A DNA stretch of 64,000 nt from Vampirovibrio chlorellavorus (GTDB lineage: Bacteria; Cyanobacteriota; Vampirovibrionia; Vampirovibrionales; Vampirovibrionaceae). Position 1 is the stretch's first letter. Each line of letters begins with the position of its first letter. Location of the stretch: NCBI GenBank assembly GCA_001858525.1, contig LAPX01000004.1, forward strand, positions 124,001 through 188,000. Reading direction: 5' to 3'. Below are positions 1 to 64,000 of this stretch, one piece after another. Under the pieces are notes generated by a model that was not told where the DNA came from, did not search any database, and was given only the letters and a program-made list of their open reading frames with translations. The position numbers were made by a program, and so were the translations under genes.

Positions 1-34
1 GTTCCCGCCTAGCTTTTTAAACTCTCATTAAACG

Positions 35-67
35 AATAAGCCCCGTGTCCAATGGCCGGGGCTTATT
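35..67. terminator. Factor-independent terminator hairpin
   Basis: Perfect 11-bp inverted repeat (AATAAGCCCCG at 35-45, CGGGGCTTATT at 57-67) with an 11-nt loop. The AT-rich stem base gives short T-rich stretches on both sides. It lies just downstream of the minus-strand small ORF at 95-301 and could also end a plus-strand gene entering from the left edge; stop codons near positions 5-22 leave that open. Confidence 0.7.
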
Positions 68-94
68 TGATGAAAGCAGCTCAATTGGGTGGTA

Positions 95-301
95 CTAAGT
101 GCCCACGTTAGTCTTGGATGCCAGCTTTTCACGCAAGGTATTCACCAAGGCGTTGATGGTTTCCAGGTTACGATAGCCCACACCCGGGTTTTCCGGACGG
201 ACACTCAATTTTTCCAATCGATCTATAATTTGCAAAATATCGTCGTTTTCAGTCCGTTTCATGGAGACAGTTTTCCTTTCAAGGATGGACAGATAGCTCA
301 T
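95..301 (-). CDS. Small hypothetical protein
   Basis: A 68-residue ORF of unknown function, acidic and helical in the middle (NDDILQIIDRLEKLSV), with no membrane segment or signal peptide. Two starts are plausible. The ATG at 301 has AGGAG ten bases upstream. The internal ATG at 262 (MKRTENDD) has AAAGGA about eleven bases upstream and would give 55 residues. The hairpin at 35-67 follows the stop. I do not recognise the family. The 275 bases between this ORF and the next gene hold no gene I can see, only a weak 5-bp hairpin near 512-525. Confidence 0.5.
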   Translation of the reverse strand: MSYLSILERKTVSMKRTENDDILQIIDRLEKLSVRPENPGVGYRNLETINALVNTLREKLASKTNVGT

Positions 302-576
302 AGATCAATGACTCCTGAATGTAATTCCCTAACTCACGTTTTTTAAAACTTTCCGGTTCACACTCTATTAAAGACAATCCATCCAAAAAGTTGCGGTTCC
401 TCAAACAGTGCAGCTTTACATTTGAAAACTCACCTTCTCATCATAACCGAGAACGGCCCGCTTGTGGGGAGCCTCCCTGAAAAATGAAAGGCGAGTTTAT
501 TCAAATTCGGTGAGGCTGGCCTCAGCTTCAATGTTCAACGGGGCCTGAATTTCAGCCCAGTATAAAATTCCAAGGC

Positions 577-1563
577 CTAAAATTTCAAGCGGGCTCGCAG
601 ATCCCGATGGGTTCTTTCAATCAAATGCTGCTCATCCTGAAGCAAGGCCTGCTGAATACGAGGCTTGCCCTGGGCAAATTCCGTCTGCATGGCCTGACTG
701 AACCGACCAGCCACAATATCATCCAGCACCTGACGCATGGTTTCCCGCACGTGAGCGTCAATAACCCGCTCCCCTTGACTAATATCCCCATACAGGGCCG
801 TGGAGCTGATGCCCTGACGCATGCCAGTGATGCCCCGCTCGTGCAGCAAATCGGCGATTAGCTTCACCTCGTACAAGCACTCAAAATAGGCCACTTCCGG
901 AGAAAAGCCCCGCTCCACCAGCGTATCAAAAGCCGCTTTAATCAAGCCTGTCAGCCCGCCACACAATACGGCCTGCTCGGAAAACAAATCGCAAATGGCC
1001 TCTTCAGCAAAGGTGGTTTCCATCACCCCCACCCGAGCGCAGCCAATGGCTTTAGCGTAAGCCAGGGCAATGGCTTGGGCCTTACCCGTGGCGTTTTGAT
1101 GCACCGCGTACAAACCGGGCACACCGCCACCGGCCACATACTTATTACGAACCCCCAGACCCTGAGCCTTGGGAGCCACCATAAACACGTCTAAATCCGC
1201 GTTCGGCTTCAGCCATTGCTCATGAATGACCAGCCCGTGCACAAAGCCCAGGGCTTTTCCCGCGGACAGATACGGCGCAAGCCTTTGGGGATAAACCGAG
1301 CCCATCACCTCATCCGGCAAAGCCAGCATGACCACATCGGCCCAAGTCAGCGCTTCCGGCAACGGCAAAGCCTCAAAACCATCTTGCAGAGCCACGGTTC
1401 GCTTTTGGCTCTCCGGACGAACCCCGATTTTCACGGACACCCCAGAGTCCCGTAAATTCAAGGCGTGAGGCCGCCCCTGATTTCCATAGCCTACAATGAC
1501 CACTCGCCGATCCAGAATCGGCTGAAGATCGATGTCATTCTCTTGTAAAATGGGTTTTGACAT
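577..1563 (-). CDS. ilvC: Ketol-acid reductoisomerase, divergent class I
   Basis: Acetohydroxyacid isomeroreductase of branched-chain amino-acid synthesis: it isomerises and reduces acetolactate with NAD(P)H and Mg2+. The Rossmann glycine motif GYGNQG lies near the N-terminus, followed by HALNLRDSG. The metal ligands of the family are visible in CDLFSEQAVLCGG and YFECLYEVKLIADL, and the substrate serine in ISSTALYGD. About 328 residues is normal for class I. I chose the ATG at 1563 because GGGG sits six bases upstream; a TTG at 1584 has no usable spacing. Several normally fixed positions differ: GHAHALN is GRPHALN, NIHFG is VIHEQ, and APKGPG is APKAQG. It stands alone without ilvBN. Identity as a KARI-fold enzyme is secure; its exact substrate is less so. 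Confidence 0.85.
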   Translation of the reverse strand: MSKPILQENDIDLQPILDRRVVIVGYGNQGRPHALNLRDSGVSVKIGVRPESQKRTVALQDGFEALPLPEALTWADVVMLALPDEVMGSVYPQRLAPYLSAGKALGFVHGLVIHEQWLKPNADLDVFMVAPKAQGLGVRNKYVAGGGVPGLYAVHQNATGKAQAIALAYAKAIGCARVGVMETTFAEEAICDLFSEQAVLCGGLTGLIKAAFDTLVERGFSPEVAYFECLYEVKLIADLLHERGITGMRQGISSTALYGDISQGERVIDAHVRETMRQVLDDIVAGRFSQAMQTEFAQGKPRIQQALLQDEQHLIERTHRDLRARLKF

Positions 1564-1596
1564 AATTGACCCCACGACGGACAAACCTTTTCGGTT

Positions 1597-1602
1597 ATTA
1601 TA
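1597..1602 (-). promoter_or_regulatory. -10 element (TATAAT) of ilvC
   Basis: On the minus strand the spacer reads CTATAATAAC, a perfect -10 hexamer. The predicted start is about 27 bases before the ilvC ATG. Upstream is T-rich with TTGATT-like candidates, none at an ideal 17-bp spacing. The site lies in the short divergent spacer shared with lysS. Confidence 0.5.
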
Positions 1603-1659
1603 GAGTCTCCAAAATCAAAAAAATCAAAATAAAATATGATTAAAAGAGATCAATCCCCG

Positions 1660-3189
1660 ATGAGCAAAACGCCAGCCGCCCAATCCACCACTCCAGCGGA
1701 GAACACACCGCATACCAGCGAACATGCCGCCCAAATTCGCCAGGGCCGTATTGATAAGCTGGAGGCTTGGCGCAAACTGGGGCAAAATCCCTTTCCTTAC
1801 CATTTTGAAAAAACCAGTGACAACGCCACCCTGCAAGCCAAATATGCAGATCTGGAAAATGGCGTGGAAACCGAAGACGTGGTCTCCGTGGCCGGTCGGG
1901 TGATGGCCTTGCGCAACAGCGGCCTGTTTATAGACCTGCAAGACCCCAGCGGCAAAATTCAAGTGTTTTGCCACAAGGAAAATTTATCGGCAGAGATGAT
2001 GGAAGCCCTGAAACTGGTGGATGTGGGCGATGTAATCGGAGCCACCGGCACCATCCGCCGCACCCCCCGGGGCGAACTGAGTGTCAAAACCCGGCAGTTG
2101 CAAATCTTGGGGAAATCCCTGCTGCCCCTGCCCGAAAAATATCACGGGCTGACCGATGTGGAAACTCGCTACCGCCAGCGCTATCTAGATCTGATCATGA
2201 ACCCGGAGAGCCGGGACACGCTGGTCAAACGCAGTAAAATCATCGCGGACATTCGCAAACTGCTATTGGACAAAGACTTTTTGGAAGTGGAAACCCCCAT
2301 GCTACAAACGCTGGCCGGGGGAGCGGCAGCCCGTCCCTTTGTGACCCACCACAATACGCTGGAAATTGACATGTACCTGCGGATCGCCCCGGAACTGTTC
2401 CTGAAGCGGTTGATCGTGGGTGGTATCTCCGAAAAAGTATTTGAACTGAACCGGAACTTCCGCAACGAAGGTATTTCCCCCAAGCACAACCCGGAATTCA
2501 CCATGATGGAGCTGTATCAGGCCTATGCCGACTACAACGACATGATGGATCTGACTGAGGAAATTGTGACTACCGTGGCCCAAAAAGTGCTGGGCACCAC
2601 CAAAATTGATTTTCAGGGCACCGAAATTGACTTAGCAGGCCCCTGGCCCCGTAAGTCCATGATTGACTGCGTGAAAGAAGAAACTGGCGTAGACTTTGCC
2701 GCCATCGACACCGATGAGGCCGCTCGTACCGCTGCCAAAGGCCTAGGCGTATTTGTAGAAGAATACGACACTTGGGGCTATGCGCTGGAAAAAGTATTTG
2801 AGGATAAAGTGGAGCACAAGCTGATTCAGCCTATCCACATTACCGATTACCCCCGTGAAATCTCCCCATTGGCCAAGGAACACCGGGACAACCCACGACT
2901 GGTAGAGCGTTTTGAAACCCGTGTGTATGGCTGGGAAATCGCCAACGCCTTTTCAGAACTCAGCGATCCGCTGGATCAGCGCCAACGGTTTGAAAGTCAG
3001 ATGGCTCAACGGGATTCCGGCAACGATGAAGCCCACCAGATGGATGAAGACTACATTACGGCTCTCGAATACGGCATGCCTCCCTGCGGCGGCTTGGGCA
3101 TTGGCATTGATCGCCTGATTATGATTCTGACCAATTCGCCCAACATTCGGGATGTGATTGCCTTCCCCACCCTCAAACCCAAACACTAA
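1660..3189 (+). CDS. lysS: Lysyl-tRNA synthetase (class II)
   Basis: Charges tRNA-Lys with lysine in the cytoplasm. The protein is about 509 residues from this ATG. An N-terminal OB-fold anticodon-binding domain (VSVAGRVMALRNSG, FIDLQDPSGKIQVF) is followed by the class II catalytic core. Motif 1 region is RYRQRYLDLI and FLEVETPML; motif 2 is FELNRNFRNEGISPKHNPEF; motif 3 is GLGIGIDRLIMIL near the C-terminus. Length matches the family. An in-frame ATG at 1636 lacks any ribosome-binding site; the ATG at 1660 has a weak AAGAGA upstream, so the start is uncertain by eight codons. Divergent from ilvC. Confidence 0.97.
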   Translation: MSKTPAAQSTTPAENTPHTSEHAAQIRQGRIDKLEAWRKLGQNPFPYHFEKTSDNATLQAKYADLENGVETEDVVSVAGRVMALRNSGLFIDLQDPSGKIQVFCHKENLSAEMMEALKLVDVGDVIGATGTIRRTPRGELSVKTRQLQILGKSLLPLPEKYHGLTDVETRYRQRYLDLIMNPESRDTLVKRSKIIADIRKLLLDKDFLEVETPMLQTLAGGAAARPFVTHHNTLEIDMYLRIAPELFLKRLIVGGISEKVFELNRNFRNEGISPKHNPEFTMMELYQAYADYNDMMDLTEEIVTTVAQKVLGTTKIDFQGTEIDLAGPWPRKSMIDCVKEETGVDFAAIDTDEAARTAAKGLGVFVEEYDTWGYALEKVFEDKVEHKLIQPIHITDYPREISPLAKEHRDNPRLVERFETRVYGWEIANAFSELSDPLDQRQRFESQMAQRDSGNDEAHQMDEDYITALEYGMPPCGGLGIGIDRLIMILTNSPNIRDVIAFPTLKPKH

Positions 3190-3395
3190 GCCGAAAGCCA
3201 CCAAACAAGCAGCGCAATGGGCTTTGCTTTGGGGTTAGTTTAGGCCGTTTAATGGCGAAAAAAAAGCCTGTGCAAGTCGAAACATGCAAAGGCACAAAGG
3301 ATAGAGAGTTAGAGTTTGGATTATTCTATGATCGCAGACTAGAAAATGTCATGCGAAAACAGGCATGCTTGAAGAAAATTTTACATTCATAGCAC

Positions 3396-3411
3396 TTGGG
3401 CCTTCGCCCAA
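3396..3411. terminator. Weak terminator-like hairpin
   Basis: Perfect 6-bp stem TTGGGC/GCCCAA with a 4-nt loop, between the convergent lysS and the RWYD ORF. On the plus strand it is followed ten bases later by TTTTT; on the minus strand there is no good T-run. The rest of 3190-3441 holds no gene I can see. Confidence 0.35.
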
Positions 3412-3441
3412 ATGTCCCCACTTTTTATCCTGACCTGCCTT

Positions 3442-3756
3442 TTAGGCCGATTCCGCCATCAAAAGTTGCAGCATGTTTTCAGCTACTCGGCTTTTTAAAA
3501 AATCCGGGCTATTTTTCAGCAGTTCCACGGTTTGGGCCGTTTCCTGATCCTGATCGTACCAACGGTTGCCGTTGGCCTTCACCCGAATCTCCTGCAACAC
3601 CTTGCGCACCTGAGGGGTATCCCACTGCTCCACCAAAAATCGCTGAATTTGACGGGCCACAGTCAAGCGCATGGCACCGGGGGCCAGATATAGCAATTTC
3701 AGGGCAAATGCCAACCGTGGATACGGGTCATACCATCGGCAAGGCTGATAACTCAC
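3442..3756 (-). CDS. Small protein with two RWYD repeats
   Basis: A 104-residue cytoplasmic protein, GTG start, with AGAGAGA just upstream. It contains two copies of a roughly 35-residue helical unit that begins with the tetrapeptide RWYD (residues 7-10 and 65-68). Each continues with a hydrophobic pattern (A..L L....P........I...L) and a proline about sixteen residues later. The same unit occurs in the protein at 53736-54236, so the two are members of one family. No catalytic motif, signal peptide or membrane segment is visible. The repeated aromatic-acidic start and amphipathic helices suggest a binding scaffold, but that is inference. I do not recognise a named family. Confidence 0.6.
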   Translation of the reverse strand: MSYQPCRWYDPYPRLAFALKLLYLAPGAMRLTVARQIQRFLVEQWDTPQVRKVLQEIRVKANGNRWYDQDQETAQTVELLKNSPDFLKSRVAENMLQLLMAESA

Positions 3757-3976
3757 AATCTCTCTATCCTTTGAACCTATACGCTGTCAGGGCTGTGACT
3801 TGAACAACAGCACCTTGGTACGCAAACACAAGAAGTAACGTATTTGCGTATTATACGCAACTCCATCCAAGTTTGTATAGTATTAAAAAACAAATCGTTG
3901 CCGGCAATCACTTAGAAAACGATGAAGGCGACCTGCCTAGCAAGCCACCTTCATCGTCACGCCTGAAAAGAAGCCT

Positions 3977-6322
3977 CTATTTACGCCACCATAAAAAGCG
4001 CCGCTTTTTGGGTTTGGCCGGAACCTCTTCCGTTGCGGGAGTGACCGTTGGCGTGGTGGGCACCACAGTCTGCTGAGGCACCTGCACCGCCGTGAGCGCT
4101 TCCAGCATCCGGCTGGTTAAATGGGCCGTGTCAAACAGCACATAACCACTGGCGCCAGCCTGCTTGGCCGTATCAATCTGGCTGAGTACCAGTTCGGCGG
4201 CATTGTTGTTAAACGGTCCAAAAAGCCCGGAGTACACGGGCACTTTGCCTGCCGTACGACCAATCATGGTGCGGGTATCCCGTTCCACCACCTTGGTGGC
4301 GCTGGTCAAGGTCATGGGAGCAAAAAAGTCGATCCAACCGTTCTGGGCCCAGGCGGCCCAATCCTGATGCTTCACGGCCAAGGCACTGTCCGCATCGGGG
4401 AATACCGCCGCAGAGATTTTCAGGCCCGGCTTTTTCTGATGAACCAACTGGGTGGCCTTTTGCACAAACTGGTTGACCTGAGCAACTTTGTAACCGTTCC
4501 AGGCCTTCCATAAATTCTCAAACTCAGGATTTTTGGGATCTATCTCTGCCGGATCGATACCGTACTGGGCCTTGAAGGCCTTTCGGGCCACTTCCGTGTA
4601 ACCCCAAGTGGTCTTGCGGTAGCTGAAGCGATCCGAGGGGAAACTGGCGGGATAGCGAATATAATCCAGCTGGAAGCCGTCCACATCGTAACGGCTGACG
4701 ATTTCATCCACCAGCTTCATCAGAAAGCCCTGCACCTCGGGGTTGGCCGGATCCAGGAAATAAGCACCCAACTCCAGATTGGAAGCCACCGGCTTTTCCG
4801 GGGTTTTCAAAATCACTACAGGAACGGGCTTTGCAGGGGGGCTAGGGACAGGCGAAGCAGCCGAATCAGTGGTGGCACTGTACACCCGACTCACCCCATT
4901 GACCGCAGGTTGACCAACCACCGGCGCAATCCCGGACATCTTCTGGGGTTTCAGCGCCGAGAACTGCACGTTGGCCCAAGCGGGATAACGGCTCAGGATG
5001 GGGCCCGGCGGCAAGTAGGCATTGGTTCCGCCGTAAAAGGTCTGGAACCAGACATGAACTTTCATGTTGCGCTGATGGGCTTGCTGTACCCAGGCTTGTA
5101 AGAGATCCATCCCCTGAAACTTGGGGTTTTGAGCGGGGAGCCCATAGGCCTGATAAGTTTGGGAGGGAAAAATGGTATATCCGTGGAAAAAGGTTTCCAG
5201 AAAGACCGTGTTCATCCCCGCTGCTTTCAAACGATCCAGGGTTTCACCAATGGCAACCGGGGTCTTTTCAATGGGGCGATGCCAGGCGCCCCGAATGGTA
5301 TCGGCGGGAAAGGCCTTGTAACTGGCCCACAAGCGCCGATGGGTGCTTTCCAGGGCCTGAGCAATATTCTGAGCGGCCTGCTCGGTTTTGCCTTCCGCAT
5401 TTAGCCGAACAGCCTCGTCCTTTTGATCCCGAATGGCCTTACAGGCAGCATCCAGTCTCCCCGTGGCGCTCCAGGCCTGATCGGCGCAAGGGCTTTTGGC
5501 CCACTCCTGATCAAACTGGTACACATACGTGCTGAAATCGGTATAAGCACGCACCGTGCCGTCTTCCGGGCTAATATCAACATGGGCGCCCAGCGGTGCG
5601 TTGGCAATCAGCCAGCTACGCCCCTTGCCATGGCCGCTAAGGACAAAGCCATCCGTCGGAATGGTTGAATCAGAGCCTTCCTGAGCCACCACGATACCGT
5701 TGCGCACGGTCACTTCAAACCCAAACTCGTTGGTGCCGGTGGTGGGCTTGGGATAGCGAATGTCATACATCACAATCTGGTTGGAGGCACGGAAACCCGG
5801 AAATCCCGACCCATTGGGGTTATTGGAGGCAGAAGGGTTGACCACATCCAGACGGGCTTGACGCTGCTGGAACCAGGCCTCTTCAATCTTGAGCAGATCG
5901 CCCGGCTTCAGGCTCTTCAGCCAATCCCGCTTGCTGCCAATGGCTGATAGCACGACCCCGTTTTGCGGAATGGTGGCGTTTCCGCAACTGAGCAACTGGT
6001 TGGACTGGCAATCCCACACGCTAATAACATCGGAAACCTGATAGGTTTTAACCTCTTGTCCCTGGGAGCGGGTAACAGAAAGCGGCTTGGCTACCACTTC
6101 CACCCCAAAGCCATTGGTGCGAGTGGACGGCCCAAAGGCCGGATCGTAAAGAATCAGAGAGTCGGCTTCTCTGGCCGAATTCCGGGCGGTAATATCCTGG
6201 GGCTGTCCATCCGGGCCAATGACTTGTAAAGCCCGCTGCGCCCAAGCAGAAGTGAGCCACAAACCACCCAGAATTCCCACGGACGCCAAGGCAAAGGCCT
6301 GCATTTTTTTCCAACGCTGCAC
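3977..6322 (-). CDS. Secreted glycoside hydrolase-like family 10 protein
   Basis: Probable extracytoplasmic carbohydrate-active protein of the GHL10 type (PF02638-like TIM barrel). The GTG at 6322 is the best start: AAGGAG lies six bases upstream, and it yields a signal peptide VQRWKKMQAFALASVGILGG ending near SAWA. The longer ORF to 6427 has no such site. Two related modules follow, each opening with a YD..(Y/F)G/P...T..FG.EV pattern and closing with a G.G..R.W/D.L segment. The barrel runs from about GAWHRPIEKTP through VFLETFFHGYT, VHVWFQTF and VDGFQLDYIRYP to GASGYVLFDTAHL. A Pro/Val-rich insert interrupts the barrel, and the C-terminus is basic (KPKKRRFLWWRK). The substrate is unknown. 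Confidence 0.8.
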   Translation of the reverse strand: MQRWKKMQAFALASVGILGGLWLTSAWAQRALQVIGPDGQPQDITARNSAREADSLILYDPAFGPSTRTNGFGVEVVAKPLSVTRSQGQEVKTYQVSDVISVWDCQSNQLLSCGNATIPQNGVVLSAIGSKRDWLKSLKPGDLLKIEEAWFQQRQARLDVVNPSASNNPNGSGFPGFRASNQIVMYDIRYPKPTTGTNEFGFEVTVRNGIVVAQEGSDSTIPTDGFVLSGHGKGRSWLIANAPLGAHVDISPEDGTVRAYTDFSTYVYQFDQEWAKSPCADQAWSATGRLDAACKAIRDQKDEAVRLNAEGKTEQAAQNIAQALESTHRRLWASYKAFPADTIRGAWHRPIEKTPVAIGETLDRLKAAGMNTVFLETFFHGYTIFPSQTYQAYGLPAQNPKFQGMDLLQAWVQQAHQRNMKVHVWFQTFYGGTNAYLPPGPILSRYPAWANVQFSALKPQKMSGIAPVVGQPAVNGVSRVYSATTDSAASPVPSPPAKPVPVVILKTPEKPVASNLELGAYFLDPANPEVQGFLMKLVDEIVSRYDVDGFQLDYIRYPASFPSDRFSYRKTTWGYTEVARKAFKAQYGIDPAEIDPKNPEFENLWKAWNGYKVAQVNQFVQKATQLVHQKKPGLKISAAVFPDADSALAVKHQDWAAWAQNGWIDFFAPMTLTSATKVVERDTRTMIGRTAGKVPVYSGLFGPFNNNAAELVLSQIDTAKQAGASGYVLFDTAHLTSRMLEALTAVQVPQQTVVPTTPTVTPATEEVPAKPKKRRFLWWRK

Positions 6323-6530
6323 CACAGTCTCCTTTAAACCACTAAAGTCTATCCATACTTTGACTATACCAGACTGACGCGTTTCATGACGACTTGTTTC
6401 ACCAGAACTGATTTCATCCGACAGCAAGGTCCGCCGTTAGACTCGCCTCAATTTGCGTTTCAGATCTCCCAGAATCAGGGCAACCGTATTACAATATCTA
6501 CGAACACTGTCGCAATTCAGATTAAAAATC

Positions 6531-7322
6531 ATGGCTATCCCCACGCTTACTGACCTTACCACCCCTCAGCCTACCCTCAAAACCGCCCCGGTTCAGGAAG
6601 TTTTTTCCTCCATTCAGGGCGAGGGAATTTACGTGGGCAAGCGACAGGTGTTCGTCCGGTTTGCCCATTGCCATTTAAAATGCGCCTACTGCGATACGCC
6701 CATGACCTCACCCACCGGGCAATGCCATGTGGAAACCCCGCCGGGCAGCGGCATCATCGAATATCATAACAACCCTTTGCCCCCAGAAACGCTAGTGGAC
6801 ATTATCCAGTCCTTGCTGAAAACCGCGAAACACCACAGCGTTAGCTTTACCGGTGGGGAGCCCCTGCTCTATCACCAGTTTTTACAATCAGTCTTTCCCC
6901 AAGTGCAAGGGCACTGCAAAACTTATCTGGAAACCAGCGGCACCCAAGCCGACTTTCTGGAGAGTGTTCTGCCCTGGACCGACATCATCGCCATGGACAT
7001 CAAATTGCCATCGGCCACGGGCGAAGCGCCTCAATTTGAAAATCATGCCCGATTTTACGCCCAAGCCAAAGGCAACCCAGCCACAGAATGCTTCATCAAA
7101 CTGGTCTTCAACCAGCGCACCACCCTGGCAGAGTTGGCCGAAGTTCGGGGCATTGTCACCAACCGACAAACCCCCATTATTCTGCAACCGGAAACCAGCC
7201 TGACCGACCGCACTGTCTCCATCCTGCCCAGTCAGGTGTTTGCCGCCGAAAACTACCTAACCCAATACTTCGATGACGTGCGAGTCATTCCGCAAACCCA
7301 CAAAATGCTGAACGTCTTGTAG
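6531..7322 (+). CDS. queE: 7-carboxy-7-deazaguanine synthase (radical SAM)
   Basis: Radical SAM enzyme converting 6-carboxy-tetrahydropterin to 7-carboxy-7-deazaguanine in queuosine synthesis. The 4Fe-4S cysteines are C47, C51 and C54 in CHLKCAYC, the QueE-type CX3CX2C spacing. EVFSSIQGEG upstream and SFTGGEPLL downstream are family hallmarks. From this ATG the protein has 263 residues; the ORF is open from 6453, but that extension (MRFRSPRIRATV...) does not look like QueE. No clear Shine-Dalgarno precedes either start. It is divergent from the secreted glycosidase and not clustered with other queuosine genes here. Confidence 0.9.
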   Translation: MAIPTLTDLTTPQPTLKTAPVQEVFSSIQGEGIYVGKRQVFVRFAHCHLKCAYCDTPMTSPTGQCHVETPPGSGIIEYHNNPLPPETLVDIIQSLLKTAKHHSVSFTGGEPLLYHQFLQSVFPQVQGHCKTYLETSGTQADFLESVLPWTDIIAMDIKLPSATGEAPQFENHARFYAQAKGNPATECFIKLVFNQRTTLAELAEVRGIVTNRQTPIILQPETSLTDRTVSILPSQVFAAENYLTQYFDDVRVIPQTHKMLNVL

Positions 7323-7326
7323 CGGG

Positions 7327-8637
7327 CTAGGCTGTAAAGGCCAAGGGCTTGCGGGGACGATAGGCATTTTGATTGGCCTGCCCACCAAAGGCATTGAAAC
7401 CAGAGCCAGATCCCAGTCCTCCCCCGGAGCCGGTGAAAGGATTGGCATTCGCAAAGCCGGACTCTCCACCGCTAGAGCGCTGAAAAGGAACGTAACTACT
7501 TCCCTTGCCCTTACGGCTCATGGCGTCGGCCACACTGGCCCCCATTTCAAAACCACCAGCATTGCCCAAGCCACCGCTTCCAGCATTGGCCGTTTGCCCT
7601 CCCATCCAGGGAGAAGCCGCGATTTTTCCGTTCATGACCTGATCCATTCTGGGGGCAAAAGCACTGGCATAACTTTCCGACTGCTTATTGGCGTTAATCA
7701 GTCCCACCACGTTGGCCTGAAAGTCCTGGCTGGTGTTCACACCAAAACCAGCCCGGTTGGCGGCCAGCTGCTGACCTTCTGTGGCCGTTCCCACGGCTTG
7801 AGTGGTCTTTTCTGGTATAGCCGCCAATTGATCCAGTTGCTCCAGCTGCTCTAAACGCTGCAACAGGGCAGTTAAATTAGCCGACTCCGGATCAAGGGAC
7901 TGCAAGGCCCGCAACGCTTGTTCTTGCAGCTTAAAAATACCAGCATTGCGCTCATTGGCATTTAAATTCAATGGATCCCCCCCGGGGGGCAAACTTTGCA
8001 CCGGGCTGGGCTTGTTGGCACTCATCGGCGCTGCCATTACCGGGCCGGTATCCACGGTGAGATCAGTCAGTTTAAAAGTGGCCCCCGTGGTTATTTCCGC
8101 ACTGTTTAGCCCGCCAAAGGTTTTGCTAGTAGCATCAAGAGGGCGGGTTGATCCCAAAATACTGGGGGCCACAGACACACTATCCACCCCGCCCATCCCA
8201 TCAGTAGTAACCTTCAAGCCCAATCCAATGTTGGACAGGCGAAAATCGGACAAGGCCAGCAGTTCCGTCATGGTCAACTCACTGACGTTTAACAGTCGTT
8301 CAGCGGCCTTGAACACATTGGGGATTTCAGGGGCCACCGCCGGAATGGAAGCTCGTTTTAAGCCACCCACCACCGTGGCATCAAAGCCCAGGGGCGTGGT
8401 CGAAGCACTGGCCTGACTGACCGGGCGGCGAGAAATAGTTTGATTACCGCCGAGAGTATAGTACGTATCGGCCTCGTAGACGCTTAAGTCCGTGGGTAAA
8501 TTGACCCCATAAGCCGGTACAAACTGGTTGGCCTGGGTGCGAAAGGAACTGTTGGCATTCAGCCAGGCGTTAGTAGCTCTGACCTGTGGCCCCCCCGGAT
8601 ATAGGGGATAAAAGATTAAGGGAGGAATACTACTCAT
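7327..8637 (-). CDS. Hypothetical protein with Gly-rich C-terminus
   Basis: A 436-residue protein of no family I recognise. It begins with a Pro-rich stretch (IPPLIFYPLYPGGP), continues with a mixed Ser/Thr/Ala-rich middle, and has a short run rich in E, L and Q around residues 255-285 (LLQRLEQLEQLDQL) that could form a coiled coil. The last 100 residues are low-complexity Gly/Ser/Asn. No signal peptide or membrane helix is evident. The start is chosen at the ATG (MSSIPPL); a GTG at 8646 is also in frame. Composition suggests a structural or surface-associated role, but nothing in the sequence proves it. Confidence 0.6.
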   Translation of the reverse strand: MSSIPPLIFYPLYPGGPQVRATNAWLNANSSFRTQANQFVPAYGVNLPTDLSVYEADTYYTLGGNQTISRRPVSQASASTTPLGFDATVVGGLKRASIPAVAPEIPNVFKAAERLLNVSELTMTELLALSDFRLSNIGLGLKVTTDGMGGVDSVSVAPSILGSTRPLDATSKTFGGLNSAEITTGATFKLTDLTVDTGPVMAAPMSANKPSPVQSLPPGGDPLNLNANERNAGIFKLQEQALRALQSLDPESANLTALLQRLEQLEQLDQLAAIPEKTTQAVGTATEGQQLAANRAGFGVNTSQDFQANVVGLINANKQSESYASAFAPRMDQVMNGKIAASPWMGGQTANAGSGGLGNAGGFEMGASVADAMSRKGKGSSYVPFQRSSGGESGFANANPFTGSGGGLGSGSGFNAFGGQANQNAYRPRKPLAFTA

Positions 8638-8739
8638 GGGCGACACCGTACAATTAACACCATCTGTACAGTACCCTCGGCAGAATTCTCCTAAACTTCA
8701 GTGTCACCACATCCAGAAGATATGCAAAATTCACATTTT

Positions 8740-8783
8740 TTTACACAAAAAGGACCAGGTTGCCCAAATTCGGCAACCCGGTC
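8740..8783 (-). terminator. Factor-independent terminator of the 8949-9224 gene
   Basis: Stem 8753-8764 pairs with 8772-8783 (7 bp GGTTGCC/GGCAACC plus 4 bp GACC/GGTC with one mismatch), loop about 7 nt. On the minus strand it is followed by CTTTTTGTG. It lies downstream of the small minus-strand gene ending at 8949. The remainder of the spacer 8638-8948 shows no gene. Confidence 0.75.
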
Positions 8784-8948
8784 TGGCTTATTTCACAGCA
8801 GGAGCCGCGCAAGGCCCCAAACATAAGACAAAGCACTACATCGTTTATGCGGATTGAAAATGTTCTATTGAAACCCTTTTTCAAAAACAGAGGCTAGTTA
8901 AAAACACTACGGATGGATCACGCTGAGTTGGCTGTTGGCTGAAAAAGA

Positions 8949-9224
8949 TTAAACCGCAGACTGAGTATTCACGGACAGAAAAATGTAGCGCTTTTCCAGA
9001 ACCGCTTCATCATCCATCTGCTTCACAATGGCATCGATAAAATCAGGATTTTTCACCAAGGTCTCATGGCGCACATCTTCACGCAGCACAGCCCGCACGG
9101 CCTGGTACTTTTTCGCGGTCACAAACGGCTGAAACCCTTGCAAAAATCGTCGACTCACCGCCTCATAATCCGGCATAGCCAACACATCAAAATGCGTATT
9201 CATGGTGTCGTAAACGGTAGACAT
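8949..9224 (-). CDS. Small hypothetical protein
   Basis: A 91-residue, mostly helical, soluble protein. AGGAAG sits ten bases before the ATG, and a strong terminator (8740-8783) lies downstream, so this is probably a real monocistronic gene. No known motif, signal peptide or membrane segment is visible. It is rich in charged residues with a VRAVLREDVRHETLVKNPDF segment. I cannot assign a function. Confidence 0.6.
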   Translation of the reverse strand: MSTVYDTMNTHFDVLAMPDYEAVSRRFLQGFQPFVTAKKYQAVRAVLREDVRHETLVKNPDFIDAIVKQMDDEAVLEKRYIFLSVNTQSAV

Positions 9225-9529
9225 AAAGAATCAACTTCCTCATCATCTCCTTCCGGCGGTCTGTTCCAGCCGGTCGGTGGCTTTCATTGCATTCGAGTTG
9301 TCTATATGAACGAAGTCAATGAAAAGTGATGCTAGTCAGAGAAAATAAAACGTCAAAACCGTAACAAAAGTTAATAATTTTAAAAATGTTTAACATAAAG
9401 TCCCAAGGGCCAATCGCCAAGGACAAAGCCGCTAGTCCAGCGGCTCAACCAAACGAACACAGGCTGCTCTGTAGACCCCCAAACAACACGAAGGATGTCT
9501 GGATAAATCAGCAACCCATTTAAGCGTTT
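9225..9529. other. Intergenic spacer
   Basis: 305 bases without a convincing ORF. The right half contains a perfect hairpin GCCGCT-AGTCC-AGCGGC (9428-9444), followed on the minus strand by TTTGTCC, a plausible but weak terminator for accA. The left half is AT-rich (around 9330-9400) and could hold the promoter of the small gene ending at 8949, but no clear -10/-35 pair stands out. Confidence 0.4.
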
Positions 9530-10519
9530 CTAGGACTTCAGGGCCGGGGATTTGGCCTCGCAGAACGCCCCGATTTTACGGAAGCGATCGTAGCGATCCT
9601 CAAGCAGCTTCTGGGCATCAAAACCTTTCAGCTCGGCAATGGCGGATTCCACGGTTTCCAGAATACGCTGGGCGGTAGTAGCAGGGTCCTGATGGGCGCC
9701 CCCTTGTGGCTCCGGAATAATGCCGTCCACAATGTCGAAAGCCAGGAGATCCTGAGCGGTAATTTTCAATGCATCAGCCGCTTTGGAAGCGTACTCGGCG
9801 CTCCGCCACAAAATGGAAGCGCAGCCTTCAGGAGAAATCACGGTGTACAGGGCATGCTCCAGCATATAAATGCGGTTGGCCACCCCAATACCCAAAGCGC
9901 CACCGGAAGCACCCTCTCCGCTCACCACAGAGATAATCGGGGTTCTCAGACGGGCCATTTCCCGAATATTGTAGGCAATAGCCTGCCCAATACCATGCTG
10001 CTCCCCATCAATGCCCGGATAAGCGCCAGGGGTGTCAATGACAGTCAGTACCGGCATCTTGAACTTCTCGGCGTGGGCAAACAGACGCAGCGCCTTGCGG
10101 TAGCCTTCCGGGTTGGCCATACCAAAGTTGTGGGTCAGGTTTTCCTTCATGCCCCGACCTTTTTGGGTACCCACCACCATCACAGGCCCGGAGGAAAGCT
10201 CGATGATGCCGCCAATAATGGCCCGATCATCAGTACCAGCGCGATCGCCACGCATTTCAATCCACACATTGGGCGAGAGCATTTTAACCGTTTCCAGCAA
10301 GTTCGGACGCTGGGGGTGACGAGCGATTTGCAGCTTCTGGGAAGGGGTTAGCTTCTGGTAAAGCTTGCTTTTGACCTCATCGGCCTGTGCGCGAAGTTTA
10401 TCAATCTCTTCAGAGAAGTCGATCTTACTGTCCTGGCTTAACCGCATCAGTTCCTCAATCTTTTCTTCCATTGCCATTATGGGCTTTTCAAACTCCAGGG
10501 GAAGGATCTTGTCGGACAT
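9530..10519 (-). CDS. accA: Acetyl-CoA carboxylase carboxyltransferase, alpha subunit
   Basis: Alpha subunit of the carboxyltransferase that makes malonyl-CoA for fatty-acid synthesis, acting with AccD. 329 residues is typical. The N-terminal helical region (LEFEKPIMAMEEKIEEL) is followed by the crotonase-like core: ARHPQRPN, GDRAGTDDRAIIGGI, VIDTPGAYPG and SGEGASGGALGIG, whose Gly-rich loop forms the oxyanion site. AAGGA lies about ten bases before the ATG. It sits 16 bases downstream of accD on the same strand, forming an accD-accA operon. Confidence 0.97.
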   Translation of the reverse strand: MSDKILPLEFEKPIMAMEEKIEELMRLSQDSKIDFSEEIDKLRAQADEVKSKLYQKLTPSQKLQIARHPQRPNLLETVKMLSPNVWIEMRGDRAGTDDRAIIGGIIELSSGPVMVVGTQKGRGMKENLTHNFGMANPEGYRKALRLFAHAEKFKMPVLTVIDTPGAYPGIDGEQHGIGQAIAYNIREMARLRTPIISVVSGEGASGGALGIGVANRIYMLEHALYTVISPEGCASILWRSAEYASKAADALKITAQDLLAFDIVDGIIPEPQGGAHQDPATTAQRILETVESAIAELKGFDAQKLLEDRYDRFRKIGAFCEAKSPALKS

Positions 10520-10535
10520 GGCTTGCGTTTCCTTA

Positions 10536-11459
10536 TCAAACTGCCCCGGACGCCGAACTGGCGAAGGTCTGAGCCGCCGGATTCAAACCGGAGGATTGCC
10601 GGTGCAAACGAATGAGATTGGCCAGCATGGGTGCCAGCTCCCGACGGGGCAGCACCATATCCACCTGACCGTAATTCAACAGATAGGTAGCGGTCTGGAA
10701 ATCAGCAGGCAGCTTCTGACGAATGGTCTGCTCAATGACACGGCGACCGGCAAAACCAATTCTGGCCCCTTCTTCGGCGATATTAATATCGCCCAAAGTA
10801 CCAAAGCTGGCCGTAACGCCACCAAACGTGGGCTCGGTCAACACAGAAATATAGAGTAAGCCAGCTTCATGCAAGCGGGCCAAGGCCGCCCCAGTTTTAA
10901 CCATTTGCATCAGGGAGAACGTCCCTTCCTGCATACGGGCCCCACCGGAAGAAGAGAAGATGACCACCGGCAAGCGGTCTGCCAAAGCACGTTCGATAAC
11001 CCGAGTAATTTTTTCGCCTACCACGCTGCCCATGCTACCGCCGAGATAAGTGAAGTCCATCACCGCTAAAGCCACCGACTCACCGTCAATCTGGCCAACG
11101 CCCGTAATGACGGCATCATTCAGCCCGGTTTTCTTATGGGCATCCTTTTGGCGCTTCAGGTAAGGTTCTGTATCGGTAAAGGTTAAGGGGTCCGAAGGGG
11201 ATAAGTCGGCATCCAGCTCCTCAAACTCATCGCACAATTGCTGAATGCGGGCATAAGCGCCAATGCGAAAATGGTATCCGCACTGGGTGCAAACGTTCAA
11301 ACTCTTTTCCAACTCCTTGGTCGGAAGGTTTTCCTGGCAGTTGAAGCACTGCGTCCACAACTTGCAGATTTCCTCATCGGTGAGGCGATTGTTCATAGCG
11401 GCTACATCCAGCCGGGTGGACTTATCTCGTTTGGAGGCAAACCAATCTCTGAGAGACAT
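10536..11459 (-). CDS. accD: Acetyl-CoA carboxylase carboxyltransferase, beta subunit
   Basis: Beta subunit of the carboxyltransferase, partner of the accA product. The N-terminal zinc ribbon is plain: CFNC then CTQCGYHFRI, four cysteines about 18 residues apart in two CX2C pairs. The crotonase core follows with GESVALAVMDFTYLGGSMGS and SSSGGARMQEG. 307 residues is close to the usual bacterial length. First gene of a two-gene operon with accA. Confidence 0.97.
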   Translation of the reverse strand: MSLRDWFASKRDKSTRLDVAAMNNRLTDEEICKLWTQCFNCQENLPTKELEKSLNVCTQCGYHFRIGAYARIQQLCDEFEELDADLSPSDPLTFTDTEPYLKRQKDAHKKTGLNDAVITGVGQIDGESVALAVMDFTYLGGSMGSVVGEKITRVIERALADRLPVVIFSSSGGARMQEGTFSLMQMVKTGAALARLHEAGLLYISVLTEPTFGGVTASFGTLGDINIAEEGARIGFAGRRVIEQTIRQKLPADFQTATYLLNYGQVDMVLPRRELAPMLANLIRLHRQSSGLNPAAQTFASSASGAV

Positions 11460-11662
11460 ACACGCTTTCCTGCAAGTACTTAAAACGGGATCAACTCAGG
11501 CTCTGCGCCCATGAGCAAGGGAAGAAGAGCAATGCTTTATCGAATTAGCGAATGGTCAGAGTGTAGCATAATCTGGGCCAGCTTCCAAAGGAATCCCATG
11601 AGAGAAAGGAGGTTCTCCGTACCCGGGCAAGCCACCCATGCGTTTCCAGTCAGGTAAGCCAG

Positions 11663-13921
11663 TTAAAACTTGGCAGTGGAGGCCTGTTGGGTAAAGTTGG
11701 CGGGTTGCATAATTCGCATTTTATCGAAGTTCACCACCGAGTTGTTGGCCCCTGGGAAGTAATTAAAGCCAAAGTAAGAACGACGGTTGATGAAATCATA
11801 GCCAATGGTGGCCTTCACGTCAGTCGGCCCCACCATCATGTAAAAGGTGTTGCCAACAGCCAAGGCATTTCGGGCGTTGTCCCGGTTTAAACTGAAGCTG
11901 CCATTATTTCCCAGACTCAAAAACTTATTGACGCGAATCAGGTTGTTCATGGACAGGTTTTGAGCACCGCCGTAGTAGCTGTCAAAAACAAAGGGAGACT
12001 TACCGATGGACTGGCTAACCGTATAGCCCAGGTTGGTCTGTAAGCGGCTGTCAAACAGGTTCAGGTTTAAAGTGGGGCCTACCCGACCCAAAGCCACAAA
12101 ATCCGCGGAGGAATAAGCCGAAGTAATCAGCTGAGCCCGCATCCCCATGGAGGCATATTTACCAAAAGTCAGCAGGGGCGCTGTGTTTTGCAATTGTAAT
12201 TGCAACTGGGCCCGGCCCAGCATTTGCGGCGACTTTCCTTTATCCGCCTCAACAAAGTAAGTTTCCCGGAAGTTGGGGTAGAAGTTATCCCGAGCGTAAC
12301 CGATACTTTCAAACGAAGTGAGCTGAAACTTCTTGAAAGATTTCAAGACCCGATAGTCGGTCAGTTGGGCAATGTAGTTGGGACGTTCGGTCTGTCCCAA
12401 AAGCCCGTTGACGTAACCATCGTTATAAGAAGCCATTAAGTGGGTGTTATCGGTAATGCGCCGATCGGCAAACATAACCGGAGAGCCCACATGACTGTTA
12501 TAACCCAAGTCAACCGTGGTATCGGAATCCCGGTAGTGAATCAGGCCACCCAGACCCAGCCCGGGGTTAATCTGCTTGCCAGACTTCCCATTAGAGGACC
12601 AGAAACCGGGAGAGCCGTAGCTTACAAACGGTGACACCCGCAGAGAGCCTTTGCCCACATGAAAGTCCCAGCCCGGCCCAGCGTAAGCGCCGCCATAAGC
12701 CCGGTAAGAACCCACATCGGGACCCAGGTACTGTATGTTTTTATTGGGATTATCGTAGGAAAAATCAGTATTAGGGAAGGTAAACAGCTTGTACTTACCC
12801 ATATACAAACTCGGACGCTTCAGCATAACGTCATCGTAGCCATCCTCGTGACGAACCACTTCAATTTCCCTGGACTTAATGCTGAAGCGGGAAACCTTAC
12901 CGGGTGACTCATCAAAATTTTGCTTGCCCTGCTTCAGGCGTTCCAGCTCTTCAAATTGTTTTTGCTGATCGTAAGTCAAGGAAGTGGTTCGCATAATACG
13001 GTTTTCGTAAGCTTTTTTGGAAAATTCCCGGCGCAACTTGGCCTGCTGGGAACCTTTGCCCGTATTTTGTCCTAAACTGCCAATCCCACCCTGAGCAGCC
13101 AGTTGCTGATAAACGATACCACTGATGATAAAGCGGCCGTGCTCCATGATGATTTCGTTCTTGTTCACCATAGCTTCCTTGGCCTTGACCCGCACAGCGG
13201 AAATGGTAGTCACCGGGTCGTTAATCAGGGCGGAGCGACGGGTTAAATCAATCTTGGCATAGGTGCCCTCGGTTCGTTGGCCGTCTTTGACGATGACCAC
13301 GTTGCCTTCGGCAATGGCCAATTCCTGATTCTGGTCATAAATCAGCTTGTCGGCGTACAATTCGGAGTTTTGATCCGAAATAACCATGTGTACCGAGCCC
13401 GTGGCCACATAAACATCATGATCCCGGTCATAGTTCAGGTTGTTGCTGTTGATATCCACCATAACCGCACGGGCTTTTATGGGTTCTCCAGAAGCACCCA
13501 CGCTCCCGGCGTCACTATTCGTCTTCCCCTCTAGCGCGTCCGACTCCAAAATAGCAGGGAGTGCGGTTACATCAGGGGCTTTGGCATTGGCATCCGCTAC
13601 AGGCGTCTGCTCCGGAGTAATCTGGGCAGCCTCTGGGTCTTTTTGCTTTTTCTTATCTTTGTCAGCCTTTTTACCGGACTGAACGTCCTTGGACTCAGTC
13701 TCTTTCACCGGCTGAAAGCGGGAATTGGTGGTCATCATCAACACGCTGGCCGCCGGATCGTTGATCATCTGGGCTTCAACCGACTCCACGCAAAAACCAG
13801 AACCAAAAGCCCAGACACCCAAACCAATCAAAACTGACTTGGCCAAGCACACGGTGCCTACTTTAGAGCGAGTCTCATGGGACTTGAGTAAAATGCGCAA
13901 ACCGTCTACCGGTTGATTCAT
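11663..13921 (-). CDS. LptD/OstA-like outer-membrane beta-barrel protein
   Basis: Probable outer-membrane assembly protein of the LptD (OstA) type, which inserts lipopolysaccharide into the outer leaflet. The ATG at 13921 has AAGGA nine bases upstream; the ORF open to 14041 has no such site. A long n-region precedes a hydrophobic export segment (VCLAKSVLIGLGVWAFGSGF). A Lys/Asp-rich linker follows, then an OstA-like beta-jellyroll (VDINSNNLNYDRDHDVYVATG, YADKLIYDQNQELAIAEGNV). The C-terminal 400 residues alternate in beta-barrel fashion and the chain ends in Phe. It is upstream of the M23 peptidase's 3' end but separated by about 250 bases. Whether this organism makes LPS cannot be told from the window. 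Confidence 0.8.
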   Translation of the reverse strand: MNQPVDGLRILLKSHETRSKVGTVCLAKSVLIGLGVWAFGSGFCVESVEAQMINDPAASVLMMTTNSRFQPVKETESKDVQSGKKADKDKKKQKDPEAAQITPEQTPVADANAKAPDVTALPAILESDALEGKTNSDAGSVGASGEPIKARAVMVDINSNNLNYDRDHDVYVATGSVHMVISDQNSELYADKLIYDQNQELAIAEGNVVIVKDGQRTEGTYAKIDLTRRSALINDPVTTISAVRVKAKEAMVNKNEIIMEHGRFIISGIVYQQLAAQGGIGSLGQNTGKGSQQAKLRREFSKKAYENRIMRTTSLTYDQQKQFEELERLKQGKQNFDESPGKVSRFSIKSREIEVVRHEDGYDDVMLKRPSLYMGKYKLFTFPNTDFSYDNPNKNIQYLGPDVGSYRAYGGAYAGPGWDFHVGKGSLRVSPFVSYGSPGFWSSNGKSGKQINPGLGLGGLIHYRDSDTTVDLGYNSHVGSPVMFADRRITDNTHLMASYNDGYVNGLLGQTERPNYIAQLTDYRVLKSFKKFQLTSFESIGYARDNFYPNFRETYFVEADKGKSPQMLGRAQLQLQLQNTAPLLTFGKYASMGMRAQLITSAYSSADFVALGRVGPTLNLNLFDSRLQTNLGYTVSQSIGKSPFVFDSYYGGAQNLSMNNLIRVNKFLSLGNNGSFSLNRDNARNALAVGNTFYMMVGPTDVKATIGYDFINRRSYFGFNYFPGANNSVVNFDKMRIMQPANFTQQASTAKF

Positions 13922-14177
13922 GTACGAAATTCCTTCTGTGGAGGGGCCTGGCCTGCCCAATGGGCAAAAAAGCAAAACGTTAAGAGCTACGATCAAGTGC
14001 TTTTTCGCTATCAACTGAGCAACCCGGCAGGTCGAACCCATAATGAAGCGCTAAATGCAAAATTGTTCTCACGACTTTCAGACGCTTTAATATTTTCTTA
14101 ACATAGCCACAACATTTTACCAGAGTTTGAGGTAATTGGATAAAGTGCTGTGCTAAATCCAAATTGCCCGACAAAAA

Positions 14178-15362
14178 TTACAGGTAACCCATGGGGTTGA
14201 CCGGGGCCCCATTCACCCGGACTTCAAAGTGCAAGTGAGGCCCCGTGGAATAGCCCGTAGAGCCTTCCGCGCCAATCACCTGCCCCTTGGACACAGACTG
14301 ACCCGGCGAAACCGAAATAGAAGATAAGTGTCCGTACAAGGTCACCAGGTTCTGGCCATTCCGGTTGCCATGATTGATCATAATGGCCTTGCCATATCCG
14401 CCTTTCCAACCGGCAAAAATCACCTCGCCCCCATCGGCGGCATGGATGGCGCCCCCGTTGGGCCCGGCAATATCAAGGCCCGTATGGGTAATTACCCGGC
14501 GATGAATGGGGTGAAAACGAGAGCCAAAACCGGAACTGACCCGACCACTGATGGGCCACATAAAGCTACCCGTACTGTTGCGCACCACGGTAAATGTCTT
14601 TCGGCGAGAGGACATTAAAGAACGAATTTGAGCGGTAATACTGTTGGATTCAGCGAGCAACTCCCGCTCGGCCCGCTGGTAAAAGGCAGCATCATTGCGA
14701 TAGCGTTCCCGCAGATTACGATCGATTTCGATAGAACGCTGAATTTCAACGTTTTTAACCCGAATGGTGGCAATGGCCTGACCAATCACGGTTTTCTGCT
14801 GGGCAAACTCCACTTTCAAAGAGTTCAATTCCGAAATTTTAACCCGGAAATCTTCCAGCAGCTTTTTGTCCTGGGCCATGATTTTTTTCTTGTAGTAAAT
14901 ACGGTCCAGCAAGGTGGAAAGATCGTTGGCTTCCAGAATCATCTGGATCATACTCAAACGTTCTCCCATATATAGATTTCGGAGGCGGCGGCCTGCATTT
15001 TGCCCCAGACGAACCGCTTCACCCATGACCGCATCCAGTCGACCATTTAAATAGACCAATTTATCCCGAGTCTCACTTAAACGCTGCTGATGAAACTCCA
15101 GCGAACGGCGCTCCAGCTCCAATCGCCGCTGATTTACAGCCAGGTTTTGGGTCAGTACCTGGGCCGCCCGCATTTTCTCTAGCTTCTTTTGGCGCATTAA
15201 AGCGGCCTGAGATTTTAAAGAACTGGTTTGCCCCTGCAGTTCTCGAATCTTCTGGCGATTATCAGCGAAACCAACCGTACAGAAATCAGCCAGCAGGAAC
15301 ATACCCAGCAAAATCAGAGAGCACAGGGGTTTAAAACGGGATAAACAATGCAAAAAGCGCAT
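14178..15362 (-). CDS. EnvC-like murein hydrolase activator (M23/LytM domain)
   Basis: Exported peptidoglycan peptidase or amidase activator. From the ATG at 15362 the N-terminus is a signal peptide (MRFLHCLSRF then LILLGMFLLADF). Two long coiled-coil stretches follow (about residues 35-130 and 155-260), rich in Arg, Glu and Gln. The C-terminal LytM domain has the M23 zinc motifs: HTGLDIAG (HxxxD) and HLHFEV (HxH). Since those zinc ligands are present, it may be an active endopeptidase rather than a degenerate activator. The ORF is open to a TTG at 15431 but without a ribosome-binding site. Confidence 0.9.
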   Translation of the reverse strand: MRFLHCLSRFKPLCSLILLGMFLLADFCTVGFADNRQKIRELQGQTSSLKSQAALMRQKKLEKMRAAQVLTQNLAVNQRRLELERRSLEFHQQRLSETRDKLVYLNGRLDAVMGEAVRLGQNAGRRLRNLYMGERLSMIQMILEANDLSTLLDRIYYKKKIMAQDKKLLEDFRVKISELNSLKVEFAQQKTVIGQAIATIRVKNVEIQRSIEIDRNLRERYRNDAAFYQRAERELLAESNSITAQIRSLMSSRRKTFTVVRNSTGSFMWPISGRVSSGFGSRFHPIHRRVITHTGLDIAGPNGGAIHAADGGEVIFAGWKGGYGKAIMINHGNRNGQNLVTLYGHLSSISVSPGQSVSKGQVIGAEGSTGYSTGPHLHFEVRVNGAPVNPMGYL

Positions 15363-15716
15363 AGTCACTATCAAAACAAAAATACGTAGCTGGTCACAAG
15401 CAAGGATACCAACATTAGCAATGCGATCCAACGGGCACTTTTCTGAAAAAATTCTTGCATTTCACCTCAGCAAGTAAAAATCAAACTTTAGGGGACCAAT
15501 TTGGGACAGATATACGCCATACCCTTTTAACGGCCCTTACCATTATATATGATAGGTTTCGCACACTTTTTAGAACTGTTCAACCATAGCGCTGTCACCT
15601 TTATATATTACAAAATGTTAAACCATTTGGACGGGATTGCAAAAAATCCTAAAGGTTTATGGCAATGCGCCGATAGGAATCACTATAGATTCGCTACGGT
15701 GGAGGCTAATACTTTG
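15363..15716. other. Divergent intergenic spacer
   Basis: 354 bases without a convincing gene. On the minus strand TATATAATGG around 15543-15552 could serve as a -10 for the M23 peptidase. On the plus strand CACTATAGAT near 15681-15690 could serve the small ORF starting at 15717. An ORF extends left through this region in the frame of the 51-residue protein, but its N-terminal part is unlike coding sequence. Confidence 0.35.
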
Positions 15717-15872
15717 ATGACCCCACAACCACGCAAAGCACAGAAAAACACCGCTTTATCAGTGCATTTTATCATTAAAGGCGCTGAAAAACGCCGCACC
15801 ATGGCTTACGCCAAGGCCAAAATCCTTCAAAACGAACTGGGCGTTACCCCGCATCTGGTCAGCGTCAAGTAA
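15717..15872 (+). CDS. Small basic hypothetical protein
   Basis: A 51-residue, strongly basic protein (MTPQPRKAQKNT..., GAEKRRTMAYAKAKILQNEL). GGAGG lies 11 bases before the ATG, and a strong hairpin (15897-15927) follows the stop, which supports a real short transcript. The frame is open from 15549, but only the part from 15717 has a ribosome-binding site. No family recognised; the basic charge would suit nucleic-acid binding, which is inference only. Confidence 0.5.
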   Translation: MTPQPRKAQKNTALSVHFIIKGAEKRRTMAYAKAKILQNELGVTPHLVSVK

Positions 15873-15896
15873 TCGCATTGCCCCTTAAACGTTTAC

Positions 15897-15927
15897 AGCC
15901 CCTTCTGTCATTCTGACCGGAGGGGCT
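15897..15927 (+). terminator. Terminator hairpin after the small basic ORF
   Basis: AGCCCCT (15897-15903) pairs with AGGGGCT (15921-15927). The inner arm adds a TC/GG pair, one mismatch and GTCA/TGAC, leaving a 3-nt loop; about 13 pairs in all. The downstream T-run is short (TTAAAC), so efficiency is uncertain. Confidence 0.6.
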
Positions 15928-16025
15928 TAAACAAGGTTGAGATACTCCGATTTCATCTTCAAGTTAAAGACCAAAGCCAAAAACAAAGTAGAAATCACCC
16001 ACGTTTCTGCTAAGGTGTTGGCATT

Positions 16026-17315
16026 ATGAATAGCCATTGCCTTTCCTCCCCCCCTGCCCTTCACTCACAGATTTTATCCGCTGAAGCCGAGCTTCAAGCG
16101 TTCGTTTGGCCCCAGCAAGAGGCCGTTTATTACGAAACTTTCCAGCGGGTTTTAACCGGTTTTGTCCAAAACAAGGTGGGCGAAGAGCACTTCTTATCGG
16201 TAACCGGATACGGCCACGACGACCTGGGCCGAGAAGTCACAGACGCCGTGTTTGCCCATGCCCTGCAAGCAGAAGCCGCTTTGGTTCGGGTGCAAATTGT
16301 ATCCGGAACCCATGCCTTGTCCGTAGGGCTCAACGGCTGTCTGCAACCCGGAGACACCATGTTGTCTATCACCGGGCGCCCCTATGACACGTTAGAAGAA
16401 GTCATTGGCTTGCGTGGCAATAGCAAGCACTCTCTGGCAGCCAAGCAGGTCCAATACCAGGAATTCTCAATTTTCAACCCGCCCCCTCAAGCGGAAACCG
16501 CTGCGGGCTATACGATTCGGACCACTTTTACGGAAACGGAAGCGCAACAAATCAGGACGGCCAAGCTGGTGTTCATCCAGCGCTCTCGGGGGTACAGTTT
16601 GCGCCCCTCCCTCACCATTCCTCAACTGTCTGAACTGATTCAGGCCGTCAAAGCCATCCATCCCCAAGTCATTGTGATGGTGGACAACTGTTACGGGGAA
16701 TTCACCCAGACCCAGGAACCCACCGCCGTGGGGGCTGACCTGATTGCGGGCTCCCTGATTAAAAATGCCGGGGGTGGCATTGTGCCTGCCGGTGGCTACG
16801 TAGCTGGACGGGCCGATTTGGTGGCTGCTTGCGCCGATTTTTTAACCTGCCCCGGCGTGGGTGCCGACGGTGGCTATACCTTTAACCTCACTCGCGTGCT
16901 ATTGCAAGGCTTGTACCTGGCGCCCGGCGTGGTCAAGGAGGCTCTGAAAGGGATGAGTCTGGCCGCCAAACTGTTTGAGCAAGCGGGATATGATACGGCC
17001 CCCCATTGGCAGGAGAGTCGTAGTGACATCATCCAGATCCTGACCCTGCGGGAAGCCGATAAACTGGTCAAGTTCTGCCAAGTGCTGCAAAGCCTGAGCC
17101 CCATTAACAGCCATATCACCCCCATTCCAGCCAATCCACCCGGTTATGCCGATGAAGTGGTCATGGCAGGCGGGACTTTTATTGATGGTTCCACCCTTGA
17201 GCTTTCCGCCGATGGCCCCCTGCGCCCGCCCTATGCCGTGTACCTGCAAGGGGGGCTGACCTACGCCCACACCCGTCTGGCGTTGCAGCGCATTGGGGAA
17301 GCCCTGAATCCCTAA
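16026..17315 (+). CDS. Methionine gamma-lyase family PLP enzyme
   Basis: Fold-type I PLP enzyme of the family annotated as Met_gamma_lyase (PF06838), once called aluminium resistance protein. 429 residues is typical. The N-terminal block has SVTGYGHDDLGREVTD, then RVQIVSGTHAL. The cofactor lysine lies in AGSLIKNAGGGIVPAGGY, with MVDNCYGEF upstream supplying the PLP-binding Asp. AAGGTG precedes the ATG by nine bases. Family members are proposed to act on sulfur amino acids; the substrate here is not evident. It is convergent with the following pilin, with a 4-base stop overlap. Confidence 0.88.
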   Translation: MNSHCLSSPPALHSQILSAEAELQAFVWPQQEAVYYETFQRVLTGFVQNKVGEEHFLSVTGYGHDDLGREVTDAVFAHALQAEAALVRVQIVSGTHALSVGLNGCLQPGDTMLSITGRPYDTLEEVIGLRGNSKHSLAAKQVQYQEFSIFNPPPQAETAAGYTIRTTFTETEAQQIRTAKLVFIQRSRGYSLRPSLTIPQLSELIQAVKAIHPQVIVMVDNCYGEFTQTQEPTAVGADLIAGSLIKNAGGGIVPAGGYVAGRADLVAACADFLTCPGVGADGGYTFNLTRVLLQGLYLAPGVVKEALKGMSLAAKLFEQAGYDTAPHWQESRSDIIQILTLREADKLVKFCQVLQSLSPINSHITPIPANPPGYADEVVMAGGTFIDGSTLELSADGPLRPPYAVYLQGGLTYAHTRLALQRIGEALNP

Positions 17316-17902
17316 TTCCAACTAAACCATAGTGGATCATAATTCCCAGGATTCCAGAAACCGTCAGCATCTTGACTTAGTGGAGTCATAGAACCCCAAG
17401 TTGATACACGCCCGTTATAATAAAGAACACCCCACACACTACTGGAGTCACCTTTGTAAGCACCATCTGGATCAACAAGAAACCACTGCATGTTGGTTGT
17501 ATTGTTTCCGCCAAAAGAACCACCATTGCCAAATGCCAAAATACTACCATTATGCAACTTTAAACAAACGCGGTTAGAGCAAACATATGATAAAGAATCA
17601 TTTCGGCTACCATCCAGAGTGGAGCTAGTATCCACCTGAAGATAGTTCAGATAAGGTGTGATTTCTGCAACCTTAGAATTTGAAGTAAGTAAATTATTTT
17701 GTTTATACATCTCAAACGCATTGCTCACCATCGCAAAATCTTCTTTTGTCAAAGCAATTCTTTGTGTGTTTTGCTGAGCGACAAGCAATTTGGGGATGGT
17801 AAACGTGGCAATCACCCCCAAAATAGCCAAACTAATCAATAACTCCGCCAGGGTAAAGCCCCAAACGGACTTTGTGCTTTTGTGGCCAGTTTTTAGAAGC
17901 AT
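17312..17902 (-). CDS. Prepilin with WFSWN tail (copy 1)
   Basis: Type IV pilin-like protein, 196 residues. A basic leader ends in Gly15 before the class III prepilin site WG|FTLAELLISL, followed by the usual hydrophobic helix (AILGVIATFTIPKLL). The mature region has one cysteine pair (YVCSNRVC), a DPDG segment and a C-terminal DPLWFSWN. The same tail and Cys pair recur in the protein at 25995-26579. No pilus assembly genes are nearby. Base composition is more AT-rich than the neighbours. GGAG lies seven bases before the ATG, but inside a short upstream ORF (17905-17943). Confidence 0.88.
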   Translation of the reverse strand: MLLKTGHKSTKSVWGFTLAELLISLAILGVIATFTIPKLLVAQQNTQRIALTKEDFAMVSNAFEMYKQNNLLTSNSKVAEITPYLNYLQVDTSSTLDGSRNDSLSYVCSNRVCLKLHNGSILAFGNGGSFGGNNTTNMQWFLVDPDGAYKGDSSSVWGVLYYNGRVSTWGSMTPLSQDADGFWNPGNYDPLWFSWN

Positions 17903-17904
17903 CG

Positions 17905-17943
17905 CTAGACTCCAACATGAGGGTGGGCAACTACATTAGACAT
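17905..17943 (-). CDS. Possible 12-codon leader ORF before pilin 1
   Basis: ATG at 17943 with an unusually strong GAGGAGGGG five bases upstream opens a 12-residue ORF (MSNVVAHPHVGV) that stops two bases before the pilin ATG and covers the pilin's own GGAG. This geometry fits translational coupling, or the strong site may mark the true start of an older longer pilin. Coding status is unproven. Confidence 0.35.
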   Translation of the reverse strand: MSNVVAHPHVGV

Positions 17944-18080
17944 ATCGACCCCTCCTCTAAAAACTTTAATTATGGGTAAAGGCTGTCTTCAAATCGTTAA
18001 GCTCGCCGAGACAAACCCTCAAAAATTGTGCTCTTCAAAAGATTGATGCCTAAAAGAACCACAGAACGCCACCTCCGACT

Positions 18081-18896
18081 TTAATCGGATAAGCGTTGGA
18101 CATCCACAGGCAATGGCCGCTCTGGCGTTACAGGGGTAATGGTGTACCGCACATATTCTCGTTTAAACGGCTTTGAGGGCTCTTCAATGACCACCGGCGT
18201 GGCGGCATGGGCCACCCCAGCCCGAAACGTATTGTTAAAAATCAAGGCCGTTCCGGTGACTTCTTCCTTATTCAGCGTCAGGCTATAGGGCGCCAACGCC
18301 TCCCAAAACGCAGGCAAGACCTTGCTCTCCGCATCCACCATTTGGCTCAAGGCCACCGTGGGATGGTCATGCAGGAACTGATTCACATCAATCACCTGAA
18401 ATTGGCCGCCGCTTACATTCTTGGTCGGGTGATATTGATGCATCACCACAAACGCCCCCCGATCAAAATGCGGTGACTTTAGGGTCCAATTGCCAGCGGG
18501 CGTCTTGGCAACCAAATTTCCCTCAGTGAGCACCTGACCGTCCTGCATATGGCGTCGAATGGACGTGAGCGCCTTGTTTCCCGGATTAAAAAACGCTTTA
18601 AAATTTTCTTCCAGATAGGTCTGTAATTTCAGGGTGAGCGTGGTAAAAAACGTTTCCTGACGGGCCGGTGGCACCCGGTCAGCCAAATTGGAAAATAAGG
18701 CAAAACCCGAACGATTCAAATCATCCCGCCGAATCAGCTTCTGGGCGATTTTCTCCAGTAGCGATTGTTGCGGCTCCAGCCCGGCATCCACATCCGACGG
18801 ACTGATTTCCAAACGGTATTGGGGTGGCTTTGCCCGTGACCAACCAAAGCGCAGGGGATTAGCCCCTGCAAGTGGTGCGGATGCCGATACTCTCAT
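18081..18896 (-). CDS. Putative 2OG-Fe(II) dioxygenase
   Basis: A 271-residue protein resembling the PF10014-type 2-oxoglutarate/iron oxygenases that hydroxylate free amino acids. The likely iron ligands are H143 and D145 (SPHFDRGAF) and H230 (RAGVAHAATPVV). NVSGGQFQVID between them matches the family's NV.GG..  ..D pattern, and R250 or R246 could bind 2-oxoglutarate. The first 140 residues are helical and unassigned. It starts 20 bases after the dnaA stop on the same strand, with a G-rich site before the ATG, so it may be cotranscribed with dnaA. The family call rests on a few motifs and could be wrong. Confidence 0.5.
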   Translation of the reverse strand: MRVSASAPLAGANPLRFGWSRAKPPQYRLEISPSDVDAGLEPQQSLLEKIAQKLIRRDDLNRSGFALFSNLADRVPPARQETFFTTLTLKLQTYLEENFKAFFNPGNKALTSIRRHMQDGQVLTEGNLVAKTPAGNWTLKSPHFDRGAFVVMHQYHPTKNVSGGQFQVIDVNQFLHDHPTVALSQMVDAESKVLPAFWEALAPYSLTLNKEEVTGTALIFNNTFRAGVAHAATPVVIEEPSKPFKREYVRYTITPVTPERPLPVDVQRLSD

Positions 18897-18916
18897 TGCA
18901 ATTCCCCCGCCCCGAT

Positions 18917-20311
18917 TTATCCCCGCTTGGTCCGGGTTTTAATTTCTTCAATCTGTTGACCCAGCACCGGGTGGCTTTCCAGTTCTTCCTTGATTTTTTC
19001 ATAAGCATACAGAATGGTAGTGTGCTTACGCCCGCCCATCAACTCCCCGATTTTAGGGAAGCTGGCCTCAGTCATCTCCCGAATAACGTAAATGGCCACC
19101 TGCCGAGCATGAGACAAGTCTTTGGCACGGGAAGGGCTTTTCAAATCGGAGGATCGCATGTGGTAATACCCGGCTACCGTCTCCAAAATGTCTTCCAGAG
19201 ACACCCGCCGGTTATCCACCGGGGTGCCCAGCACCGTTTGAGCCACCACCAAATCAATGCTGGTGCGGGTGAGCATGCCGTAAGCGGCCACTTTATTGAG
19301 TGCGCCTTCTAATTCCCGAATGTTATTTGGATAACTTTCAGCAATAAAGTTGAGCACATCCATGCCCACCTGAAAATGCTCCCGCTCGGCTTTTTTCTGC
19401 AGAATAGCCACACGGGTTTCCAAATCAGGGACCTGCACATCGGCAATCAGCCCCCATTCAAAGCGGCTCCGCAAGCGGTCTTCCAGACGAGACAGATTTT
19501 TGGGCGAACGATCGCTGGACAGGATAATTTGTTTGCCCGATTCGTGCAGGGCGTTAAAGGTATGGAAAACCTCTTCCTGGGTGCGGGTTTTACCTTCCAG
19601 AAACTGGACATCATCAATAATCAGGATGTCATTCCGCCGATAGCGATCCTGAAAGCCCTTCATGTCCTTCTGACCCAGGGCGTTGATCATGTCATTGGTA
19701 AATTGCTCCGCCGTGACATAACGCACCTTGAGATCGGTGTGATGCTGCAAGGCAAAATGCCCAATGGCCTGCATCAGGTGGGTTTTCCCCAAGCCCACCC
19801 CGCCATAGATAAAGAAGGGATTATAACTTTGAGCGGGAGTTTCGGCCACCGCCAGGGCCGCTGCGTGACAAAAACGGTTGTGCTGGCCCACCACAAATGA
19901 TTCAAAGGTGTAGCGGGGGTTCAGGTTACTGCGAGTCACCCGAGGGGTCCAGGGGCGATTGGGCAATTCCCGGGCCGCAAAAGCCTCCTCGTTGAGGGGC
20001 TCTTCTTCTTTGGGCTCAGCGACCACCACGGCCACTTCCATGGAAGTGCCAATGGCTTCACTGAAAGCCACTTTAAGATCATTGCGGTAACGCTTCAGAA
20101 TTAATTCCCGGTTAAACTCGCTTTCCGCCTTTAAAGTAACGGACTTATCGGTCAGTTTTTCAATCTCTAGCGGAGAAATCCAGGTTTCAAAGCTGGGTTG
20201 GCTCATTTTGCCTTTAAGGTCGGCTTGTACTTTTTGCCACAGCACCGCCAGATCCAGGCCTGCATGCAAGGTACTTTCATTGGAGCCGGAGGTCAGAACC
20301 GATGTGGCCAT
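18917..20311 (-). CDS. dnaA: Chromosomal replication initiator DnaA
   Basis: AAA+ initiator that binds DnaA boxes and melts the origin. 464 residues. Domain I (WQKVQADLKGKMSQPSFETW) is followed by an acidic linker of about 40 residues. The AAA+ core has Walker A GGVGLGKTH (170-178) and Walker B ILIIDDVQFL. Domain IV ends with the DnaA signature SHARQVAIYVIREMTEASFP and GGRKHTTILYA. GAAGGG lies ten bases before the ATG. It is divergent from rpmH across a 460-bp spacer, the arrangement common around bacterial replication origins. Confidence 0.98.
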   Translation of the reverse strand: MATSVLTSGSNESTLHAGLDLAVLWQKVQADLKGKMSQPSFETWISPLEIEKLTDKSVTLKAESEFNRELILKRYRNDLKVAFSEAIGTSMEVAVVVAEPKEEEPLNEEAFAARELPNRPWTPRVTRSNLNPRYTFESFVVGQHNRFCHAAALAVAETPAQSYNPFFIYGGVGLGKTHLMQAIGHFALQHHTDLKVRYVTAEQFTNDMINALGQKDMKGFQDRYRRNDILIIDDVQFLEGKTRTQEEVFHTFNALHESGKQIILSSDRSPKNLSRLEDRLRSRFEWGLIADVQVPDLETRVAILQKKAEREHFQVGMDVLNFIAESYPNNIRELEGALNKVAAYGMLTRTSIDLVVAQTVLGTPVDNRRVSLEDILETVAGYYHMRSSDLKSPSRAKDLSHARQVAIYVIREMTEASFPKIGELMGGRKHTTILYAYEKIKEELESHPVLGQQIEEIKTRTKRG

Positions 20312-20549
20312 AAAACCCTAACCCTTCTTTCTACAGTAAAACAAGAGATCAAACCATTAAGATCAGACCGGAACCGCTGAGTGCGAATCTCATGCAGCAA
20401 AAAAATCCGGAAACAGAAGCCGGAGTAGGCACAAGTTCCTTTCGTTCCAGTTATTTCGAGGTTATTTCGACTCTCTCACGAAACAACTTTGACTTGAGAT
20501 CGTTAGTCTAGCATAGTTATTAACCGTCTTGGCCCAGCGTATCAAAGCG

Positions 20550-20577
20550 TTTACATAAAGATTTTTTGCGCTATGAT
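20550..20577 (+). promoter_or_regulatory. Sigma-70-type promoter of the rpmH-rnpA-yidD-yidC operon
   Basis: TTTACA (20550-20555), a 16-base spacer and TATGAT (20572-20577): each hexamer matches consensus at five of six positions. Transcription would start near 20584 and give a leader of nearly 190 bases before rpmH. Confidence 0.7.
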
Positions 20578-20650
20578 CGGATCCCGTTTGAACGCCTTCA
20601 CCCGATCAGTGATTTTCCTGACCCCGTGGGAAAAGCCGACTCAAACGCAC

Positions 20651-20699
20651 TGCACGACCATGGCAAGGCCTTTTTCTTTTTGCCGGAATGGGCCGTGCA
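20651..20699 (+). promoter_or_regulatory. Leader hairpin upstream of rpmH
   Basis: Three stacked helices: TGCACG with CGTGCA, CCAT with ATGG, and GGCAA with TTGCC, separated by small bulges, with a pyrimidine-rich loop (about 13 nt). It lies within the predicted leader of rpmH. It could be an attenuator, an RNA-stability element or a protein-binding site; I recognise no known family. Confidence 0.5.
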
Positions 20700-20758
20700 A
20701 TCTGTGATTTTTCATGGATAATACATCTCACTCAAGTATGAAAGCGCTCTAATTTTTA

Positions 20759-20770
20759 AGGAGATCTCCT
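20759..20770 (+). promoter_or_regulatory. rpmH ribosome-binding site inside a 12-bp palindrome
   Basis: AGGAGATCTCCT is a perfect palindrome containing the Shine-Dalgarno GGAG, eight bases before the rpmH ATG. The self-complementarity could let two transcripts pair or partly mask the site, or be chance. Confidence 0.6.
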
Positions 20771-20771
20771 C

Positions 20772-20906
20772 ATGAAACGTACTTTGGAAGGAACCAAACG
20801 CAAAAGACTGCGGGTCAGCGGATTCCGTGCTCGTATGGCTACCCCCGGCGGACAAAAAACCCTGAACCGTCGTCGTGCCAAAGGCCGCCACAAAATCGCC
20901 ATCTAG
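20772..20906 (+). CDS. rpmH: Ribosomal protein bL34
   Basis: A 44-residue, very basic large-subunit ribosomal protein, standard for the family. It opens [20 protein letters not shown] and ends [12 protein letters not shown], matching the conserved bL34 pattern including GFRARM and the RR.KGR tail. The ATG is preceded by a strong GGAG. It is the first gene of the rpmH-rnpA-yidD-yidC run. Confidence 0.98.
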
Positions 20907-20933
20907 TTTTTGCGTTAAGCGAAGCCACTCTTT

Positions 20934-21374
20934 GTGTTGCCAAAATCAAACCGCCTGAAAGCCAAGGGTGAGTTTAAACGAACTTTATCAGGCAAGCGTT
21001 TGTTTGGCTGCCCATTTTTCGTACTCTACGGACTAGAACGCAACCCGGCAAGCCAAGCGCCACATAAAGTTCAAAGCGTTGTTCATCCCACACGCATTGG
21101 CTTTATTGTGAGCAAAAAAATTCACAAGCGGGCCACCAAGCGCAATCGCATTCGGCGACGGCTTCGAGAGCTGGTTCGATTGTCCCTGAGGCAAGGCGCC
21201 CTGCCTGCCATTTCCCAATACCGGGCCCTGGTTTTCATCGCCCGCCCGGATGCCCTTGGCGCCAGTTTTGTTGACTTACATGGCAAAATGGAACGTTGTT
21301 TGCAGGGATTACGTCCTCTTGGCAAGCTGGTTCCCCCCGCCAGCCCGTCAGCCCCTGTCGATGGCAGTCCATAG
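20934..21374 (+). CDS. rnpA: Ribonuclease P protein component
   Basis: Protein subunit of RNase P, which matures tRNA 5' ends. 146 residues, slightly long because of a Pro/Ser-rich C-terminal tail. Diagnostic features are LPKSNRLKAKGEF at the N-terminus, IGFIVSKKIHKRATKRNRIRRRLRE (the RNR motif region, here split as HKRATKRNRIRR) and ALVFIARP. The start is either the GTG at 20934 or the adjacent TTG at 20937; no good ribosome-binding site is visible. It begins 27 bases after rpmH. Confidence 0.96.
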   Translation: MLPKSNRLKAKGEFKRTLSGKRLFGCPFFVLYGLERNPASQAPHKVQSVVHPTRIGFIVSKKIHKRATKRNRIRRRLRELVRLSLRQGALPAISQYRALVFIARPDALGASFVDLHGKMERCLQGLRPLGKLVPPASPSAPVDGSP

Positions 21375-21380
21375 AAAACA

Positions 21381-21644
21381 ATGCTGAAATCCTTTGTTCT
21401 TGGTTTAATAAAGGGCTATAGGATGACAGCCCGAATACGGCGATGGATTTTACCTCCCATTTGCCGGTTCCACCCGACTTGTTCCTTGTATGTGTATGAC
21501 GCTGTAGAGACACACGGGGTCAAAGCAGGTCTGTGGCTAGGCCTAAAACGCCTATTGAAATGTCATCCTTTGCACCCTGGCGGCCTGGACCCCGTGCCAG
21601 CCCCCACCATGCCAAACTCAGTCAATCAGGAGACTCCCCTGTGA
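21381..21644 (+). CDS. yidD: Membrane protein insertion efficiency factor YidD
   Basis: Small membrane-associated protein that assists YidC. 87 residues with the family signature: [19 protein letters not shown], then [18 protein letters not shown]. The N-terminus is amphipathic and basic. It begins six bases after rnpA, and its TGA overlaps the GTG start of yidC, the usual gene order. Confidence 0.95.
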
Positions 21645-22723
21645 ACATTATCACCCAGGCCATGTTTTATCTTTTGCATCAACTTCATGAGTGGGTGGGC
21701 AACTACGGATTGGCCATTGTGCTATTAACCGTGGCTATCCGCCTGGCCCTGTGGCCTCTGAACTCCGCACAAACCCGCTCTATGCGTAAAATGCAAGAAC
21801 TGCAACCCAAGCTGAAAGCCCTGCAAGAAAAGTACAAAGACGAACCTCAAAAAATGCAGGAAGCCATGATGAAGTTCTACAGCGAGAACTCCTTCAACCC
21901 ATTGGCCGGATGCTTGCCCATGCTGGTTCAACTGCCCATTTTCATCGGCCTGTACGGTGCCCTCAGTAGTCCTCACTTCCTGGTGGACACCGTTCACGAG
22001 AAGTTCCTGTTTCTGAAAAACCTCTCTCACACCCTGCAAAGCCACGCCGGCCAATCCCTGGATGGCACCTTTAACGTGGAAAAAAGCGATGCCTTTTCCA
22101 CCGATAAAACCGCCATCTTGCACATGACCAGCGGTAAAACCCAGGAGCAGGAAGTCACCGATCAGCACAAGCTGATTACCAGCTCTCCCAAGCCCCTGTT
22201 GCCAGGATCACCGGTCACCATGGTTCTGGATTTCAAACACCTGGGCCTCAGCGATGATTACAAAACTCTGGTTAAATCCGCCGATGTGCTGGTGGTCAAC
22301 GAAAAAAGCCGAGAGCTGGAACGCGTTCATTTCAACAATGTCAACGGCGCCTTGACTCAGGAAGTACCCACCCAGCCCGGCAAAAGCCAACTGAATCTGG
22401 ATGTGCTGGCCCTGATCATCATCTACGCCGTGCTCACGTTGCTCTATCAGCAAATCATGACGGCCAAGCAGCCCAAAGCGGATAAAAACGATCCTGCCGC
22501 TGCGGCGATGCAATCTCCGGCCATGAAGTTTATGCCCCTGATGTTTGTGGTGGTCATGTTCTTCTTCCCCATTCCCGCCGGAGCGCTGATTTACCTGGTG
22601 GTCACCACGGCCCTGATGCTGATTCAAACCCTGTGGGTCAACTTCAGCGAAGATCGCAAGGCCGCTCAAAACCCCAATCAGCCTTCCAGCCAAGTGGTGG
22701 ACATCAAGGCCAACCGGGTTTGA
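21641..22723 (+). CDS. yidC: Membrane protein insertase YidC/Oxa1
   Basis: Inserts proteins into the cytoplasmic membrane. The GTG at 21641 is the start: AGGAG lies eight bases upstream and GTGA overlaps the yidD stop. The frame is open further left, but that part is yidD in another frame. 360 residues. First membrane segment [18 protein letters not shown] carries the conserved Arg of the hydrophilic groove. [20 protein letters not shown] follows, then an extracytoplasmic loop of about 120 residues, then two or three C-terminal helices ([41 protein letters not shown]). It has the short Oxa1-like N-terminus rather than the proteobacterial periplasmic domain. Confidence 0.96.
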
Positions 22724-22737
22724 TTTCTAAATCCCAA

Positions 22738-24081
22738 CTATTTTTTCAAAAAGCGGGCGGCGTAAAAACCGTCCGTTTTTGTGTCTATTAATCGTTGGGA
22801 TTCTTGCTCCAGTTCAGCGTTCGGGGTTTCCGCCAAAAAGCGCTGAACCAACTGCGAATTTTCCTGAGGCAAGATACTACAAGTGCTATAAACCAGCCTG
22901 CCGCCGGGTTTCAACGCCGAAAAGCCCTGCTTGAGCAAGGCCAACTGGGTCTCATTCAAGGCCCCTAGGTCCACACGCTTCCACTGGAGCAACATTTCCG
23001 GATGACGGCGCAAGGTACCGGAACCAGAGCAGGGCGCATCCACCAGCACAGCATCGAACTGAGGGGGATTCGCCAAATCGAGATGGAGGCCATCCCCTTG
23101 CTGCACCATCACACAAGTCACGCCCAGCCTTTGCAGGTTCTCATTTAACAACTGGATGCGGGATTCCTTAGGCTCCACGGCCAGAATAGCCCCCTGATTG
23201 CCCATTAAAGCGGCCATATGGGTGGTTTTAGAACCGGGCGCCGCGCACAAATCCAACACCTGCTGGCCCGACTGTGGATTCAGCAATCTGGAAACCCACA
23301 TGGAGGCAGCATCCTGCACATAAAACCATCCTGCCTCATATCCCGGCAACTGACGGGGAGATCCTGAAAATTCCGGCAACAATAAGCCTTCTGGCAAGTC
23401 CGTTAGCAGCTCAAAAGCGATTTGCCCGGCCTCAAGCGCCTGCTGATAAGCGGCCACTGAGGTTTGCAAGGTGTTCACCCGAATACTTAACGCCGCCGGA
23501 TGCTGGGCCGCTTGGGCCATAGCCTCGATCTGCCCGGCATTGTAAACTGCCGATAACGGCTCCGTAAAAGAAGTTGGCCAACCGAACCGGGCCTGACAAT
23601 GACCGGGTAAATCTGCCGTCAGGGGAGGGCACTCAAACCCGGCATCCCCCAGACGCCGCTGGGCCGAACGCAACACCCCATTCAGGAATCGGATGGTGTT
23701 AGGAGATTGTTTCATGCCTTTGGCCAGTTGTACCACGCTGTCTATGGCTGCGTAATCAGGCACCTGCACCCCGCCCTCCAGCTGAAGCAAGCCCAGACGC
23801 AGCAAACAGCGCACCAAGGGCACCACATTCTTCAGAGGGCGGCCGGTCAACTGCTTGATCCACTCATCATAAACCAGCCAGCGCCGGAAAGTGCCCATCA
23901 CCAGGGCCCGACAAAATCCACGTTCCTGATCAGTCAACTGCGGATGGGGGCCAAACGCTTGCTGAAGCTGGCTATCGGCCTTCAGCTTTTCCAGACCCGC
24001 TTTTTCAAAACGCAGCAGAACGTCCAAGGCCAGTCTGCGCGGTAAATCCTGGGGTTTAGCCACGCTCTTATTCTTAGTCAC
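22738..24081 (-). CDS. rsmB: 16S rRNA m5C967 methyltransferase RsmB
   Basis: Methylates cytosine 967 of 16S rRNA. 447 residues. The N-terminal NusB-like helical domain (about 1-150) is followed by a SAM-dependent core: VLDLCAAPGSKTTHMA binds SAM, VDAPCSGSGTLRRHPE and YSTCSILPQEN hold the two catalytic cysteines. The GTG start overlaps the upstream peptidase stop by eight bases, so translation is probably coupled. It is the last gene of the def-fmt-peptidase-rsmB group. Confidence 0.95.
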   Translation of the reverse strand: MTKNKSVAKPQDLPRRLALDVLLRFEKAGLEKLKADSQLQQAFGPHPQLTDQERGFCRALVMGTFRRWLVYDEWIKQLTGRPLKNVVPLVRCLLRLGLLQLEGGVQVPDYAAIDSVVQLAKGMKQSPNTIRFLNGVLRSAQRRLGDAGFECPPLTADLPGHCQARFGWPTSFTEPLSAVYNAGQIEAMAQAAQHPAALSIRVNTLQTSVAAYQQALEAGQIAFELLTDLPEGLLLPEFSGSPRQLPGYEAGWFYVQDAASMWVSRLLNPQSGQQVLDLCAAPGSKTTHMAALMGNQGAILAVEPKESRIQLLNENLQRLGVTCVMVQQGDGLHLDLANPPQFDAVLVDAPCSGSGTLRRHPEMLLQWKRVDLGALNETQLALLKQGFSALKPGGRLVYSTCSILPQENSQLVQRFLAETPNAELEQESQRLIDTKTDGFYAARFLKK

Positions 24082-24787
24082 GCCTTGAACCCAACAGGCG
24101 GAACACCCAGTACAGCAATTCCATCAGAGCATAAAGCGCCGTGGCCACGTAGGTAAACGCAGCCGCTGACAGCACTTTTTTGGCCCCGGACATCTCATCC
24201 TGATTCAGATAGTAGTTGCCCTGCAGCACCTTCAAGGCCCGACCACTGGCATCCAGCTCCACGGGCAGCGTCACAAAGTGAAAGGCCACCGCCAAACCAT
24301 ACAGAACCACACCCGCCAGCGCCACGTAAAAACCCATTCCGCCCATTTTGGAGCCAAACCCCAAAAACGCTGCCAGCATCAGCAACAAAGGCCCCATTTG
24401 ACTCCCCAAATTAGCCAAAGGCACTAGGCTAGAGCGAACCACCACCGGGTAAAAGCCTTTGGCATGCTGAATGGCGTGCCCGCATTCATGGGCGGCCACG
24501 GCCACACTGGCGACAGAAGACCCTTGGTATACCTCAGGGGAGAGGCGCACCACCCGCTGGCCCGGATCGTAGTGATCGCTTAAAAAGCCGTCCACCATTT
24601 CTACGGGCACATCCCGCAGTCCGTTTTCATCCAGAATACGGCGGGCCACGGTTTGCCCGGAGTTGCCTCGAGCCGTTCTGACTTCGCTAAACTTGGTCAC
24701 CGTATTTTTAACCCACAGCTGGGGCAAAAATACCAAAGCGCCACCCACCAACATAATCACCATGTACAAGGGGTCGTGAAAAAACAT
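24074..24787 (-). CDS. Membrane zinc metallopeptidase, YugP type
   Basis: Integral-membrane peptidase of the PF04298 type. 237 residues. One N-terminal membrane segment (MVIMLVGGALVFLPQ), then a domain with the HExxH zinc motif HECGH in VAVAAHECGHAIQHAKG, and three or more C-terminal membrane segments. It lies between fmt and rsmB, where this family is often found in clostridia and other bacteria. Its natural substrate is unknown. Confidence 0.88.
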   Translation of the reverse strand: MFFHDPLYMVIMLVGGALVFLPQLWVKNTVTKFSEVRTARGNSGQTVARRILDENGLRDVPVEMVDGFLSDHYDPGQRVVRLSPEVYQGSSVASVAVAAHECGHAIQHAKGFYPVVVRSSLVPLANLGSQMGPLLLMLAAFLGFGSKMGGMGFYVALAGVVLYGLAVAFHFVTLPVELDASGRALKVLQGNYYLNQDEMSGAKKVLSAAAFTYVATALYALMELLYWVFRLLGSRRD

Positions 24788-24858
24788 GTCCAGTTACCTC
24801 GTTCGGCCTTGAATATCGGCTTGAATAGTAGATGAGTTTTGGGGCAAAAAGTTCCCGG

Positions 24859-25878
24859 TTAAGCGAGTAGCGGAGCCGTTTGGCTGGCATTGAAACTGCC
24901 CAGAGACCGTTTGCCATCGACCGCTTTGAAAGCACCCAGGGCCCAGTCGCGAGCGGCCATTTCCTTCTTGCCTGCTGGCTGAAGACTGCGGATTTCCAAA
25001 ATGCCTTCCCCAGTACGCACCAAAAGCCCTGTATCAATAATAGCTAAAATTTGGCCCGGTTGGTCAGATTTAAGGATTTCTTCAGATTGAGCGGCCGGGT
25101 TGGGTTGGTACTCGCGCGCTTTTAACAACTTGATACGCTCATTGCCCAAAAATGTAGCCGCGCCCGGTGCCGGGTTAAAAGCCCGCACCTTCAGCTGTAA
25201 CTGATGGGCCGATTCCTGCCAGCTCAAAATGGCGTCTTCCTTCTGGCACTTGGGCGCGTGGGTGGCCAGCTCGTGCGGCTGCACCTCGGGATGCACCCGG
25301 CCTTCCACCATGCCGACCAGAGTATCCACCAGCAACGGCCCCGCCGCCAAAGACAATTGCTCGGTCAAGGTGCCCATGGTCGTCTCCGAGTCAATGGATA
25401 CAACGTGTTTGAGCAACATGGGGCCGGTATCCACGCCCAATTCGGTGAGCATCGTAGTAATGCCGGTCTCGGGCTTTCCTTGCAAGATGGCCTGCTGAAT
25501 AGGATTAGCCCCCCGGAACTCGGGTAAGAGGGAGGCGTGGGCGTTCACCGTGCCGACTTTGGGGATATCCAGCACTTCCTGGGTTAAAATTTGTCCAAAG
25601 GCCACGGTCACCAGAAAATCGGGCGCCAGCGATTTCAAATGGGCTTTCAAGGCCTCGTCTTTTTTTATGGAGACGGTTTGAAACACCGGCAGTCCCAGTT
25701 CATCGGCCAGAGTTTTAATGGGCGGCGGGGTCAGCTTTTGCCCCCGGCCTGCCGGACGATCCGGCTGAGTGACCACAGCGGCAATTTCAATACGCGCATC
25801 AGCGTTTAGGGTTTGTAAGGCCGAAATGGAAAAGGCAGGTGTGCCCAGAAAAACAATGCGAATGGGGTGTGTGGACAT
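24859..25878 (-). CDS. fmt: Methionyl-tRNA formyltransferase
   Basis: Formylates initiator Met-tRNA with 10-formyl-THF. 339 residues. The N-terminal domain has IVFLGTPAFSISAL, then the catalytic block NAHASLLPEFRGANPIQQAIL with Asn and His, and GITTMLTELGVDTGPML with the catalytic Asp. The C-terminal OB-like domain starts near VRAFNPAPGAAT. AAGGA lies nine bases before the ATG. In most genomes it follows def directly; here a pilin gene separates the two. A TATGAT-like -10 at 25914-25919 may provide a separate promoter. Confidence 0.96.
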   Translation of the reverse strand: MSTHPIRIVFLGTPAFSISALQTLNADARIEIAAVVTQPDRPAGRGQKLTPPPIKTLADELGLPVFQTVSIKKDEALKAHLKSLAPDFLVTVAFGQILTQEVLDIPKVGTVNAHASLLPEFRGANPIQQAILQGKPETGITTMLTELGVDTGPMLLKHVVSIDSETTMGTLTEQLSLAAGPLLVDTLVGMVEGRVHPEVQPHELATHAPKCQKEDAILSWQESAHQLQLKVRAFNPAPGAATFLGNERIKLLKAREYQPNPAAQSEEILKSDQPGQILAIIDTGLLVRTGEGILEIRSLQPAGKKEMAARDWALGAFKAVDGKRSLGSFNASQTAPLLA

Positions 25879-25994
25879 GGTGATGCTTCCTTGGAGCGGG
25901 TAAAACTACTGCCATCATAACAACAAAAAACAGCCCCCGAAACAACCAAAGCAACCCTCAGATCTAAATATACTCTGACAATGGTTTTAGATGT

Positions 25995-26579
25995 TTAATT
26001 CCAGCTAAACCATGAAGGATCGCCATTAGGTACCGCAGCAACAGAGCCCCAAGAACTGCTAGCACCCACTGGAATGTCCTCAACTGTAGTTATTTTTCCA
26101 CTGTAAAACAGCCAAAATTGAATACCTGAGCCAGGAATGTCAACACTGGCGTCTGGATCATAGTTAATGTAGAAGGAACTTAACGGAGTCGTTCCACCAA
26201 AAGAAGTGTTGTTATTAGTCCATAAAACACCTCCGGAAGCCAGTTTGTAGCAAAAATTAGAACCACAGGAATAGTTGCCGTAACCGGGTGGAGCATTCAC
26301 TGACAAGGTGGTATCACGGCCCATATAATTAATAAAAGGCACTAGATCACCGAACCGAGTGTTAGCATTAACACCATCTATTAACTGTAATTGCTGGTAA
26401 GCTCCTGTAATAGTAGCTGCTACTTCTTTGGCTCCGGCATTATACTTTTGATTTTGTTGAGTGCTCAAAATTTTGGGGATGGTAAACGTGGCAATCACCC
26501 CTAAAATGGCCAAACTAATCAACAATTCAGCCAGTGTGAACCCCCGCGATGACCTTTGCCCAAAAAAGTCACAAGACAT
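25995..26579 (-). CDS. Prepilin with WFSWN tail (copy 2)
   Basis: Type IV pilin-like protein, 194 residues. Leader ends at Gly13 before G|FTLAELLISLAILGV and ATFTIPKIL, identical over the first 20 residues to copy 1 (17312-17902). The mature region shares the Cys pair (YSCGSNFC), a DPD segment and a C-terminal DPSWFSWN. Elsewhere the two differ strongly. It is AT-rich compared with def and fmt, which flank it on the same strand. GAGGG lies twelve bases before the ATG. Probably a minor pilin or pseudopilin; function unknown. Confidence 0.88.
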   Translation of the reverse strand: MSCDFFGQRSSRGFTLAELLISLAILGVIATFTIPKILSTQQNQKYNAGAKEVAATITGAYQQLQLIDGVNANTRFGDLVPFINYMGRDTTLSVNAPPGYGNYSCGSNFCYKLASGGVLWTNNNTSFGGTTPLSSFYINYDPDASVDIPGSGIQFWLFYSGKITTVEDIPVGASSSWGSVAAVPNGDPSWFSWN

Positions 26580-26699
26580 CTAGAACTATGCCCTCAATAT
26601 TAATTGTAAATCTCTACATAGAGTATCGGCTAAATATACCCAAACTTTAATTTAAGACTCTACGCAAGATTGGTTGAGCCTTATGGATATGCTCACTCG

Positions 26700-27269
26700 T
26701 TATAAAGCCACGCCTTGCAGGGCATGATCCAGCTCGGGCTCTTCAATCATTTTTTCAGGCTGGATGGGGGGCAAATGATGCTCCGAAAGCAGTTGATCGG
26801 TGGTAAAGCGATCAATGACATGATCCACAAACAGCACCCCATTCAGGTGATCCAGCTCGTGCTGAATAGCCCGACACAACAGGGTCCCCTCTTGAGCGGT
26901 CATGGTCTGGGTTTTGCCCTTCAGGTCCATGTAGCGAACCGTAATCGAGCCATAGCGCTTCACATCGGTGTACACGCCCGGAAAACTCAAGCAGCCTTCC
27001 CGGCTGATGATGGCCCCTTCCCGCTTCACGATGACCGGATTGATAAACACCATTTGCGGCAACGGGTTTTCATCCGTGGAACAATCCAGCACAAATATCC
27101 GTTTGAGTTCCCCCACCTGCGGTGCCGCCAAACCACAGCCATTGTAGGCGTACATGGTGTCAAACATATCGGTCACCAGCTTTTGAATTTTAGCGGATAC
27201 CTTGCTTACCTTTTCCGCTTCCTGTCTCAAAACGGGCTCGCCATAGTTAATGACTTTCAAAACGGCCAT
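26700..27269 (-). CDS. def: Peptide deformylase
   Basis: Removes the N-formyl group from new proteins. 189 residues from the ATG at 27269 (MAVLKVINYGEPVLRQ); the ORF to 27332 adds residues unlike the family. All three motifs are present: GCGLAAPQVG, EGCLSFP with the metal-binding Cys, and QHELDHLNG with the HExxH zinc/iron ligands. AAGGAG lies 14 bases upstream. It heads the minus-strand group that continues (after the inserted pilin) into fmt. Confidence 0.97.
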   Translation of the reverse strand: MAVLKVINYGEPVLRQEAEKVSKVSAKIQKLVTDMFDTMYAYNGCGLAAPQVGELKRIFVLDCSTDENPLPQMVFINPVIVKREGAIISREGCLSFPGVYTDVKRYGSITVRYMDLKGKTQTMTAQEGTLLCRAIQHELDHLNGVLFVDHVIDRFTTDQLLSEHHLPPIQPEKMIEEPELDHALQGVAL

Positions 27270-27362
27270 GGTCTCGGGGAAATCTCCTTGGTTATGGTGT
27301 AAAATCAGGAATGAGGCCTTCTTATCTAGCATTATAGCCCAAGCCAGGAATTTTCCTACCCC

Positions 27363-28157
27363 ATGACCATTGGCGCATTACAGCACCCAGCCGCCCCGGC
27401 GGGGACAGAACTTTCCCGACCAGACCTTCTGCATGGGCTTCCCCTCAACCACTTTACCCAAGAGAACCTGGATATCCACCCAGCCCTGGAAGAAATCCGA
27501 CGCTTACCCGAATTCCAGCCACCCCCACCCTCGCCACTGGATGAACTGCTGAAGCAACCGTGGATTAAAAAACTCTATGACGCCGCTGGGCAGATGCTGG
27601 AAGACTTTCTGAAAGCCTTCGGCAAATTTCTGGGAAAAGCCCAACCCCACTGGATGCCCGATCTCCCCCAGAACGTTCGGGACCTGTTCAGTATTTTTAT
27701 CAGCTTTATGCTGATTTTGGCCGGGCTTTACGGGGTTTATTTGCTACTCACCCTGCTAATCCGCTGGCGAGAAGGCCGACAAATCAACAACGAACCCGCA
27801 GCGGCCCGTTTTTTTGAAGAGTCCTTGCTGATCACCTCTGAGCATCATTACCAAAAAGCCTGTCAAGCGGCCCAAAAAGGCGATTACCAGGAGGGCGTCC
27901 GGGAACTGTACATGGCCAGCTTGTGCTTACTGGATGAAAAGGCCATTGTTCCCTACGAATCCGCCCGCACCAACCTGGAGTACCAGCACCAACTGAGCGA
28001 GCAGGCCCGAGGCGTTCTCAAGCAGGACTTTCACGCCATGGCCCAAACCTTTGAAGGCATCCGCTATGGAAAACAGCCCGCCGGAGCGGAGCAGTTTCAA
28101 AACAGCCATGTCCGCTTTGAAACTTTCCAGAATCACCTGAAGGTGCCACATGGCTAA
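27363..28157 (+). CDS. DUF4129-type membrane protein
   Basis: 264 residues with one membrane helix in the middle (IFISFMLILAGLYGVYLLLTLL, about residues 118-140). The C-terminal cytoplasmic domain matches the DUF4129 pattern: AAQKGDYQEGVRELYMASLCLL then Y.S.RTNLEYQHQL. The family occurs in clusters with MoxR ATPases. Its stop overlaps the next start by eight bases (ATGGCTAA), so it is translationally coupled to the DUF4350 gene. Confidence 0.78.
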   Translation: MTIGALQHPAAPAGTELSRPDLLHGLPLNHFTQENLDIHPALEEIRRLPEFQPPPPSPLDELLKQPWIKKLYDAAGQMLEDFLKAFGKFLGKAQPHWMPDLPQNVRDLFSIFISFMLILAGLYGVYLLLTLLIRWREGRQINNEPAAARFFEESLLITSEHHYQKACQAAQKGDYQEGVRELYMASLCLLDEKAIVPYESARTNLEYQHQLSEQARGVLKQDFHAMAQTFEGIRYGKQPAGAEQFQNSHVRFETFQNHLKVPHG

Positions 28158-29445
28158 AAAGGGGCCCGTTTCAAAGGAAGCCCTGTGGCTCACCTTTCTG
28201 TTGGCAGGCATCATCACGTTCGTGGGATTGGCCACCCTGTTCGCCCCGCCAGACCACTTTGGGGGGGAAGCACTGGTGGAAAACTCCATCCACAATGCGG
28301 GTCCCTCTGGATACAAGGCCTGGTTTATGGCCAGTCAAAAAAGCGGACTGGCCATTGCAGCCTGGGAAGACAGCTTTGACGCCCTCAATGAACTGCCCAC
28401 GCCTACCACCATGTTGATCGTGAAGCCATACACCGTCACCAATGACAGTGTGGCCTTTGACAAGAAGGAAACCGCCAAACTGCTGCAATGGGTGGCGAAA
28501 GGCAACACCTTGGTACTACTGGACGATTTCCGACGGGTCGGCTCTAGTGCTTTGTTGGAACGCTTTCAGCTGGATGTCCGTTTGCCCGCGCCAGTCAAAC
28601 CCAAGGCCCCAAGCCCCGCGCCAGCCATGCGGCTGCTTTCGCTCTCTCCCCAAAGCAAAGCTCCCCTTGGTGCTTTCATCAAAGCGCCCCTGCTCAGCCA
28701 AAGTTCATCGACTCTTCAGGGCAGAAACAACGGCATATTTGACGCTGAACCCATCTTGCAGAATGCTCAAAAACAAACCGTTTTAATGTGGCTCCCCCAC
28801 CGGAAAGGCCGCCTGATTTTGGGAACGATCACGGATTTGGGGGAAAACCGCTACCTGCATAAGCCCGATAATGACAATTACCAGTTTTTAACCAACCTGC
28901 TACGGCAAACCAACAACCCCATTGTGGTGAATGAATTTGTACATGGCTATGCCGAAAGCGGCGATTTGCTGAGTTACTTCCAGAAAAAAACGCCCTTGGG
29001 GGGCATCTTCGCCCAGTTCATGCTGTTTTTTGGCCTGTTGCTGTGGCTGGGCTTTGTACGCTGGAAACCGGCAGCCCCTATTCAGGAAGAAAATCCAAAC
29101 CCCGAACAAGGGGCTCATAGTCCCTATATCGACTCCCTGGCCGGTTTATACCTGAAAAGCAAATCGGCGTCACTAGCCTTAACGCCCCAGCTGAAACGCT
29201 TAAAAAACACGTTACACCAACGCCATCGCATCAAACTGAGCGAAGAGGCCCGAGTCCATGACTTGCTTCTCTCCCGTTTTGCCCACTATAGTAATACTCA
29301 AGACTCTCCGGATGAGCTAATGGCAGCGGTCAAACTGGCCACCAAGGCCACAGAAACAAACCTGCCCCTGACGCCGCAAACCCTGTTAAAAACATCCCGA
29401 CAGCTTAGCGCGATTGAAGAAATTCTAAACTCGAAAAAGCATTAA
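28150..29445 (+). CDS. DUF4350-type membrane protein
   Basis: 431 residues. An N-terminal membrane helix (ALWLTFLLAGIITFVGLATL) is followed by an extracytoplasmic domain of DUF4350 type: NSIHNAGPSGYKAWFMAS, then LLQWVAKGNTLVLLDD, ending in FVHGYAESGDLLSY. A second helix (FAQFMLFFGLLLWLGFV) precedes a cytoplasmic helical tail. AAGGTG lies just upstream of the ATG. Members sit beside MoxR ATPases; function unknown. Confidence 0.8.
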   Translation: MAKKGPVSKEALWLTFLLAGIITFVGLATLFAPPDHFGGEALVENSIHNAGPSGYKAWFMASQKSGLAIAAWEDSFDALNELPTPTTMLIVKPYTVTNDSVAFDKKETAKLLQWVAKGNTLVLLDDFRRVGSSALLERFQLDVRLPAPVKPKAPSPAPAMRLLSLSPQSKAPLGAFIKAPLLSQSSSTLQGRNNGIFDAEPILQNAQKQTVLMWLPHRKGRLILGTITDLGENRYLHKPDNDNYQFLTNLLRQTNNPIVVNEFVHGYAESGDLLSYFQKKTPLGGIFAQFMLFFGLLLWLGFVRWKPAAPIQEENPNPEQGAHSPYIDSLAGLYLKSKSASLALTPQLKRLKNTLHQRHRIKLSEEARVHDLLLSRFAHYSNTQDSPDELMAAVKLATKATETNLPLTPQTLLKTSRQLSAIEEILNSKKH

Positions 29446-29460
29446 AACAGAGAGGCTACA

Positions 29461-30450
29461 ATGGACACAGACAATAACCCAAACCACAGTCAACAAGCCG
29501 CCTCAACCATCTCAGGCATTGCCAAAGCTCTGAAAAACCAGCTGGAAACGGTCATTTTTGGCCAAGGGGAAGTGATTGATTTATTGCTGATTGGCTTACT
29601 GTCTGAAGGGCACATGCTGTTGGAAGGCCTACCGGGCACGGCCAAAACCACCCTGGTCAAAAGTCTGGCCCAGCTCCTGGGACTCACCTTCAATCGGGTT
29701 CAGCTGACCCCGGACATGTTACCGGCCGAAATCACCGGCACCAGTATTTACGATATGAACAGCCGGTCCTTCAGCTTTAAACAAGGCCCGGTTTTTACCG
29801 ACTTGTTGCTGGCCGATGAAATTAACCGAACCCCACCCAAAACCCAATCCGCCTTGCTAGAAGCCATGGAAGAGCAACAGGTCACCATGGACGGGCAGCG
29901 CAATCCACTCTCCCCCCTGTTTACGGTCATCGCCACCCTCAATCCGGTGGAGTTTGAAGGTACCTTCCCCCTGCCGGAAGCCCAGCTGGATCGCTTCATG
30001 ATGAAAATTCAGATGAAGTACCCAGCCCCGGCCGCAGAAAAACAAATGCTGGCCGAATTTGCCAAACACGCAGGCACCCGCTACCTCTATCAAAAAGCGC
30101 TCACCCCCATTGTCAGCCGGGAGGAAGTGCTGGAATGTCGCAAACTGCTGGGGCAAATTCTGGTGGAAGACAGCATGCTGGACTATATTCTGCAGATTAT
30201 TCAGGACACCCGGCAAAACCCCAATATCGAACTGGGTTGCAGCCCCCGATCTGCCCTGTCGTTGTTAGCGGCCAGCCGAGCCCATGCGGCCATTCAGGGG
30301 CAGGGCTTTGTCACTCCGGACAACGTCAAAGCCGTTGCAGGGGCCATCATCCGCCACCGACTGATTCTCACCGCTGAGGCGGAGCTGGATGAACTGACCG
30401 CTGATCAAATGGTGCAGCAAACCCTCAGTAAAATCGCCGTCCCTCGTTAA
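29461..30450 (+). CDS. MoxR-family AAA+ ATPase
   Basis: 329 residues. Walker A GLPGTAKTTLVKS (about 59-71), Walker B LLADEINRTPPKTQSALLEAMEE, and a sensor region VIATLNPVEFEGTFPLPEAQLDRF are clear. MoxR ATPases act as chaperones for maturation of protein complexes, usually with von Willebrand-domain partners. AGAGAGG lies five bases before the ATG. It completes a DUF4129-DUF4350-MoxR operon; the usual DUF58 neighbour is absent here. Confidence 0.92.
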   Translation: MDTDNNPNHSQQAASTISGIAKALKNQLETVIFGQGEVIDLLLIGLLSEGHMLLEGLPGTAKTTLVKSLAQLLGLTFNRVQLTPDMLPAEITGTSIYDMNSRSFSFKQGPVFTDLLLADEINRTPPKTQSALLEAMEEQQVTMDGQRNPLSPLFTVIATLNPVEFEGTFPLPEAQLDRFMMKIQMKYPAPAAEKQMLAEFAKHAGTRYLYQKALTPIVSREEVLECRKLLGQILVEDSMLDYILQIIQDTRQNPNIELGCSPRSALSLLAASRAHAAIQGQGFVTPDNVKAVAGAIIRHRLILTAEAELDELTADQMVQQTLSKIAVPR

Positions 30451-30472
30451 AACCATCACAGGCTTCTTTCCC

Positions 30473-31342
30473 ATGCAAACCCCGCTGCAAACGCCGCTTC
30501 CCACACCCCTCACCGATATGCGCTGTCAGGTGGTCTCCAACCAAATTTGCGGAAACCAGCTAAAATTACTGCGCCTTCGCCTACTGGATGGTCAATTCCA
30601 GTGTTTGCCCGGCCAGTTTGTCATGCTGGATCTGCCAGAATCTCAATTCTACTTTCGGCGGCCTTTCAGCGTGCTGGATACCCCCGATTCCCAAACGCTG
30701 GATATTTATTACAAACAGGTGGGCGTGGGCACCTCCATGATGTGGGACTTTCAACCCGGCCAGATCATCAATTGCCTAGGCCCTTTGGGTAAAGGGTTCA
30801 CCCCGCCTGCCCAGCCAAAGTCTGCCTTGTACATTGGTGGCGGCATCGGCATTGCCCCACCCTATTTTCTGGCCAAAAGCCAGCAACAGAAAGGTCACTG
30901 CTTTTACGGGGTTCGTAACGCCGAGGAAATTGGCCTGCAAAAAGCGCTTAAGGCCCAATTCGGGCCAAATCTGCACATTGCCACCGACAATGGATCGGCG
31001 GGCTTTCATGGCAATGTTTGCCAATTGCTGGAACAGCATACCCCCTTGGTGTTGCAAGCCCAGGAAGCCTACGTGTGTGGCCCCACCCGCATGATGGAGG
31101 CCACGGCCACCTTGCTCAAGACCATCAATCCCACCATGCGGATCGAAGTTTCCCTGGAAGAGCGCATGCCTTGTGGCACTGGCGCCTGTACCGGCTGCGT
31201 AACCACACGCACCGATCGGTATTTGCCCGCCAAAGTTTGTCTGGAAGGCCCCGTATTTGAGGCCAGCCTGATCGATTGGCAAGGCGGACCGCCTCGCCCG
31301 CTCAGCGCTTTCTGTGAGGAGGCCCCATGTCCACAACAGTAA
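30473..31342 (+). CDS. pyrK: Dihydroorotate dehydrogenase B, electron-transfer subunit
   Basis: Passes electrons from dihydroorotate oxidation by PyrD to NAD+. 289 residues. FAD-binding region with RRPFSVLD, NAD-binding region with LYIGGGIGIAPPYFLA, and the 2Fe-2S cluster motif CGTGACTGC followed later by a fourth Cys (AKVCLEGPVF). Its end overlaps pyrD by 16 bases. The presence of PyrK identifies the adjacent PyrD as class 1B. Confidence 0.93.
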   Translation: MQTPLQTPLPTPLTDMRCQVVSNQICGNQLKLLRLRLLDGQFQCLPGQFVMLDLPESQFYFRRPFSVLDTPDSQTLDIYYKQVGVGTSMMWDFQPGQIINCLGPLGKGFTPPAQPKSALYIGGGIGIAPPYFLAKSQQQKGHCFYGVRNAEEIGLQKALKAQFGPNLHIATDNGSAGFHGNVCQLLEQHTPLVLQAQEAYVCGPTRMMEATATLLKTINPTMRIEVSLEERMPCGTGACTGCVTTRTDRYLPAKVCLEGPVFEASLIDWQGGPPRPLSAFCEEAPCPQQ

Positions 31343-32268
31343 CAACGTCTCTGAGCGTTACTGCCGCTGGGCTCTCGTTTCAAAGCCCCCTGCTAAACGC
31401 ATCCGGCACCTTTAACGCGCCTTTGTTCAACCAGCTCTACCCCCTCCAGGAAATCATGGGTGGCATCGTCACCAAAACAGTGACCCAAAATCCGCAAGCC
31501 GGAAACATGCAGCCCCGCACCACCGAATTGCCCGGCATCGGCATGTTAAACAGCATTGGGTTGCAAAATCCCGGCCTGGCTTACACCCTGGAAACCGAAA
31601 TCCCCGAACTCAAAGCGCTGGGCCTGCCCGTGATTCTCAGCATTTCCGCCAACAGCAGCGGGGAATTTGCCCAGATGACCGAAACCATTCTCAGCCATCC
31701 TCACGCTTCCCTGATTGACGCCTTGGAACTGAACTTGTCCTGCCCCAACGTGGCCAAGGGGGGCATCCATTTCGGCAGCGCCACCGATTCGGTCAAGGAG
31801 GCACTCAGCGCAGTTACACGCATTTGCCCAAAACCCGTGTTCGCTAAACTGACTCCCAACGTCAGCGATATTGTGTCCATTGGGGCAGCGGCCATTGAAG
31901 GCGGTGCCGCCGGACTAACCGCCATTAACACCGTATTGGGTGTGGCCATTGACATCCACAAGAAAAAACCGATTATGCCCAGAGTATCTGCCGGATACAG
32001 CGGCCCCGGCATCAAGCCCATTGCCTTGCATGCCATCTGGAATTTACACAAACACTTCCCGGAAACGCCCATTATCGGGGTCGGGGGCATTGGCAACGCT
32101 CAGGATGTTTTAGAGTTCCTCATGGCAGGCGCCACCCTGGTACAAGTGGGTACCATTTGCTTCCGGCAGCCCACCATCTTTAAAACCATTCAGACCGACC
32201 TGCAAGAATTTTGCAGGACCGAGAATCTGAACAGCTTGCATGAGCTGATTGGCTGCGCACATACCTAA
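31327..32268 (+). CDS. pyrD: Dihydroorotate dehydrogenase, class 1B catalytic subunit
   Basis: FMN enzyme oxidising dihydroorotate to orotate in pyrimidine synthesis. 313 residues. Features: NASGTFNAPLFN, LELNLSCPNVAKGG, FAKLTPNV, INTVLGVAIDI, and the phosphate-binding GVGGIGNAQDVLEF. AGGAGG lies four bases before the ATG, inside the end of pyrK, so the two are coupled and form the usual heterotetramer. Confidence 0.95.
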   Translation: MSTTVTTSLSVTAAGLSFQSPLLNASGTFNAPLFNQLYPLQEIMGGIVTKTVTQNPQAGNMQPRTTELPGIGMLNSIGLQNPGLAYTLETEIPELKALGLPVILSISANSSGEFAQMTETILSHPHASLIDALELNLSCPNVAKGGIHFGSATDSVKEALSAVTRICPKPVFAKLTPNVSDIVSIGAAAIEGGAAGLTAINTVLGVAIDIHKKKPIMPRVSAGYSGPGIKPIALHAIWNLHKHFPETPIIGVGGIGNAQDVLEFLMAGATLVQVGTICFRQPTIFKTIQTDLQEFCRTENLNSLHELIGCAHT

Positions 32269-32368
32269 CAGTTTATTGGTAGAATAAGCTAGGTAAGTTA
32301 CTGCGCCAGATTACTGGATTTACCACTGTTTGTTCGTTCCAGTCTGTTATCGGATTTTTGAGGGCCCT

Positions 32369-32950
32369 ATGCAAAAAAACAGTCTTTCCCAATCGTTATT
32401 CGCACTCAGTTGCTTCGGCTTACTGGTGTTCAATCCTGTGTTAATGAGCGGATGCGCTATGGGCAAAAAGACTGAAAAAGAAGGCAAAAAAGAATCCGCT
32501 TTTATTATGGAAGTCTTACAAGTCGATCAGTTGGATTCTCTGGGTAAAAAAATTCCAGACGGTCAATATTTGGTGGTGAAAGCGCACATGAGAAATTCGG
32601 GCAATAAAAGCCTGACCTTGACCCCAACCGATTTCGTATTGCAAAACATCACCGAGAAAGAAGAAGAACGATACTCTCAACCTGCCGAAAAGCAACTAGT
32701 CAATGACTTTAAGGCCACTTATGGAGATGATGTCAAAAACAAACTGGTGGAAACCAACCCCGTAAATTTATACCCCCGCATGGAACTGGAACGATATTTT
32801 ATATTTATGGTACCCTCAAATGCGAAGATTGACGGGTATCAAATTACACATGTGCCCGAAAAAGTCTCCGCACCGTTAGTCGTCACCGGGACCACCATCA
32901 TCAATGACCATCGCAACACAACAAGCCTCCCCCCAACCTCAGAAGAATAA
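32369..32950 (+). CDS. Lipoprotein with DUF4352-like domain
   Basis: 193 residues from the ATG at 32369, which has GAGGG close upstream; the ORF to 32330 lacks a site. Signal peptide MQKNSLSQSLFALSCFGLL runs to a lipobox ending MSGC. A Lys/Glu-rich linker is followed by a beta-rich domain (QYLVVKAHMRNSGNKSLTLT, FVLQN) that looks like DUF4352, an Ig-like fold of bacterial lipoproteins. The gene is more AT-rich than its neighbours, and its 3' end overlaps the pyk start by 47 bases in another frame. Confidence 0.7.
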   Translation: MQKNSLSQSLFALSCFGLLVFNPVLMSGCAMGKKTEKEGKKESAFIMEVLQVDQLDSLGKKIPDGQYLVVKAHMRNSGNKSLTLTPTDFVLQNITEKEEERYSQPAEKQLVNDFKATYGDDVKNKLVETNPVNLYPRMELERYFIFMVPSNAKIDGYQITHVPEKVSAPLVVTGTTIINDHRNTTSLPPTSEE

Positions 32951-34418
32951 CCCTGCCCTTCAACACGCCGATATCAGCCTTTTACACCGGACCAAAATTG
33001 TGGCCACACTTGGCCCAGCCACTGCTTCTCCCGAAATGGTCAAGCAACTGGCTTTAGCCGGTGTCAGCGTTTTTCGCCTGAATATGTCTCACGGCAACGC
33101 CGATGAACAAGGCGCCCGTGTACAAATGCTTCGAGATGTCGCCGCTGAACTCAATCAGCCCTTAGCCATCCTGGCCGATTTGCAAGGTCCCAAACTCCGC
33201 ACCGGCTTCCTGAAAGACAACCAGCCCATTCCTCTGGAAGATTACTCCGTGGTGGAATTTACCAGCCGGACCCGGGAAAGTTCACCCGGTGTAGTCGCCA
33301 CCAAGTACGGCGAACTGATTGCCGTTTTGGAACCCGGCGCCCTGATTTTGCTGGATGACGGCAAAATCCGTCTGGAAGTGCTAGAAAAGGTAAACGCCGA
33401 AACCCTGAAGTGCCAGGTTATTCAGGGCGGATTGCTGGAAGCCCGCAAAGGCATTAACATTCCCGGCACCACCTTGCCCATTCCCTCGCTGACCGATAAA
33501 GACAAAGAAGACGTGGCTGCCGCCGTGGCCGCCAAGGTAGACTACGTTGCCCTATCCTTCGTGCAGCAAGCCAAGGATATTGTAGAGCTGCGCCAATACG
33601 TGGAATCCCTGGGTTTTGTGTGCCCGCCGGTTGTGGCTAAAATCGAAAAACCCCAAGCCCTCAAGGACATCGACAATATTATTCAGGAAACCGATGCCTT
33701 GATGGTGGCCCGAGGAGATCTGGGCGTAGAATTACGCCCGGAAGAAGTGCCTGTGGCCCAGAAAATGCTGGTGGCCAAAGCCAACGCCGCTGCCAAACCG
33801 GTCATTATTGCCACCCAAATGCTGGAATCCATGATTAGCTCCGTGCAGCCCAGCCGTTCGGATGTCAGCGATATCGCCAACGCCGTCTTTGATGGCGCCG
33901 ATGCCCTGATGCTTTCCGGGGAAACTTCTGTGGGTGAGCATCCTGTGGAAACCGTGACCATGATGGGCCGGATTATCCATGAGGCCGAAAAAAGCATTTT
34001 GGCCAACAGCCTGGATCGCCCCGTAGAAGAGAGCCGCATCGTTTCCCCCAACTTCTACCATGCCATTGCCCAAACGGCCAGTTATGCCGCTCGCAAAGCC
34101 AACGTCAAAGCGGTGGTGGTCTTGTCCAACTCTGGCAGCATGGCCCAACGTATTTCCAAACTCAAGCCCACCCGTCCCATTATCGCCCTGACTCCCAAGC
34201 CAGAAGTGGCCAACAAAATGGCTTTACTCTGGGGCGTGGTGCCCGTGGTCATTCCTCAGTCCGAACATACTGATGTGATGCTGGATAATGGTGAAAAAGC
34301 CATCTTCGAGAAAAACCTCCTGAAAAAAGGAGAAGGCGTGGTCTTTTGTGCCGGCAACACCCAAATGAAAGGGGCCGACAACATGCTGAAGATCTACCAT
34401 ATCGGCCAATCCGAATAG
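32904..34418 (+). CDS. pyk: Pyruvate kinase
   Basis: Last step of glycolysis: phosphoenolpyruvate plus ADP to pyruvate plus ATP. 504 residues. N-terminal TKIVATLGPATAS and FRLNMSHG, catalytic VAKIEKPQAL, metal and substrate region MVARGDLGVELRPEEV, and TQMLESMI..  ..PSRSDVSDIANAVFDGADALMLSGETSVGEHP. The C-terminal regulatory domain is present. The first 20 residues are variable; a start further in is possible since the annotated ATG overlaps the lipoprotein gene. Confidence 0.97.
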   Translation: MTIATQQASPQPQKNNPALQHADISLLHRTKIVATLGPATASPEMVKQLALAGVSVFRLNMSHGNADEQGARVQMLRDVAAELNQPLAILADLQGPKLRTGFLKDNQPIPLEDYSVVEFTSRTRESSPGVVATKYGELIAVLEPGALILLDDGKIRLEVLEKVNAETLKCQVIQGGLLEARKGINIPGTTLPIPSLTDKDKEDVAAAVAAKVDYVALSFVQQAKDIVELRQYVESLGFVCPPVVAKIEKPQALKDIDNIIQETDALMVARGDLGVELRPEEVPVAQKMLVAKANAAAKPVIIATQMLESMISSVQPSRSDVSDIANAVFDGADALMLSGETSVGEHPVETVTMMGRIIHEAEKSILANSLDRPVEESRIVSPNFYHAIAQTASYAARKANVKAVVVLSNSGSMAQRISKLKPTRPIIALTPKPEVANKMALLWGVVPVVIPQSEHTDVMLDNGEKAIFEKNLLKKGEGVVFCAGNTQMKGADNMLKIYHIGQSE

Positions 34419-34465
34419 CCGCTGCATCCAGCAAAGGTTACTCTCGGCTCAGATAAACGCTGGTT

Positions 34466-34870
34466 TTAAACAGGCTCAACGGTCACATCAATGGTGGCCG
34501 TTTTGCTTTGGGCGCTATCGCCCTGAGCCAGTAATTCCAGATAGGCTGCTTCCAGAATCTGCAAATTCATCTGGTTGGCTTTCCAGAAAACATCGGCCAC
34601 ATCCCCGACCACCGGAATCAGCCCAATCAGCAGGTCCAAAATAATATTGACCCCCACCCGGGCAATAACGATGCGGGGTAAACCCAGCTCAAAAGCCACC
34701 CACAAGGCATAAGAAGACAACACCAAAGCCACGGCGTCCCCGCCGCCAGGCAGCAGTCCCAGCAAAGGATCGAGGCCCACCTTTTTTCGAATCAGCGGAA
34801 TGGTCACGGCGGAATCCATTAAATTGGCGATATGCCGCAAGCGCTGAAGGGAGGGGTGCGATGCTTTCAC
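34466..34870 (-). CDS. DUF4112 membrane protein
   Basis: 134 residues. The family pattern is plain: an N-terminal helix (LRHIANLMDSAVTIPL), G.DPLLGLLPGGGDAVALVLS..  ..and the second glycine block LIGLIPVVGDVADVFWKAN. Two hydrophobic segments are likely membrane-embedded. It follows hflX on the same strand after 77 bases and is convergent with pyk. Function unknown. Confidence 0.85.
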   Translation of the reverse strand: MKASHPSLQRLRHIANLMDSAVTIPLIRKKVGLDPLLGLLPGGGDAVALVLSSYALWVAFELGLPRIVIARVGVNIILDLLIGLIPVVGDVADVFWKANQMNLQILEAAYLELLAQGDSAQSKTATIDVTVEPV

Positions 34871-34947
34871 GATGACGCTCCTTTACCGTTCACAAAACCA
34901 AGTCTCGCCAGATCAAAGGCGGCAAACACTCTGAGGCACTTTTGAGT

Positions 34948-36747
34948 CTACAGCTCCAGACTTTCAACAAATTCGGTTCGATTGTCAGTATAAGACGTAT
35001 GGCTCTGTAAAAAGTGCCGCGCCGCACTGAGCAACTCTGGAATGCCCTCTCCGGTTTTGGCCGAAATGGGAAAAATGGGAGTCTGGGCTGCGGAATCCAG
35101 CTCGGCGCGCTCTTCAGCGGAAAGCGCCTGCCAACGATCAATCTTATTGCAAACGGTCCACATGGGGGGCGGTTCAATCCCCAACTCTTCCCACAGAGTG
35201 TTCAGCACCTCCTGCACGGATTCCATCTGCTTGAGTCGCTCTGGATGGCTAATATCCCACACATGCCAAAGCAAATCCGCAGAGGCAGCCTCTTCCAGGG
35301 TGGCCCGAAAGGCCTTGATCAAAAACGTAGGCAGCTTACGAATAAAACCAACCGTATCGGAAAGCAGCACCTCTTGCCCCAGTCCACCCTCGCTCGGCTC
35401 ATCCGGTGGCAAGTACAATTTACGAATGGTGGGGTCTAGCGTTGCAAACAGGCGATCCTCCACCAATACATCGGCCTGGGTCAAACGGCGCATCAGGGTG
35501 GATTTTCCGGCGTTGGTGTAACCCACCAGCGCAATCAAGGGCATATGGGACTGCTTACGGGACTGGCGCTGAAATTGCCGATGCCGCACCACTTGCTGGG
35601 CCTCTTTTTCCAACTGGGTGACCCGTTCCCGCAGCAAACGCCGATCTGTCTCCAGGCGGGTTTCACCCGGCCCCCGGGTGGCAATGCCCCCTTTGGCCCC
35701 AACGGCGGTCTGTTGACTGAACGTTCGCCCCCGCCCTTTGAGTCGGGGCATTTCATATTGCAACTGGGCCAGTTCCACCTGAATTTTACCTTCTCGTGAC
35801 TGGGCCCGCTGGGCAAAAATATCCAGAATCAACTCGGTACGATCAATCACCTTGGTGCGCAAAATCCGCTCCAAATTGCGCTGCTGAACCGGACTCAACT
35901 CGTCATCGGCAATCACCACATCAATTTGCAGCTGCTGAATCAGGAAGGCAAATTCATCGGCTTTGCCCGAACCAATATAAGTTCCCGGATCGGGATGCTT
36001 GCGGGCCTGGGTGACCCGCTCCACCACCACCGCCCCAGCGGACTTGGCCAGCTGGCTCAACTCATCCAGGGTGTCTTGCAGGTCACTGTCGGCCTGCGCC
36101 CCCCCGGCGTGGATGCCCATTAATAATGCCCGCTCTCCGGATTGGGCCAGTTTATGCGGCCCCCGCTCAAATATAGGCTCAGTCCACTCAATCCACTTTT
36201 CCAAAGACTCTTCAGCAGCCTTGCCCACGGTGGTTAACTCACCCACCTCGCAAGATCGCCGTGTATCGCCCGAGGGCAAAGCGTCACTGGTGGGGCTCAA
36301 GAGATAAAAACCATCGCAGAACTGGGGCTGCTCTCCAAACTGGCGACTAAAGCCCCCCGGATGCTGAGGCGACAAACCTGCCATCAGGATGCCCAAAACC
36401 GGCAAGTGAAACTGCAAAACCGTCACCTGCTCTCCCAACGTGGGCGATTGCCACCCCAAGTGGGTGTGCAGACAATAGCGCCGGGCCAACCCCTCAGTAT
36501 TGGCAGGCAGGGCGATGGGCAACTGATCCAGATCATCCAGCGGGCCAACCACCACCAGCTCTACGCGTCCCTGAAAGTCCAGAAACACGGAAATTTCCCG
36601 CTTCAGCTGCAAGGTCAACTCACCCAATTCTTCAGCCAGATCCCGGGATAGCAGGACGCCCCCTTTCACCCGGCGCTGATACAGCTTTTCCAGCCGGTGA
36701 ATCAAACTTTTCTTGACGCCATCAACATGGCCAAGGATAGAGGGCAT
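34948..36747 (-). CDS. hflX: Ribosome-associated GTPase HflX, long form
   Basis: 599 residues, well above the 430 or so of E. coli HflX, owing to an N-terminal extension of about 200 residues (HVDGVKKSLIHRLEKLYQRR...). I recall cyanobacterial HflX having the same kind of extension. The HflX core begins near GTYIGSGKADEF, followed by DDELSPVQQRNLE and RGPGETRLETDRR. GTPase motifs: G1 GYTNAGKST (about residue 415), G3 DTVGF, G4 NKID. AAGGT lies eight bases before the ATG. HflX rescues stalled or splits ribosomes under stress. Confidence 0.94.
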   Translation of the reverse strand: MPSILGHVDGVKKSLIHRLEKLYQRRVKGGVLLSRDLAEELGELTLQLKREISVFLDFQGRVELVVVGPLDDLDQLPIALPANTEGLARRYCLHTHLGWQSPTLGEQVTVLQFHLPVLGILMAGLSPQHPGGFSRQFGEQPQFCDGFYLLSPTSDALPSGDTRRSCEVGELTTVGKAAEESLEKWIEWTEPIFERGPHKLAQSGERALLMGIHAGGAQADSDLQDTLDELSQLAKSAGAVVVERVTQARKHPDPGTYIGSGKADEFAFLIQQLQIDVVIADDELSPVQQRNLERILRTKVIDRTELILDIFAQRAQSREGKIQVELAQLQYEMPRLKGRGRTFSQQTAVGAKGGIATRGPGETRLETDRRLLRERVTQLEKEAQQVVRHRQFQRQSRKQSHMPLIALVGYTNAGKSTLMRRLTQADVLVEDRLFATLDPTIRKLYLPPDEPSEGGLGQEVLLSDTVGFIRKLPTFLIKAFRATLEEAASADLLWHVWDISHPERLKQMESVQEVLNTLWEELGIEPPPMWTVCNKIDRWQALSAEERAELDSAAQTPIFPISAKTGEGIPELLSAARHFLQSHTSYTDNRTEFVESLEL

Positions 36748-36813
36748 AAGAGTTACCTTCAGGTCAGTACCCGCTTATTCTAGCCCAAGTCTCGGTATTT
36801 GCATGCCGGTATC

Positions 36814-36839
36814 AAAAAAGGGAGCCCGATGAGGCTCCC
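36814..36839 (-). terminator. Strong factor-independent terminator
   Basis: GGGAGCC (36820-36826) pairs with GGCTCCC (36833-36839), 6-nt loop, followed on the minus strand by TTTTTT. It terminates whatever is transcribed leftward through 36868-37143. Confidence 0.85.
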
Positions 36840-36867
36840 CCTTGAAAAAGACATACAATGGATGGTT

Positions 36868-37143
36868 TTAGTGCCAGCTTTCCGCTTTTCGTGGTTGTCT
36901 CATTAGTTTTCCACGATTGTTGGCCTTTTGACTCAGCTTGTTGAGTGCTTCGTGGGCCTCTTCTAAAAATATGATGCCCTCTTCGGCCTCATCACTCAGC
37001 CCCAGGGAATCATTCAGTACGTCATCATCAAAGTTGAAAAGCTCGCCCCATTTTCCATTATGCGATTTCAAGACACGAACTCCTTCTTGTTCAAGTGGGA
37101 TGGTTACCGACAAAAATTTTGCCGTAATCCAGCTATCGGACAA
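36868..37143 (-). CDS. Small hypothetical protein, start uncertain
   Basis: An acidic-centred ORF of up to 91 residues from a TTG start (FDDDVLNDSLGLSDEAEEG, then a basic tail NRGKLMRQPRKAESWH). The strong terminator 30 bases downstream argues that the locus is transcribed leftward. There is no ATG or GTG with a ribosome-binding site, and the frame continues to a stop only about 14 codons further upstream. It may be a decayed or truncated gene. No family recognised. Confidence 0.4.
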   Translation of the reverse strand: MSDSWITAKFLSVTIPLEQEGVRVLKSHNGKWGELFNFDDDVLNDSLGLSDEAEEGIIFLEEAHEALNKLSQKANNRGKLMRQPRKAESWH

Positions 37144-37220
37144 GTTGGCAGAAACTTGAGTTCCAAATGGATGATTTTCAGTTTGTTTTTACAGAAATTA
37201 AAATTCCCGTTTCCCCAAAA

Positions 37221-37396
37221 GGCGAAATATGCTTTGGTCAGTATCCTTCCCCATACGCGTTCCTAAAACTGCGTACAGCTCAAACAACCCATAGAATTGC
37301 TTCTGACAATGATGCCAAGCCCACATTTTTTAACTCGCTGGACTCAAACAGTTACAAACGCGTATGGGAAGTAATACTGACCCAGCTTTTATCGCC
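37221..37396. repeat. Long imperfect inverted repeat element
   Basis: Arms 37237-37261 and 37357-37381 are near-perfect reverse complements: 8 identical bases (GTCAGTAT), a short mismatched stretch, then 9 identical (ATACGCGTT). Weaker pairing extends outward to about 37221 and 37396 (GGCGA...GCT). The 95-bp centre carries no convincing ORF. The layout resembles a MITE or a decayed insertion sequence; no target duplication was identified. It lies between two minus-strand genes. Confidence 0.65.
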
Positions 37397-37407
37397 CCCG
37401 GGTTTCC

Positions 37408-38451
37408 TTATGGCGTGGTGGGTAATTCATTGATTTCCAGCACCCGATGACAGTAAGCCACGTGTCCCGGTAAATATTCAATCCCGGTAGGAACTTCACT
37501 TTTGCACTTATCCACCACATAGGGGCAGCGGGTATGGAAGCGACATCCACTGGGCGGATTGGACGGACTGGGCAAATCCCCTTGCAGCAGAACCCGTTTG
37601 CTCAAATCCACGGTGGGATCGGGCACTGGAATAGCCGATAACAACGCTTTGGTGTAGGGGTGCAGGGGTTGATGATACAGCGAAGCCGCCGGGGCAATTT
37701 CCACAATTTTGCCCAGATACATGACCGCCACCCGATCGCTGATATACTCCACCACACTAAGATTGTGGGCGATGAACAGGTAAGTCAGCTTGAATTCTTT
37801 TTTCAGATCGTCCATCAAATTCAAGATCTGGGCCTGTACAGAGACATCCAGCGCACTAACAGGCTCATCAGCCACAATAAAGCGAGGATTCAGGGCAATG
37901 GCCCGGGCAATGCCCACCCGCTGACGCTGCCCGCCCGAAAATTCGTGAGGATACCGCCGGAAAGCATCCCGAGGCAGTCCCACCATGTCCAATAACTCCG
38001 TCACCCGCTGGGTTAAGGCAGGCCCTTTGTAGAGGTGATGCACTTTCAGCGGTTCGGCCACGGTGTCCCCAATGGTCATGCGAGGATCCAGACTGGAATA
38101 GGGGTTCTGAAAGACAATCTGCATTTCTCGGCGCAAAGGCTGCAATTGTCGATTGCTGAGCGTACACAGATCAGTCCCATCCAGCAGCACCCGGCCCGCA
38201 CTAGGCCGTAATAACTGTAAAATGCTGCGCCCCAGAGTAGACTTGCCACAACCGGACTCCCCCACCACGCCCAGCGTTTCCCCGGCGTAAATATCCAGGT
38301 CGATCTCGGTCACCGCCTGCACTTCCCCCACTTTTCGGTTGAAAAAACCCTTGTGGATGGGGAAATGCTTGGACAATTTTTCCAATCGAATAAACGGCTG
38401 CGGGGGAGCCGATGAACTGGATTGCTCAGATTGAATGGATGGTGCGCTCAT
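37408..38451 (-). CDS. Oligopeptide/dipeptide ABC transporter ATPase (OppF/DppF type)
   Basis: 347-residue ATPase of a peptide importer. Walker A GESGCGKST, ABC signature [15 protein letters not shown], Walker B FIVADEPVSALDVSVQ. The C-terminal extension carries the peptide-transporter motif GCRFHTRCPYVVDKC. The N-terminal FPIHKGFFNRKVGEVQAV is the OppF-type opening. No permease, binding protein or second ATPase is nearby, so its partners are encoded elsewhere. Confidence 0.9.
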   Translation of the reverse strand: MSAPSIQSEQSSSSAPPQPFIRLEKLSKHFPIHKGFFNRKVGEVQAVTEIDLDIYAGETLGVVGESGCGKSTLGRSILQLLRPSAGRVLLDGTDLCTLSNRQLQPLRREMQIVFQNPYSSLDPRMTIGDTVAEPLKVHHLYKGPALTQRVTELLDMVGLPRDAFRRYPHEFSGGQRQRVGIARAIALNPRFIVADEPVSALDVSVQAQILNLMDDLKKEFKLTYLFIAHNLSVVEYISDRVAVMYLGKIVEIAPAASLYHQPLHPYTKALLSAIPVPDPTVDLSKRVLLQGDLPSPSNPPSGCRFHTRCPYVVDKCKSEVPTGIEYLPGHVAYCHRVLEINELPTTP

Positions 38452-38584
38452 TGCTTTATTTTAACCGATTTCCGAAAACAAACCGGGAAGCAATCCAGAC
38501 AACCATCCTCTCCAATCGATTCCCTGCGGCCTTGGCCCGTGTTTTCAACTCAAAAATGCAGCGAGGTCTAACGACACGGTTGCC

Positions 38585-41554
38585 CTAGATGGTCGTAGCA
38601 GAAATTGAGGTCAGATTCGTTGAAGAAGCTTGAGGCACCAAGCGCAAGGCAAAGGCCTGACGTTGATTATCATAATCCACCGTAATGCCAGTATTTTCCA
38701 GGTCACTCCAAGCGGGATTCACTGCCAGCTCGTTGATCACCCGCTGGGCGATATGCCCCTCAAATTGGATGCCAATGGATCGCGCCCCACCCGGAATGGT
38801 TCTCACCGAATCACTCTCAGCCTCACCAAGACAAAAGGCCTTGAGAGCCCTGCTAAAAGACCGCTTCAAAAAAGCAGACGCTTCAGTTCCTGTGGACAAA
38901 ACCTTGAGGCGCTCTCGGGCCGACTGCGACAGATTGACCTCTAAATTCTGGGCCCGTAAAAAGGCTTGCTGATTCAAATTTTGGAGTTGAATATCCAAAA
39001 TCTCTGCCACACTGCCAGCCGTCAGCGGATTAAACGGAATCACATAATCAATCCGGCCCAAATGTTCCGGCTTAAAGCCCGTACCGCCATTATTAGCGGT
39101 CAACAACACCCGGACATCTTTCTCCAGATTACTCGCCGCCAACGCCGGGTCTTTTTGAGCCTTGGGACTATTGCGATGCCGAGTCACCAACTCGGTCAAC
39201 GCCTCATGATTCAGGTTACTGGTCAGGATAACCACCGTATCCCGAAAACTGACCACCTCGCCCCGGTTATTTCTCAGCTCACCCTCTCCCAGAATTTGAA
39301 GCAGCAGGTTAAAGACATCCGGGTGGGCCTTTTCAATTTCATCAAAAACCACCACCGACTTGGGATACCGACGCACCTGATCCACCAATCCTCCCTGTTC
39401 ATAACCCACATAACCAGGCGGAGCGCCTGTGAGCAGGCTGGCGGCATGTTTTTCCATGTAATCCGACATGTCCAGACGAATCAGGTGACCCTTCATAAAT
39501 TCCTTGGCTATAACCCGGGCGGCCTCGGTTTTGCCCACCCCGGTGGGGCCGGGCAGCAGCATACTCACAATGGGCCGGTTACGCACATTCCCCGTTTTGT
39601 GCCGAATAGCAATTTCCCGCAGCCCTTGGGCAATGCCTCGCAAGGCTTCCGGCTGACCCACAATATACCGGGCCATAATGGCTTCGACATTCCGCAACTT
39701 GTTTAAATCAGCCGGGGTCAAGGTCTCCGGCGCCAGACCGGTAATAATGGCCAAAGCCTGTTGTAAATGCCGTTCCTGCAAAACCGGTCTTTCACTACTG
39801 GCAGAGTCGGAGCTTTCCTTCTGGCGCTGCCGGGTTTCAAGCTCCTGCTTCAAGCGATCCACTTTCAGGCGAGCCGATTGCAACTGCCGTTGATAACGGC
39901 CTGGCAGCCCATAAGGCTCCTGCCCCGCTAGGGAGGCCACTGCCAATTCCTGCGCCTGCAATTCATCGTTCAGGGCGGCCAAACGCAAAGCAGGTGCTTG
40001 GGCCAAATCGACGACCGCTCCCCGTAACAGGGTCTTGGCTCCCTCCAGTGTTCCTTGTGGCCATACCGTACGCGACAGGGTAAAAGTTTTTTCCAAAATG
40101 TCTGGCGGAATACTAACCCCGTGGCGCTTTTCCAGTTCACGGGCGCTTTGAGCCAGCAGGCTCAACTGCCGGTTATCCTGAAAAGATGGCAGCACCATGG
40201 GTTGAAACTGCCCCCAAAGGCTTTGATCCACGGTCTTGGACGCTTGCCCCCAGTCTTCCGGGGTCATGGCCCCAATCAAGGTTAAGTTCTGACACGCTAG
40301 CAATCCGGATTGCTTGAACAACAATGGCAGGTTCTGCAAGCCGTCCACTTCCATCAAGGATTGAGCATCATCCATCACCAAAACTACCTTCTGGCGGGGA
40401 TGCCCCTGAAGATACCGGTGCAACTGGGACAGAGCATCCTCTGCCAGTCCCCCCTTATACAAGCCCGCTGCCTTTAAAGCCGGGATATCCAATTGCAATA
40501 CATGGGCCCCCTGAAAGGCCTTGGGAACCTCCTGCCGGGCAAACCGCTGAGCCAAGCCCAACAGGGTGTGGGTTTTCCCTTCTCCAGTGGGGGCCTGAAG
40601 CATCACGTGGGTATTGCGATTCTGGCCACTATTCATCAGGGCCAACAGACGCGCTGTGAACTCATCGCGCATTAACGCTTGGGGCAATTGCCCCTCTTTG
40701 GCCCGGCGCACCAGATTATCACTGTACCTGGACAAGGTCGGACATTCTTTTTCAAAAGGGTCCAGGGCCAATCGGCGCTGCTCGTCTAAAGCGGCCCGCA
40801 GATCCACCACCACCGACTGAATCTCAGGCACCAGAACCGGCACCTGTGGATGAGTATCTGGCGTCAGATCCTGCTGACAAAGATTCTCCAGGAAAGCCGC
40901 TGCCGAAAAATCGCTGCGCCCGGGCTCATCCAAAAAGCGGCTGAGTAACTGCCGACTCAACTGAGAGGCCGCCACCGGATCGTCCTGACTGTCAAATTCC
41001 ACCACCTGCTGCAATTGTTGCTTGGCTTTCTGTAAAACCTGCATGACTTGGGCTCGATCAAAATCCAGAGCGCCCGCCCCAGGCAAAAACGCCTCCATAT
41101 TGGGAGAGGCCGCTCCAGACAATGGGCGCCCCGACTTTTTGCGAGGTGTACTAACACGACCAGAAGCCTCAATGCCTTTAATCAAGGCATCTGGCAGCGA
41201 TAAAAATTCCACCTTGCCGCCGGGTTTATAGTGCGGGGGACGAAACCACTTGGCCAAAACGGGCGATACCTTTTCCAGCCGATACACCAGTTCATCATTA
41301 TCCCCCAAAGCACCACCGGCAAGCGGATGCACATCATTCATTTCCCGTGAGCCCACCGAGCTGACTGGAGAATCGGGCTGTTCGATTCTAACCCGCAATG
41401 GGCCATTCACAGACGCACTGCGCTGAAAGGTATCGGAACCAGCAATTTGTTGAGCAGCCTGATCTTTCCCCTTGTTGCCTCGTCCGGCAAAAACCATCAC
41501 TTGCCCCTGAGTTTTAGTGAAGGACTGGCGCCCATAAAATTGGTTGATCTGCAT
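38585..41554 (-). CDS. ClpA/ClpB-like protein with degenerate first AAA domain
   Basis: 989 residues. The first 300 or so have no Clp_N repeats that I can see and are unassigned. D1 has Walker A APTGEGKT (about residue 325) but a Walker B of LVMDDAQS (about 393), Asp where Clp proteins have Glu, and the arginine-finger segment reads SLWGQFQPM where ClpB has LERRFQ. A short helical middle region follows (about 530-590). D2 is canonical: GPTGVGKT (about 670), VVVFDEIEKAHPDVFN (about 736), GAPPGYVGYEQGG pore loop and GRIDYVIPFNPL. So D2 is probably active and D1 a structural or regulatory ring. AGGA lies eight bases before the ATG. Confidence 0.85.
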   Translation of the reverse strand: MQINQFYGRQSFTKTQGQVMVFAGRGNKGKDQAAQQIAGSDTFQRSASVNGPLRVRIEQPDSPVSSVGSREMNDVHPLAGGALGDNDELVYRLEKVSPVLAKWFRPPHYKPGGKVEFLSLPDALIKGIEASGRVSTPRKKSGRPLSGAASPNMEAFLPGAGALDFDRAQVMQVLQKAKQQLQQVVEFDSQDDPVAASQLSRQLLSRFLDEPGRSDFSAAAFLENLCQQDLTPDTHPQVPVLVPEIQSVVVDLRAALDEQRRLALDPFEKECPTLSRYSDNLVRRAKEGQLPQALMRDEFTARLLALMNSGQNRNTHVMLQAPTGEGKTHTLLGLAQRFARQEVPKAFQGAHVLQLDIPALKAAGLYKGGLAEDALSQLHRYLQGHPRQKVVLVMDDAQSLMEVDGLQNLPLLFKQSGLLACQNLTLIGAMTPEDWGQASKTVDQSLWGQFQPMVLPSFQDNRQLSLLAQSARELEKRHGVSIPPDILEKTFTLSRTVWPQGTLEGAKTLLRGAVVDLAQAPALRLAALNDELQAQELAVASLAGQEPYGLPGRYQRQLQSARLKVDRLKQELETRQRQKESSDSASSERPVLQERHLQQALAIITGLAPETLTPADLNKLRNVEAIMARYIVGQPEALRGIAQGLREIAIRHKTGNVRNRPIVSMLLPGPTGVGKTEAARVIAKEFMKGHLIRLDMSDYMEKHAASLLTGAPPGYVGYEQGGLVDQVRRYPKSVVVFDEIEKAHPDVFNLLLQILGEGELRNNRGEVVSFRDTVVILTSNLNHEALTELVTRHRNSPKAQKDPALAASNLEKDVRVLLTANNGGTGFKPEHLGRIDYVIPFNPLTAGSVAEILDIQLQNLNQQAFLRAQNLEVNLSQSARERLKVLSTGTEASAFLKRSFSRALKAFCLGEAESDSVRTIPGGARSIGIQFEGHIAQRVINELAVNPAWSDLENTGITVDYDNQRQAFALRLVPQASSTNLTSISATTI

Positions 41555-41930
41555 GCTGAAGTCCTACTCGTCCCGCTAAGTGGGCTTTCACCCAAAGTTT
41601 AAATAACCCAATCAATGAACCCAGTGGTTTCTGACTACGAGAAACCAGGAATACCCAAAATCACCATGAAACCTGACGGAAGGGCTAAAACCAACCGAGT
41701 GACTATAACCCCTATGAATATATATCAATATCGGTAAACCCCAATAGAAAATCAAGTTTTTTGTGGACAGGGCTCAACAAATGGCCGGAAATTGTCTAGA
41801 ATGGAAACGTTCTGGGTTGTATCAGGGGACAAACATCGTCGTATTTCAAACAGCCTGTAAGTGACCAGCCTGCCAAACGCTTCACTTCAGGGAAAAGCAA
41901 GACCATTTGATGAGCAGAGGGGAGCATATC
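41555..41930. other. Divergent spacer between the Clp-like gene and acsA
   Basis: 376 bases without a gene. A perfect 8-bp hairpin lies at 41625-41647 (TGGTTTCT/AGAAACCA, 7-nt loop) with another small one just left of it (TGGG/CCCA). TCAACA (41774-41779) and TAGAAT (41797-41802), 17 bases apart, could be the acsA promoter. Around 41705-41755 the sequence is AT-rich. Confidence 0.4.
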
Positions 41931-43697
41931 ATGCCCAATTCTACCGAACAGACATCCCAGTATCCCACCATCCACAAATCTGTGGCTCCCGGTACTGCCA
42001 ATATGCAGGATTATGACCTGCTTTATAACAACTTTAACTGGGCCAGTTTCGGGGAAAGTACCCTGAATCTGCCCCGAGCGAATGGGGTCAACAAGGCCTC
42101 CATCTGTCTGGATGACCACCCGCCCGCAGTCATGCAACGCACCGCCCTGCTGTGGCAAGCCACCAACGGCGATAAAGAGACCTATACCTTTGAAGAACTC
42201 AAGCGCAAAACCAATCAATTCGCCAACGTCCTGAAAGACTTGGGGGTGCAAAAGGGCGATCGGGTGTTTGTTTACCTAGAGCGCATTCCAGAAATTTTCA
42301 TCACCCTGTTTGGGGCACTGAAGGTGGGTGCCGTAGTGGGCCCTCTGTTTTCCGCCTTTGGCCCAGAAGCCATTAAAGACCGCCTGGAAGACAGCGGCGC
42401 CGTGCTGGTCATCACCAGCCCCGATCTCAAGGATCGCCTGGACAGTGTGCTACCGGAGCTTCCGGCCATTCGACACGTCATTCTGGTGGATCGCCAACAG
42501 GAATACGGCCATCCACTCAAAACTCACGAAGTGCGCTATGAAACTGCCATGCAAAACGCTTCAGAAGCGTTTGAGGTGCCCTACACCGATCCGGATGACT
42601 ATTCCATCATCCATTACACCTCCGGCACCACTGGCAAGCCCAAGGGAGCCGTTCACCGCCATGCCGCAGTGATTGCCCAGGCGGCTACCGCCAAGTACAT
42701 TCTGGATTTGCAGCCGGAAAAAGACATCTACTGGTGTACCGCCGATCCGGGCTGGGTCACTGGCACCTCTTATGGCATGTTTGGCCCCTGGGCACTGGGC
42801 GCAACCCTGCTGGTGTATGAAGGCCCCTTCAACGCGGAAAGCTGGTATCAGCTGATTCAGGATTACAAGGTGACCGTTTGGTACACCGCACCCACGGCCA
42901 TTCGCATGCTCATGAAAGCCGGAGAAGACGTGGCTGCCCAGTACAATTTTTCCTCCCTGCGGCACCTATGCAGCGTGGGAGAACCCCTCAACCCGGAAGC
43001 AGTGGTGTGGGGACAGAAAGTCTTCGGACATGTGTTCCACGACACTTGGTGGCAAACCGAAACCGGGGCCATGCACATCTGCAACTACCCGTGCATGCCG
43101 GTCAAGCCGGGTTCCATGGGCAAGCCCTTCCCCGGCGTAGTGGCGGGCATTCTGGATGACGCATTCAACCCCCTGCCCGCTGGCGAAGAAGGGCATTTGG
43201 CCATTCGTCCGGACGCCCCTTCCATCTTCCGCAGCTATTGGGGCAAAGAGGAAATGTACAATTCCAAGTTCAAAAACAGCTGGTACATTACCGGCGACCG
43301 GGCCCGCATGGATGCGGACGGCTATTACTGGTTCATTGGCCGGGCCGATGATGTCATTAATACCGCTGGGCACCTGGTCGGCCCATTTGAAGTGGAAAGC
43401 GCCCTCATCGAGCACCCCGCTGTGGCTGAAGCTGGCGTCATTGGCAAGCCCGATGCTGAGCGGTTGGAGATTGTGAAGGCCTTTATCTCCCTGAAGAAAG
43501 GCTTTGAGCCGTCCCCCCAGCTGGAGCAGGAGATTAAAAACTTTGTGCGCACCCGTTTGGCCGCCCACGCCTACCCCCGAGAAATTGAGTTCCTCAGCGG
43601 CTTGCCCAAAACCCGCAGCGGTAAGATCATGCGCCGTCTGCTGAAAGCCCGGGAATTGGGCCTGCCGGAAGGCGATACCTCGACACTGGAAGATTAA
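41931..43697 (+). CDS. acsA: Acetyl-CoA synthetase
   Basis: Activates acetate to acetyl-CoA through acetyl-AMP. 588 residues from the ATG at 41931, which has GGGGAG eight bases upstream; an ATG at 41907 has none. AMP-binding motif YTSGTTGKPKGAVHRH, then WWQTETGAMHICNYP, YITGDRARMDADGYYWFIGRADDVI and the C-terminal KTRSGKIMRRLLK with the regulatory lysine of this family. Length fits the short AcsA type. It is convergent with the RDD gene, overlapping by four bases. Confidence 0.94.
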   Translation: MPNSTEQTSQYPTIHKSVAPGTANMQDYDLLYNNFNWASFGESTLNLPRANGVNKASICLDDHPPAVMQRTALLWQATNGDKETYTFEELKRKTNQFANVLKDLGVQKGDRVFVYLERIPEIFITLFGALKVGAVVGPLFSAFGPEAIKDRLEDSGAVLVITSPDLKDRLDSVLPELPAIRHVILVDRQQEYGHPLKTHEVRYETAMQNASEAFEVPYTDPDDYSIIHYTSGTTGKPKGAVHRHAAVIAQAATAKYILDLQPEKDIYWCTADPGWVTGTSYGMFGPWALGATLLVYEGPFNAESWYQLIQDYKVTVWYTAPTAIRMLMKAGEDVAAQYNFSSLRHLCSVGEPLNPEAVVWGQKVFGHVFHDTWWQTETGAMHICNYPCMPVKPGSMGKPFPGVVAGILDDAFNPLPAGEEGHLAIRPDAPSIFRSYWGKEEMYNSKFKNSWYITGDRARMDADGYYWFIGRADDVINTAGHLVGPFEVESALIEHPAVAEAGVIGKPDAERLEIVKAFISLKKGFEPSPQLEQEIKNFVRTRLAAHAYPREIEFLSGLPKTRSGKIMRRLLKARELGLPEGDTSTLED

Positions 43698-44452
43698 ACC
43701 GAAGCCGTTTGCGATTGCTGATAAACGGCCAAAGCGGCGTCCAAATCCGGCTCCCCAGTGACGGGGCGCTGCCAGCGCTGGCTGAAATACGCACACAACT
43801 GATCCACCAAACGCTGGCGGGCAGGCTTTAAGAACTGTCGACGACGCCCCAGATAGGCCTTAAGCAGCTCGGCCTCTTCGGCGCTGAGACGCACCCCGGC
43901 AAATTCTCCGGCCTCCAGCAAGGCCGCATCTCCCGTCATCGGTGGTGGATAGGTGGGCTTGACCACTTTGGCGTCATTAATCACAATGGTGCCGCCGATG
44001 AAGTCCCCGAAGCGCTTCTCCCCCACATTGAACATCATGCACAGCAGGCCCACCCCCAGAATGTACACATCCAGCAGGCGCATCAGATTGCGCCCCAGCG
44101 ACTCCCAAAAGCCAATGGCCTGACCATTATTGCGCACCACCCGAATGTGCAGCAGAAACTTACCCAGTGTGCGGCCGTTCCACAGCCACTCCTGAAACAA
44201 ATGGTAGCCAAAAAACACCACAAAGGTACCCAGCGGAATCCCGGTTTTGGCGATTTCCGGCACCTTGGCCACATAAGACCACAAAACGAACAGCCCCACC
44301 ACCAGACCACTGATCAGCCCCATGAGCGCTCCGTCGATTAAAAAGGCGAACACCCGCGGCGCCAGACCCGCCAATTCCACCTTGATGTGGATATTTTCGG
44401 CCGTTTCGATGGTATGAATGGAGCGAATTTCCAAAACGCCTCCCCCGGGCAA
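43694..44452 (-). CDS. RDD-family membrane protein
   Basis: About 250 residues. The RDD domain fills the N-terminal half: RVFAFLIDGALMGLISGLV with the Arg and Asp that name the family, GRTLGKFLLHIRVVRNNGQAIGF, and a third helix. The C-terminal half is cytoplasmic, Arg/Gln-rich. The annotated start is TTG at 44452; a TTG at 44434 has GGAGG closer upstream and is as likely. It is divergent from a SpoIIM-like gene, a pair often found together. Function is unknown, possibly transport. Confidence 0.85.
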   Translation of the reverse strand: MPGGGVLEIRSIHTIETAENIHIKVELAGLAPRVFAFLIDGALMGLISGLVVGLFVLWSYVAKVPEIAKTGIPLGTFVVFFGYHLFQEWLWNGRTLGKFLLHIRVVRNNGQAIGFWESLGRNLMRLLDVYILGVGLLCMMFNVGEKRFGDFIGGTIVINDAKVVKPTYPPPMTGDAALLEAGEFAGVRLSAEEAELLKAYLGRRRQFLKPARQRLVDQLCAYFSQRWQRPVTGEPDLDAALAVYQQSQTASV

Positions 44453-44550
44453 ACACGAATTGCCCAGCGCGCTGATTGTAGCCGAGGGCTATTATAATGA
44501 ATGGTAGGCAATGTTGGCCCGGAAGGCAAGCGACCAGAAGGTGGAGTTTT

Positions 44551-45540
44551 ATGTCTCACAAACGGTGGATTCAAGCGCAAGAGCCGCACTGGCAGAGGCT
44601 TGAAACCCTGCTTGGCAAAGCCCAGCCCAACACCGCCAGTCTACCGCCGGAAGAAATTCGGGAATTGGGCCTGCTGTACCGGGGGGTCATCCACGATCTC
44701 TCCCGGGCGCAAAGCCAGCCGGAGGCCCAGCACCTGGAGCCTTATCTGAATAACCTGGTGCAGCGCTGCCATGGCAAAGTGTATGAGCGTCCCCCGGCCA
44801 GCGGGAAAGACGTGGCCAACTTTTTTCTGCGGGATTTTCCCCGGTGCTTTCGCAAAAACGCCCTGCTCATCGCGTTGGCCTTTGCCCTGTTTGTCGGGGG
44901 TTCGCTGTTGGCCATGCTGACCGTGCATCTGGAGCCCCGCACGGAGACCTACTTTCTGCCCCGCCCGATCATTGATCAACTGGATCAAGGGGTGCTGTGG
45001 ACGGACAACATGCAGGCCAACCCCTCGGAATCCAGCTTCCTGATGACCAATAACATTCGGGTGGCCTTTAACGCCTTTACCTTCGGGGTGTTGTTTGGGG
45101 TGGGCACCCTGCTGCTCTTGTTTCACAACGGATTGTTTGCCTTTGGCGGCCCCTTGCAAGTGTGTTTTAACCACGGTATGGGCTGGCGATTGCTCAATTT
45201 TATGCTGGCCCACGGGGTCATTGAACTGACCACCATTTTTATTGCCGGTGGGGCGGGCATGCTGATTGGCTTTGCCCTGCTGTTTCCGGGGGAGTTGCCC
45301 CGCTGGCAAGCAGTGCGGGTTAAGTCCAAAGAGGCTATTATCCTAATTGCCGGGTGTGTGCCCCTGCTGGTGATTGCGGGGATTATCGAGGGCATGGTGT
45401 CCCTCAATCAGGCGGTGCCGCCGGTGGCCCGCCTGGCCGTGGCCTTGGCCTCGGCAGTGGGATTAATCGCCTACTTGGGGTTTAGCGGGCGGACTACAGA
45501 AAGCAGCCGTACCATTTCTATCTCTAACAAAAGCAACTAA
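44551..45540 (+). CDS. SpoIIM/DUF95-family membrane protein
   Basis: 329 residues from the ATG at 44551 (MSHKRWIQ), with AAGG nine bases upstream. An N-terminal helical domain is followed by the DUF95 core: FFLRDFPRCFRKN then multiple membrane helices (IALAFALFVGGSLLAML, GVLFGVGTLLLLFHNGLF, AHGVIELTTIFIAGGAG, IILIAGCVPLLVIAGIIEG). In spore formers SpoIIM acts in engulfment; most other bacteria carry this family beside RDD and MoxR genes. The last 18 or so residues (SGRTTESSRTIS...) look unrelated and lie over the antisense end of the OLD gene. Confidence 0.85.
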   Translation: MSHKRWIQAQEPHWQRLETLLGKAQPNTASLPPEEIRELGLLYRGVIHDLSRAQSQPEAQHLEPYLNNLVQRCHGKVYERPPASGKDVANFFLRDFPRCFRKNALLIALAFALFVGGSLLAMLTVHLEPRTETYFLPRPIIDQLDQGVLWTDNMQANPSESSFLMTNNIRVAFNAFTFGVLFGVGTLLLLFHNGLFAFGGPLQVCFNHGMGWRLLNFMLAHGVIELTTIFIAGGAGMLIGFALLFPGELPRWQAVRVKSKEAIILIAGCVPLLVIAGIIEGMVSLNQAVPPVARLAVALASAVGLIAYLGFSGRTTESSRTISISNKSN

Positions 45541-47256
45541 CTCATTAACCTTCTGCTCCAAATCCAGAATTGAAAAGTCAGGCTCGCTTTCTACGACCCT
45601 TTTAGCAATTTCAAATTTTTTGGGACTAATATCTTTTCCATTTTTCTTCATATTTAGTAAACTATTAAATTGTCCATTCTTAGTAAAATTCACCTCCCCA
45701 TGCACACCAAGAATTGCATTTTTTAATTTTTCAAACTCAATATAATTTTCAATCTCTCTCCCCTGAGTAATCCAAACAAAACAACTTCTATCTTTGAATT
45801 CTTTTTCAATACGGAGCTTCGTGGTATTTATTGAATCTTTGGAATTTTTCTTATCACTATCAATAAGAATCGCCATATTCTGATTCAAACTACTCAAAGA
45901 AATAAACTCGCTTAGCTCTTCACTATCTACAGCTGTTAAGTGCGATAATAACCTACCGCCGTAAAACATAATGCAATAATGTAAGCCTTCAAACAAATCA
46001 GGTGCAACAGCCTTTAACCAAGAATTAACATATATCCGATCTGATGGCCCTTCGACCCAAATTATTGAATTAGCTTGGATTAAGTCGCTGGCCTTGTAAC
46101 CTAAGTCTCTACAAATTTGAAATTTATCAAGCCCCTCAGAGACTCTTTTTACTTTAGATTGCCCCGCACAAAGATTGACATGAAAAATTTCAGAATTAGG
46201 AGTGTCTAAAATATGAGCAGAATGTGTAGTTATAAAATACTGGTTATCCGTATTTTCAGAAAGGTAATGCATCAGTTTTCTCTGTAAATCTGGATGAAGA
46301 TATAACTCCGGTTCTTCAATGCAAACTACTTTTTTACTCAATGCTGTCGCTGCTGCTGCCAAAATTAAAACTTGATGAATCCCCGTCCCTAAATTCTGAA
46401 TTGGAAGATTTCTACCATTCATATTTACGTTTATAGTATCTCTTTCAAAAGGTATTTCTATTTTGGCAGATTGATCACCCGTCAAATTTTTGAGAAAAAG
46501 ATTAATTTTCTGAAATCTCTCGTTCTTTTCTGGTTTGTCATACGGAGGATTTTGAAGCTCTGCTAACTTTAAAATCAATGATTCACCATTTAATAAAACA
46601 TCATGATCCTTACCAGAAGAACCGCCCAGCTCAATTTTTCTAAAACAAGGAATTAATATAATTTCAGGTGCCTTAATATCAGAATAAATCCTTTGTATCA
46701 CATCGGGAATCCAATGTGCTCTCAAATCACCACCAGAGCTGTCAGTCAATTTAGTCCAAATATTTTGCCAATTCCAGGTTCCGATACCTGATTGAGTATC
46801 CAAATTATTAACAAATGAATCCTCAAAACCTGCTTTCTGATCAAAATTCAACCATCTAACCTCATCATCTCTTGTTTTCGAAAATACTTTTTGATCTAAA
46901 ATATAAGAGAATGCATTTATTAGACCATCCATTCGGAAAGATGGCGATTTTTTTAATATATCAACATAAGTCTGATGTTTTTTATTAATCCCCAAAGAAA
47001 AAATAGCATAAGCCCCATCAGCTGCTTCAGACCCAATAAAAGGAAATTGAACCTCAATACGTTTTTTGTTTTTCACAGAGTCCAAGTATTGAGAGTACTG
47101 CCCTGTTAAAAAATGGATAATATTTGATTTACCAGAGTTATTTTGACCAATAATTATATTTATTTTAGCGCAAGGGCCAATATATTGGATATCCTTGTAG
47201 CTTTTATAATTCCCAAATCCAAACCCTTCAATAAAAATACAATCTTCCAACACCAA
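45463..47256 (-). CDS. OLD-family ATPase/TOPRIM nuclease, candidate defence gene
   Basis: 597 residues. N-terminal ABC-type ATPase: Walker A GQNNSGKS (37-44), signature NLGTGIHQ (288-295), Walker B VCIEEPELYLHP (311-322), D/H region TTHSAHIL. C-terminal TOPRIM: VEGPSD (E402), GG (433-434), LIDSDKK (D466, D468) and GREIENY (499-505), as in OLD-family nucleases and GajA. Base composition is far lower in GC than the flanks (one 60-base line counts 18 GC against 36 in mfd), a sign of transfer. No UvrD/GajB-type partner is adjacent. The start is TTG, GTG or TTG at 47256-47248. The last 25 residues are antisense to the SpoIIM gene. Confidence 0.85.
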   Translation of the reverse strand: MVLEDCIFIEGFGFGNYKSYKDIQYIGPCAKINIIIGQNNSGKSNIIHFLTGQYSQYLDSVKNKKRIEVQFPFIGSEAADGAYAIFSLGINKKHQTYVDILKKSPSFRMDGLINAFSYILDQKVFSKTRDDEVRWLNFDQKAGFEDSFVNNLDTQSGIGTWNWQNIWTKLTDSSGGDLRAHWIPDVIQRIYSDIKAPEIILIPCFRKIELGGSSGKDHDVLLNGESLILKLAELQNPPYDKPEKNERFQKINLFLKNLTGDQSAKIEIPFERDTINVNMNGRNLPIQNLGTGIHQVLILAAAATALSKKVVCIEEPELYLHPDLQRKLMHYLSENTDNQYFITTHSAHILDTPNSEIFHVNLCAGQSKVKRVSEGLDKFQICRDLGYKASDLIQANSIIWVEGPSDRIYVNSWLKAVAPDLFEGLHYCIMFYGGRLLSHLTAVDSEELSEFISLSSLNQNMAILIDSDKKNSKDSINTTKLRIEKEFKDRSCFVWITQGREIENYIEFEKLKNAILGVHGEVNFTKNGQFNSLLNMKKNGKDISPKKFEIAKRVVESEPDFSILDLEQKVNELVAFVRDRNGTAAFCSPPAKPQVGD

Positions 47257-47285
47257 AGCTCCAAACGTTTACTTAAAACTATTTA

Positions 47286-50200
47286 TCATCCCGCTTTAGC
47301 GGTTTCGTTAATAATTTTGTGCAGGTGGGTAAATAGCTCCGTCAGGAACTCCACTTGATCTTCCCCGGTCATGGCCAGCAATTTCACAATCAGCACCGGC
47401 AGGCTGCCCTGCTTGGAAGTCACCCCCGGCACCCAGCGGGCTTTGCGCCCAATTTCCACCGGCAACTGCTTTTGCAGGAACAACCACTCTTGCAGGGTGT
47501 AAGGCACCGTAATGCGCAACGATTCATCATCGGCCCGCACTTGCGGAATATTGAGCGCCGTGGCCAAGATCCGCAGCCTGACTAAATTAACCAACATTTG
47601 CGTTTGCTTGGGAATATCGCCAAAGCGGTCTTTCCACTCGGCCTGAATAATCTCGATGGCCAACTCGCTGTCCACACTGGCCAGGCGCTTGTACTCCATC
47701 AGCTTCACATCGCGATCGCCCACCCATTTGTCGGGAATGAGCGCCGTGACGTTGATATCGATGATGGCCGGTTCTTTTTCTTCGGCCACTTCCCCCGTTT
47801 GCAACTCGTGGATGGACTCTTCCAGCATTTGGCAGTAGAGATCGAAGCCCACCGCCACCATGTGCCCATGCTGCTCGGAGCCCAGCACGTTGCCCACCCC
47901 CCGGATTTCCAAGTCCCGCAGGGCAATCTGGTAGCCGCTACCGAGAGAAGTAAACTCCCGAATGGCCCGCAGGCGGTCCCTGGCGTCTTCGGTCAGGTTG
48001 CGCTCCGGGTCGTAGTAGCAATAAGCATAAGCCTGTACGTTGCTTCGGCCCACCCGCCCACGAATCTGGTACAACTGGGCCAGCCCCAGCCGGTCCGCCC
48101 GGTCCAGAATGATGGTGTTGGCGCTGGGAATGTCCAGACCGCTTTCAATGATGGTGGTACACAGCAGCACATCGTACTGGTGCTGGGCGAAATCCAGCAT
48201 GACGTTTTCCAAATCTCGCTCCGGCATTTGCCCGTGACCCACGGCAAAGCGCACTTCCGGCACCAATGCCTGCAATTCTTCCAGCTTGGCGTAGATGGTC
48301 TGCACCCGGTTGTGCATAAAGTACACCTGTCCGCCCCGGTCCACTTCCTGCAAGATGGCCATGCGGATTTGGGCCGGGTTGTACGGCCCCACAAAGGTTT
48401 TAATGGGCGCCCGGTTGATGGGCGCGGTGTTGATGACCGACATTTCCCGAATACCGGACAGGGCCATATACAGCGTGCGGGGAATGGGCGTGGCCGATAG
48501 GGTCAGCACGTCCACCTCGGTCTTCAGCTGCTTCATTTTCTCCTTGTGGGCTACCCCGAAGCGCTGTTCCTCGTCCACCACAACTAGACCCAGGTTCTTG
48601 AACTTGATGTCTTTCTGCAGCAGGCGATGGGTGCCTACCACCACGTCGCACTCGCCAATGCTCAGGCGGGCAATGACCTCTTTTTGCTCCTGCGGGGACC
48701 GGAAACGACTGAGCAGGCCCACCCGCATGGGGTAGGGCGACAGGCGCTCCACCAGCGTATTGAAATGCTGCTGGGCCAAAATGGTAGTCGGCACCAGCAC
48801 GGCGGCCTGCTTGCCCGATAAAATACACTTGAAAATGGCCCGAATGGCCACTTCGGTTTTCCCAAAGCCCACGTCCCCGCAAATCAGGCGATCCATGGGC
48901 TTGTCGGATTCCATATCCTGCTTGGTGTCCTGAATGGCCTGCCACTGATCGGGAGTTTCCGTGTAGGGAAAGGCCTCTTCCATTTCCACCTGCCAGGGGG
49001 TATCCGGCTCGAACTGGTGACCACGGGCCTTGGCCCGGGCGGCGTACAGGGCCATCAAATCCTTGGCGATGACCTGAATGGACTTTTTAACCTTGGACTT
49101 GACCTTGCTCCACTCAATGCCACCCATCTTGCTGAGTTTGGGCGGTTTTTCACCGGCACCCCGATAGCGGGACAGCATGTTCAGCTGATCGATGGGCACA
49201 TGCAGCTTGTCGTTGGAGGCGTACTGAATGCTCAGGTATTCCCGCTTTTCCCCGTCGATGTTGATGCTGGTCATCTCAACGAACTGGCCAATCCCGTGTT
49301 TGGCGTGCACCACGAAGTCGCCCATGCGCAAATCGTGGATGGAGTTGATGACATCAATGTCTTCCCGCTTGGAAGGCTTGGTTTTGGCCGTCATAACCCG
49401 TTTCAGACGGCGTCCGTACAGCTCGGTGTCTGTAAAGTGGGCGATTTTTTCAGCAGGCAGCACAAAGCCATCTTGCGGGCCGATTTTGGAAATAATGACA
49501 TCCCGGCTCTCGGACAGCAGCGTTGTGGGGTCTAACCCCTCATCCGTCCAGTAGGTGGCGGGAACATCCCATTCCTTGCAGGCGTCCAGCACCCGCTGGG
49601 GGTGATCGGTACTGATAAAAATCTGCACCTGCTGGCGACGCAACTGGTTAAAGTGCTCACAAGCCTTGGGCATATCGGCCTTAAACTGCTCGGCCCCACT
49701 GACATCCAGAGAACAAACCTCGGTCAGCGTTGGACTTTGGGCCAACTGACCATCGGCATTCAGGGGCAAGGTATCCAAAAACACCCGTCCAGCGGCATGC
49801 TCCTTCAAATGCGTCAGCGCATCGGCGTCCGTCCAGTGGTATTCAAAGCCCAAATCCAGCAAGCGGCCTTTTTCCAGCCCTTGGCTAACCTGCGTTTTCA
49901 AGCGATCCGACAAGCCACCCAGATTGTTTTCCAGCAAGGCCCAGTCATCCATGACCACAATGGCCGTTTTGGGCAGGTAATCGATGATGGTTTTATAATC
50001 CTGATGCAGCAAGGGGGCGTAATAATCAATGCCATCCGGCAAAAACGATTGCTCCAGACCCTGAATCTGGTTCTCCAGCGTCATTTGCAAGCCTTCCAGC
50101 TCCACGCCAGAGAGATACTTTTTCTGCACCGCCAAGCGCTGATGCAGCAATTCCGGCAAACGCTGGCGATTTTCCGCATTCAGCACCAAACCCGATCGGG

Positions 50201-50945
50201 GAATGGCCACCACCTCATGCACCCGCTCGATGGAACGCTGATTGTCCACATCAATGACCCGGATGTTTTCGATGGTATCGCCGAAAAACTCGATGCGCAC
50301 CGGCTCCCCGTTGACCGGATACAGGTCAAAAATATCGCCCCGGCTGCTAAATTCGCCGGGATCCATAATCATGCTGCTGCGCACATACCCCAAGGCCAAA
50401 CATTGCTCCACCACCGTTTCCGGGGAAATCACCTGCCCTTGATGCAGCTTGATGGCGTAAGCATCCAGCTCCTCAATGGACAAGTGCTTGATCAGCAGGT
50501 TTTTGGGAGAGACCAACAGTACAAAAGACTCGCCCTGCTTCAGTCGATTGAGAATGCGGTACTGATTTTTCAGGGCCTGCACCGGAAACACCGACAAATC
50601 GTAAGGGGAAAAGTCTTCCGCCGGGTAGCGTTCCACTTTTTCGGTGAGAAACTGGTTTAATTCAAATTCGTACTTCACCGCCGTTTGCGGATCGGGGCAC
50701 ACCACCACAATGGGCTGATTCAGTCGCTCGAAAGTGGCGGCAATGGTCAAGGCTTTGATCGAAGGATGGGCCAGATTTTCCAGATGCGCTTCCGGCAAAA
50801 TAGCTGACGGATGGTGCAACTTGGCTTCAAAATTACGCACAAACTGGTGAAACCAGTCGGTTTCCATAAAGCGCTCCAGCATAAAGCGGGGAGCAGTGAC
50901 ATTCACCAAATGGCGCTGGGTTAAGTGGGAATCAGACAGGGTCAT
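47286..50945 (-). CDS. mfd: Transcription-repair coupling factor Mfd
   Basis: 1219-residue ATP-dependent translocase that removes stalled RNA polymerase and recruits UvrA. The UvrB-like N-terminal region (ALTIAATFERLNQPIVVV), the RNA-polymerase-interacting domain (GDFVVHAKHGIGQFVEM, KREYLSIQYASNDKLHVP) and the RecG-like motor are all present: Walker A GDVGFGKTEVAIRAI, DEEQRFGV, SATPIPRTLYMAL, and TTIIESGLDIPSANT with GRVGRS. The C-terminal TRCF domain is intact. GAGG is close before the ATG. It begins six bases after the DUF192 gene. Confidence 0.97.
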   Translation of the reverse strand: MTLSDSHLTQRHLVNVTAPRFMLERFMETDWFHQFVRNFEAKLHHPSAILPEAHLENLAHPSIKALTIAATFERLNQPIVVVCPDPQTAVKYEFELNQFLTEKVERYPAEDFSPYDLSVFPVQALKNQYRILNRLKQGESFVLLVSPKNLLIKHLSIEELDAYAIKLHQGQVISPETVVEQCLALGYVRSSMIMDPGEFSSRGDIFDLYPVNGEPVRIEFFGDTIENIRVIDVDNQRSIERVHEVVAIPRSGLVLNAENRQRLPELLHQRLAVQKKYLSGVELEGLQMTLENQIQGLEQSFLPDGIDYYAPLLHQDYKTIIDYLPKTAIVVMDDWALLENNLGGLSDRLKTQVSQGLEKGRLLDLGFEYHWTDADALTHLKEHAAGRVFLDTLPLNADGQLAQSPTLTEVCSLDVSGAEQFKADMPKACEHFNQLRRQQVQIFISTDHPQRVLDACKEWDVPATYWTDEGLDPTTLLSESRDVIISKIGPQDGFVLPAEKIAHFTDTELYGRRLKRVMTAKTKPSKREDIDVINSIHDLRMGDFVVHAKHGIGQFVEMTSINIDGEKREYLSIQYASNDKLHVPIDQLNMLSRYRGAGEKPPKLSKMGGIEWSKVKSKVKKSIQVIAKDLMALYAARAKARGHQFEPDTPWQVEMEEAFPYTETPDQWQAIQDTKQDMESDKPMDRLICGDVGFGKTEVAIRAIFKCILSGKQAAVLVPTTILAQQHFNTLVERLSPYPMRVGLLSRFRSPQEQKEVIARLSIGECDVVVGTHRLLQKDIKFKNLGLVVVDEEQRFGVAHKEKMKQLKTEVDVLTLSATPIPRTLYMALSGIREMSVINTAPINRAPIKTFVGPYNPAQIRMAILQEVDRGGQVYFMHNRVQTIYAKLEELQALVPEVRFAVGHGQMPERDLENVMLDFAQHQYDVLLCTTIIESGLDIPSANTIILDRADRLGLAQLYQIRGRVGRSNVQAYAYCYYDPERNLTEDARDRLRAIREFTSLGSGYQIALRDLEIRGVGNVLGSEQHGHMVAVGFDLYCQMLEESIHELQTGEVAEEKEPAIIDINVTALIPDKWVGDRDVKLMEYKRLASVDSELAIEIIQAEWKDRFGDIPKQTQMLVNLVRLRILATALNIPQVRADDESLRITVPYTLQEWLFLQKQLPVEIGRKARWVPGVTSKQGSLPVLIVKLLAMTGEDQVEFLTELFTHLHKIINETAKAG

Positions 50946-50951
50946 AAGCCT

Positions 50952-51521
50952 CTACTGTTTTGACACCGAAGAATGAGAAGAACCAGAATTAGAAGAACCA
51001 AAGGTGGCTGGCAAGACCTTGGCAATCGGGGTTAACTGCACTTTGGTACCGGCCTGAATGTGATTTTTACGGGCCGTACCGCCGGGCAGTTCAATGACCA
51101 TATCCACGGCCTTTTGAGAAGAATAAACGGGGCAAGGTTCTTGCCTGCAAGGCTGAGCCCGATGAGCCACATGCACCACCTGTCCTCCCTGAATAAACAC
51201 CATATCCAGTGGAATCAGGGTATTTTTCATCCAGAAAGCTACCGGACGGGCTTCCTCAAACCGGAATAACATACCACCATTGACCGGCAAGGCGGTTCGG
51301 TACATCAGTCCTATTTCCGCTTGCTGCGGTGTGGTAGCCACCTCCAGCAGATACTGTCTGCCCGCCATGGCCGCCTTGGCAAGTGGTAAGCCCGACTGTG
51401 GCTTGGGATCTTGAGCCCAGGTATTGTTGACACCCAAAAACAAGCCGAGCAAGACTGCCACTAGGCAAGTCAGCGACCTGGCCAAGCCAGCTTGTTTAAA
51501 ACAGAGAGGTAAGACGACCAT
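50952..51521 (-). CDS. Secreted DUF192 protein
   Basis: 189 residues from the ATG at 51521. A signal peptide (LARSLTCLVAVLLGLFLG, ending NTWA) leads into a DUF192 domain: TPQQAEIGLMYRTALPVNGGMLF, VAFWMKNTLIPLDMVFI and VDMVIELPGGTARK. The family is a small beta-barrel found in many bacteria and archaea, of unknown biochemical function. It ends six bases before mfd, so the two probably share a transcript. Confidence 0.87.
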   Translation of the reverse strand: MVVLPLCFKQAGLARSLTCLVAVLLGLFLGVNNTWAQDPKPQSGLPLAKAAMAGRQYLLEVATTPQQAEIGLMYRTALPVNGGMLFRFEEARPVAFWMKNTLIPLDMVFIQGGQVVHVAHRAQPCRQEPCPVYSSQKAVDMVIELPGGTARKNHIQAGTKVQLTPIAKVLPATFGSSNSGSSHSSVSKQ

Positions 51522-51603
51522 GCACGAATTACCGTGGTTGGGTGGTTCAACCTTTCTATTGTACGCCAAGTCAAAGGGTCAAAGTAAGGGCTGGCCTTTG
51601 CAA

Positions 51604-51625
51604 TAAAAAACCCGCCGAGGCGGGT
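51604..51625 (-). terminator. Factor-independent terminator
   Basis: ACCCGC/GCGGGT stem (51610-51625) with a CGAG loop, followed on the minus strand by TTTTTT. It closes the peptidase-diiron protein transcript that ends at 51763. Confidence 0.85.
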
Positions 51626-51762
51626 AAACTTTTTGTCTGAGTAGATTTGAAAAGTAGGTAGATAGAAGTAGTGGAAAAACTTTAGTAGCTTGATGCTTAC
51701 ACTTGCATAAAAACAACCTTCCACATTTCGATGTTAGAACCTTAAGAAATGTAAACAACCCT

Positions 51763-52488
51763 CTACAAAGCACCAACGCTGCGCTGATTGGCCTGAGTGA
51801 GCCCGGCCAGAAATTGAGTGGTTTGCTGCTGGTTCAAAGCAGAACCGTGCATGGTGGCTAAAATGTCGATTTGTAGTGACTGCAATTTTTGCACCCCGGC
51901 ATCCAAATGGGGCCCCCAAGGCATAAAGGCTATGGCCTCTTGAAGCGCTAAAGCCGCTTTGACAGGAGTATCCGGCTCACTATAAACTGGCTGTAATCCT
52001 TTTTGAGTGCCCAGATCCGAGCCAAACAAAATCCGCTGACCCTTTAAATAAAACAAGCAGGCATCCCAATTATGCGGGAAATGCGGCGTTTCAAGCAGAA
52101 TGAGCTTATCCCGGCCCAATAAAACAGACTGACCGTCGTGTAAAACAGTCGGTGGCCTCAAAGCAAAATCTCTCAAAGACGAAGCGCAAATTTTACCAAC
52201 CAGAACTTCCGCATCGGGAGCCGTTTCCAGCCACTGATTCAGCGCCCCACACTCATCAGCCTCATAGTGAGAAAAAGCCAAATAACGGAGCTTAGCAGGG
52301 TCTAAAATTTCAGCCACCGCTCTGTACAGCAAGTCAAAGCTTTGCCGGTGGCCCAAATGCATCAAAACGGGGCATTCATCCACAATCAGAAAGTGGTTGA
52401 AGGCTATAAAGCCATTCGGCTCCCCGATACAAATGCGAAATACATTTTGGGCCAGTGTATCAATCTGAACTTTGAATTGTTCAGTCAT
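51763..52488 (-). CDS. Stand-alone diiron beta-lactamase-fold protein (flavodiiron-like)
   Basis: 241 residues. It has the full diiron ligand set of flavodiiron proteins: H74, E76 and D78 in HYEADE, H136 in TPHFPHNWD, D158 in FGSDLG and H214 in MHGS. It lacks the C-terminal flavodoxin domain, so it resembles the stand-alone oxygen-binding diiron proteins. Likely roles are oxygen or NO sensing or reduction; this is inference from family. The ATG shares one base with the upstream peptidase TGA (TGATG), so translation is coupled. A strong terminator follows. Confidence 0.82.
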   Translation of the reverse strand: MTEQFKVQIDTLAQNVFRICIGEPNGFIAFNHFLIVDECPVLMHLGHRQSFDLLYRAVAEILDPAKLRYLAFSHYEADECGALNQWLETAPDAEVLVGKICASSLRDFALRPPTVLHDGQSVLLGRDKLILLETPHFPHNWDACLFYLKGQRILFGSDLGTQKGLQPVYSEPDTPVKAALALQEAIAFMPWGPHLDAGVQKLQSLQIDILATMHGSALNQQQTTQFLAGLTQANQRSVGAL

Positions 52489-53576
52489 CAGGCCACCAAC
52501 CGCTGCACCAGCTGGCACACTTGTTCCAACTCTTGGCAGAAAATAAATTCTCCCAAACTGTGAGAGTAATGAAAGCCCATGCCCAACACCACGGTGGGCA
52601 GACCATTCTGATTCAAAATATGCGCATCGGAGCCAATATTCATAGGCGCCAACTGAGGGCTCAGATTAAGCACATCACAGTGCTGCACAGCCCGTTGAAT
52701 CACAATATGCTGAGGGTCCACGTAAAAGCGGTCATAACGACGTACATTTTTCAGGACAATCGAACCACCGGCAAAGCGCTCCTGCACTTCCCCGCAAACG
52801 GTTTGATAGGTGCCCAACAGCTGCGTCAACTTGCTTTCGTCGTGACTACGCATTTCCCCTTTAATAGAAAGGGTCGGGGCCACAATGTTCATGGCATTGC
52901 CCCCTTGAATCACCCCAAGATTGCAGGTTAAGTCCTCAGCCAGCCGACCACTGGGCAATTGAGCGCACAAAGCCGCCCCCATCTGAATGGCACTGATGCC
53001 TGCCTCTGGGGCGATACCGGCGTGAGAAGCTCGACCGGTGCACTCGATTTGCACATTCTCCTGAGAAGGCCCGGCGTTAAAAATAAGCCCGACCCGGCCT
53101 TCCCCGTCCAGCACATAGCAGTAACTGGCCCGTACCTGCTTCATATCAAAGCCTTTGGCCCCGATCAGGCCCACTTCTTCCCCGGTGGAAAAAAACAACT
53201 CCAGAGGATGATTCTCTCGAAAGCCCTGCCGGGCCAATTGGCTGACCACTTCTAGCGCCACGGCAATGCCGGACTTGTCATCGGCCCCCAAAATGGTTCG
53301 CCCTTCCGAGCGGATAATAGGACGCCCGGCCCGCTCATCCAAGACGGGCACAATCCCTTCACACGGCGGAACACTGTCCATATGCGCAGATAACATGATG
53401 GTCTCTTTGTCCGGATTGCCCGGCACCCGCACCAACAGATTTCCGGCAGCATCCACGCTGCAATCCGTAATTCCCATGACCCGCAAAGCCGATTCGATGG
53501 CCTCCCGAATGGTCGCCTCCCGGCCCGATGGGTTATCAATGGGCACTATGCTCTGAAATCGCTCAACCACACCCAT
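52488..53576 (-). CDS. M20-family peptidase, PepT-like
   Basis: 362 residues from the ATG at 53576, with AGAGG nine bases upstream. Zinc-peptidase motifs: SAHMDSVPP (metal His and Asp), GADDKSGIAVALE (bridging Asp), STGEEVGLIGAKG (catalytic Glu pair), and a late His near GFHYSHSLGEF. The lid or dimer domain lies between (ECTGRASHAGIAPEAG). This matches the tripeptidase-like branch of M20. It is cotranscribed with the diiron protein; the functional link is unclear. Confidence 0.88.
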   Translation of the reverse strand: MGVVERFQSIVPIDNPSGREATIREAIESALRVMGITDCSVDAAGNLLVRVPGNPDKETIMLSAHMDSVPPCEGIVPVLDERAGRPIIRSEGRTILGADDKSGIAVALEVVSQLARQGFRENHPLELFFSTGEEVGLIGAKGFDMKQVRASYCYVLDGEGRVGLIFNAGPSQENVQIECTGRASHAGIAPEAGISAIQMGAALCAQLPSGRLAEDLTCNLGVIQGGNAMNIVAPTLSIKGEMRSHDESKLTQLLGTYQTVCGEVQERFAGGSIVLKNVRRYDRFYVDPQHIVIQRAVQHCDVLNLSPQLAPMNIGSDAHILNQNGLPTVVLGMGFHYSHSLGEFIFCQELEQVCQLVQRLVA

Positions 53577-53735
53577 GATGTATCGCCTCTTTTTGGTCCA
53601 AACAGGGGATCGATCCGGCCATGAGGGCAGACCCATCCACCACCGTTCATTGTATCCTAGGCGGCTGCCACAAACCTACCCCGCGTTCAAATTGCCCCAA
53701 AGGCATCAGAAAAAGCCTCAGGCATTGAAGCACGC

Positions 53736-54236
53736 CTAGAACGATCGACGGCGACGACGATTATCAAGCGTCAAGCGCATGCCATCGTCTCGCTGGCTCA
53801 TGGCCAATTGACCTTCCTGCAAGATACCCCGAACCTCACCAGCCCACACGGACTCATCGTAATACCAGGGCAAGGATTTCTTTTGCTGTTCCACGTGTTG
53901 GGCAGCCTTTAAAATCCGGATGGCCAACGTTTCTAAATAAGGGTCCGGAATACTGCTCATTAAATTAAACGCCCGGTGGGTTAAGGGGTTGGGATCATAC
54001 CAGCGACGCCTGTAGCTGGCGCGATACAAGCCCAGTGTCCGGCTTCCCCCCAGCGAATAAGCATACTTATCGGTACGGCGATTTTTTCGATGCGTATCAA
54101 TAGCCTCATTGAGGCAACGGGCAATAATGCCTTGCACTTCCGGAGGCAAAGCCTGACTAATATGAATAGCCTGAGACAGATTGGGGATTTCATCGTACCA
54201 GCGCCGCTGATGGCCGGATGCTTTAAGGTCAGTCAT
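53736..54236 (-). CDS. Protein with RWYD repeats (second family member)
   Basis: About 166 residues from the ATG at 54236 (a GTG at 54242 is also in frame). It contains RWYD units at residues 12-15 and 78-81 and a variant WYYD at 124-127. Each is followed by the pattern seen in the protein at 3442-3756: (E/P)xP....(Q/R)A......(P) and an amphipathic helix ending near I. Between units is a basic linker (HRKNRRTDKYAYSLGGSR), and the C-terminus is a run of arginines (NRRRRRSF). No catalytic motif is visible. It may bind nucleic acid or act as a scaffold; both are guesses. Confidence 0.65.
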   Translation of the reverse strand: MTDLKASGHQRRWYDEIPNLSQAIHISQALPPEVQGIIARCLNEAIDTHRKNRRTDKYAYSLGGSRTLGLYRASYRRRWYDPNPLTHRAFNLMSSIPDPYLETLAIRILKAAQHVEQQKKSLPWYYDESVWAGEVRGILQEGQLAMSQRDDGMRLTLDNRRRRRSF

Positions 54237-54302
54237 ACGCACTCAAACCAAATTGCTTAATGACTGTATCGGCACCCGTGCTAAAAACTTAAATGCGAAA
54301 TT

Positions 54303-55661
54303 TCAGGCCAGTTTTTTCAGCACCGCTTCCAGAATGGCCACAGCGCTATCGGTTTGCTCCTGACAAATAACCAGAGGTGGGCTAAAGCGAATGGAATTTT
54401 CCCCGCAGCCCAAAATGAGCAAGCCGTGGTAAAAACACTCGTCCACAATGCGGTTTCGCAAATCGGGGGCCTTAATTTTACTGGCTCTGGATTCCACAAT
54501 TTCAATGCCCAGCATGAGCCCTTCGCCCCGTACCTCGCCAATCACATCGCAGCGTTCAGCCAAGGCCTGCAAGTGAGACTTCAGATAGGTCCCCTGCACT
54601 CGCACGTTCTCCAGCAGACCGTTTTCCAGTAACTCAAAGGTCTTCAGGGCTGCCGCGCAACTCACCGGGTTCCCGCCAAAGGTGGTGGCATGACTTCCCG
54701 GTGCCCAGTCCATAATGTCGGAACGGGCAATGCAAGCCCCCAAAGGCAACCCGGAGGCCAGCCCCTTGGCACTGGTCATAATGTCTGGTTCAAAACCGGG
54801 ATACAGCTGGGAGGCCCAAATCTGGCCCGTACGACCCATCCCCGCCTGCACTTCATCGGCAATAATTAAAATCCCGTGCTTGCGGGCCAATGCCTGCAAA
54901 CCGATCAGGAAAGAAGCTGGCGGCATGACATACCCACCCTCTCCCTGAATGGGTTCCACAATAAAGGCAGCCACCTCATCCGGCGGGGTTAGCATTTTAA
55001 AAATATAGTCTTCAATATAATTCAGACAAGCTTGAGCACAGGCCTCTGGGGTCTCGCTCTGAAAAATATCCCGGTAAAAGTAAGGATAATGGGCATGAAA
55101 CACCCCAGGCATCAACGGGGTAAACTGCTTCCGCTGAATGGCCTTGCTGGTGCTGACCGACATGGAGCCGTAGGTCCGGCCATGAAAACTACGGTAAAAG
55201 GAAATATAATTTTTACGCCCAGTATGATACCGGGCCAGTTTCAAGGCGGCCTCATTGGCCTCGGTGCCAGAATTACCAAAGAATACTTTTTTATCGGGAG
55301 AGCCGGGAGTGGTTTCTGCCAGCTTTTGAGCCAAGTCAGCCATGCCCGTGTAATAAAAATCAGTGCCGGACATGTGTAAAAACTGGGCGGCCTGCTCCTG
55401 AATGGCCTTCACCACTTCCGGATGCGAATGCCCCGTGGAGCAAACGGCAATGCCAGCGCAGTAATCCAGAAAAACGTTATCATCCATATCCACCACCATG
55501 GCCCCATAGCCACGCTGAATGGATAAGGGATAACCCCGGGTGTAGGAGGGTGACAGATAGTGACTGTCCTTTTCAATCAACGCCTTGGTTTTAGGTCCGG
55601 GTAATTCCGTTTTAATTTGCGGATGGATGGATCCTTCCCACACCGCAGCCTGATTACTCAT
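54303..55661 (-). CDS. Class III aminotransferase (ornithine/GABA type)
   Basis: PLP-dependent omega-aminotransferase, 452 residues from the ATG at 55661 (GAGGGAAG just upstream; the ORF is open to 55757 without a site). DYCAGIAVCSTGHSHPEV opens the core; FFGNSGTEANEAALKLAR contacts the cofactor phosphate; SFHGRTYGSMS stacks on PLP; IIADEVQAGMGRTG holds the PLP Asp; TSAKGLASGLPLGA contains the Schiff-base lysine. The donor could be ornithine, acetylornithine, GABA or lysine; the sequence alone does not decide. Confidence 0.9.
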   Translation of the reverse strand: MSNQAAVWEGSIHPQIKTELPGPKTKALIEKDSHYLSPSYTRGYPLSIQRGYGAMVVDMDDNVFLDYCAGIAVCSTGHSHPEVVKAIQEQAAQFLHMSGTDFYYTGMADLAQKLAETTPGSPDKKVFFGNSGTEANEAALKLARYHTGRKNYISFYRSFHGRTYGSMSVSTSKAIQRKQFTPLMPGVFHAHYPYFYRDIFQSETPEACAQACLNYIEDYIFKMLTPPDEVAAFIVEPIQGEGGYVMPPASFLIGLQALARKHGILIIADEVQAGMGRTGQIWASQLYPGFEPDIMTSAKGLASGLPLGACIARSDIMDWAPGSHATTFGGNPVSCAAALKTFELLENGLLENVRVQGTYLKSHLQALAERCDVIGEVRGEGLMLGIEIVESRASKIKAPDLRNRIVDECFYHGLLILGCGENSIRFSPPLVICQEQTDSAVAILEAVLKKLA

Positions 55662-55862
55662 AATACTTCCCTCTACACACGTCCCAAACCTGAATCTCAG
55701 GTTTGAAATACTTGAACACAAACCAGAAGAAGCAGCCCCCTTACTTCGGCCCTTCACCTTATCATCATACCCCGACCGGGTTCAGGTTTACACCCCCAAG
55801 TTAAATTGAACAAACCGTTTTAACATCAAGAACGTGTTCCCCTTTTCCAGCGCAAAAATCTC

Positions 55863-56708
55863 TCAGCGCACGGAAGTACCTTCCGGTTCTGTTTGGAGTT
55901 GACTCAAGGCCTGATTCAACAACTCCTCATAGTTGCGACACCCTTTATATTCCGCAGCGCCCATGCGCAATCTCATCCCAGAGGCCGTACCCACGCCATG
56001 GCCCTGCTGTAAACGCTGGAAAAGCCGACGCCCCAGCGCCAACGCCCCCCGCTTTCCGGTTTGCGGCAAAACCACCACAAACTTATCCAGAAAGTATTCT
56101 CCCACCCAGTCCAGCCCCCGGGCGGATTCCTTCAGCAAGCTGCCCAGCTGACTGGGTTGCCCGCCCTGAAAAGCCACCATGAGAATGCTAAGGGATTGGG
56201 AAGGATCGGCTTCTACAGCCATGGCCGCTACTTCCAGCTGTTTTAACAAATAATTGGTGGTCAATACGCCAGACCGGGCCGACGTGACCCCTAAGTCTTC
56301 CAGAATCTGATCTTTCTGCCGGGCAATCTGCGCCAACCGATGCTCCTGCAACGTGCTAATGATTCGGGACATGAAATAGGCATCGGGCACCGGCTTGAGC
56401 ATAAAATCACGGGCCCCGGCATCGTGGCAGGCCAGAAACACAGACTCATCAAAGCGATCAGCCAAAACCAAGGGTTTAAGCCCGGCAGGCACCGTGGCCA
56501 TAAAGGCCAATAAAGAAGCCTCATCCCCTTCCGCATCCACAATCAGCAGGGCGGGTTGAACGGTTTGCGCCATGGCGTTCCAATCCATGCCCTTCAGGGA
56601 AGCACAAACCACTTCGTCAAACCCCCGCAGCACCATCACTTGCTTAATGGCCTCTGCCCTTGCGGGAGAAGCGGTCACAATATAAATCGCGTCTGGTGCC
56701 TGTTTCAT
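55863..56708 (-). CDS. Response regulator with degenerate GGDEF domain
   Basis: 281 residues. The N-terminal receiver domain has the phospho-acceptor Asp in LLIVDAEGD and the conserved Lys in FMLKPVPDA. A linker helix leads into a fold that matches GGDEF proteins at DKFVVVLPQTGKRGALALGRRLFQRL, but the GGDEF loop itself reads EYFLDKF, so it should not make cyclic di-GMP. It may bind a nucleotide or act only as a regulator. No histidine kinase is adjacent. Confidence 0.7.
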   Translation of the reverse strand: MKQAPDAIYIVTASPARAEAIKQVMVLRGFDEVVCASLKGMDWNAMAQTVQPALLIVDAEGDEASLLAFMATVPAGLKPLVLADRFDESVFLACHDAGARDFMLKPVPDAYFMSRIISTLQEHRLAQIARQKDQILEDLGVTSARSGVLTTNYLLKQLEVAAMAVEADPSQSLSILMVAFQGGQPSQLGSLLKESARGLDWVGEYFLDKFVVVLPQTGKRGALALGRRLFQRLQQGHGVGTASGMRLRMGAAEYKGCRNYEELLNQALSQLQTEPEGTSVR

Positions 56709-56741
56709 ACAACCTCTGTTTCCGAGTTCTACTCACTCACT

Positions 56742-57278
56742 TTAAATCATAATCATAAACCAGCCCTGACGGACGGCCTTAACCGGAATCTCCTGCCCCG
56801 GATCGGTCACTATTTCGGCGGGAGTTTGCTCGCACAAATTAAAAGTAGCACTGACATTATATTCACCCGGTGTCCACTGGTCCGTGTCCAAAAATTGATA
56901 GCGCTTCAAATTGGCTCGCAAAGTCAGGCTCTGGCCACTTTCCAGCCACTGTACCTTCATCGGCTCCTGGAAAATGGTGCTGTTATCTTTAATCACCAAA
57001 GGCTGCAAGGCCAACTTGCCCTGACCGGGACGCGAAATGGAAATTTGCATTTGACTAAGAATATCCTTGGCCAGACAGAGCTTGGTTTTTTGATTGGCTT
57101 TAAAAACCAGCTTCACCACCAATCCTTCCCGAACCGAATAAATTTGCTTGGTAGGCTCAATTTCCAGCCGCAAGCCCACAGGCTCGCCCGCTTGCCCGGG
57201 ACTTGCCATCAGGCAAAGGGCAGCCAGTATAATGGAAGCCATTAGCCTTAGTCGTTTGATCAGGATGTGGAAAGCCAT
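56742..57278 (-). CDS. Secreted beta-rich hypothetical protein
   Basis: About 178 residues from the ATG at 57278; another ATG at 57242 is possible. A signal peptide (LMASIILAALCLMA, cut near GQA) is followed by an all-beta domain (GLRLEIEPTKQIYSVREGL, VQWLESGQSLTLRANL, WTPGEYNVSATFNL), which resembles Ig-like or intracellular-proteinase-inhibitor folds. Two cysteines are present in the mature part. I do not recognise a named family. Its ATG is one base from the ATG of the divergent pgeF. Confidence 0.65.
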   Translation of the reverse strand: MAFHILIKRLRLMASIILAALCLMASPGQAGEPVGLRLEIEPTKQIYSVREGLVVKLVFKANQKTKLCLAKDILSQMQISISRPGQGKLALQPLVIKDNSTIFQEPMKVQWLESGQSLTLRANLKRYQFLDTDQWTPGEYNVSATFNLCEQTPAEIVTDPGQEIPVKAVRQGWFMIMI

Positions 57279-57279
57279 A

Positions 57280-58038
57280 ATGCCCAAAACCGCTGTACCC
57301 GTATTCACCGAACCTTTTGTATTGTACCAATCCGCATTGCTCAATACCTACACCGAACGGGTGATCCACGGCTTTACGGGCAAGCCGATTACTTTGGGCG
57401 GTCAAGCCTGCCCACCGGAACAAGCCAGAGCCAACCGGGCACTGGTATGCCAGCACACCGGTCTCTCATTGAATCGACTGACCCTGCCCCGGCAAACCCA
57501 CACCGACCAGTTTCGATTGAACGATACCCCCTGCGAGCGGGAAACCGATGCGGTGATCCTGACCGAAACCGGAGTGGCCGCGATGGTGCAGGTGGCCGAT
57601 TGCGTACCCGTCATCCTCTACGAACCAGTACGGCACATTGGCGCTGTCATTCATGCCGGATGGCGAGGAACCGCCCAAAGCATCACCGCCAAAGTGGCCC
57701 AAACACTGTTTGAACAGCATCAGGCCAGCCCTAAACACTTACTGGCCGTCATCGGACCCTCTATTGGGGGATGCTGCTATGAGGTTTCCCCGGAGGTGGC
57801 AGAACAAGTCAGTCAAACCATCCCCCAAGCGACCGCTAGCCTATATACAAGCCTCTCGGTCAACGACAAGCCTAAAATCGACCTGAAACAGGTAAACGCC
57901 CTGCAACTGGAAGCATTAGGAGTCAGCCAGGTTGAGATCATCCCGGCCTGCACCTTATGCGACAGCGAGCGGCTGTGGTCTCATCGCCGGGGAGAACCCG
58001 GACGGCAAGTGGCCTTATTGGAGCTGAAGCCCCAATAA
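57280..58038 (+). CDS. pgeF: Peptidoglycan editing factor / YfiH laccase-domain protein
   Basis: 252 residues from the ATG at 57280; the ORF is open to 57148 but the extension overlaps the signal peptide of the divergent gene. Family motifs: VVAxxxDC-like region MVQVADCVPVILYEP, AVIHAGWRGTAQ, GPSIGGCCYEV, and TLCDSERLWSHRRG at the C-terminus, with the metal-binding His and Cys residues. In E. coli it trims wrongly inserted L-Ser from peptidoglycan precursors; homologues also act on purine nucleosides. Confidence 0.92.
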   Translation: MPKTAVPVFTEPFVLYQSALLNTYTERVIHGFTGKPITLGGQACPPEQARANRALVCQHTGLSLNRLTLPRQTHTDQFRLNDTPCERETDAVILTETGVAAMVQVADCVPVILYEPVRHIGAVIHAGWRGTAQSITAKVAQTLFEQHQASPKHLLAVIGPSIGGCCYEVSPEVAEQVSQTIPQATASLYTSLSVNDKPKIDLKQVNALQLEALGVSQVEIIPACTLCDSERLWSHRRGEPGRQVALLELKPQ

Positions 58039-58043
58039 ACACC

Positions 58044-58082
58044 CAGTAAGACAAAAGTGACTTACGGCAAAGTAACTTACTG
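58044..58082. repeat. Inverted repeat at the pgeF/TPR convergence
   Basis: CAGTAAG (58044-58050) and CTTACTG (58076-58082) are perfect reverse complements flanking two copies of AGT(G/A)ACTTAC. The site spans the end of the TPR gene and could act as a bidirectional stop, but no T-run is present. Confidence 0.35.
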
Positions 58083-60377
58083 AAAGTTAGCCGGGTTGAG
58101 CGGTTCAATGCGCTGTGGGGCTTGCTGCACTTTGGCCGGTTGGCCGGATGGCGCCCCTTGCGGTGTAATTCCCGACTGAGCAGCAGATCCCGCCGGAGCA
58201 GCGCTCATCTGCCCAGCCCCTGCAGGGGCAGAAGCCGGCTTGACGTTGGAGGTGGCACCCAAAGCCTGCTTCAACAACTCAATGCGTGTCATCGCCTCCT
58301 GAGTGTATTTGGCGGTCGGTTCTTTGGTGTAAGACTGATAGGTATCCAGGGCCTCCTGATACTTCCGCTGCTTCTCCAGCGTAATAGCCAGACCGTACCG
58401 GGAATCGCTATTAGCCGGGTCCAGACTCATGGCCTTTTTATAGGCGTCCGCAGACTGATCCAGTTGCCCCAGTTCGTTGTACACAATGCCCAGGTTGTAA
58501 TGCACAAAGGGCATGCGGTCATTGAGGGCCAAAGCCTTTAAATAATGCTCCCGGGCTTTTTCCAGATTGCCAGCTTGCTGCCATAACGTGCCAATGGAGG
58601 ATAGCAAATCGGGGTTATTGGCATCCAGCGCCAGCAATTTCTGATAGGTATTAATGGCCGCTGTGGTATTACCCTGACGCTCGTAAGCATTGGCCAGCGT
58701 CAGCAAAACATCCTGATTGGTGGGATTTTGCTGGGCCAATGATTCCAGGGTGTTGATATTGGTATCCGACACCCCGACCGAAGCAGCGTTCTCCACGCCC
58801 GTGGGACTGGAAGCCGTCCGAGCCATGGCCAACTTGGTGCGATACAGCTTGGCCGTCACGTTCCCCGGGTCTTTCTCCAGCACCTTGCCATAGGCGTCAT
58901 TGGACTGTTCAAAGAGCTCCATGGCGTAATAGGTATTGGCCAGGCCCAAATCCGGATAAAAATTCTTGGCGTCCGCAGTCAGGCGGGCATCACCGTACCG
59001 GGAAACAGCCAATTTAAAGTCCTTGGCCTTGTAAGCGGAATCGCCCAATGCGGTTAAGGCAACCGAAAGGTCATTGCCCAGACTTTCCCGATTGATCTTG
59101 AACTGCTGCCGCAGGGCCGGATCGGCATAGTAGACCTGCTTATAAAAGTCCACAGCCTTGTCGTATTGGCCTTCCCGATGGTAAGCAATGGCCAGATTGG
59201 ACTTGAGCTGCAAATCCTTTTGAGCCATCGGATCAGACAGCAAGGTCTCCGACAGGGCAATGGCCTTGGGCATATCACCCAGCATTTGCAAGGAATAGGC
59301 CATATCCTTTTGAATCAAGAAGCGCTGCTGCGGATCGGTGGTGGCCTGAAGCAACAGGCCCAGCTCATTGAGCGCCGCTTCGTAGTTGCCAGCATCCAGA
59401 TAGGTAGTGGCCAAAGACTGTCGAACCCCCTGAGCATCGGGATGGGCTTTCAAATACTGCTGATAATTTTCCGCAGCCTGTCCCCATTGCTTTTGGGCCC
59501 GATACAGATCCGCAATACGCGGCAACAAGTCATCCTTTTTGGGATTCAGAGCCAAGGCCTTCTGATAGTTTTGAATGGCCAAATCCACCTGCCCCAAAGC
59601 AGAGTGAGCCCGACCCATCTCCTCATCAATGTCAGACTTGCTGCCCTCTTTGGCATAGGCCAGTTTCAATTCTTCCAAAGCCTGCTCCGGCGCGTTGGAA
59701 CCAGTCAAGGCACGGGCCAGATCCAAATGCTCCTCAAAGCGATTGGGAAAGCGCTGCTTTAGAATGTCAAACTCTTTCACCGAAGCCGTTTCCTGCCCCG
59801 TGACCAGGTACAGCTTGGCCAAATGACGGCGGGCCTCATAATGATCGGGATACTTCCCTAAAAATTGCTGATAGTGGGCAATGGCCGGCGGGTACTTCTT
59901 CTGCTGAATTTCGGTGCGCGCCAGATTCAACAGGGCAAACTGGTACCGGGGGTTATTTTGCAAGCACAAATCATAGGCTTCCTGAGCCTTGGCGTATTGG
60001 CCCATCTGCTCGTAAATACCGCCCATGCTGTACAGTATCATGCTGTCCTGAGGATTCAGGTTTAAAGCCTGCTGATAATAACTAAGGGCTTCATTGGGCT
60101 TGCCCAGCTGATTGAGGATAGAGGCCAGTTTAACGAAATTCAGATAATCCTGAGAATCGAGAGCCACGGCCTTGCGCAAGGCCTGCTCAGCCTGCTCCAG
60201 CTTGCCGTGTAGTTCAGCCTGCTGGGCCTCCATATAATACTGCCGGGATTGAGGAGACAAAGCCCAGCCGCTCCCCATAAAAGCAGTGAGTGCTAACCCA
60301 AGGGTCACGGTCAAAGCCAACGGGGCTTTGTAAAACAGGCAAAAATTTCGGGGCTGCATCATTCGAAGCTGCATCAT
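58077..60377 (-). CDS. Large secreted TPR-repeat protein
   Basis: 766 residues. N-terminal signal peptide or anchor (LALTVTLGLALTAFMG, cut near GWA), then about seventeen tetratricopeptide repeats from residue 45 to about 690. Good copies are LNQLGKPNEALSYYQQALNLNP, MGQYAKAQEAYDLCLQNNP and YNELGQLDQSADAYKKAMSLDP. The C-terminal 60 residues are Ala/Pro/Gln-rich and unstructured. TPR proteins of this kind scaffold envelope complexes. An extended -10 promoter lies upstream at 60429-60434. Confidence 0.88.
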   Translation of the reverse strand: MMQLRMMQPRNFCLFYKAPLALTVTLGLALTAFMGSGWALSPQSRQYYMEAQQAELHGKLEQAEQALRKAVALDSQDYLNFVKLASILNQLGKPNEALSYYQQALNLNPQDSMILYSMGGIYEQMGQYAKAQEAYDLCLQNNPRYQFALLNLARTEIQQKKYPPAIAHYQQFLGKYPDHYEARRHLAKLYLVTGQETASVKEFDILKQRFPNRFEEHLDLARALTGSNAPEQALEELKLAYAKEGSKSDIDEEMGRAHSALGQVDLAIQNYQKALALNPKKDDLLPRIADLYRAQKQWGQAAENYQQYLKAHPDAQGVRQSLATTYLDAGNYEAALNELGLLLQATTDPQQRFLIQKDMAYSLQMLGDMPKAIALSETLLSDPMAQKDLQLKSNLAIAYHREGQYDKAVDFYKQVYYADPALRQQFKINRESLGNDLSVALTALGDSAYKAKDFKLAVSRYGDARLTADAKNFYPDLGLANTYYAMELFEQSNDAYGKVLEKDPGNVTAKLYRTKLAMARTASSPTGVENAASVGVSDTNINTLESLAQQNPTNQDVLLTLANAYERQGNTTAAINTYQKLLALDANNPDLLSSIGTLWQQAGNLEKAREHYLKALALNDRMPFVHYNLGIVYNELGQLDQSADAYKKAMSLDPANSDSRYGLAITLEKQRKYQEALDTYQSYTKEPTAKYTQEAMTRIELLKQALGATSNVKPASAPAGAGQMSAAPAGSAAQSGITPQGAPSGQPAKVQQAPQRIEPLNPANFQ

Positions 60378-60428
60378 GGCGCTCTAACCTCTTTCCAGCA
60401 TTGACATCCTGTGGGGATTGGTTCGCCC

Positions 60429-60434
60429 ATTATA
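60429..60434 (-). promoter_or_regulatory. Extended -10 promoter of the TPR gene
   Basis: Minus strand reads TTTGCTATAATGGG, a perfect TATAAT with the TGn extension; no strong -35. Transcription would start near 60422. Confidence 0.55.
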
Positions 60435-60542
60435 GCAAAGCCCCAACCACCCGGTGCTAATCCAGAAGACTCTCAACAGGGGCTGACGTTCCGGGCAGCC
60501 AACCTGAACCGCCGGTGAAAAAATGTAACAAACCCCTCAAGG

Positions 60543-60565
60543 TTCTCTCCAAATGGCCGAGAGAA
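60543..60565. repeat. Inverted repeat, possible operator
   Basis: TTCTCTC and GAGAGAA form a perfect 7-bp dyad with a 9-base centre, about 50 bases before the start of the helical-repeat gene. It could be an operator or a leader hairpin. Confidence 0.35.
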
Positions 60566-60616
60566 GAGAAAAGAACAGAATAATCAGTCCCGCTGATTCG
60601 ATTGGGAAGGACCATT

Positions 60617-61540
60617 ATGCGTATCGAGGGCATAGAGGCCGCATTAGGCCTTAGCAACGCTGTGCAAGAGATTCACTGGTACACCCAACCCAGTGAAAAA
60701 GAGCTGAAAAGGCTGGGCATGACCCTCACTCAATACATTCAGGCCCAAGCCGTGGCCAGTGCCAAGCTGGTTGATCGCTCCGGTAGCCTGCTCACCGCCA
60801 GCCTGGATTTAAAATCACTGGTCAAGCTGCTCAAAATTCACTCGCAAAAACTGCGCATTTTGCGCATGATGCGCCGCAGCAACTGGATAGAGCTACTCCG
60901 TCTGCTGCCCAAAGAGATGCTCATCAACGCTCTCCGTTTATTCAATAAAGCCAAACTGCTCAAGCTGATCATCAACCTGCCAAAGCAATTCCTCATCAAA
61001 ATGCTCTTGCGCATCTATAAGCTGGAAGATCTCATCAAGAGAATGCCCACCACCGAACTATTGCGCATTATGAGAAGCAAACGCATCAACAGCCGGGAAC
61101 TGGCCAAAGGCATTCTGGCTCTGGAGCCCAAATTTATCCTGATGCTGCTGCAAAAAATATACGGTCATCACGATTATTCCAAACTCAAGCCGTACGATAT
61201 CATGCGTATTTTTATGCGCACCCCCAAAGAGCGCATTATGGAAGCGTTTAAAACCATGCCCTTCAAGGCACTACAACAACTGGTTACCGGTTTTATCAAA
61301 AAAGATCCGGTTTTGCTGATGGGCATGAGCGATGGCTTTATCTTAAAGCTGCTGGCCCCGTGTCCCAAGCCCACCCTGATTGATAGTTGTAAAGTACTGC
61401 CCCCGGAAATCCTGATCAAACTGCTGTCCCAACTGCCGGATCAATTCCTGATGCTGGCCGCCGCCCAGGTGGACGACAAAACCTTTGAGGAATACCTCAT
61501 CTCCAAACACGGGGATTTGCTGCGCAAAATGGCCGCCTGA
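60617..61540 (+). CDS. All-helical tandem-repeat protein, unknown family
   Basis: 307 residues from the ATG at 60617 with AAGGA seven bases upstream. From about residue 65 the chain is a run of short Leu/Ile/Met-rich helices separated by Pro (LLRLLPKEMLINALRLF, IINLPKQFLIKMLLRIY, LIKRMPTTELLRIMRSK, FKTMPFKALQQLVTGF, LSQLPDQFLMLAA), spaced about 20-25 residues. The protein is strongly basic. The pattern recalls MgtE_N or FliG superhelices, but I see no defining motif. No membrane segment or signal peptide. Likely an interaction scaffold. Confidence 0.7.
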   Translation: MRIEGIEAALGLSNAVQEIHWYTQPSEKELKRLGMTLTQYIQAQAVASAKLVDRSGSLLTASLDLKSLVKLLKIHSQKLRILRMMRRSNWIELLRLLPKEMLINALRLFNKAKLLKLIINLPKQFLIKMLLRIYKLEDLIKRMPTTELLRIMRSKRINSRELAKGILALEPKFILMLLQKIYGHHDYSKLKPYDIMRIFMRTPKERIMEAFKTMPFKALQQLVTGFIKKDPVLLMGMSDGFILKLLAPCPKPTLIDSCKVLPPEILIKLLSQLPDQFLMLAAAQVDDKTFEEYLISKHGDLLRKMAA

Positions 61541-61566
61541 ATACTATAGCCTGCTTGCCAGAAGAC

Positions 61567-62643
61567 TTATTGAATGCGCTGTTCCGTGGCGCCGTCAAAC
61601 AGCAGTACTTTTTCCAAATCCAGCTTAATATTGAGGTTTTGCCCTTCTGCTACCGGCAAATCGGAAGGCCAACGGGCCACCACCAACTGACCGCTGAAGG
61701 GGAAATGCACCATCTGCTCACTGCCCAGCATCTCCACCCGGTCCGGTATAACCTCGTACACCGGCCCAGCTTCGGGGCTGGTTTCGGGTAACCAATGCTC
61801 GGGACGAATGCCCATAACCGCCGCCCGGCCCGACATGTCCTGCAATTTTTCCTGCAAGGCCTGGGGCACCGGTAGCAAAGTCTGATCGCCCAAGCGCAAG
61901 CCTTCAGACTCCATCACCCCGGTTAAAAAGTTCATTTGTCCCACAAAACCAGCCACAAACATATTGGCGGGCTGATGATAAACCTGTAGAGGCGTATCCA
62001 CCTGCTGAATTTTGCCCTTGTTCAGGATAACAATGCGATGCCCCATGGTCATGGCTTCCACCTGATCGTGGGTCACGTAAATGGTGGTGGCCTTTAACCG
62101 TTTGTGTAATGCGGCAATCTCAGAGCGCATTTGCACCCGCAACTTGGCATCCAGGTTAGAAAGGGGCTCATCCATCAAAAATACTTTGGGGTTGCGCACA
62201 ATGGCCCGACCCAAAGCCACCCGCTGACGCTGTCCGCCAGACAACTGCTTGGGCTTGCGCTCCAACAAATGTTCCAAATCCAGAATGCGAGCGGCTTCTT
62301 TGACCTTGGTATCAATTTCCGCCTTGGGCGTTTTACGCATCTTCAGGCCAAAGGCCATGTTTTCGTACACGCTCATATGCGGGTACAACGCATAATTCTG
62401 AAAGACCATGGCAATGTCGCGATCCTTGGGGGGCACGTCGTTCACCACCCGATCTTCAATCTGGATGGTACCACCGGTAATGCTCTCCAAACCCGCAATC
62501 ATGCGAAGAATGGTGGACTTGCCGCACCCGCTGGGGCCCACCATCACCACAAACTCCTGATCCTGAACGGTCAATGACACATCCTGTATCACGGAGGTCT
62601 TATCGTAGGACTTGGCTACGTTTTCCAAAACCACTTCTGCCAT
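61567..62643 (-). CDS. Carbohydrate ABC transporter ATPase (UgpC/MsmX/MalK type)
   Basis: 358 residues. Walker [11 protein letters not shown]-loop [24 protein letters not shown], signature [17 protein letters not shown], Walker [17 protein letters not shown], and the H-loop [12 protein letters not shown]. The C-terminal TOBE domain is present ([22 protein letters not shown]). Such ATPases often serve several sugar importers; none of the partner genes is here. Confidence 0.92.
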
Positions 62644-62754
62644 AGTATTATTATCCGGCTATCTTCGGATTGTGACAATCTATTTCAATAATCAAGCTGC
62701 CTTGCGTCAACTTCAAACACCCATACACCGGGCAGATCGAAGGACCCTTCTGTT

Positions 62755-63510
62755 ATGTACCATCAACTCGCTCACCTGTACGATTGGCCCGGCGCCCTGG
62801 ATTTCGCCCGCAAAATTACTGATAAAGACCTTCAACTCCTGAGCGAACTCAGCATCCAAGCCGGCGCCCACCTGCTCGACCTGGGATGCGGTACAGGGAC
62901 ACTGGCCTTGGCGCTGGCCCAAAAAGGCTATCGACTGACCGGCCTTGACCTGTCAACGGCCATGCTGGCTCAGGCCCAATCCAAGCAAGCCGAGTGCCCG
63001 GACACCCTCCCTATCCAATGGATTCAGGGCGATATGCGGGACTTTGTGCTGGAAGATCCAGTGGATGCCGTCCTATGCCATTACGACAGCCTGAACCACC
63101 TCTCCAACGAAACCGAACTGCGCTGCACCTTTTTACAAGTTGCCCAGGCCCTCAAGCCAGGCGGACTCTTTTTGTTTGACCTCAACACGCTGGAGAATTA
63201 CCAGACCTTCTGGAACGGCAAGGACAGTTACGAAGGCCCCAACTACCGGCTTAAGACCATTTCCCAGTTTCAGGAAGAGAGCGGCAAGGCCGAAGTTCAG
63301 TTTGCCGTGGATGAATACAATGATGAGGGTGAGCTGCACCACCACGAGGAAACCGTCTTCGAGCAGTACTTTAATGAAAAGGCGGTGGAAAAATACCTAT
63401 TGGCCGCTGACTTCTATGACATTGGCTATGCGCCCTTCAATCCCGTGGAAGAATTACCGGCGGACTTTCCTCTGAAAACCTTTTGGGTGTGCAAAAAGCG
63501 GCCTGTCTGA
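62755..63510 (+). CDS. Class I SAM-dependent methyltransferase
   Basis: 251 residues. The Rossmann motif I is LLDLGCGTGTLALALA (about residues 42-57), motif II region LTGLDLSTAMLAQA, then IQGDMRDF and VLCHYDSLNHL. The N-terminus MYHQLAHLYDWPGALDF resembles the family that ends many small methyltransferases of unknown substrate. Product and substrate cannot be told. Confidence 0.85.
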   Translation: MYHQLAHLYDWPGALDFARKITDKDLQLLSELSIQAGAHLLDLGCGTGTLALALAQKGYRLTGLDLSTAMLAQAQSKQAECPDTLPIQWIQGDMRDFVLEDPVDAVLCHYDSLNHLSNETELRCTFLQVAQALKPGGLFLFDLNTLENYQTFWNGKDSYEGPNYRLKTISQFQEESGKAEVQFAVDEYNDEGELHHHEETVFEQYFNEKAVEKYLLAADFYDIGYAPFNPVEELPADFPLKTFWVCKKRPV

Positions 63511-63669
63511 ATTGAGAGACCCTTTGCCTTGCCGCACGGCCTTGATCTGACTCAATTTAACTAGCACAAAAATCGAATCAGCAGTTTTTATGGGGTAGAC
63601 AATCAAATCAAGGCTCGCTGACAGTACCGTTAAGCCTCAGTTTGATAGCCCAACCGTGAGGACTTCATC

Positions 63670-64000
63670 ATGCGTCTTTTCTCATTATTTTCCAGTCAAC
63701 AACCGACACCCGCCCCAACTATCGACGCCTCTCAACAGGCTTCAGCAAGCGCCACTGCCACCCCAACGTCAGGGGGAGTCGCAACAGCAGCCCCAAACTC
63801 AACAGCAGCTCCGAAAACCGCCCCACCCATTGCTGACACTGTAGAGATTCAGGGTAACAAGCCTCAAACGCCTGAGCCCCAAAAAGCACCTGCCTCGGTA
63901 AAGGACTCAAAACCTTTTTATCAGCCAATACTGGACTTTTTCAAGAACCTCTATGAAAAGTTCATGGATTTTTTCACCCCCACCTCCAAAGAAGCGATTG
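63670..64000 (+). CDS. Truncated Ala/Pro/Thr-rich protein (runs off window)
   Basis: The frame from the ATG at 63670, with GAGG nine bases upstream, is open to the end of the window: at least 110 residues. After a short hydrophobic start (MRLFSLFSSQQ) it is a low-complexity Ala/Pro/Thr/Gln stretch, then a more ordered aromatic helix (FYQPILDFFKNLYEKFMDFF). This last part could be a membrane-binding or domain-opening helix. The rest is missing, so no function can be given. Confidence 0.6.
   Translation, partial: MRLFSLFSSQQPTPAPTIDASQQASASATATPTSGGVATAAPNSTAAPKTAPPIADTVEIQGNKPQTPEPQKAPASVKDSKPFYQPILDFFKNLYEKFMDFFTPTSKEAI

Follow-up and report, generated by a model that had tools for sequence, protein, structure and literature searches.

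A probable horizontally acquired single-gene OLD-family nuclease in a variable slot behind mfd of Vampirovibrio chlorellavorus

Within the 64,000-nucleotide stretch of Vampirovibrio chlorellavorus DNA analysed here (contig LAPX01000004.1, in the following called the window), a strikingly AT-rich gene for an OLD-family protein stands between the core genes mfd and SpoIIM, which raises the question of what this gene does and how it came to lie there. Membership of the protein in the OLD family follows from its motifs, from matches to PADLOC, NCBIfam and PDB profiles and from its fold. Judged from sequence comparison, it is likely a horizontally gained, single-gene anti-phage nuclease that entered a variable slot behind mfd. 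The features on which the following analysis is based are compiled in Table 1.

Table 1. Positions of the OLD-family gene, its motifs, its borders and its neighbours in the window.
Feature	Position	Strand	Basis
OLD-family ATPase-TOPRIM nuclease gene	45463..47256	-	longest ORF from TTG; ORF list, domain and alignment searches
GGAG (47262-47259) and probable GTG start (47253-47251), 5 nt between	47251..47262	-	sequence
Walker A GQNNSGKS, residues 37-44	47125..47148	-	translation, family alignment
Walker B glutamates E314-E315	46312..46317	-	family alignment
TOPRIM EGPSD (E402 metal A, D406 metal B)	46039..46053	-	alignment; roles per PMC6755086, PMC7049728
TOPRIM DSD (D466, D468)	45853..45861	-	family alignment
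E501-I-E503-N-Y motif (metal B side)	45742..45756	-	family alignment
K547, invariant lysine in the C-terminal helices; possible counterpart of Bp OLD K562	45616..45618	-	alignment, model
Non-native OLD protein tail, residues 583-597, disordered in model	45466..45510	-	homolog alignment, breakpoints, model
Left breakpoint: last G002-homologous base 45492	45492..45493		alignment to G002
Right breakpoint: G002 homology resumes at 47290, mfd stop codon	47289..47290		alignment to G002
SpoIIM-family membrane protein; last 15 residues from inserted DNA	44497..45540	+	PF01944, 1.7e-28
mfd (transcription-repair coupling factor), upstream of OLD gene, same strand	47286..50945	-	DEAD, TRCF, CarD-like domains

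The OLD-type ORF comprises 597 codons without a frameshift. In its longest form it begins with the TTG codon at 47256; the GTG codon at 47253 is the more probable start, because a GGAG stands 5 nt before it. With a GC content of 0.34 and a third-position GC content (GC3) of 0.27, the gene departs clearly from SpoIIM (0.58 and 0.71) and mfd (0.56 and 0.72). An initial annotation made from the letters of the window had proposed both this foreign base composition and the identity of the two flanking genes, the latter now being confirmed by Pfam domains. Its GC content is the lowest among all large ORFs of the window, and a 500-base GC profile from 40 to 52 kb dips to 0.31-0.35 at the OLD gene alone. 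Of the extent given initially, 45463 to 47285, the first end holds, whereas the gene itself ends at 47256 and the remaining 29 nt (47257-47285) are the gap to the mfd stop codon. Likewise, the gene does lie between its two neighbours, but it does not fill the space almost exactly as had been described, since its 3' end overlaps the convergent SpoIIM gene tail to tail by 78 nt (45463-45540). A promoter search before the gene gave no evident promoter of its own. Due to its short distance from the mfd stop codon and its location on the same strand, transcription from mfd may extend into the gene. In ORF, Pfam and RNA searches, the neighbourhood showed neither a UvrD-like gene nor a reverse transcriptase nor any known RNA, so that the earlier statement that the locus is not a standard two-gene Gabija system stands.

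To what extent the protein has kept the features of an active nuclease can be judged from its domains. Both ATPase halves are recognised by Pfam (AAA_15, 1.2e-22; AAA_21, 1.5e-21); the OLD-like_TOPRIM match (PF20469) is sub-threshold with an E value of 0.04 and 14.9 bits vs. a cut-off of 23.2, which is a criterion of the database rather than a biological one. Taken together, the PADLOC and Pfam matches are of the defence type. In a family alignment of 22 rows, i.e. the OLD protein of the window and 21 homologs, K43, E314/E315 within the Walker B stretch CIEEPELYLHP and H345 of the H-loop are kept in every row that covers them, while the TOPRIM residues E402, D406, D466, D468 and E503 are invariant, which bears out the initial reading of intact ATPase and TOPRIM motifs. 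By their order, these five acidic residues would match those that bind metal in Bp OLD (E400, E404, D455, D457, E508) and Ts OLD (E377, D381, D431, D433, E480) (PMC6755086, PMC7049728). Also invariant in the 22 rows is K547, which the model places in a C-terminal helix. Class 2 OLD enzymes possess a catalytic lysine (K562) in their C-terminal helical domain, to which K547 may, going by order only, be equivalent.

In the predicted structure of the protein (mean pLDDT 79, pTM 0.71), helix 478-489 leads straight into strand 493-496, with no helix between TOPRIM alpha3 and beta4. The TOPRIM domain thus appears in the class 1 state, as Insert 3 of class 2 is lacking between these two elements of the model. 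The TOPRIM core is followed by helices 508-519, 547-554 and 566-580, which may form a C-terminal helical domain of the kind that Ts OLD (class 1) lacks. A Foldseek search with the model returned the retron-Eco8 OLD protein as top match as well as GajA, PtuA and Ts OLD. Since the TM scores over the query are about 0.3 for the retron protein, GajA and Ts OLD alike, this search supports the OLD family, not a class; a structure search, as initially suggested, hence agrees with the family and does not sort the protein into one of the OLD classes.

A whole-genome search of four congeners (G001-G004) detected the OLD gene in none of them (0/4), with either no match or weak ATPase matches of E > 1e-4. 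At the locus itself, the absence of the gene from relatives, as anticipated, was found, whereas the expected direct adjacency of SpoIIM and mfd was not, the slot being filled by other genes. Here, G002 carries a 124-aa ORF, G004 a homolog of the latter beside SpoIIM with a DUF697-type ORF before it, G003 a 199-aa pilin-like gene and G001 a 312-aa ORF. Different slot contents in each congener thus reveal a variable slot between core genes, whose GC content lies between 0.31 and 0.48 in all genomes compared. No bare SpoIIM-mfd junction was seen, and a simple empty site in the relatives can be rejected, because all five genomes have genes in the slot. In G004, one contig breaks off beside mfd and another beside SpoIIM, and an apparent half transposase gene stands at each of these ends (last 290 bases of L107, first 200 bases of L108). 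We infer that the two ends join across the slot, and an insertion sequence is probably a further part of the slot content in G004. Comparison with G004 over the left 45 kb of the window yields just two other differences of such size, and the mfd-SpoIIM gap is therefore unusually variable among the five genomes. A remnant of the small gene of G002 and G004 at the OLD locus was likewise rejected, as no match to it exists anywhere in the host genome (G000).

Some of the genes encountered in this comparison deserve separate mention. The 312-aa ORF of G001 (L018:525-1460, minus strand) contains an RGDVIH stretch resembling the HEPN RNase motif; it has no Pfam, PADLOC or PHROG match and a 24% relative elsewhere in G001. 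The window contains two single pilin-like genes (17312-17902 and 25995-26579, both on the minus strand) with the N-terminus GFTLAELLISLAILGVIATFTIPK and GC contents of 0.41 and 0.43, and at both sites G004 has only 140-240 bases. The gene in the G003 slot is of the same kind. With 40 PF07963 matches in the host genome and 42 in G001 vs. 1 in a sister-family genome, these counts point to a dispersed, lineage-specific expansion.

The borders of the inserted DNA were determined against G002, the closest congener with a continuous locus. Both breakpoints coincide with conserved ends of the flanking genes, i.e. the conserved SpoIIM end (45492) and the mfd stop codon (47290). Conservation among the OLD homologs stops at N581 (45514-45516), and the terminal 15-16 residues of the OLD protein have no counterpart in the homologs; the last 27 bases of this tail (residues 589-597) are SpoIIM-homologous DNA. 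Because the OLD tail is non-native and the last 15 SpoIIM residues are encoded by inserted DNA, the two genes each seem to have lost their own end at the junction, and the alteration of the native C-terminus could weaken the activity of the OLD protein. The borders show no direct or inverted repeats, tRNA, integrase or gene fragments; given the absence of such repeats, of a tRNA and of an integrase, a transposon or prophage insertion at this site was rejected. The initial annotation had considered the gene a possible remnant of a larger island, which is not supported, as the DNA between the breakpoints contains no remaining mobile or defence gene and the homologs elsewhere also stand alone. 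In principle, the 15 non-native codons at the end of the gene and the lack of an obvious promoter could indicate an inert relic, be it a cargo gene in decay or what is left of a larger defence island or mobile element. The ORF is, however, open over its full length, the 21 homologs (35-41% identical) agree at the catalytic positions, and clean borders go along with homologs that are likewise single genes, so that an inert relic appears unlikely.

With about 580 aa and 35-42% identity, the homologs form a coherent family whose members occur as lone genes on chromosomes, on plasmids and in prophages from several phyla. Scanning of genome contigs yielded full-length members in Kiritimatiellae, Burkholderia and Roseomonas, whereas those from Marivita and a planctomycete are partial, and plasmid-borne members are found in Vibrio, Burkholderia, Ruegeria and Rhodococcus. 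IMG/VR contributes 30 loci, 24 of which are nearly full length. PHROG-matching neighbours confirm the prophage setting of four homologs, with a portal protein (L077), a tail completion protein (L080), a minor tail protein (L088) and, on both sides, a minor head protein and a head protease (L094). Judging from the P2 map, the portal-side position in L077 would correspond to the P2 old region near the cos end. In the chromosomal, plasmid and prophage neighbourhoods inspected, no partner gene recurs and no UvrD-like gene was seen, and a shared partner gene was accordingly rejected.

Within the phylum of the host, the family is rare; it was found by profile search in 2 of 386 sampled genomes and additionally occurs in G008, which belongs to another genus of the same bacterial family and carries a 42% homolog at a different site, adjoining tRNA-Met and a TPR-GreABC-PIN-type protein. 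In G151, of the same phylum (L114:8748-12646), a relative with 41% identity over the ATPase-TOPRIM core and a GC content of 0.32 follows groES-groEL at a distance of about 100 nt and in the same orientation, and on a Roseomonas contig the homolog is flanked by an HTH gene, itself located behind accC, and by a leuA-like gene. Insertion behind housekeeping genes is thus recurrent, albeit in few cases. The neighbouring protein in G008 (L054:3146-6967, minus strand) is an AT-rich protein of 1274 aa with TPR repeats and a TPR-GreABC-PIN conflict-system PIN domain, encoded in a region near gyrB and tRNA-Met.

This distribution bears on two further explanations. Firstly, the nuclease might work with Mfd as a co-expressed DNA translocase in a functionally Gabija-like pair, given that only 29 nt separate the gene from mfd, that both share one strand, that the ribosome-binding site is good and that Gabija couples an OLD protein with a helicase. 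Mfd is, however, an SF2 housekeeping translocase and not UvrD-like, the homologs are located behind groEL, an HTH gene, phage head genes, tRNA-Met and others with none seen beside mfd, and the mfd-side slot of the congeners contains unrelated genes, all of which makes such a pair most improbable. Secondly, not every OLD protein is defensive, the archaeal OLD protein Cran1 having a cell-cycle role instead (PMC12796447). A comparable housekeeping or cell-cycle role, with the odd composition resulting from local drift, is contradicted by the patchiness of the gene (0/4 congeners, 2/386 phylum genomes) and by the presence of the family on prophages and plasmids; we consider it improbable. Acquisition of a stand-alone OLD gene, as put forward initially, is in contrast supported by its absence from all four congeners, by the sharp breakpoints at the flank ends and by the single-gene homologs in prophages and plasmids.

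When these findings are taken into account, a mode of action for the acquired nuclease can be proposed. Hereby, the gene would most likely have come in through exchange at the conserved genes on either side and not by any mobility of its own, and the protein would be translated at a low level from the mfd transcript. The ABC-type ATPase head would keep the TOPRIM domain inactive and sense an event linked to infection, whereupon the TOPRIM domain, aided by K547, would cut nucleic acid (DNA or tRNA) by two-metal catalysis, so that phage growth would be stopped or the infected cell killed. P2 Old is triggered by loss of RecBC function, GajA by nucleotide depletion. In the host genome, no match to RecC was obtained and two PDDEXK_1 genes are present, one of them in a 1113-aa ORF; RecBCD-type sensing would therefore have to run through an AddAB-like enzyme. 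P2 Old reportedly cuts tRNA, V. cholerae OLD reportedly nicks DNA, and YbjD does not depend on its TOPRIM domain to act (all as described or cited in PMC13261556). As P2 Old and YbjD are distant relatives, their trigger and substrate are not transferable to the protein of the window. A literature search retrieved no assayed member of the lone-OLD family.

Concerning the host, PsaA and PsaB are missing from its genome and from the sampled members of its class and present elsewhere in the phylum, on account of which the host would belong to a non-photosynthetic sister lineage of Cyanobacteria. Three more OLD-type TOPRIM genes (L001, L002 and L003) are found on its contigs C1, C22 and C2, the first being a clear P2 Old relative with 318 bits to PADLOC Old; together with the lone OLD gene, the genome hence carries several different OLD proteins. 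With about 30 full-length examples and fixed invariant residues, the lone-OLD family is well suited for asking how a single OLD protein senses infection without a helicase or retron. Moreover, the gap between mfd and SpoIIM, which is filled differently across the five sister species, offers a clear case from nature in which a defence-type gene has entered a slot flanked by core genes, with no visible mobility machinery.

How does this protein relate to the known OLD systems? OLD classes are assigned by gene context (PMC10568477, PMC7049728), and by gene context the protein belongs to class 1. Like class 1 OLD proteins (P2 Old, Thermus scotoductus OLD, YbjD/OldB, V. cholerae OLD), it is encoded by a single gene, combines an ABC ATPase with a TOPRIM domain, has the same metal-binding residues with an Asp at the metal B position, as D381 in Ts OLD, and is predicted to lack Insert 3. 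As with P2 old, homologs reside in prophages, in one case (L077) by the portal gene. However, P2 Old aligns with it over just about 124 columns at the ATPase-TOPRIM junction, the PADLOC Old model gives 52.6 bits with a best stretch of 53 residues compared to 712 bits for P2 Old itself, YbjD is still more distant, and Ts OLD (525 aa) has a shorter stretch after the TOPRIM core. With class 2 OLD/GajA (Gabija) it shares the ATPase-TOPRIM order, and the invariant lysine K547 in its C-terminal helices may be the counterpart of K562 in Bp OLD. Yet no UvrD/PcrA/Rep-like helicase lies beside the gene and the GajA models match partially (at best 71.6 bits vs. 394-660 for GajA-like proteins of related genomes), so that Gabija is rejected. 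The class 3 retron OLD protein (Retron-Eco8) is the top match in Foldseek and NCBIfam, with 49.7 bits vs. a cut-off of 250; a retron is rejected, as neither a reverse transcriptase nor a retron ncRNA is present at the locus. Class 4 OLD/PARIS is rejected since ATPase and TOPRIM are fused in one ORF.

In a phylogenetic tree, the family stands apart from P2 Old, YbjD and two GajA proteins on very long branches, and two uncharacterised proteins of the same taxonomic class (L006, L007) fall inside it, which renders both class placement and strict monophyly unsure. Lone OLD genes are rare and poorly understood (PMC13261556), and a published OLD tree comprises at least 11 uncharacterised clades (U1-U11), several of them dominated by bacteria (PMC12796447), one of which may be the family described here. 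We tentatively raise the possibility, less than an even prospect, that the family represents a distinct uncharacterised OLD class which combines the context and TOPRIM core of class 1 with a lysine of the class 2 type, spreading in the form of a bare one-gene cassette that would use housekeeping-operon transcription and move into and out of slots flanked by core genes without a mobility gene. If this holds true, such a cassette would settle directly behind housekeeping operons, i.e. behind mfd here and behind groES-groEL in G151.
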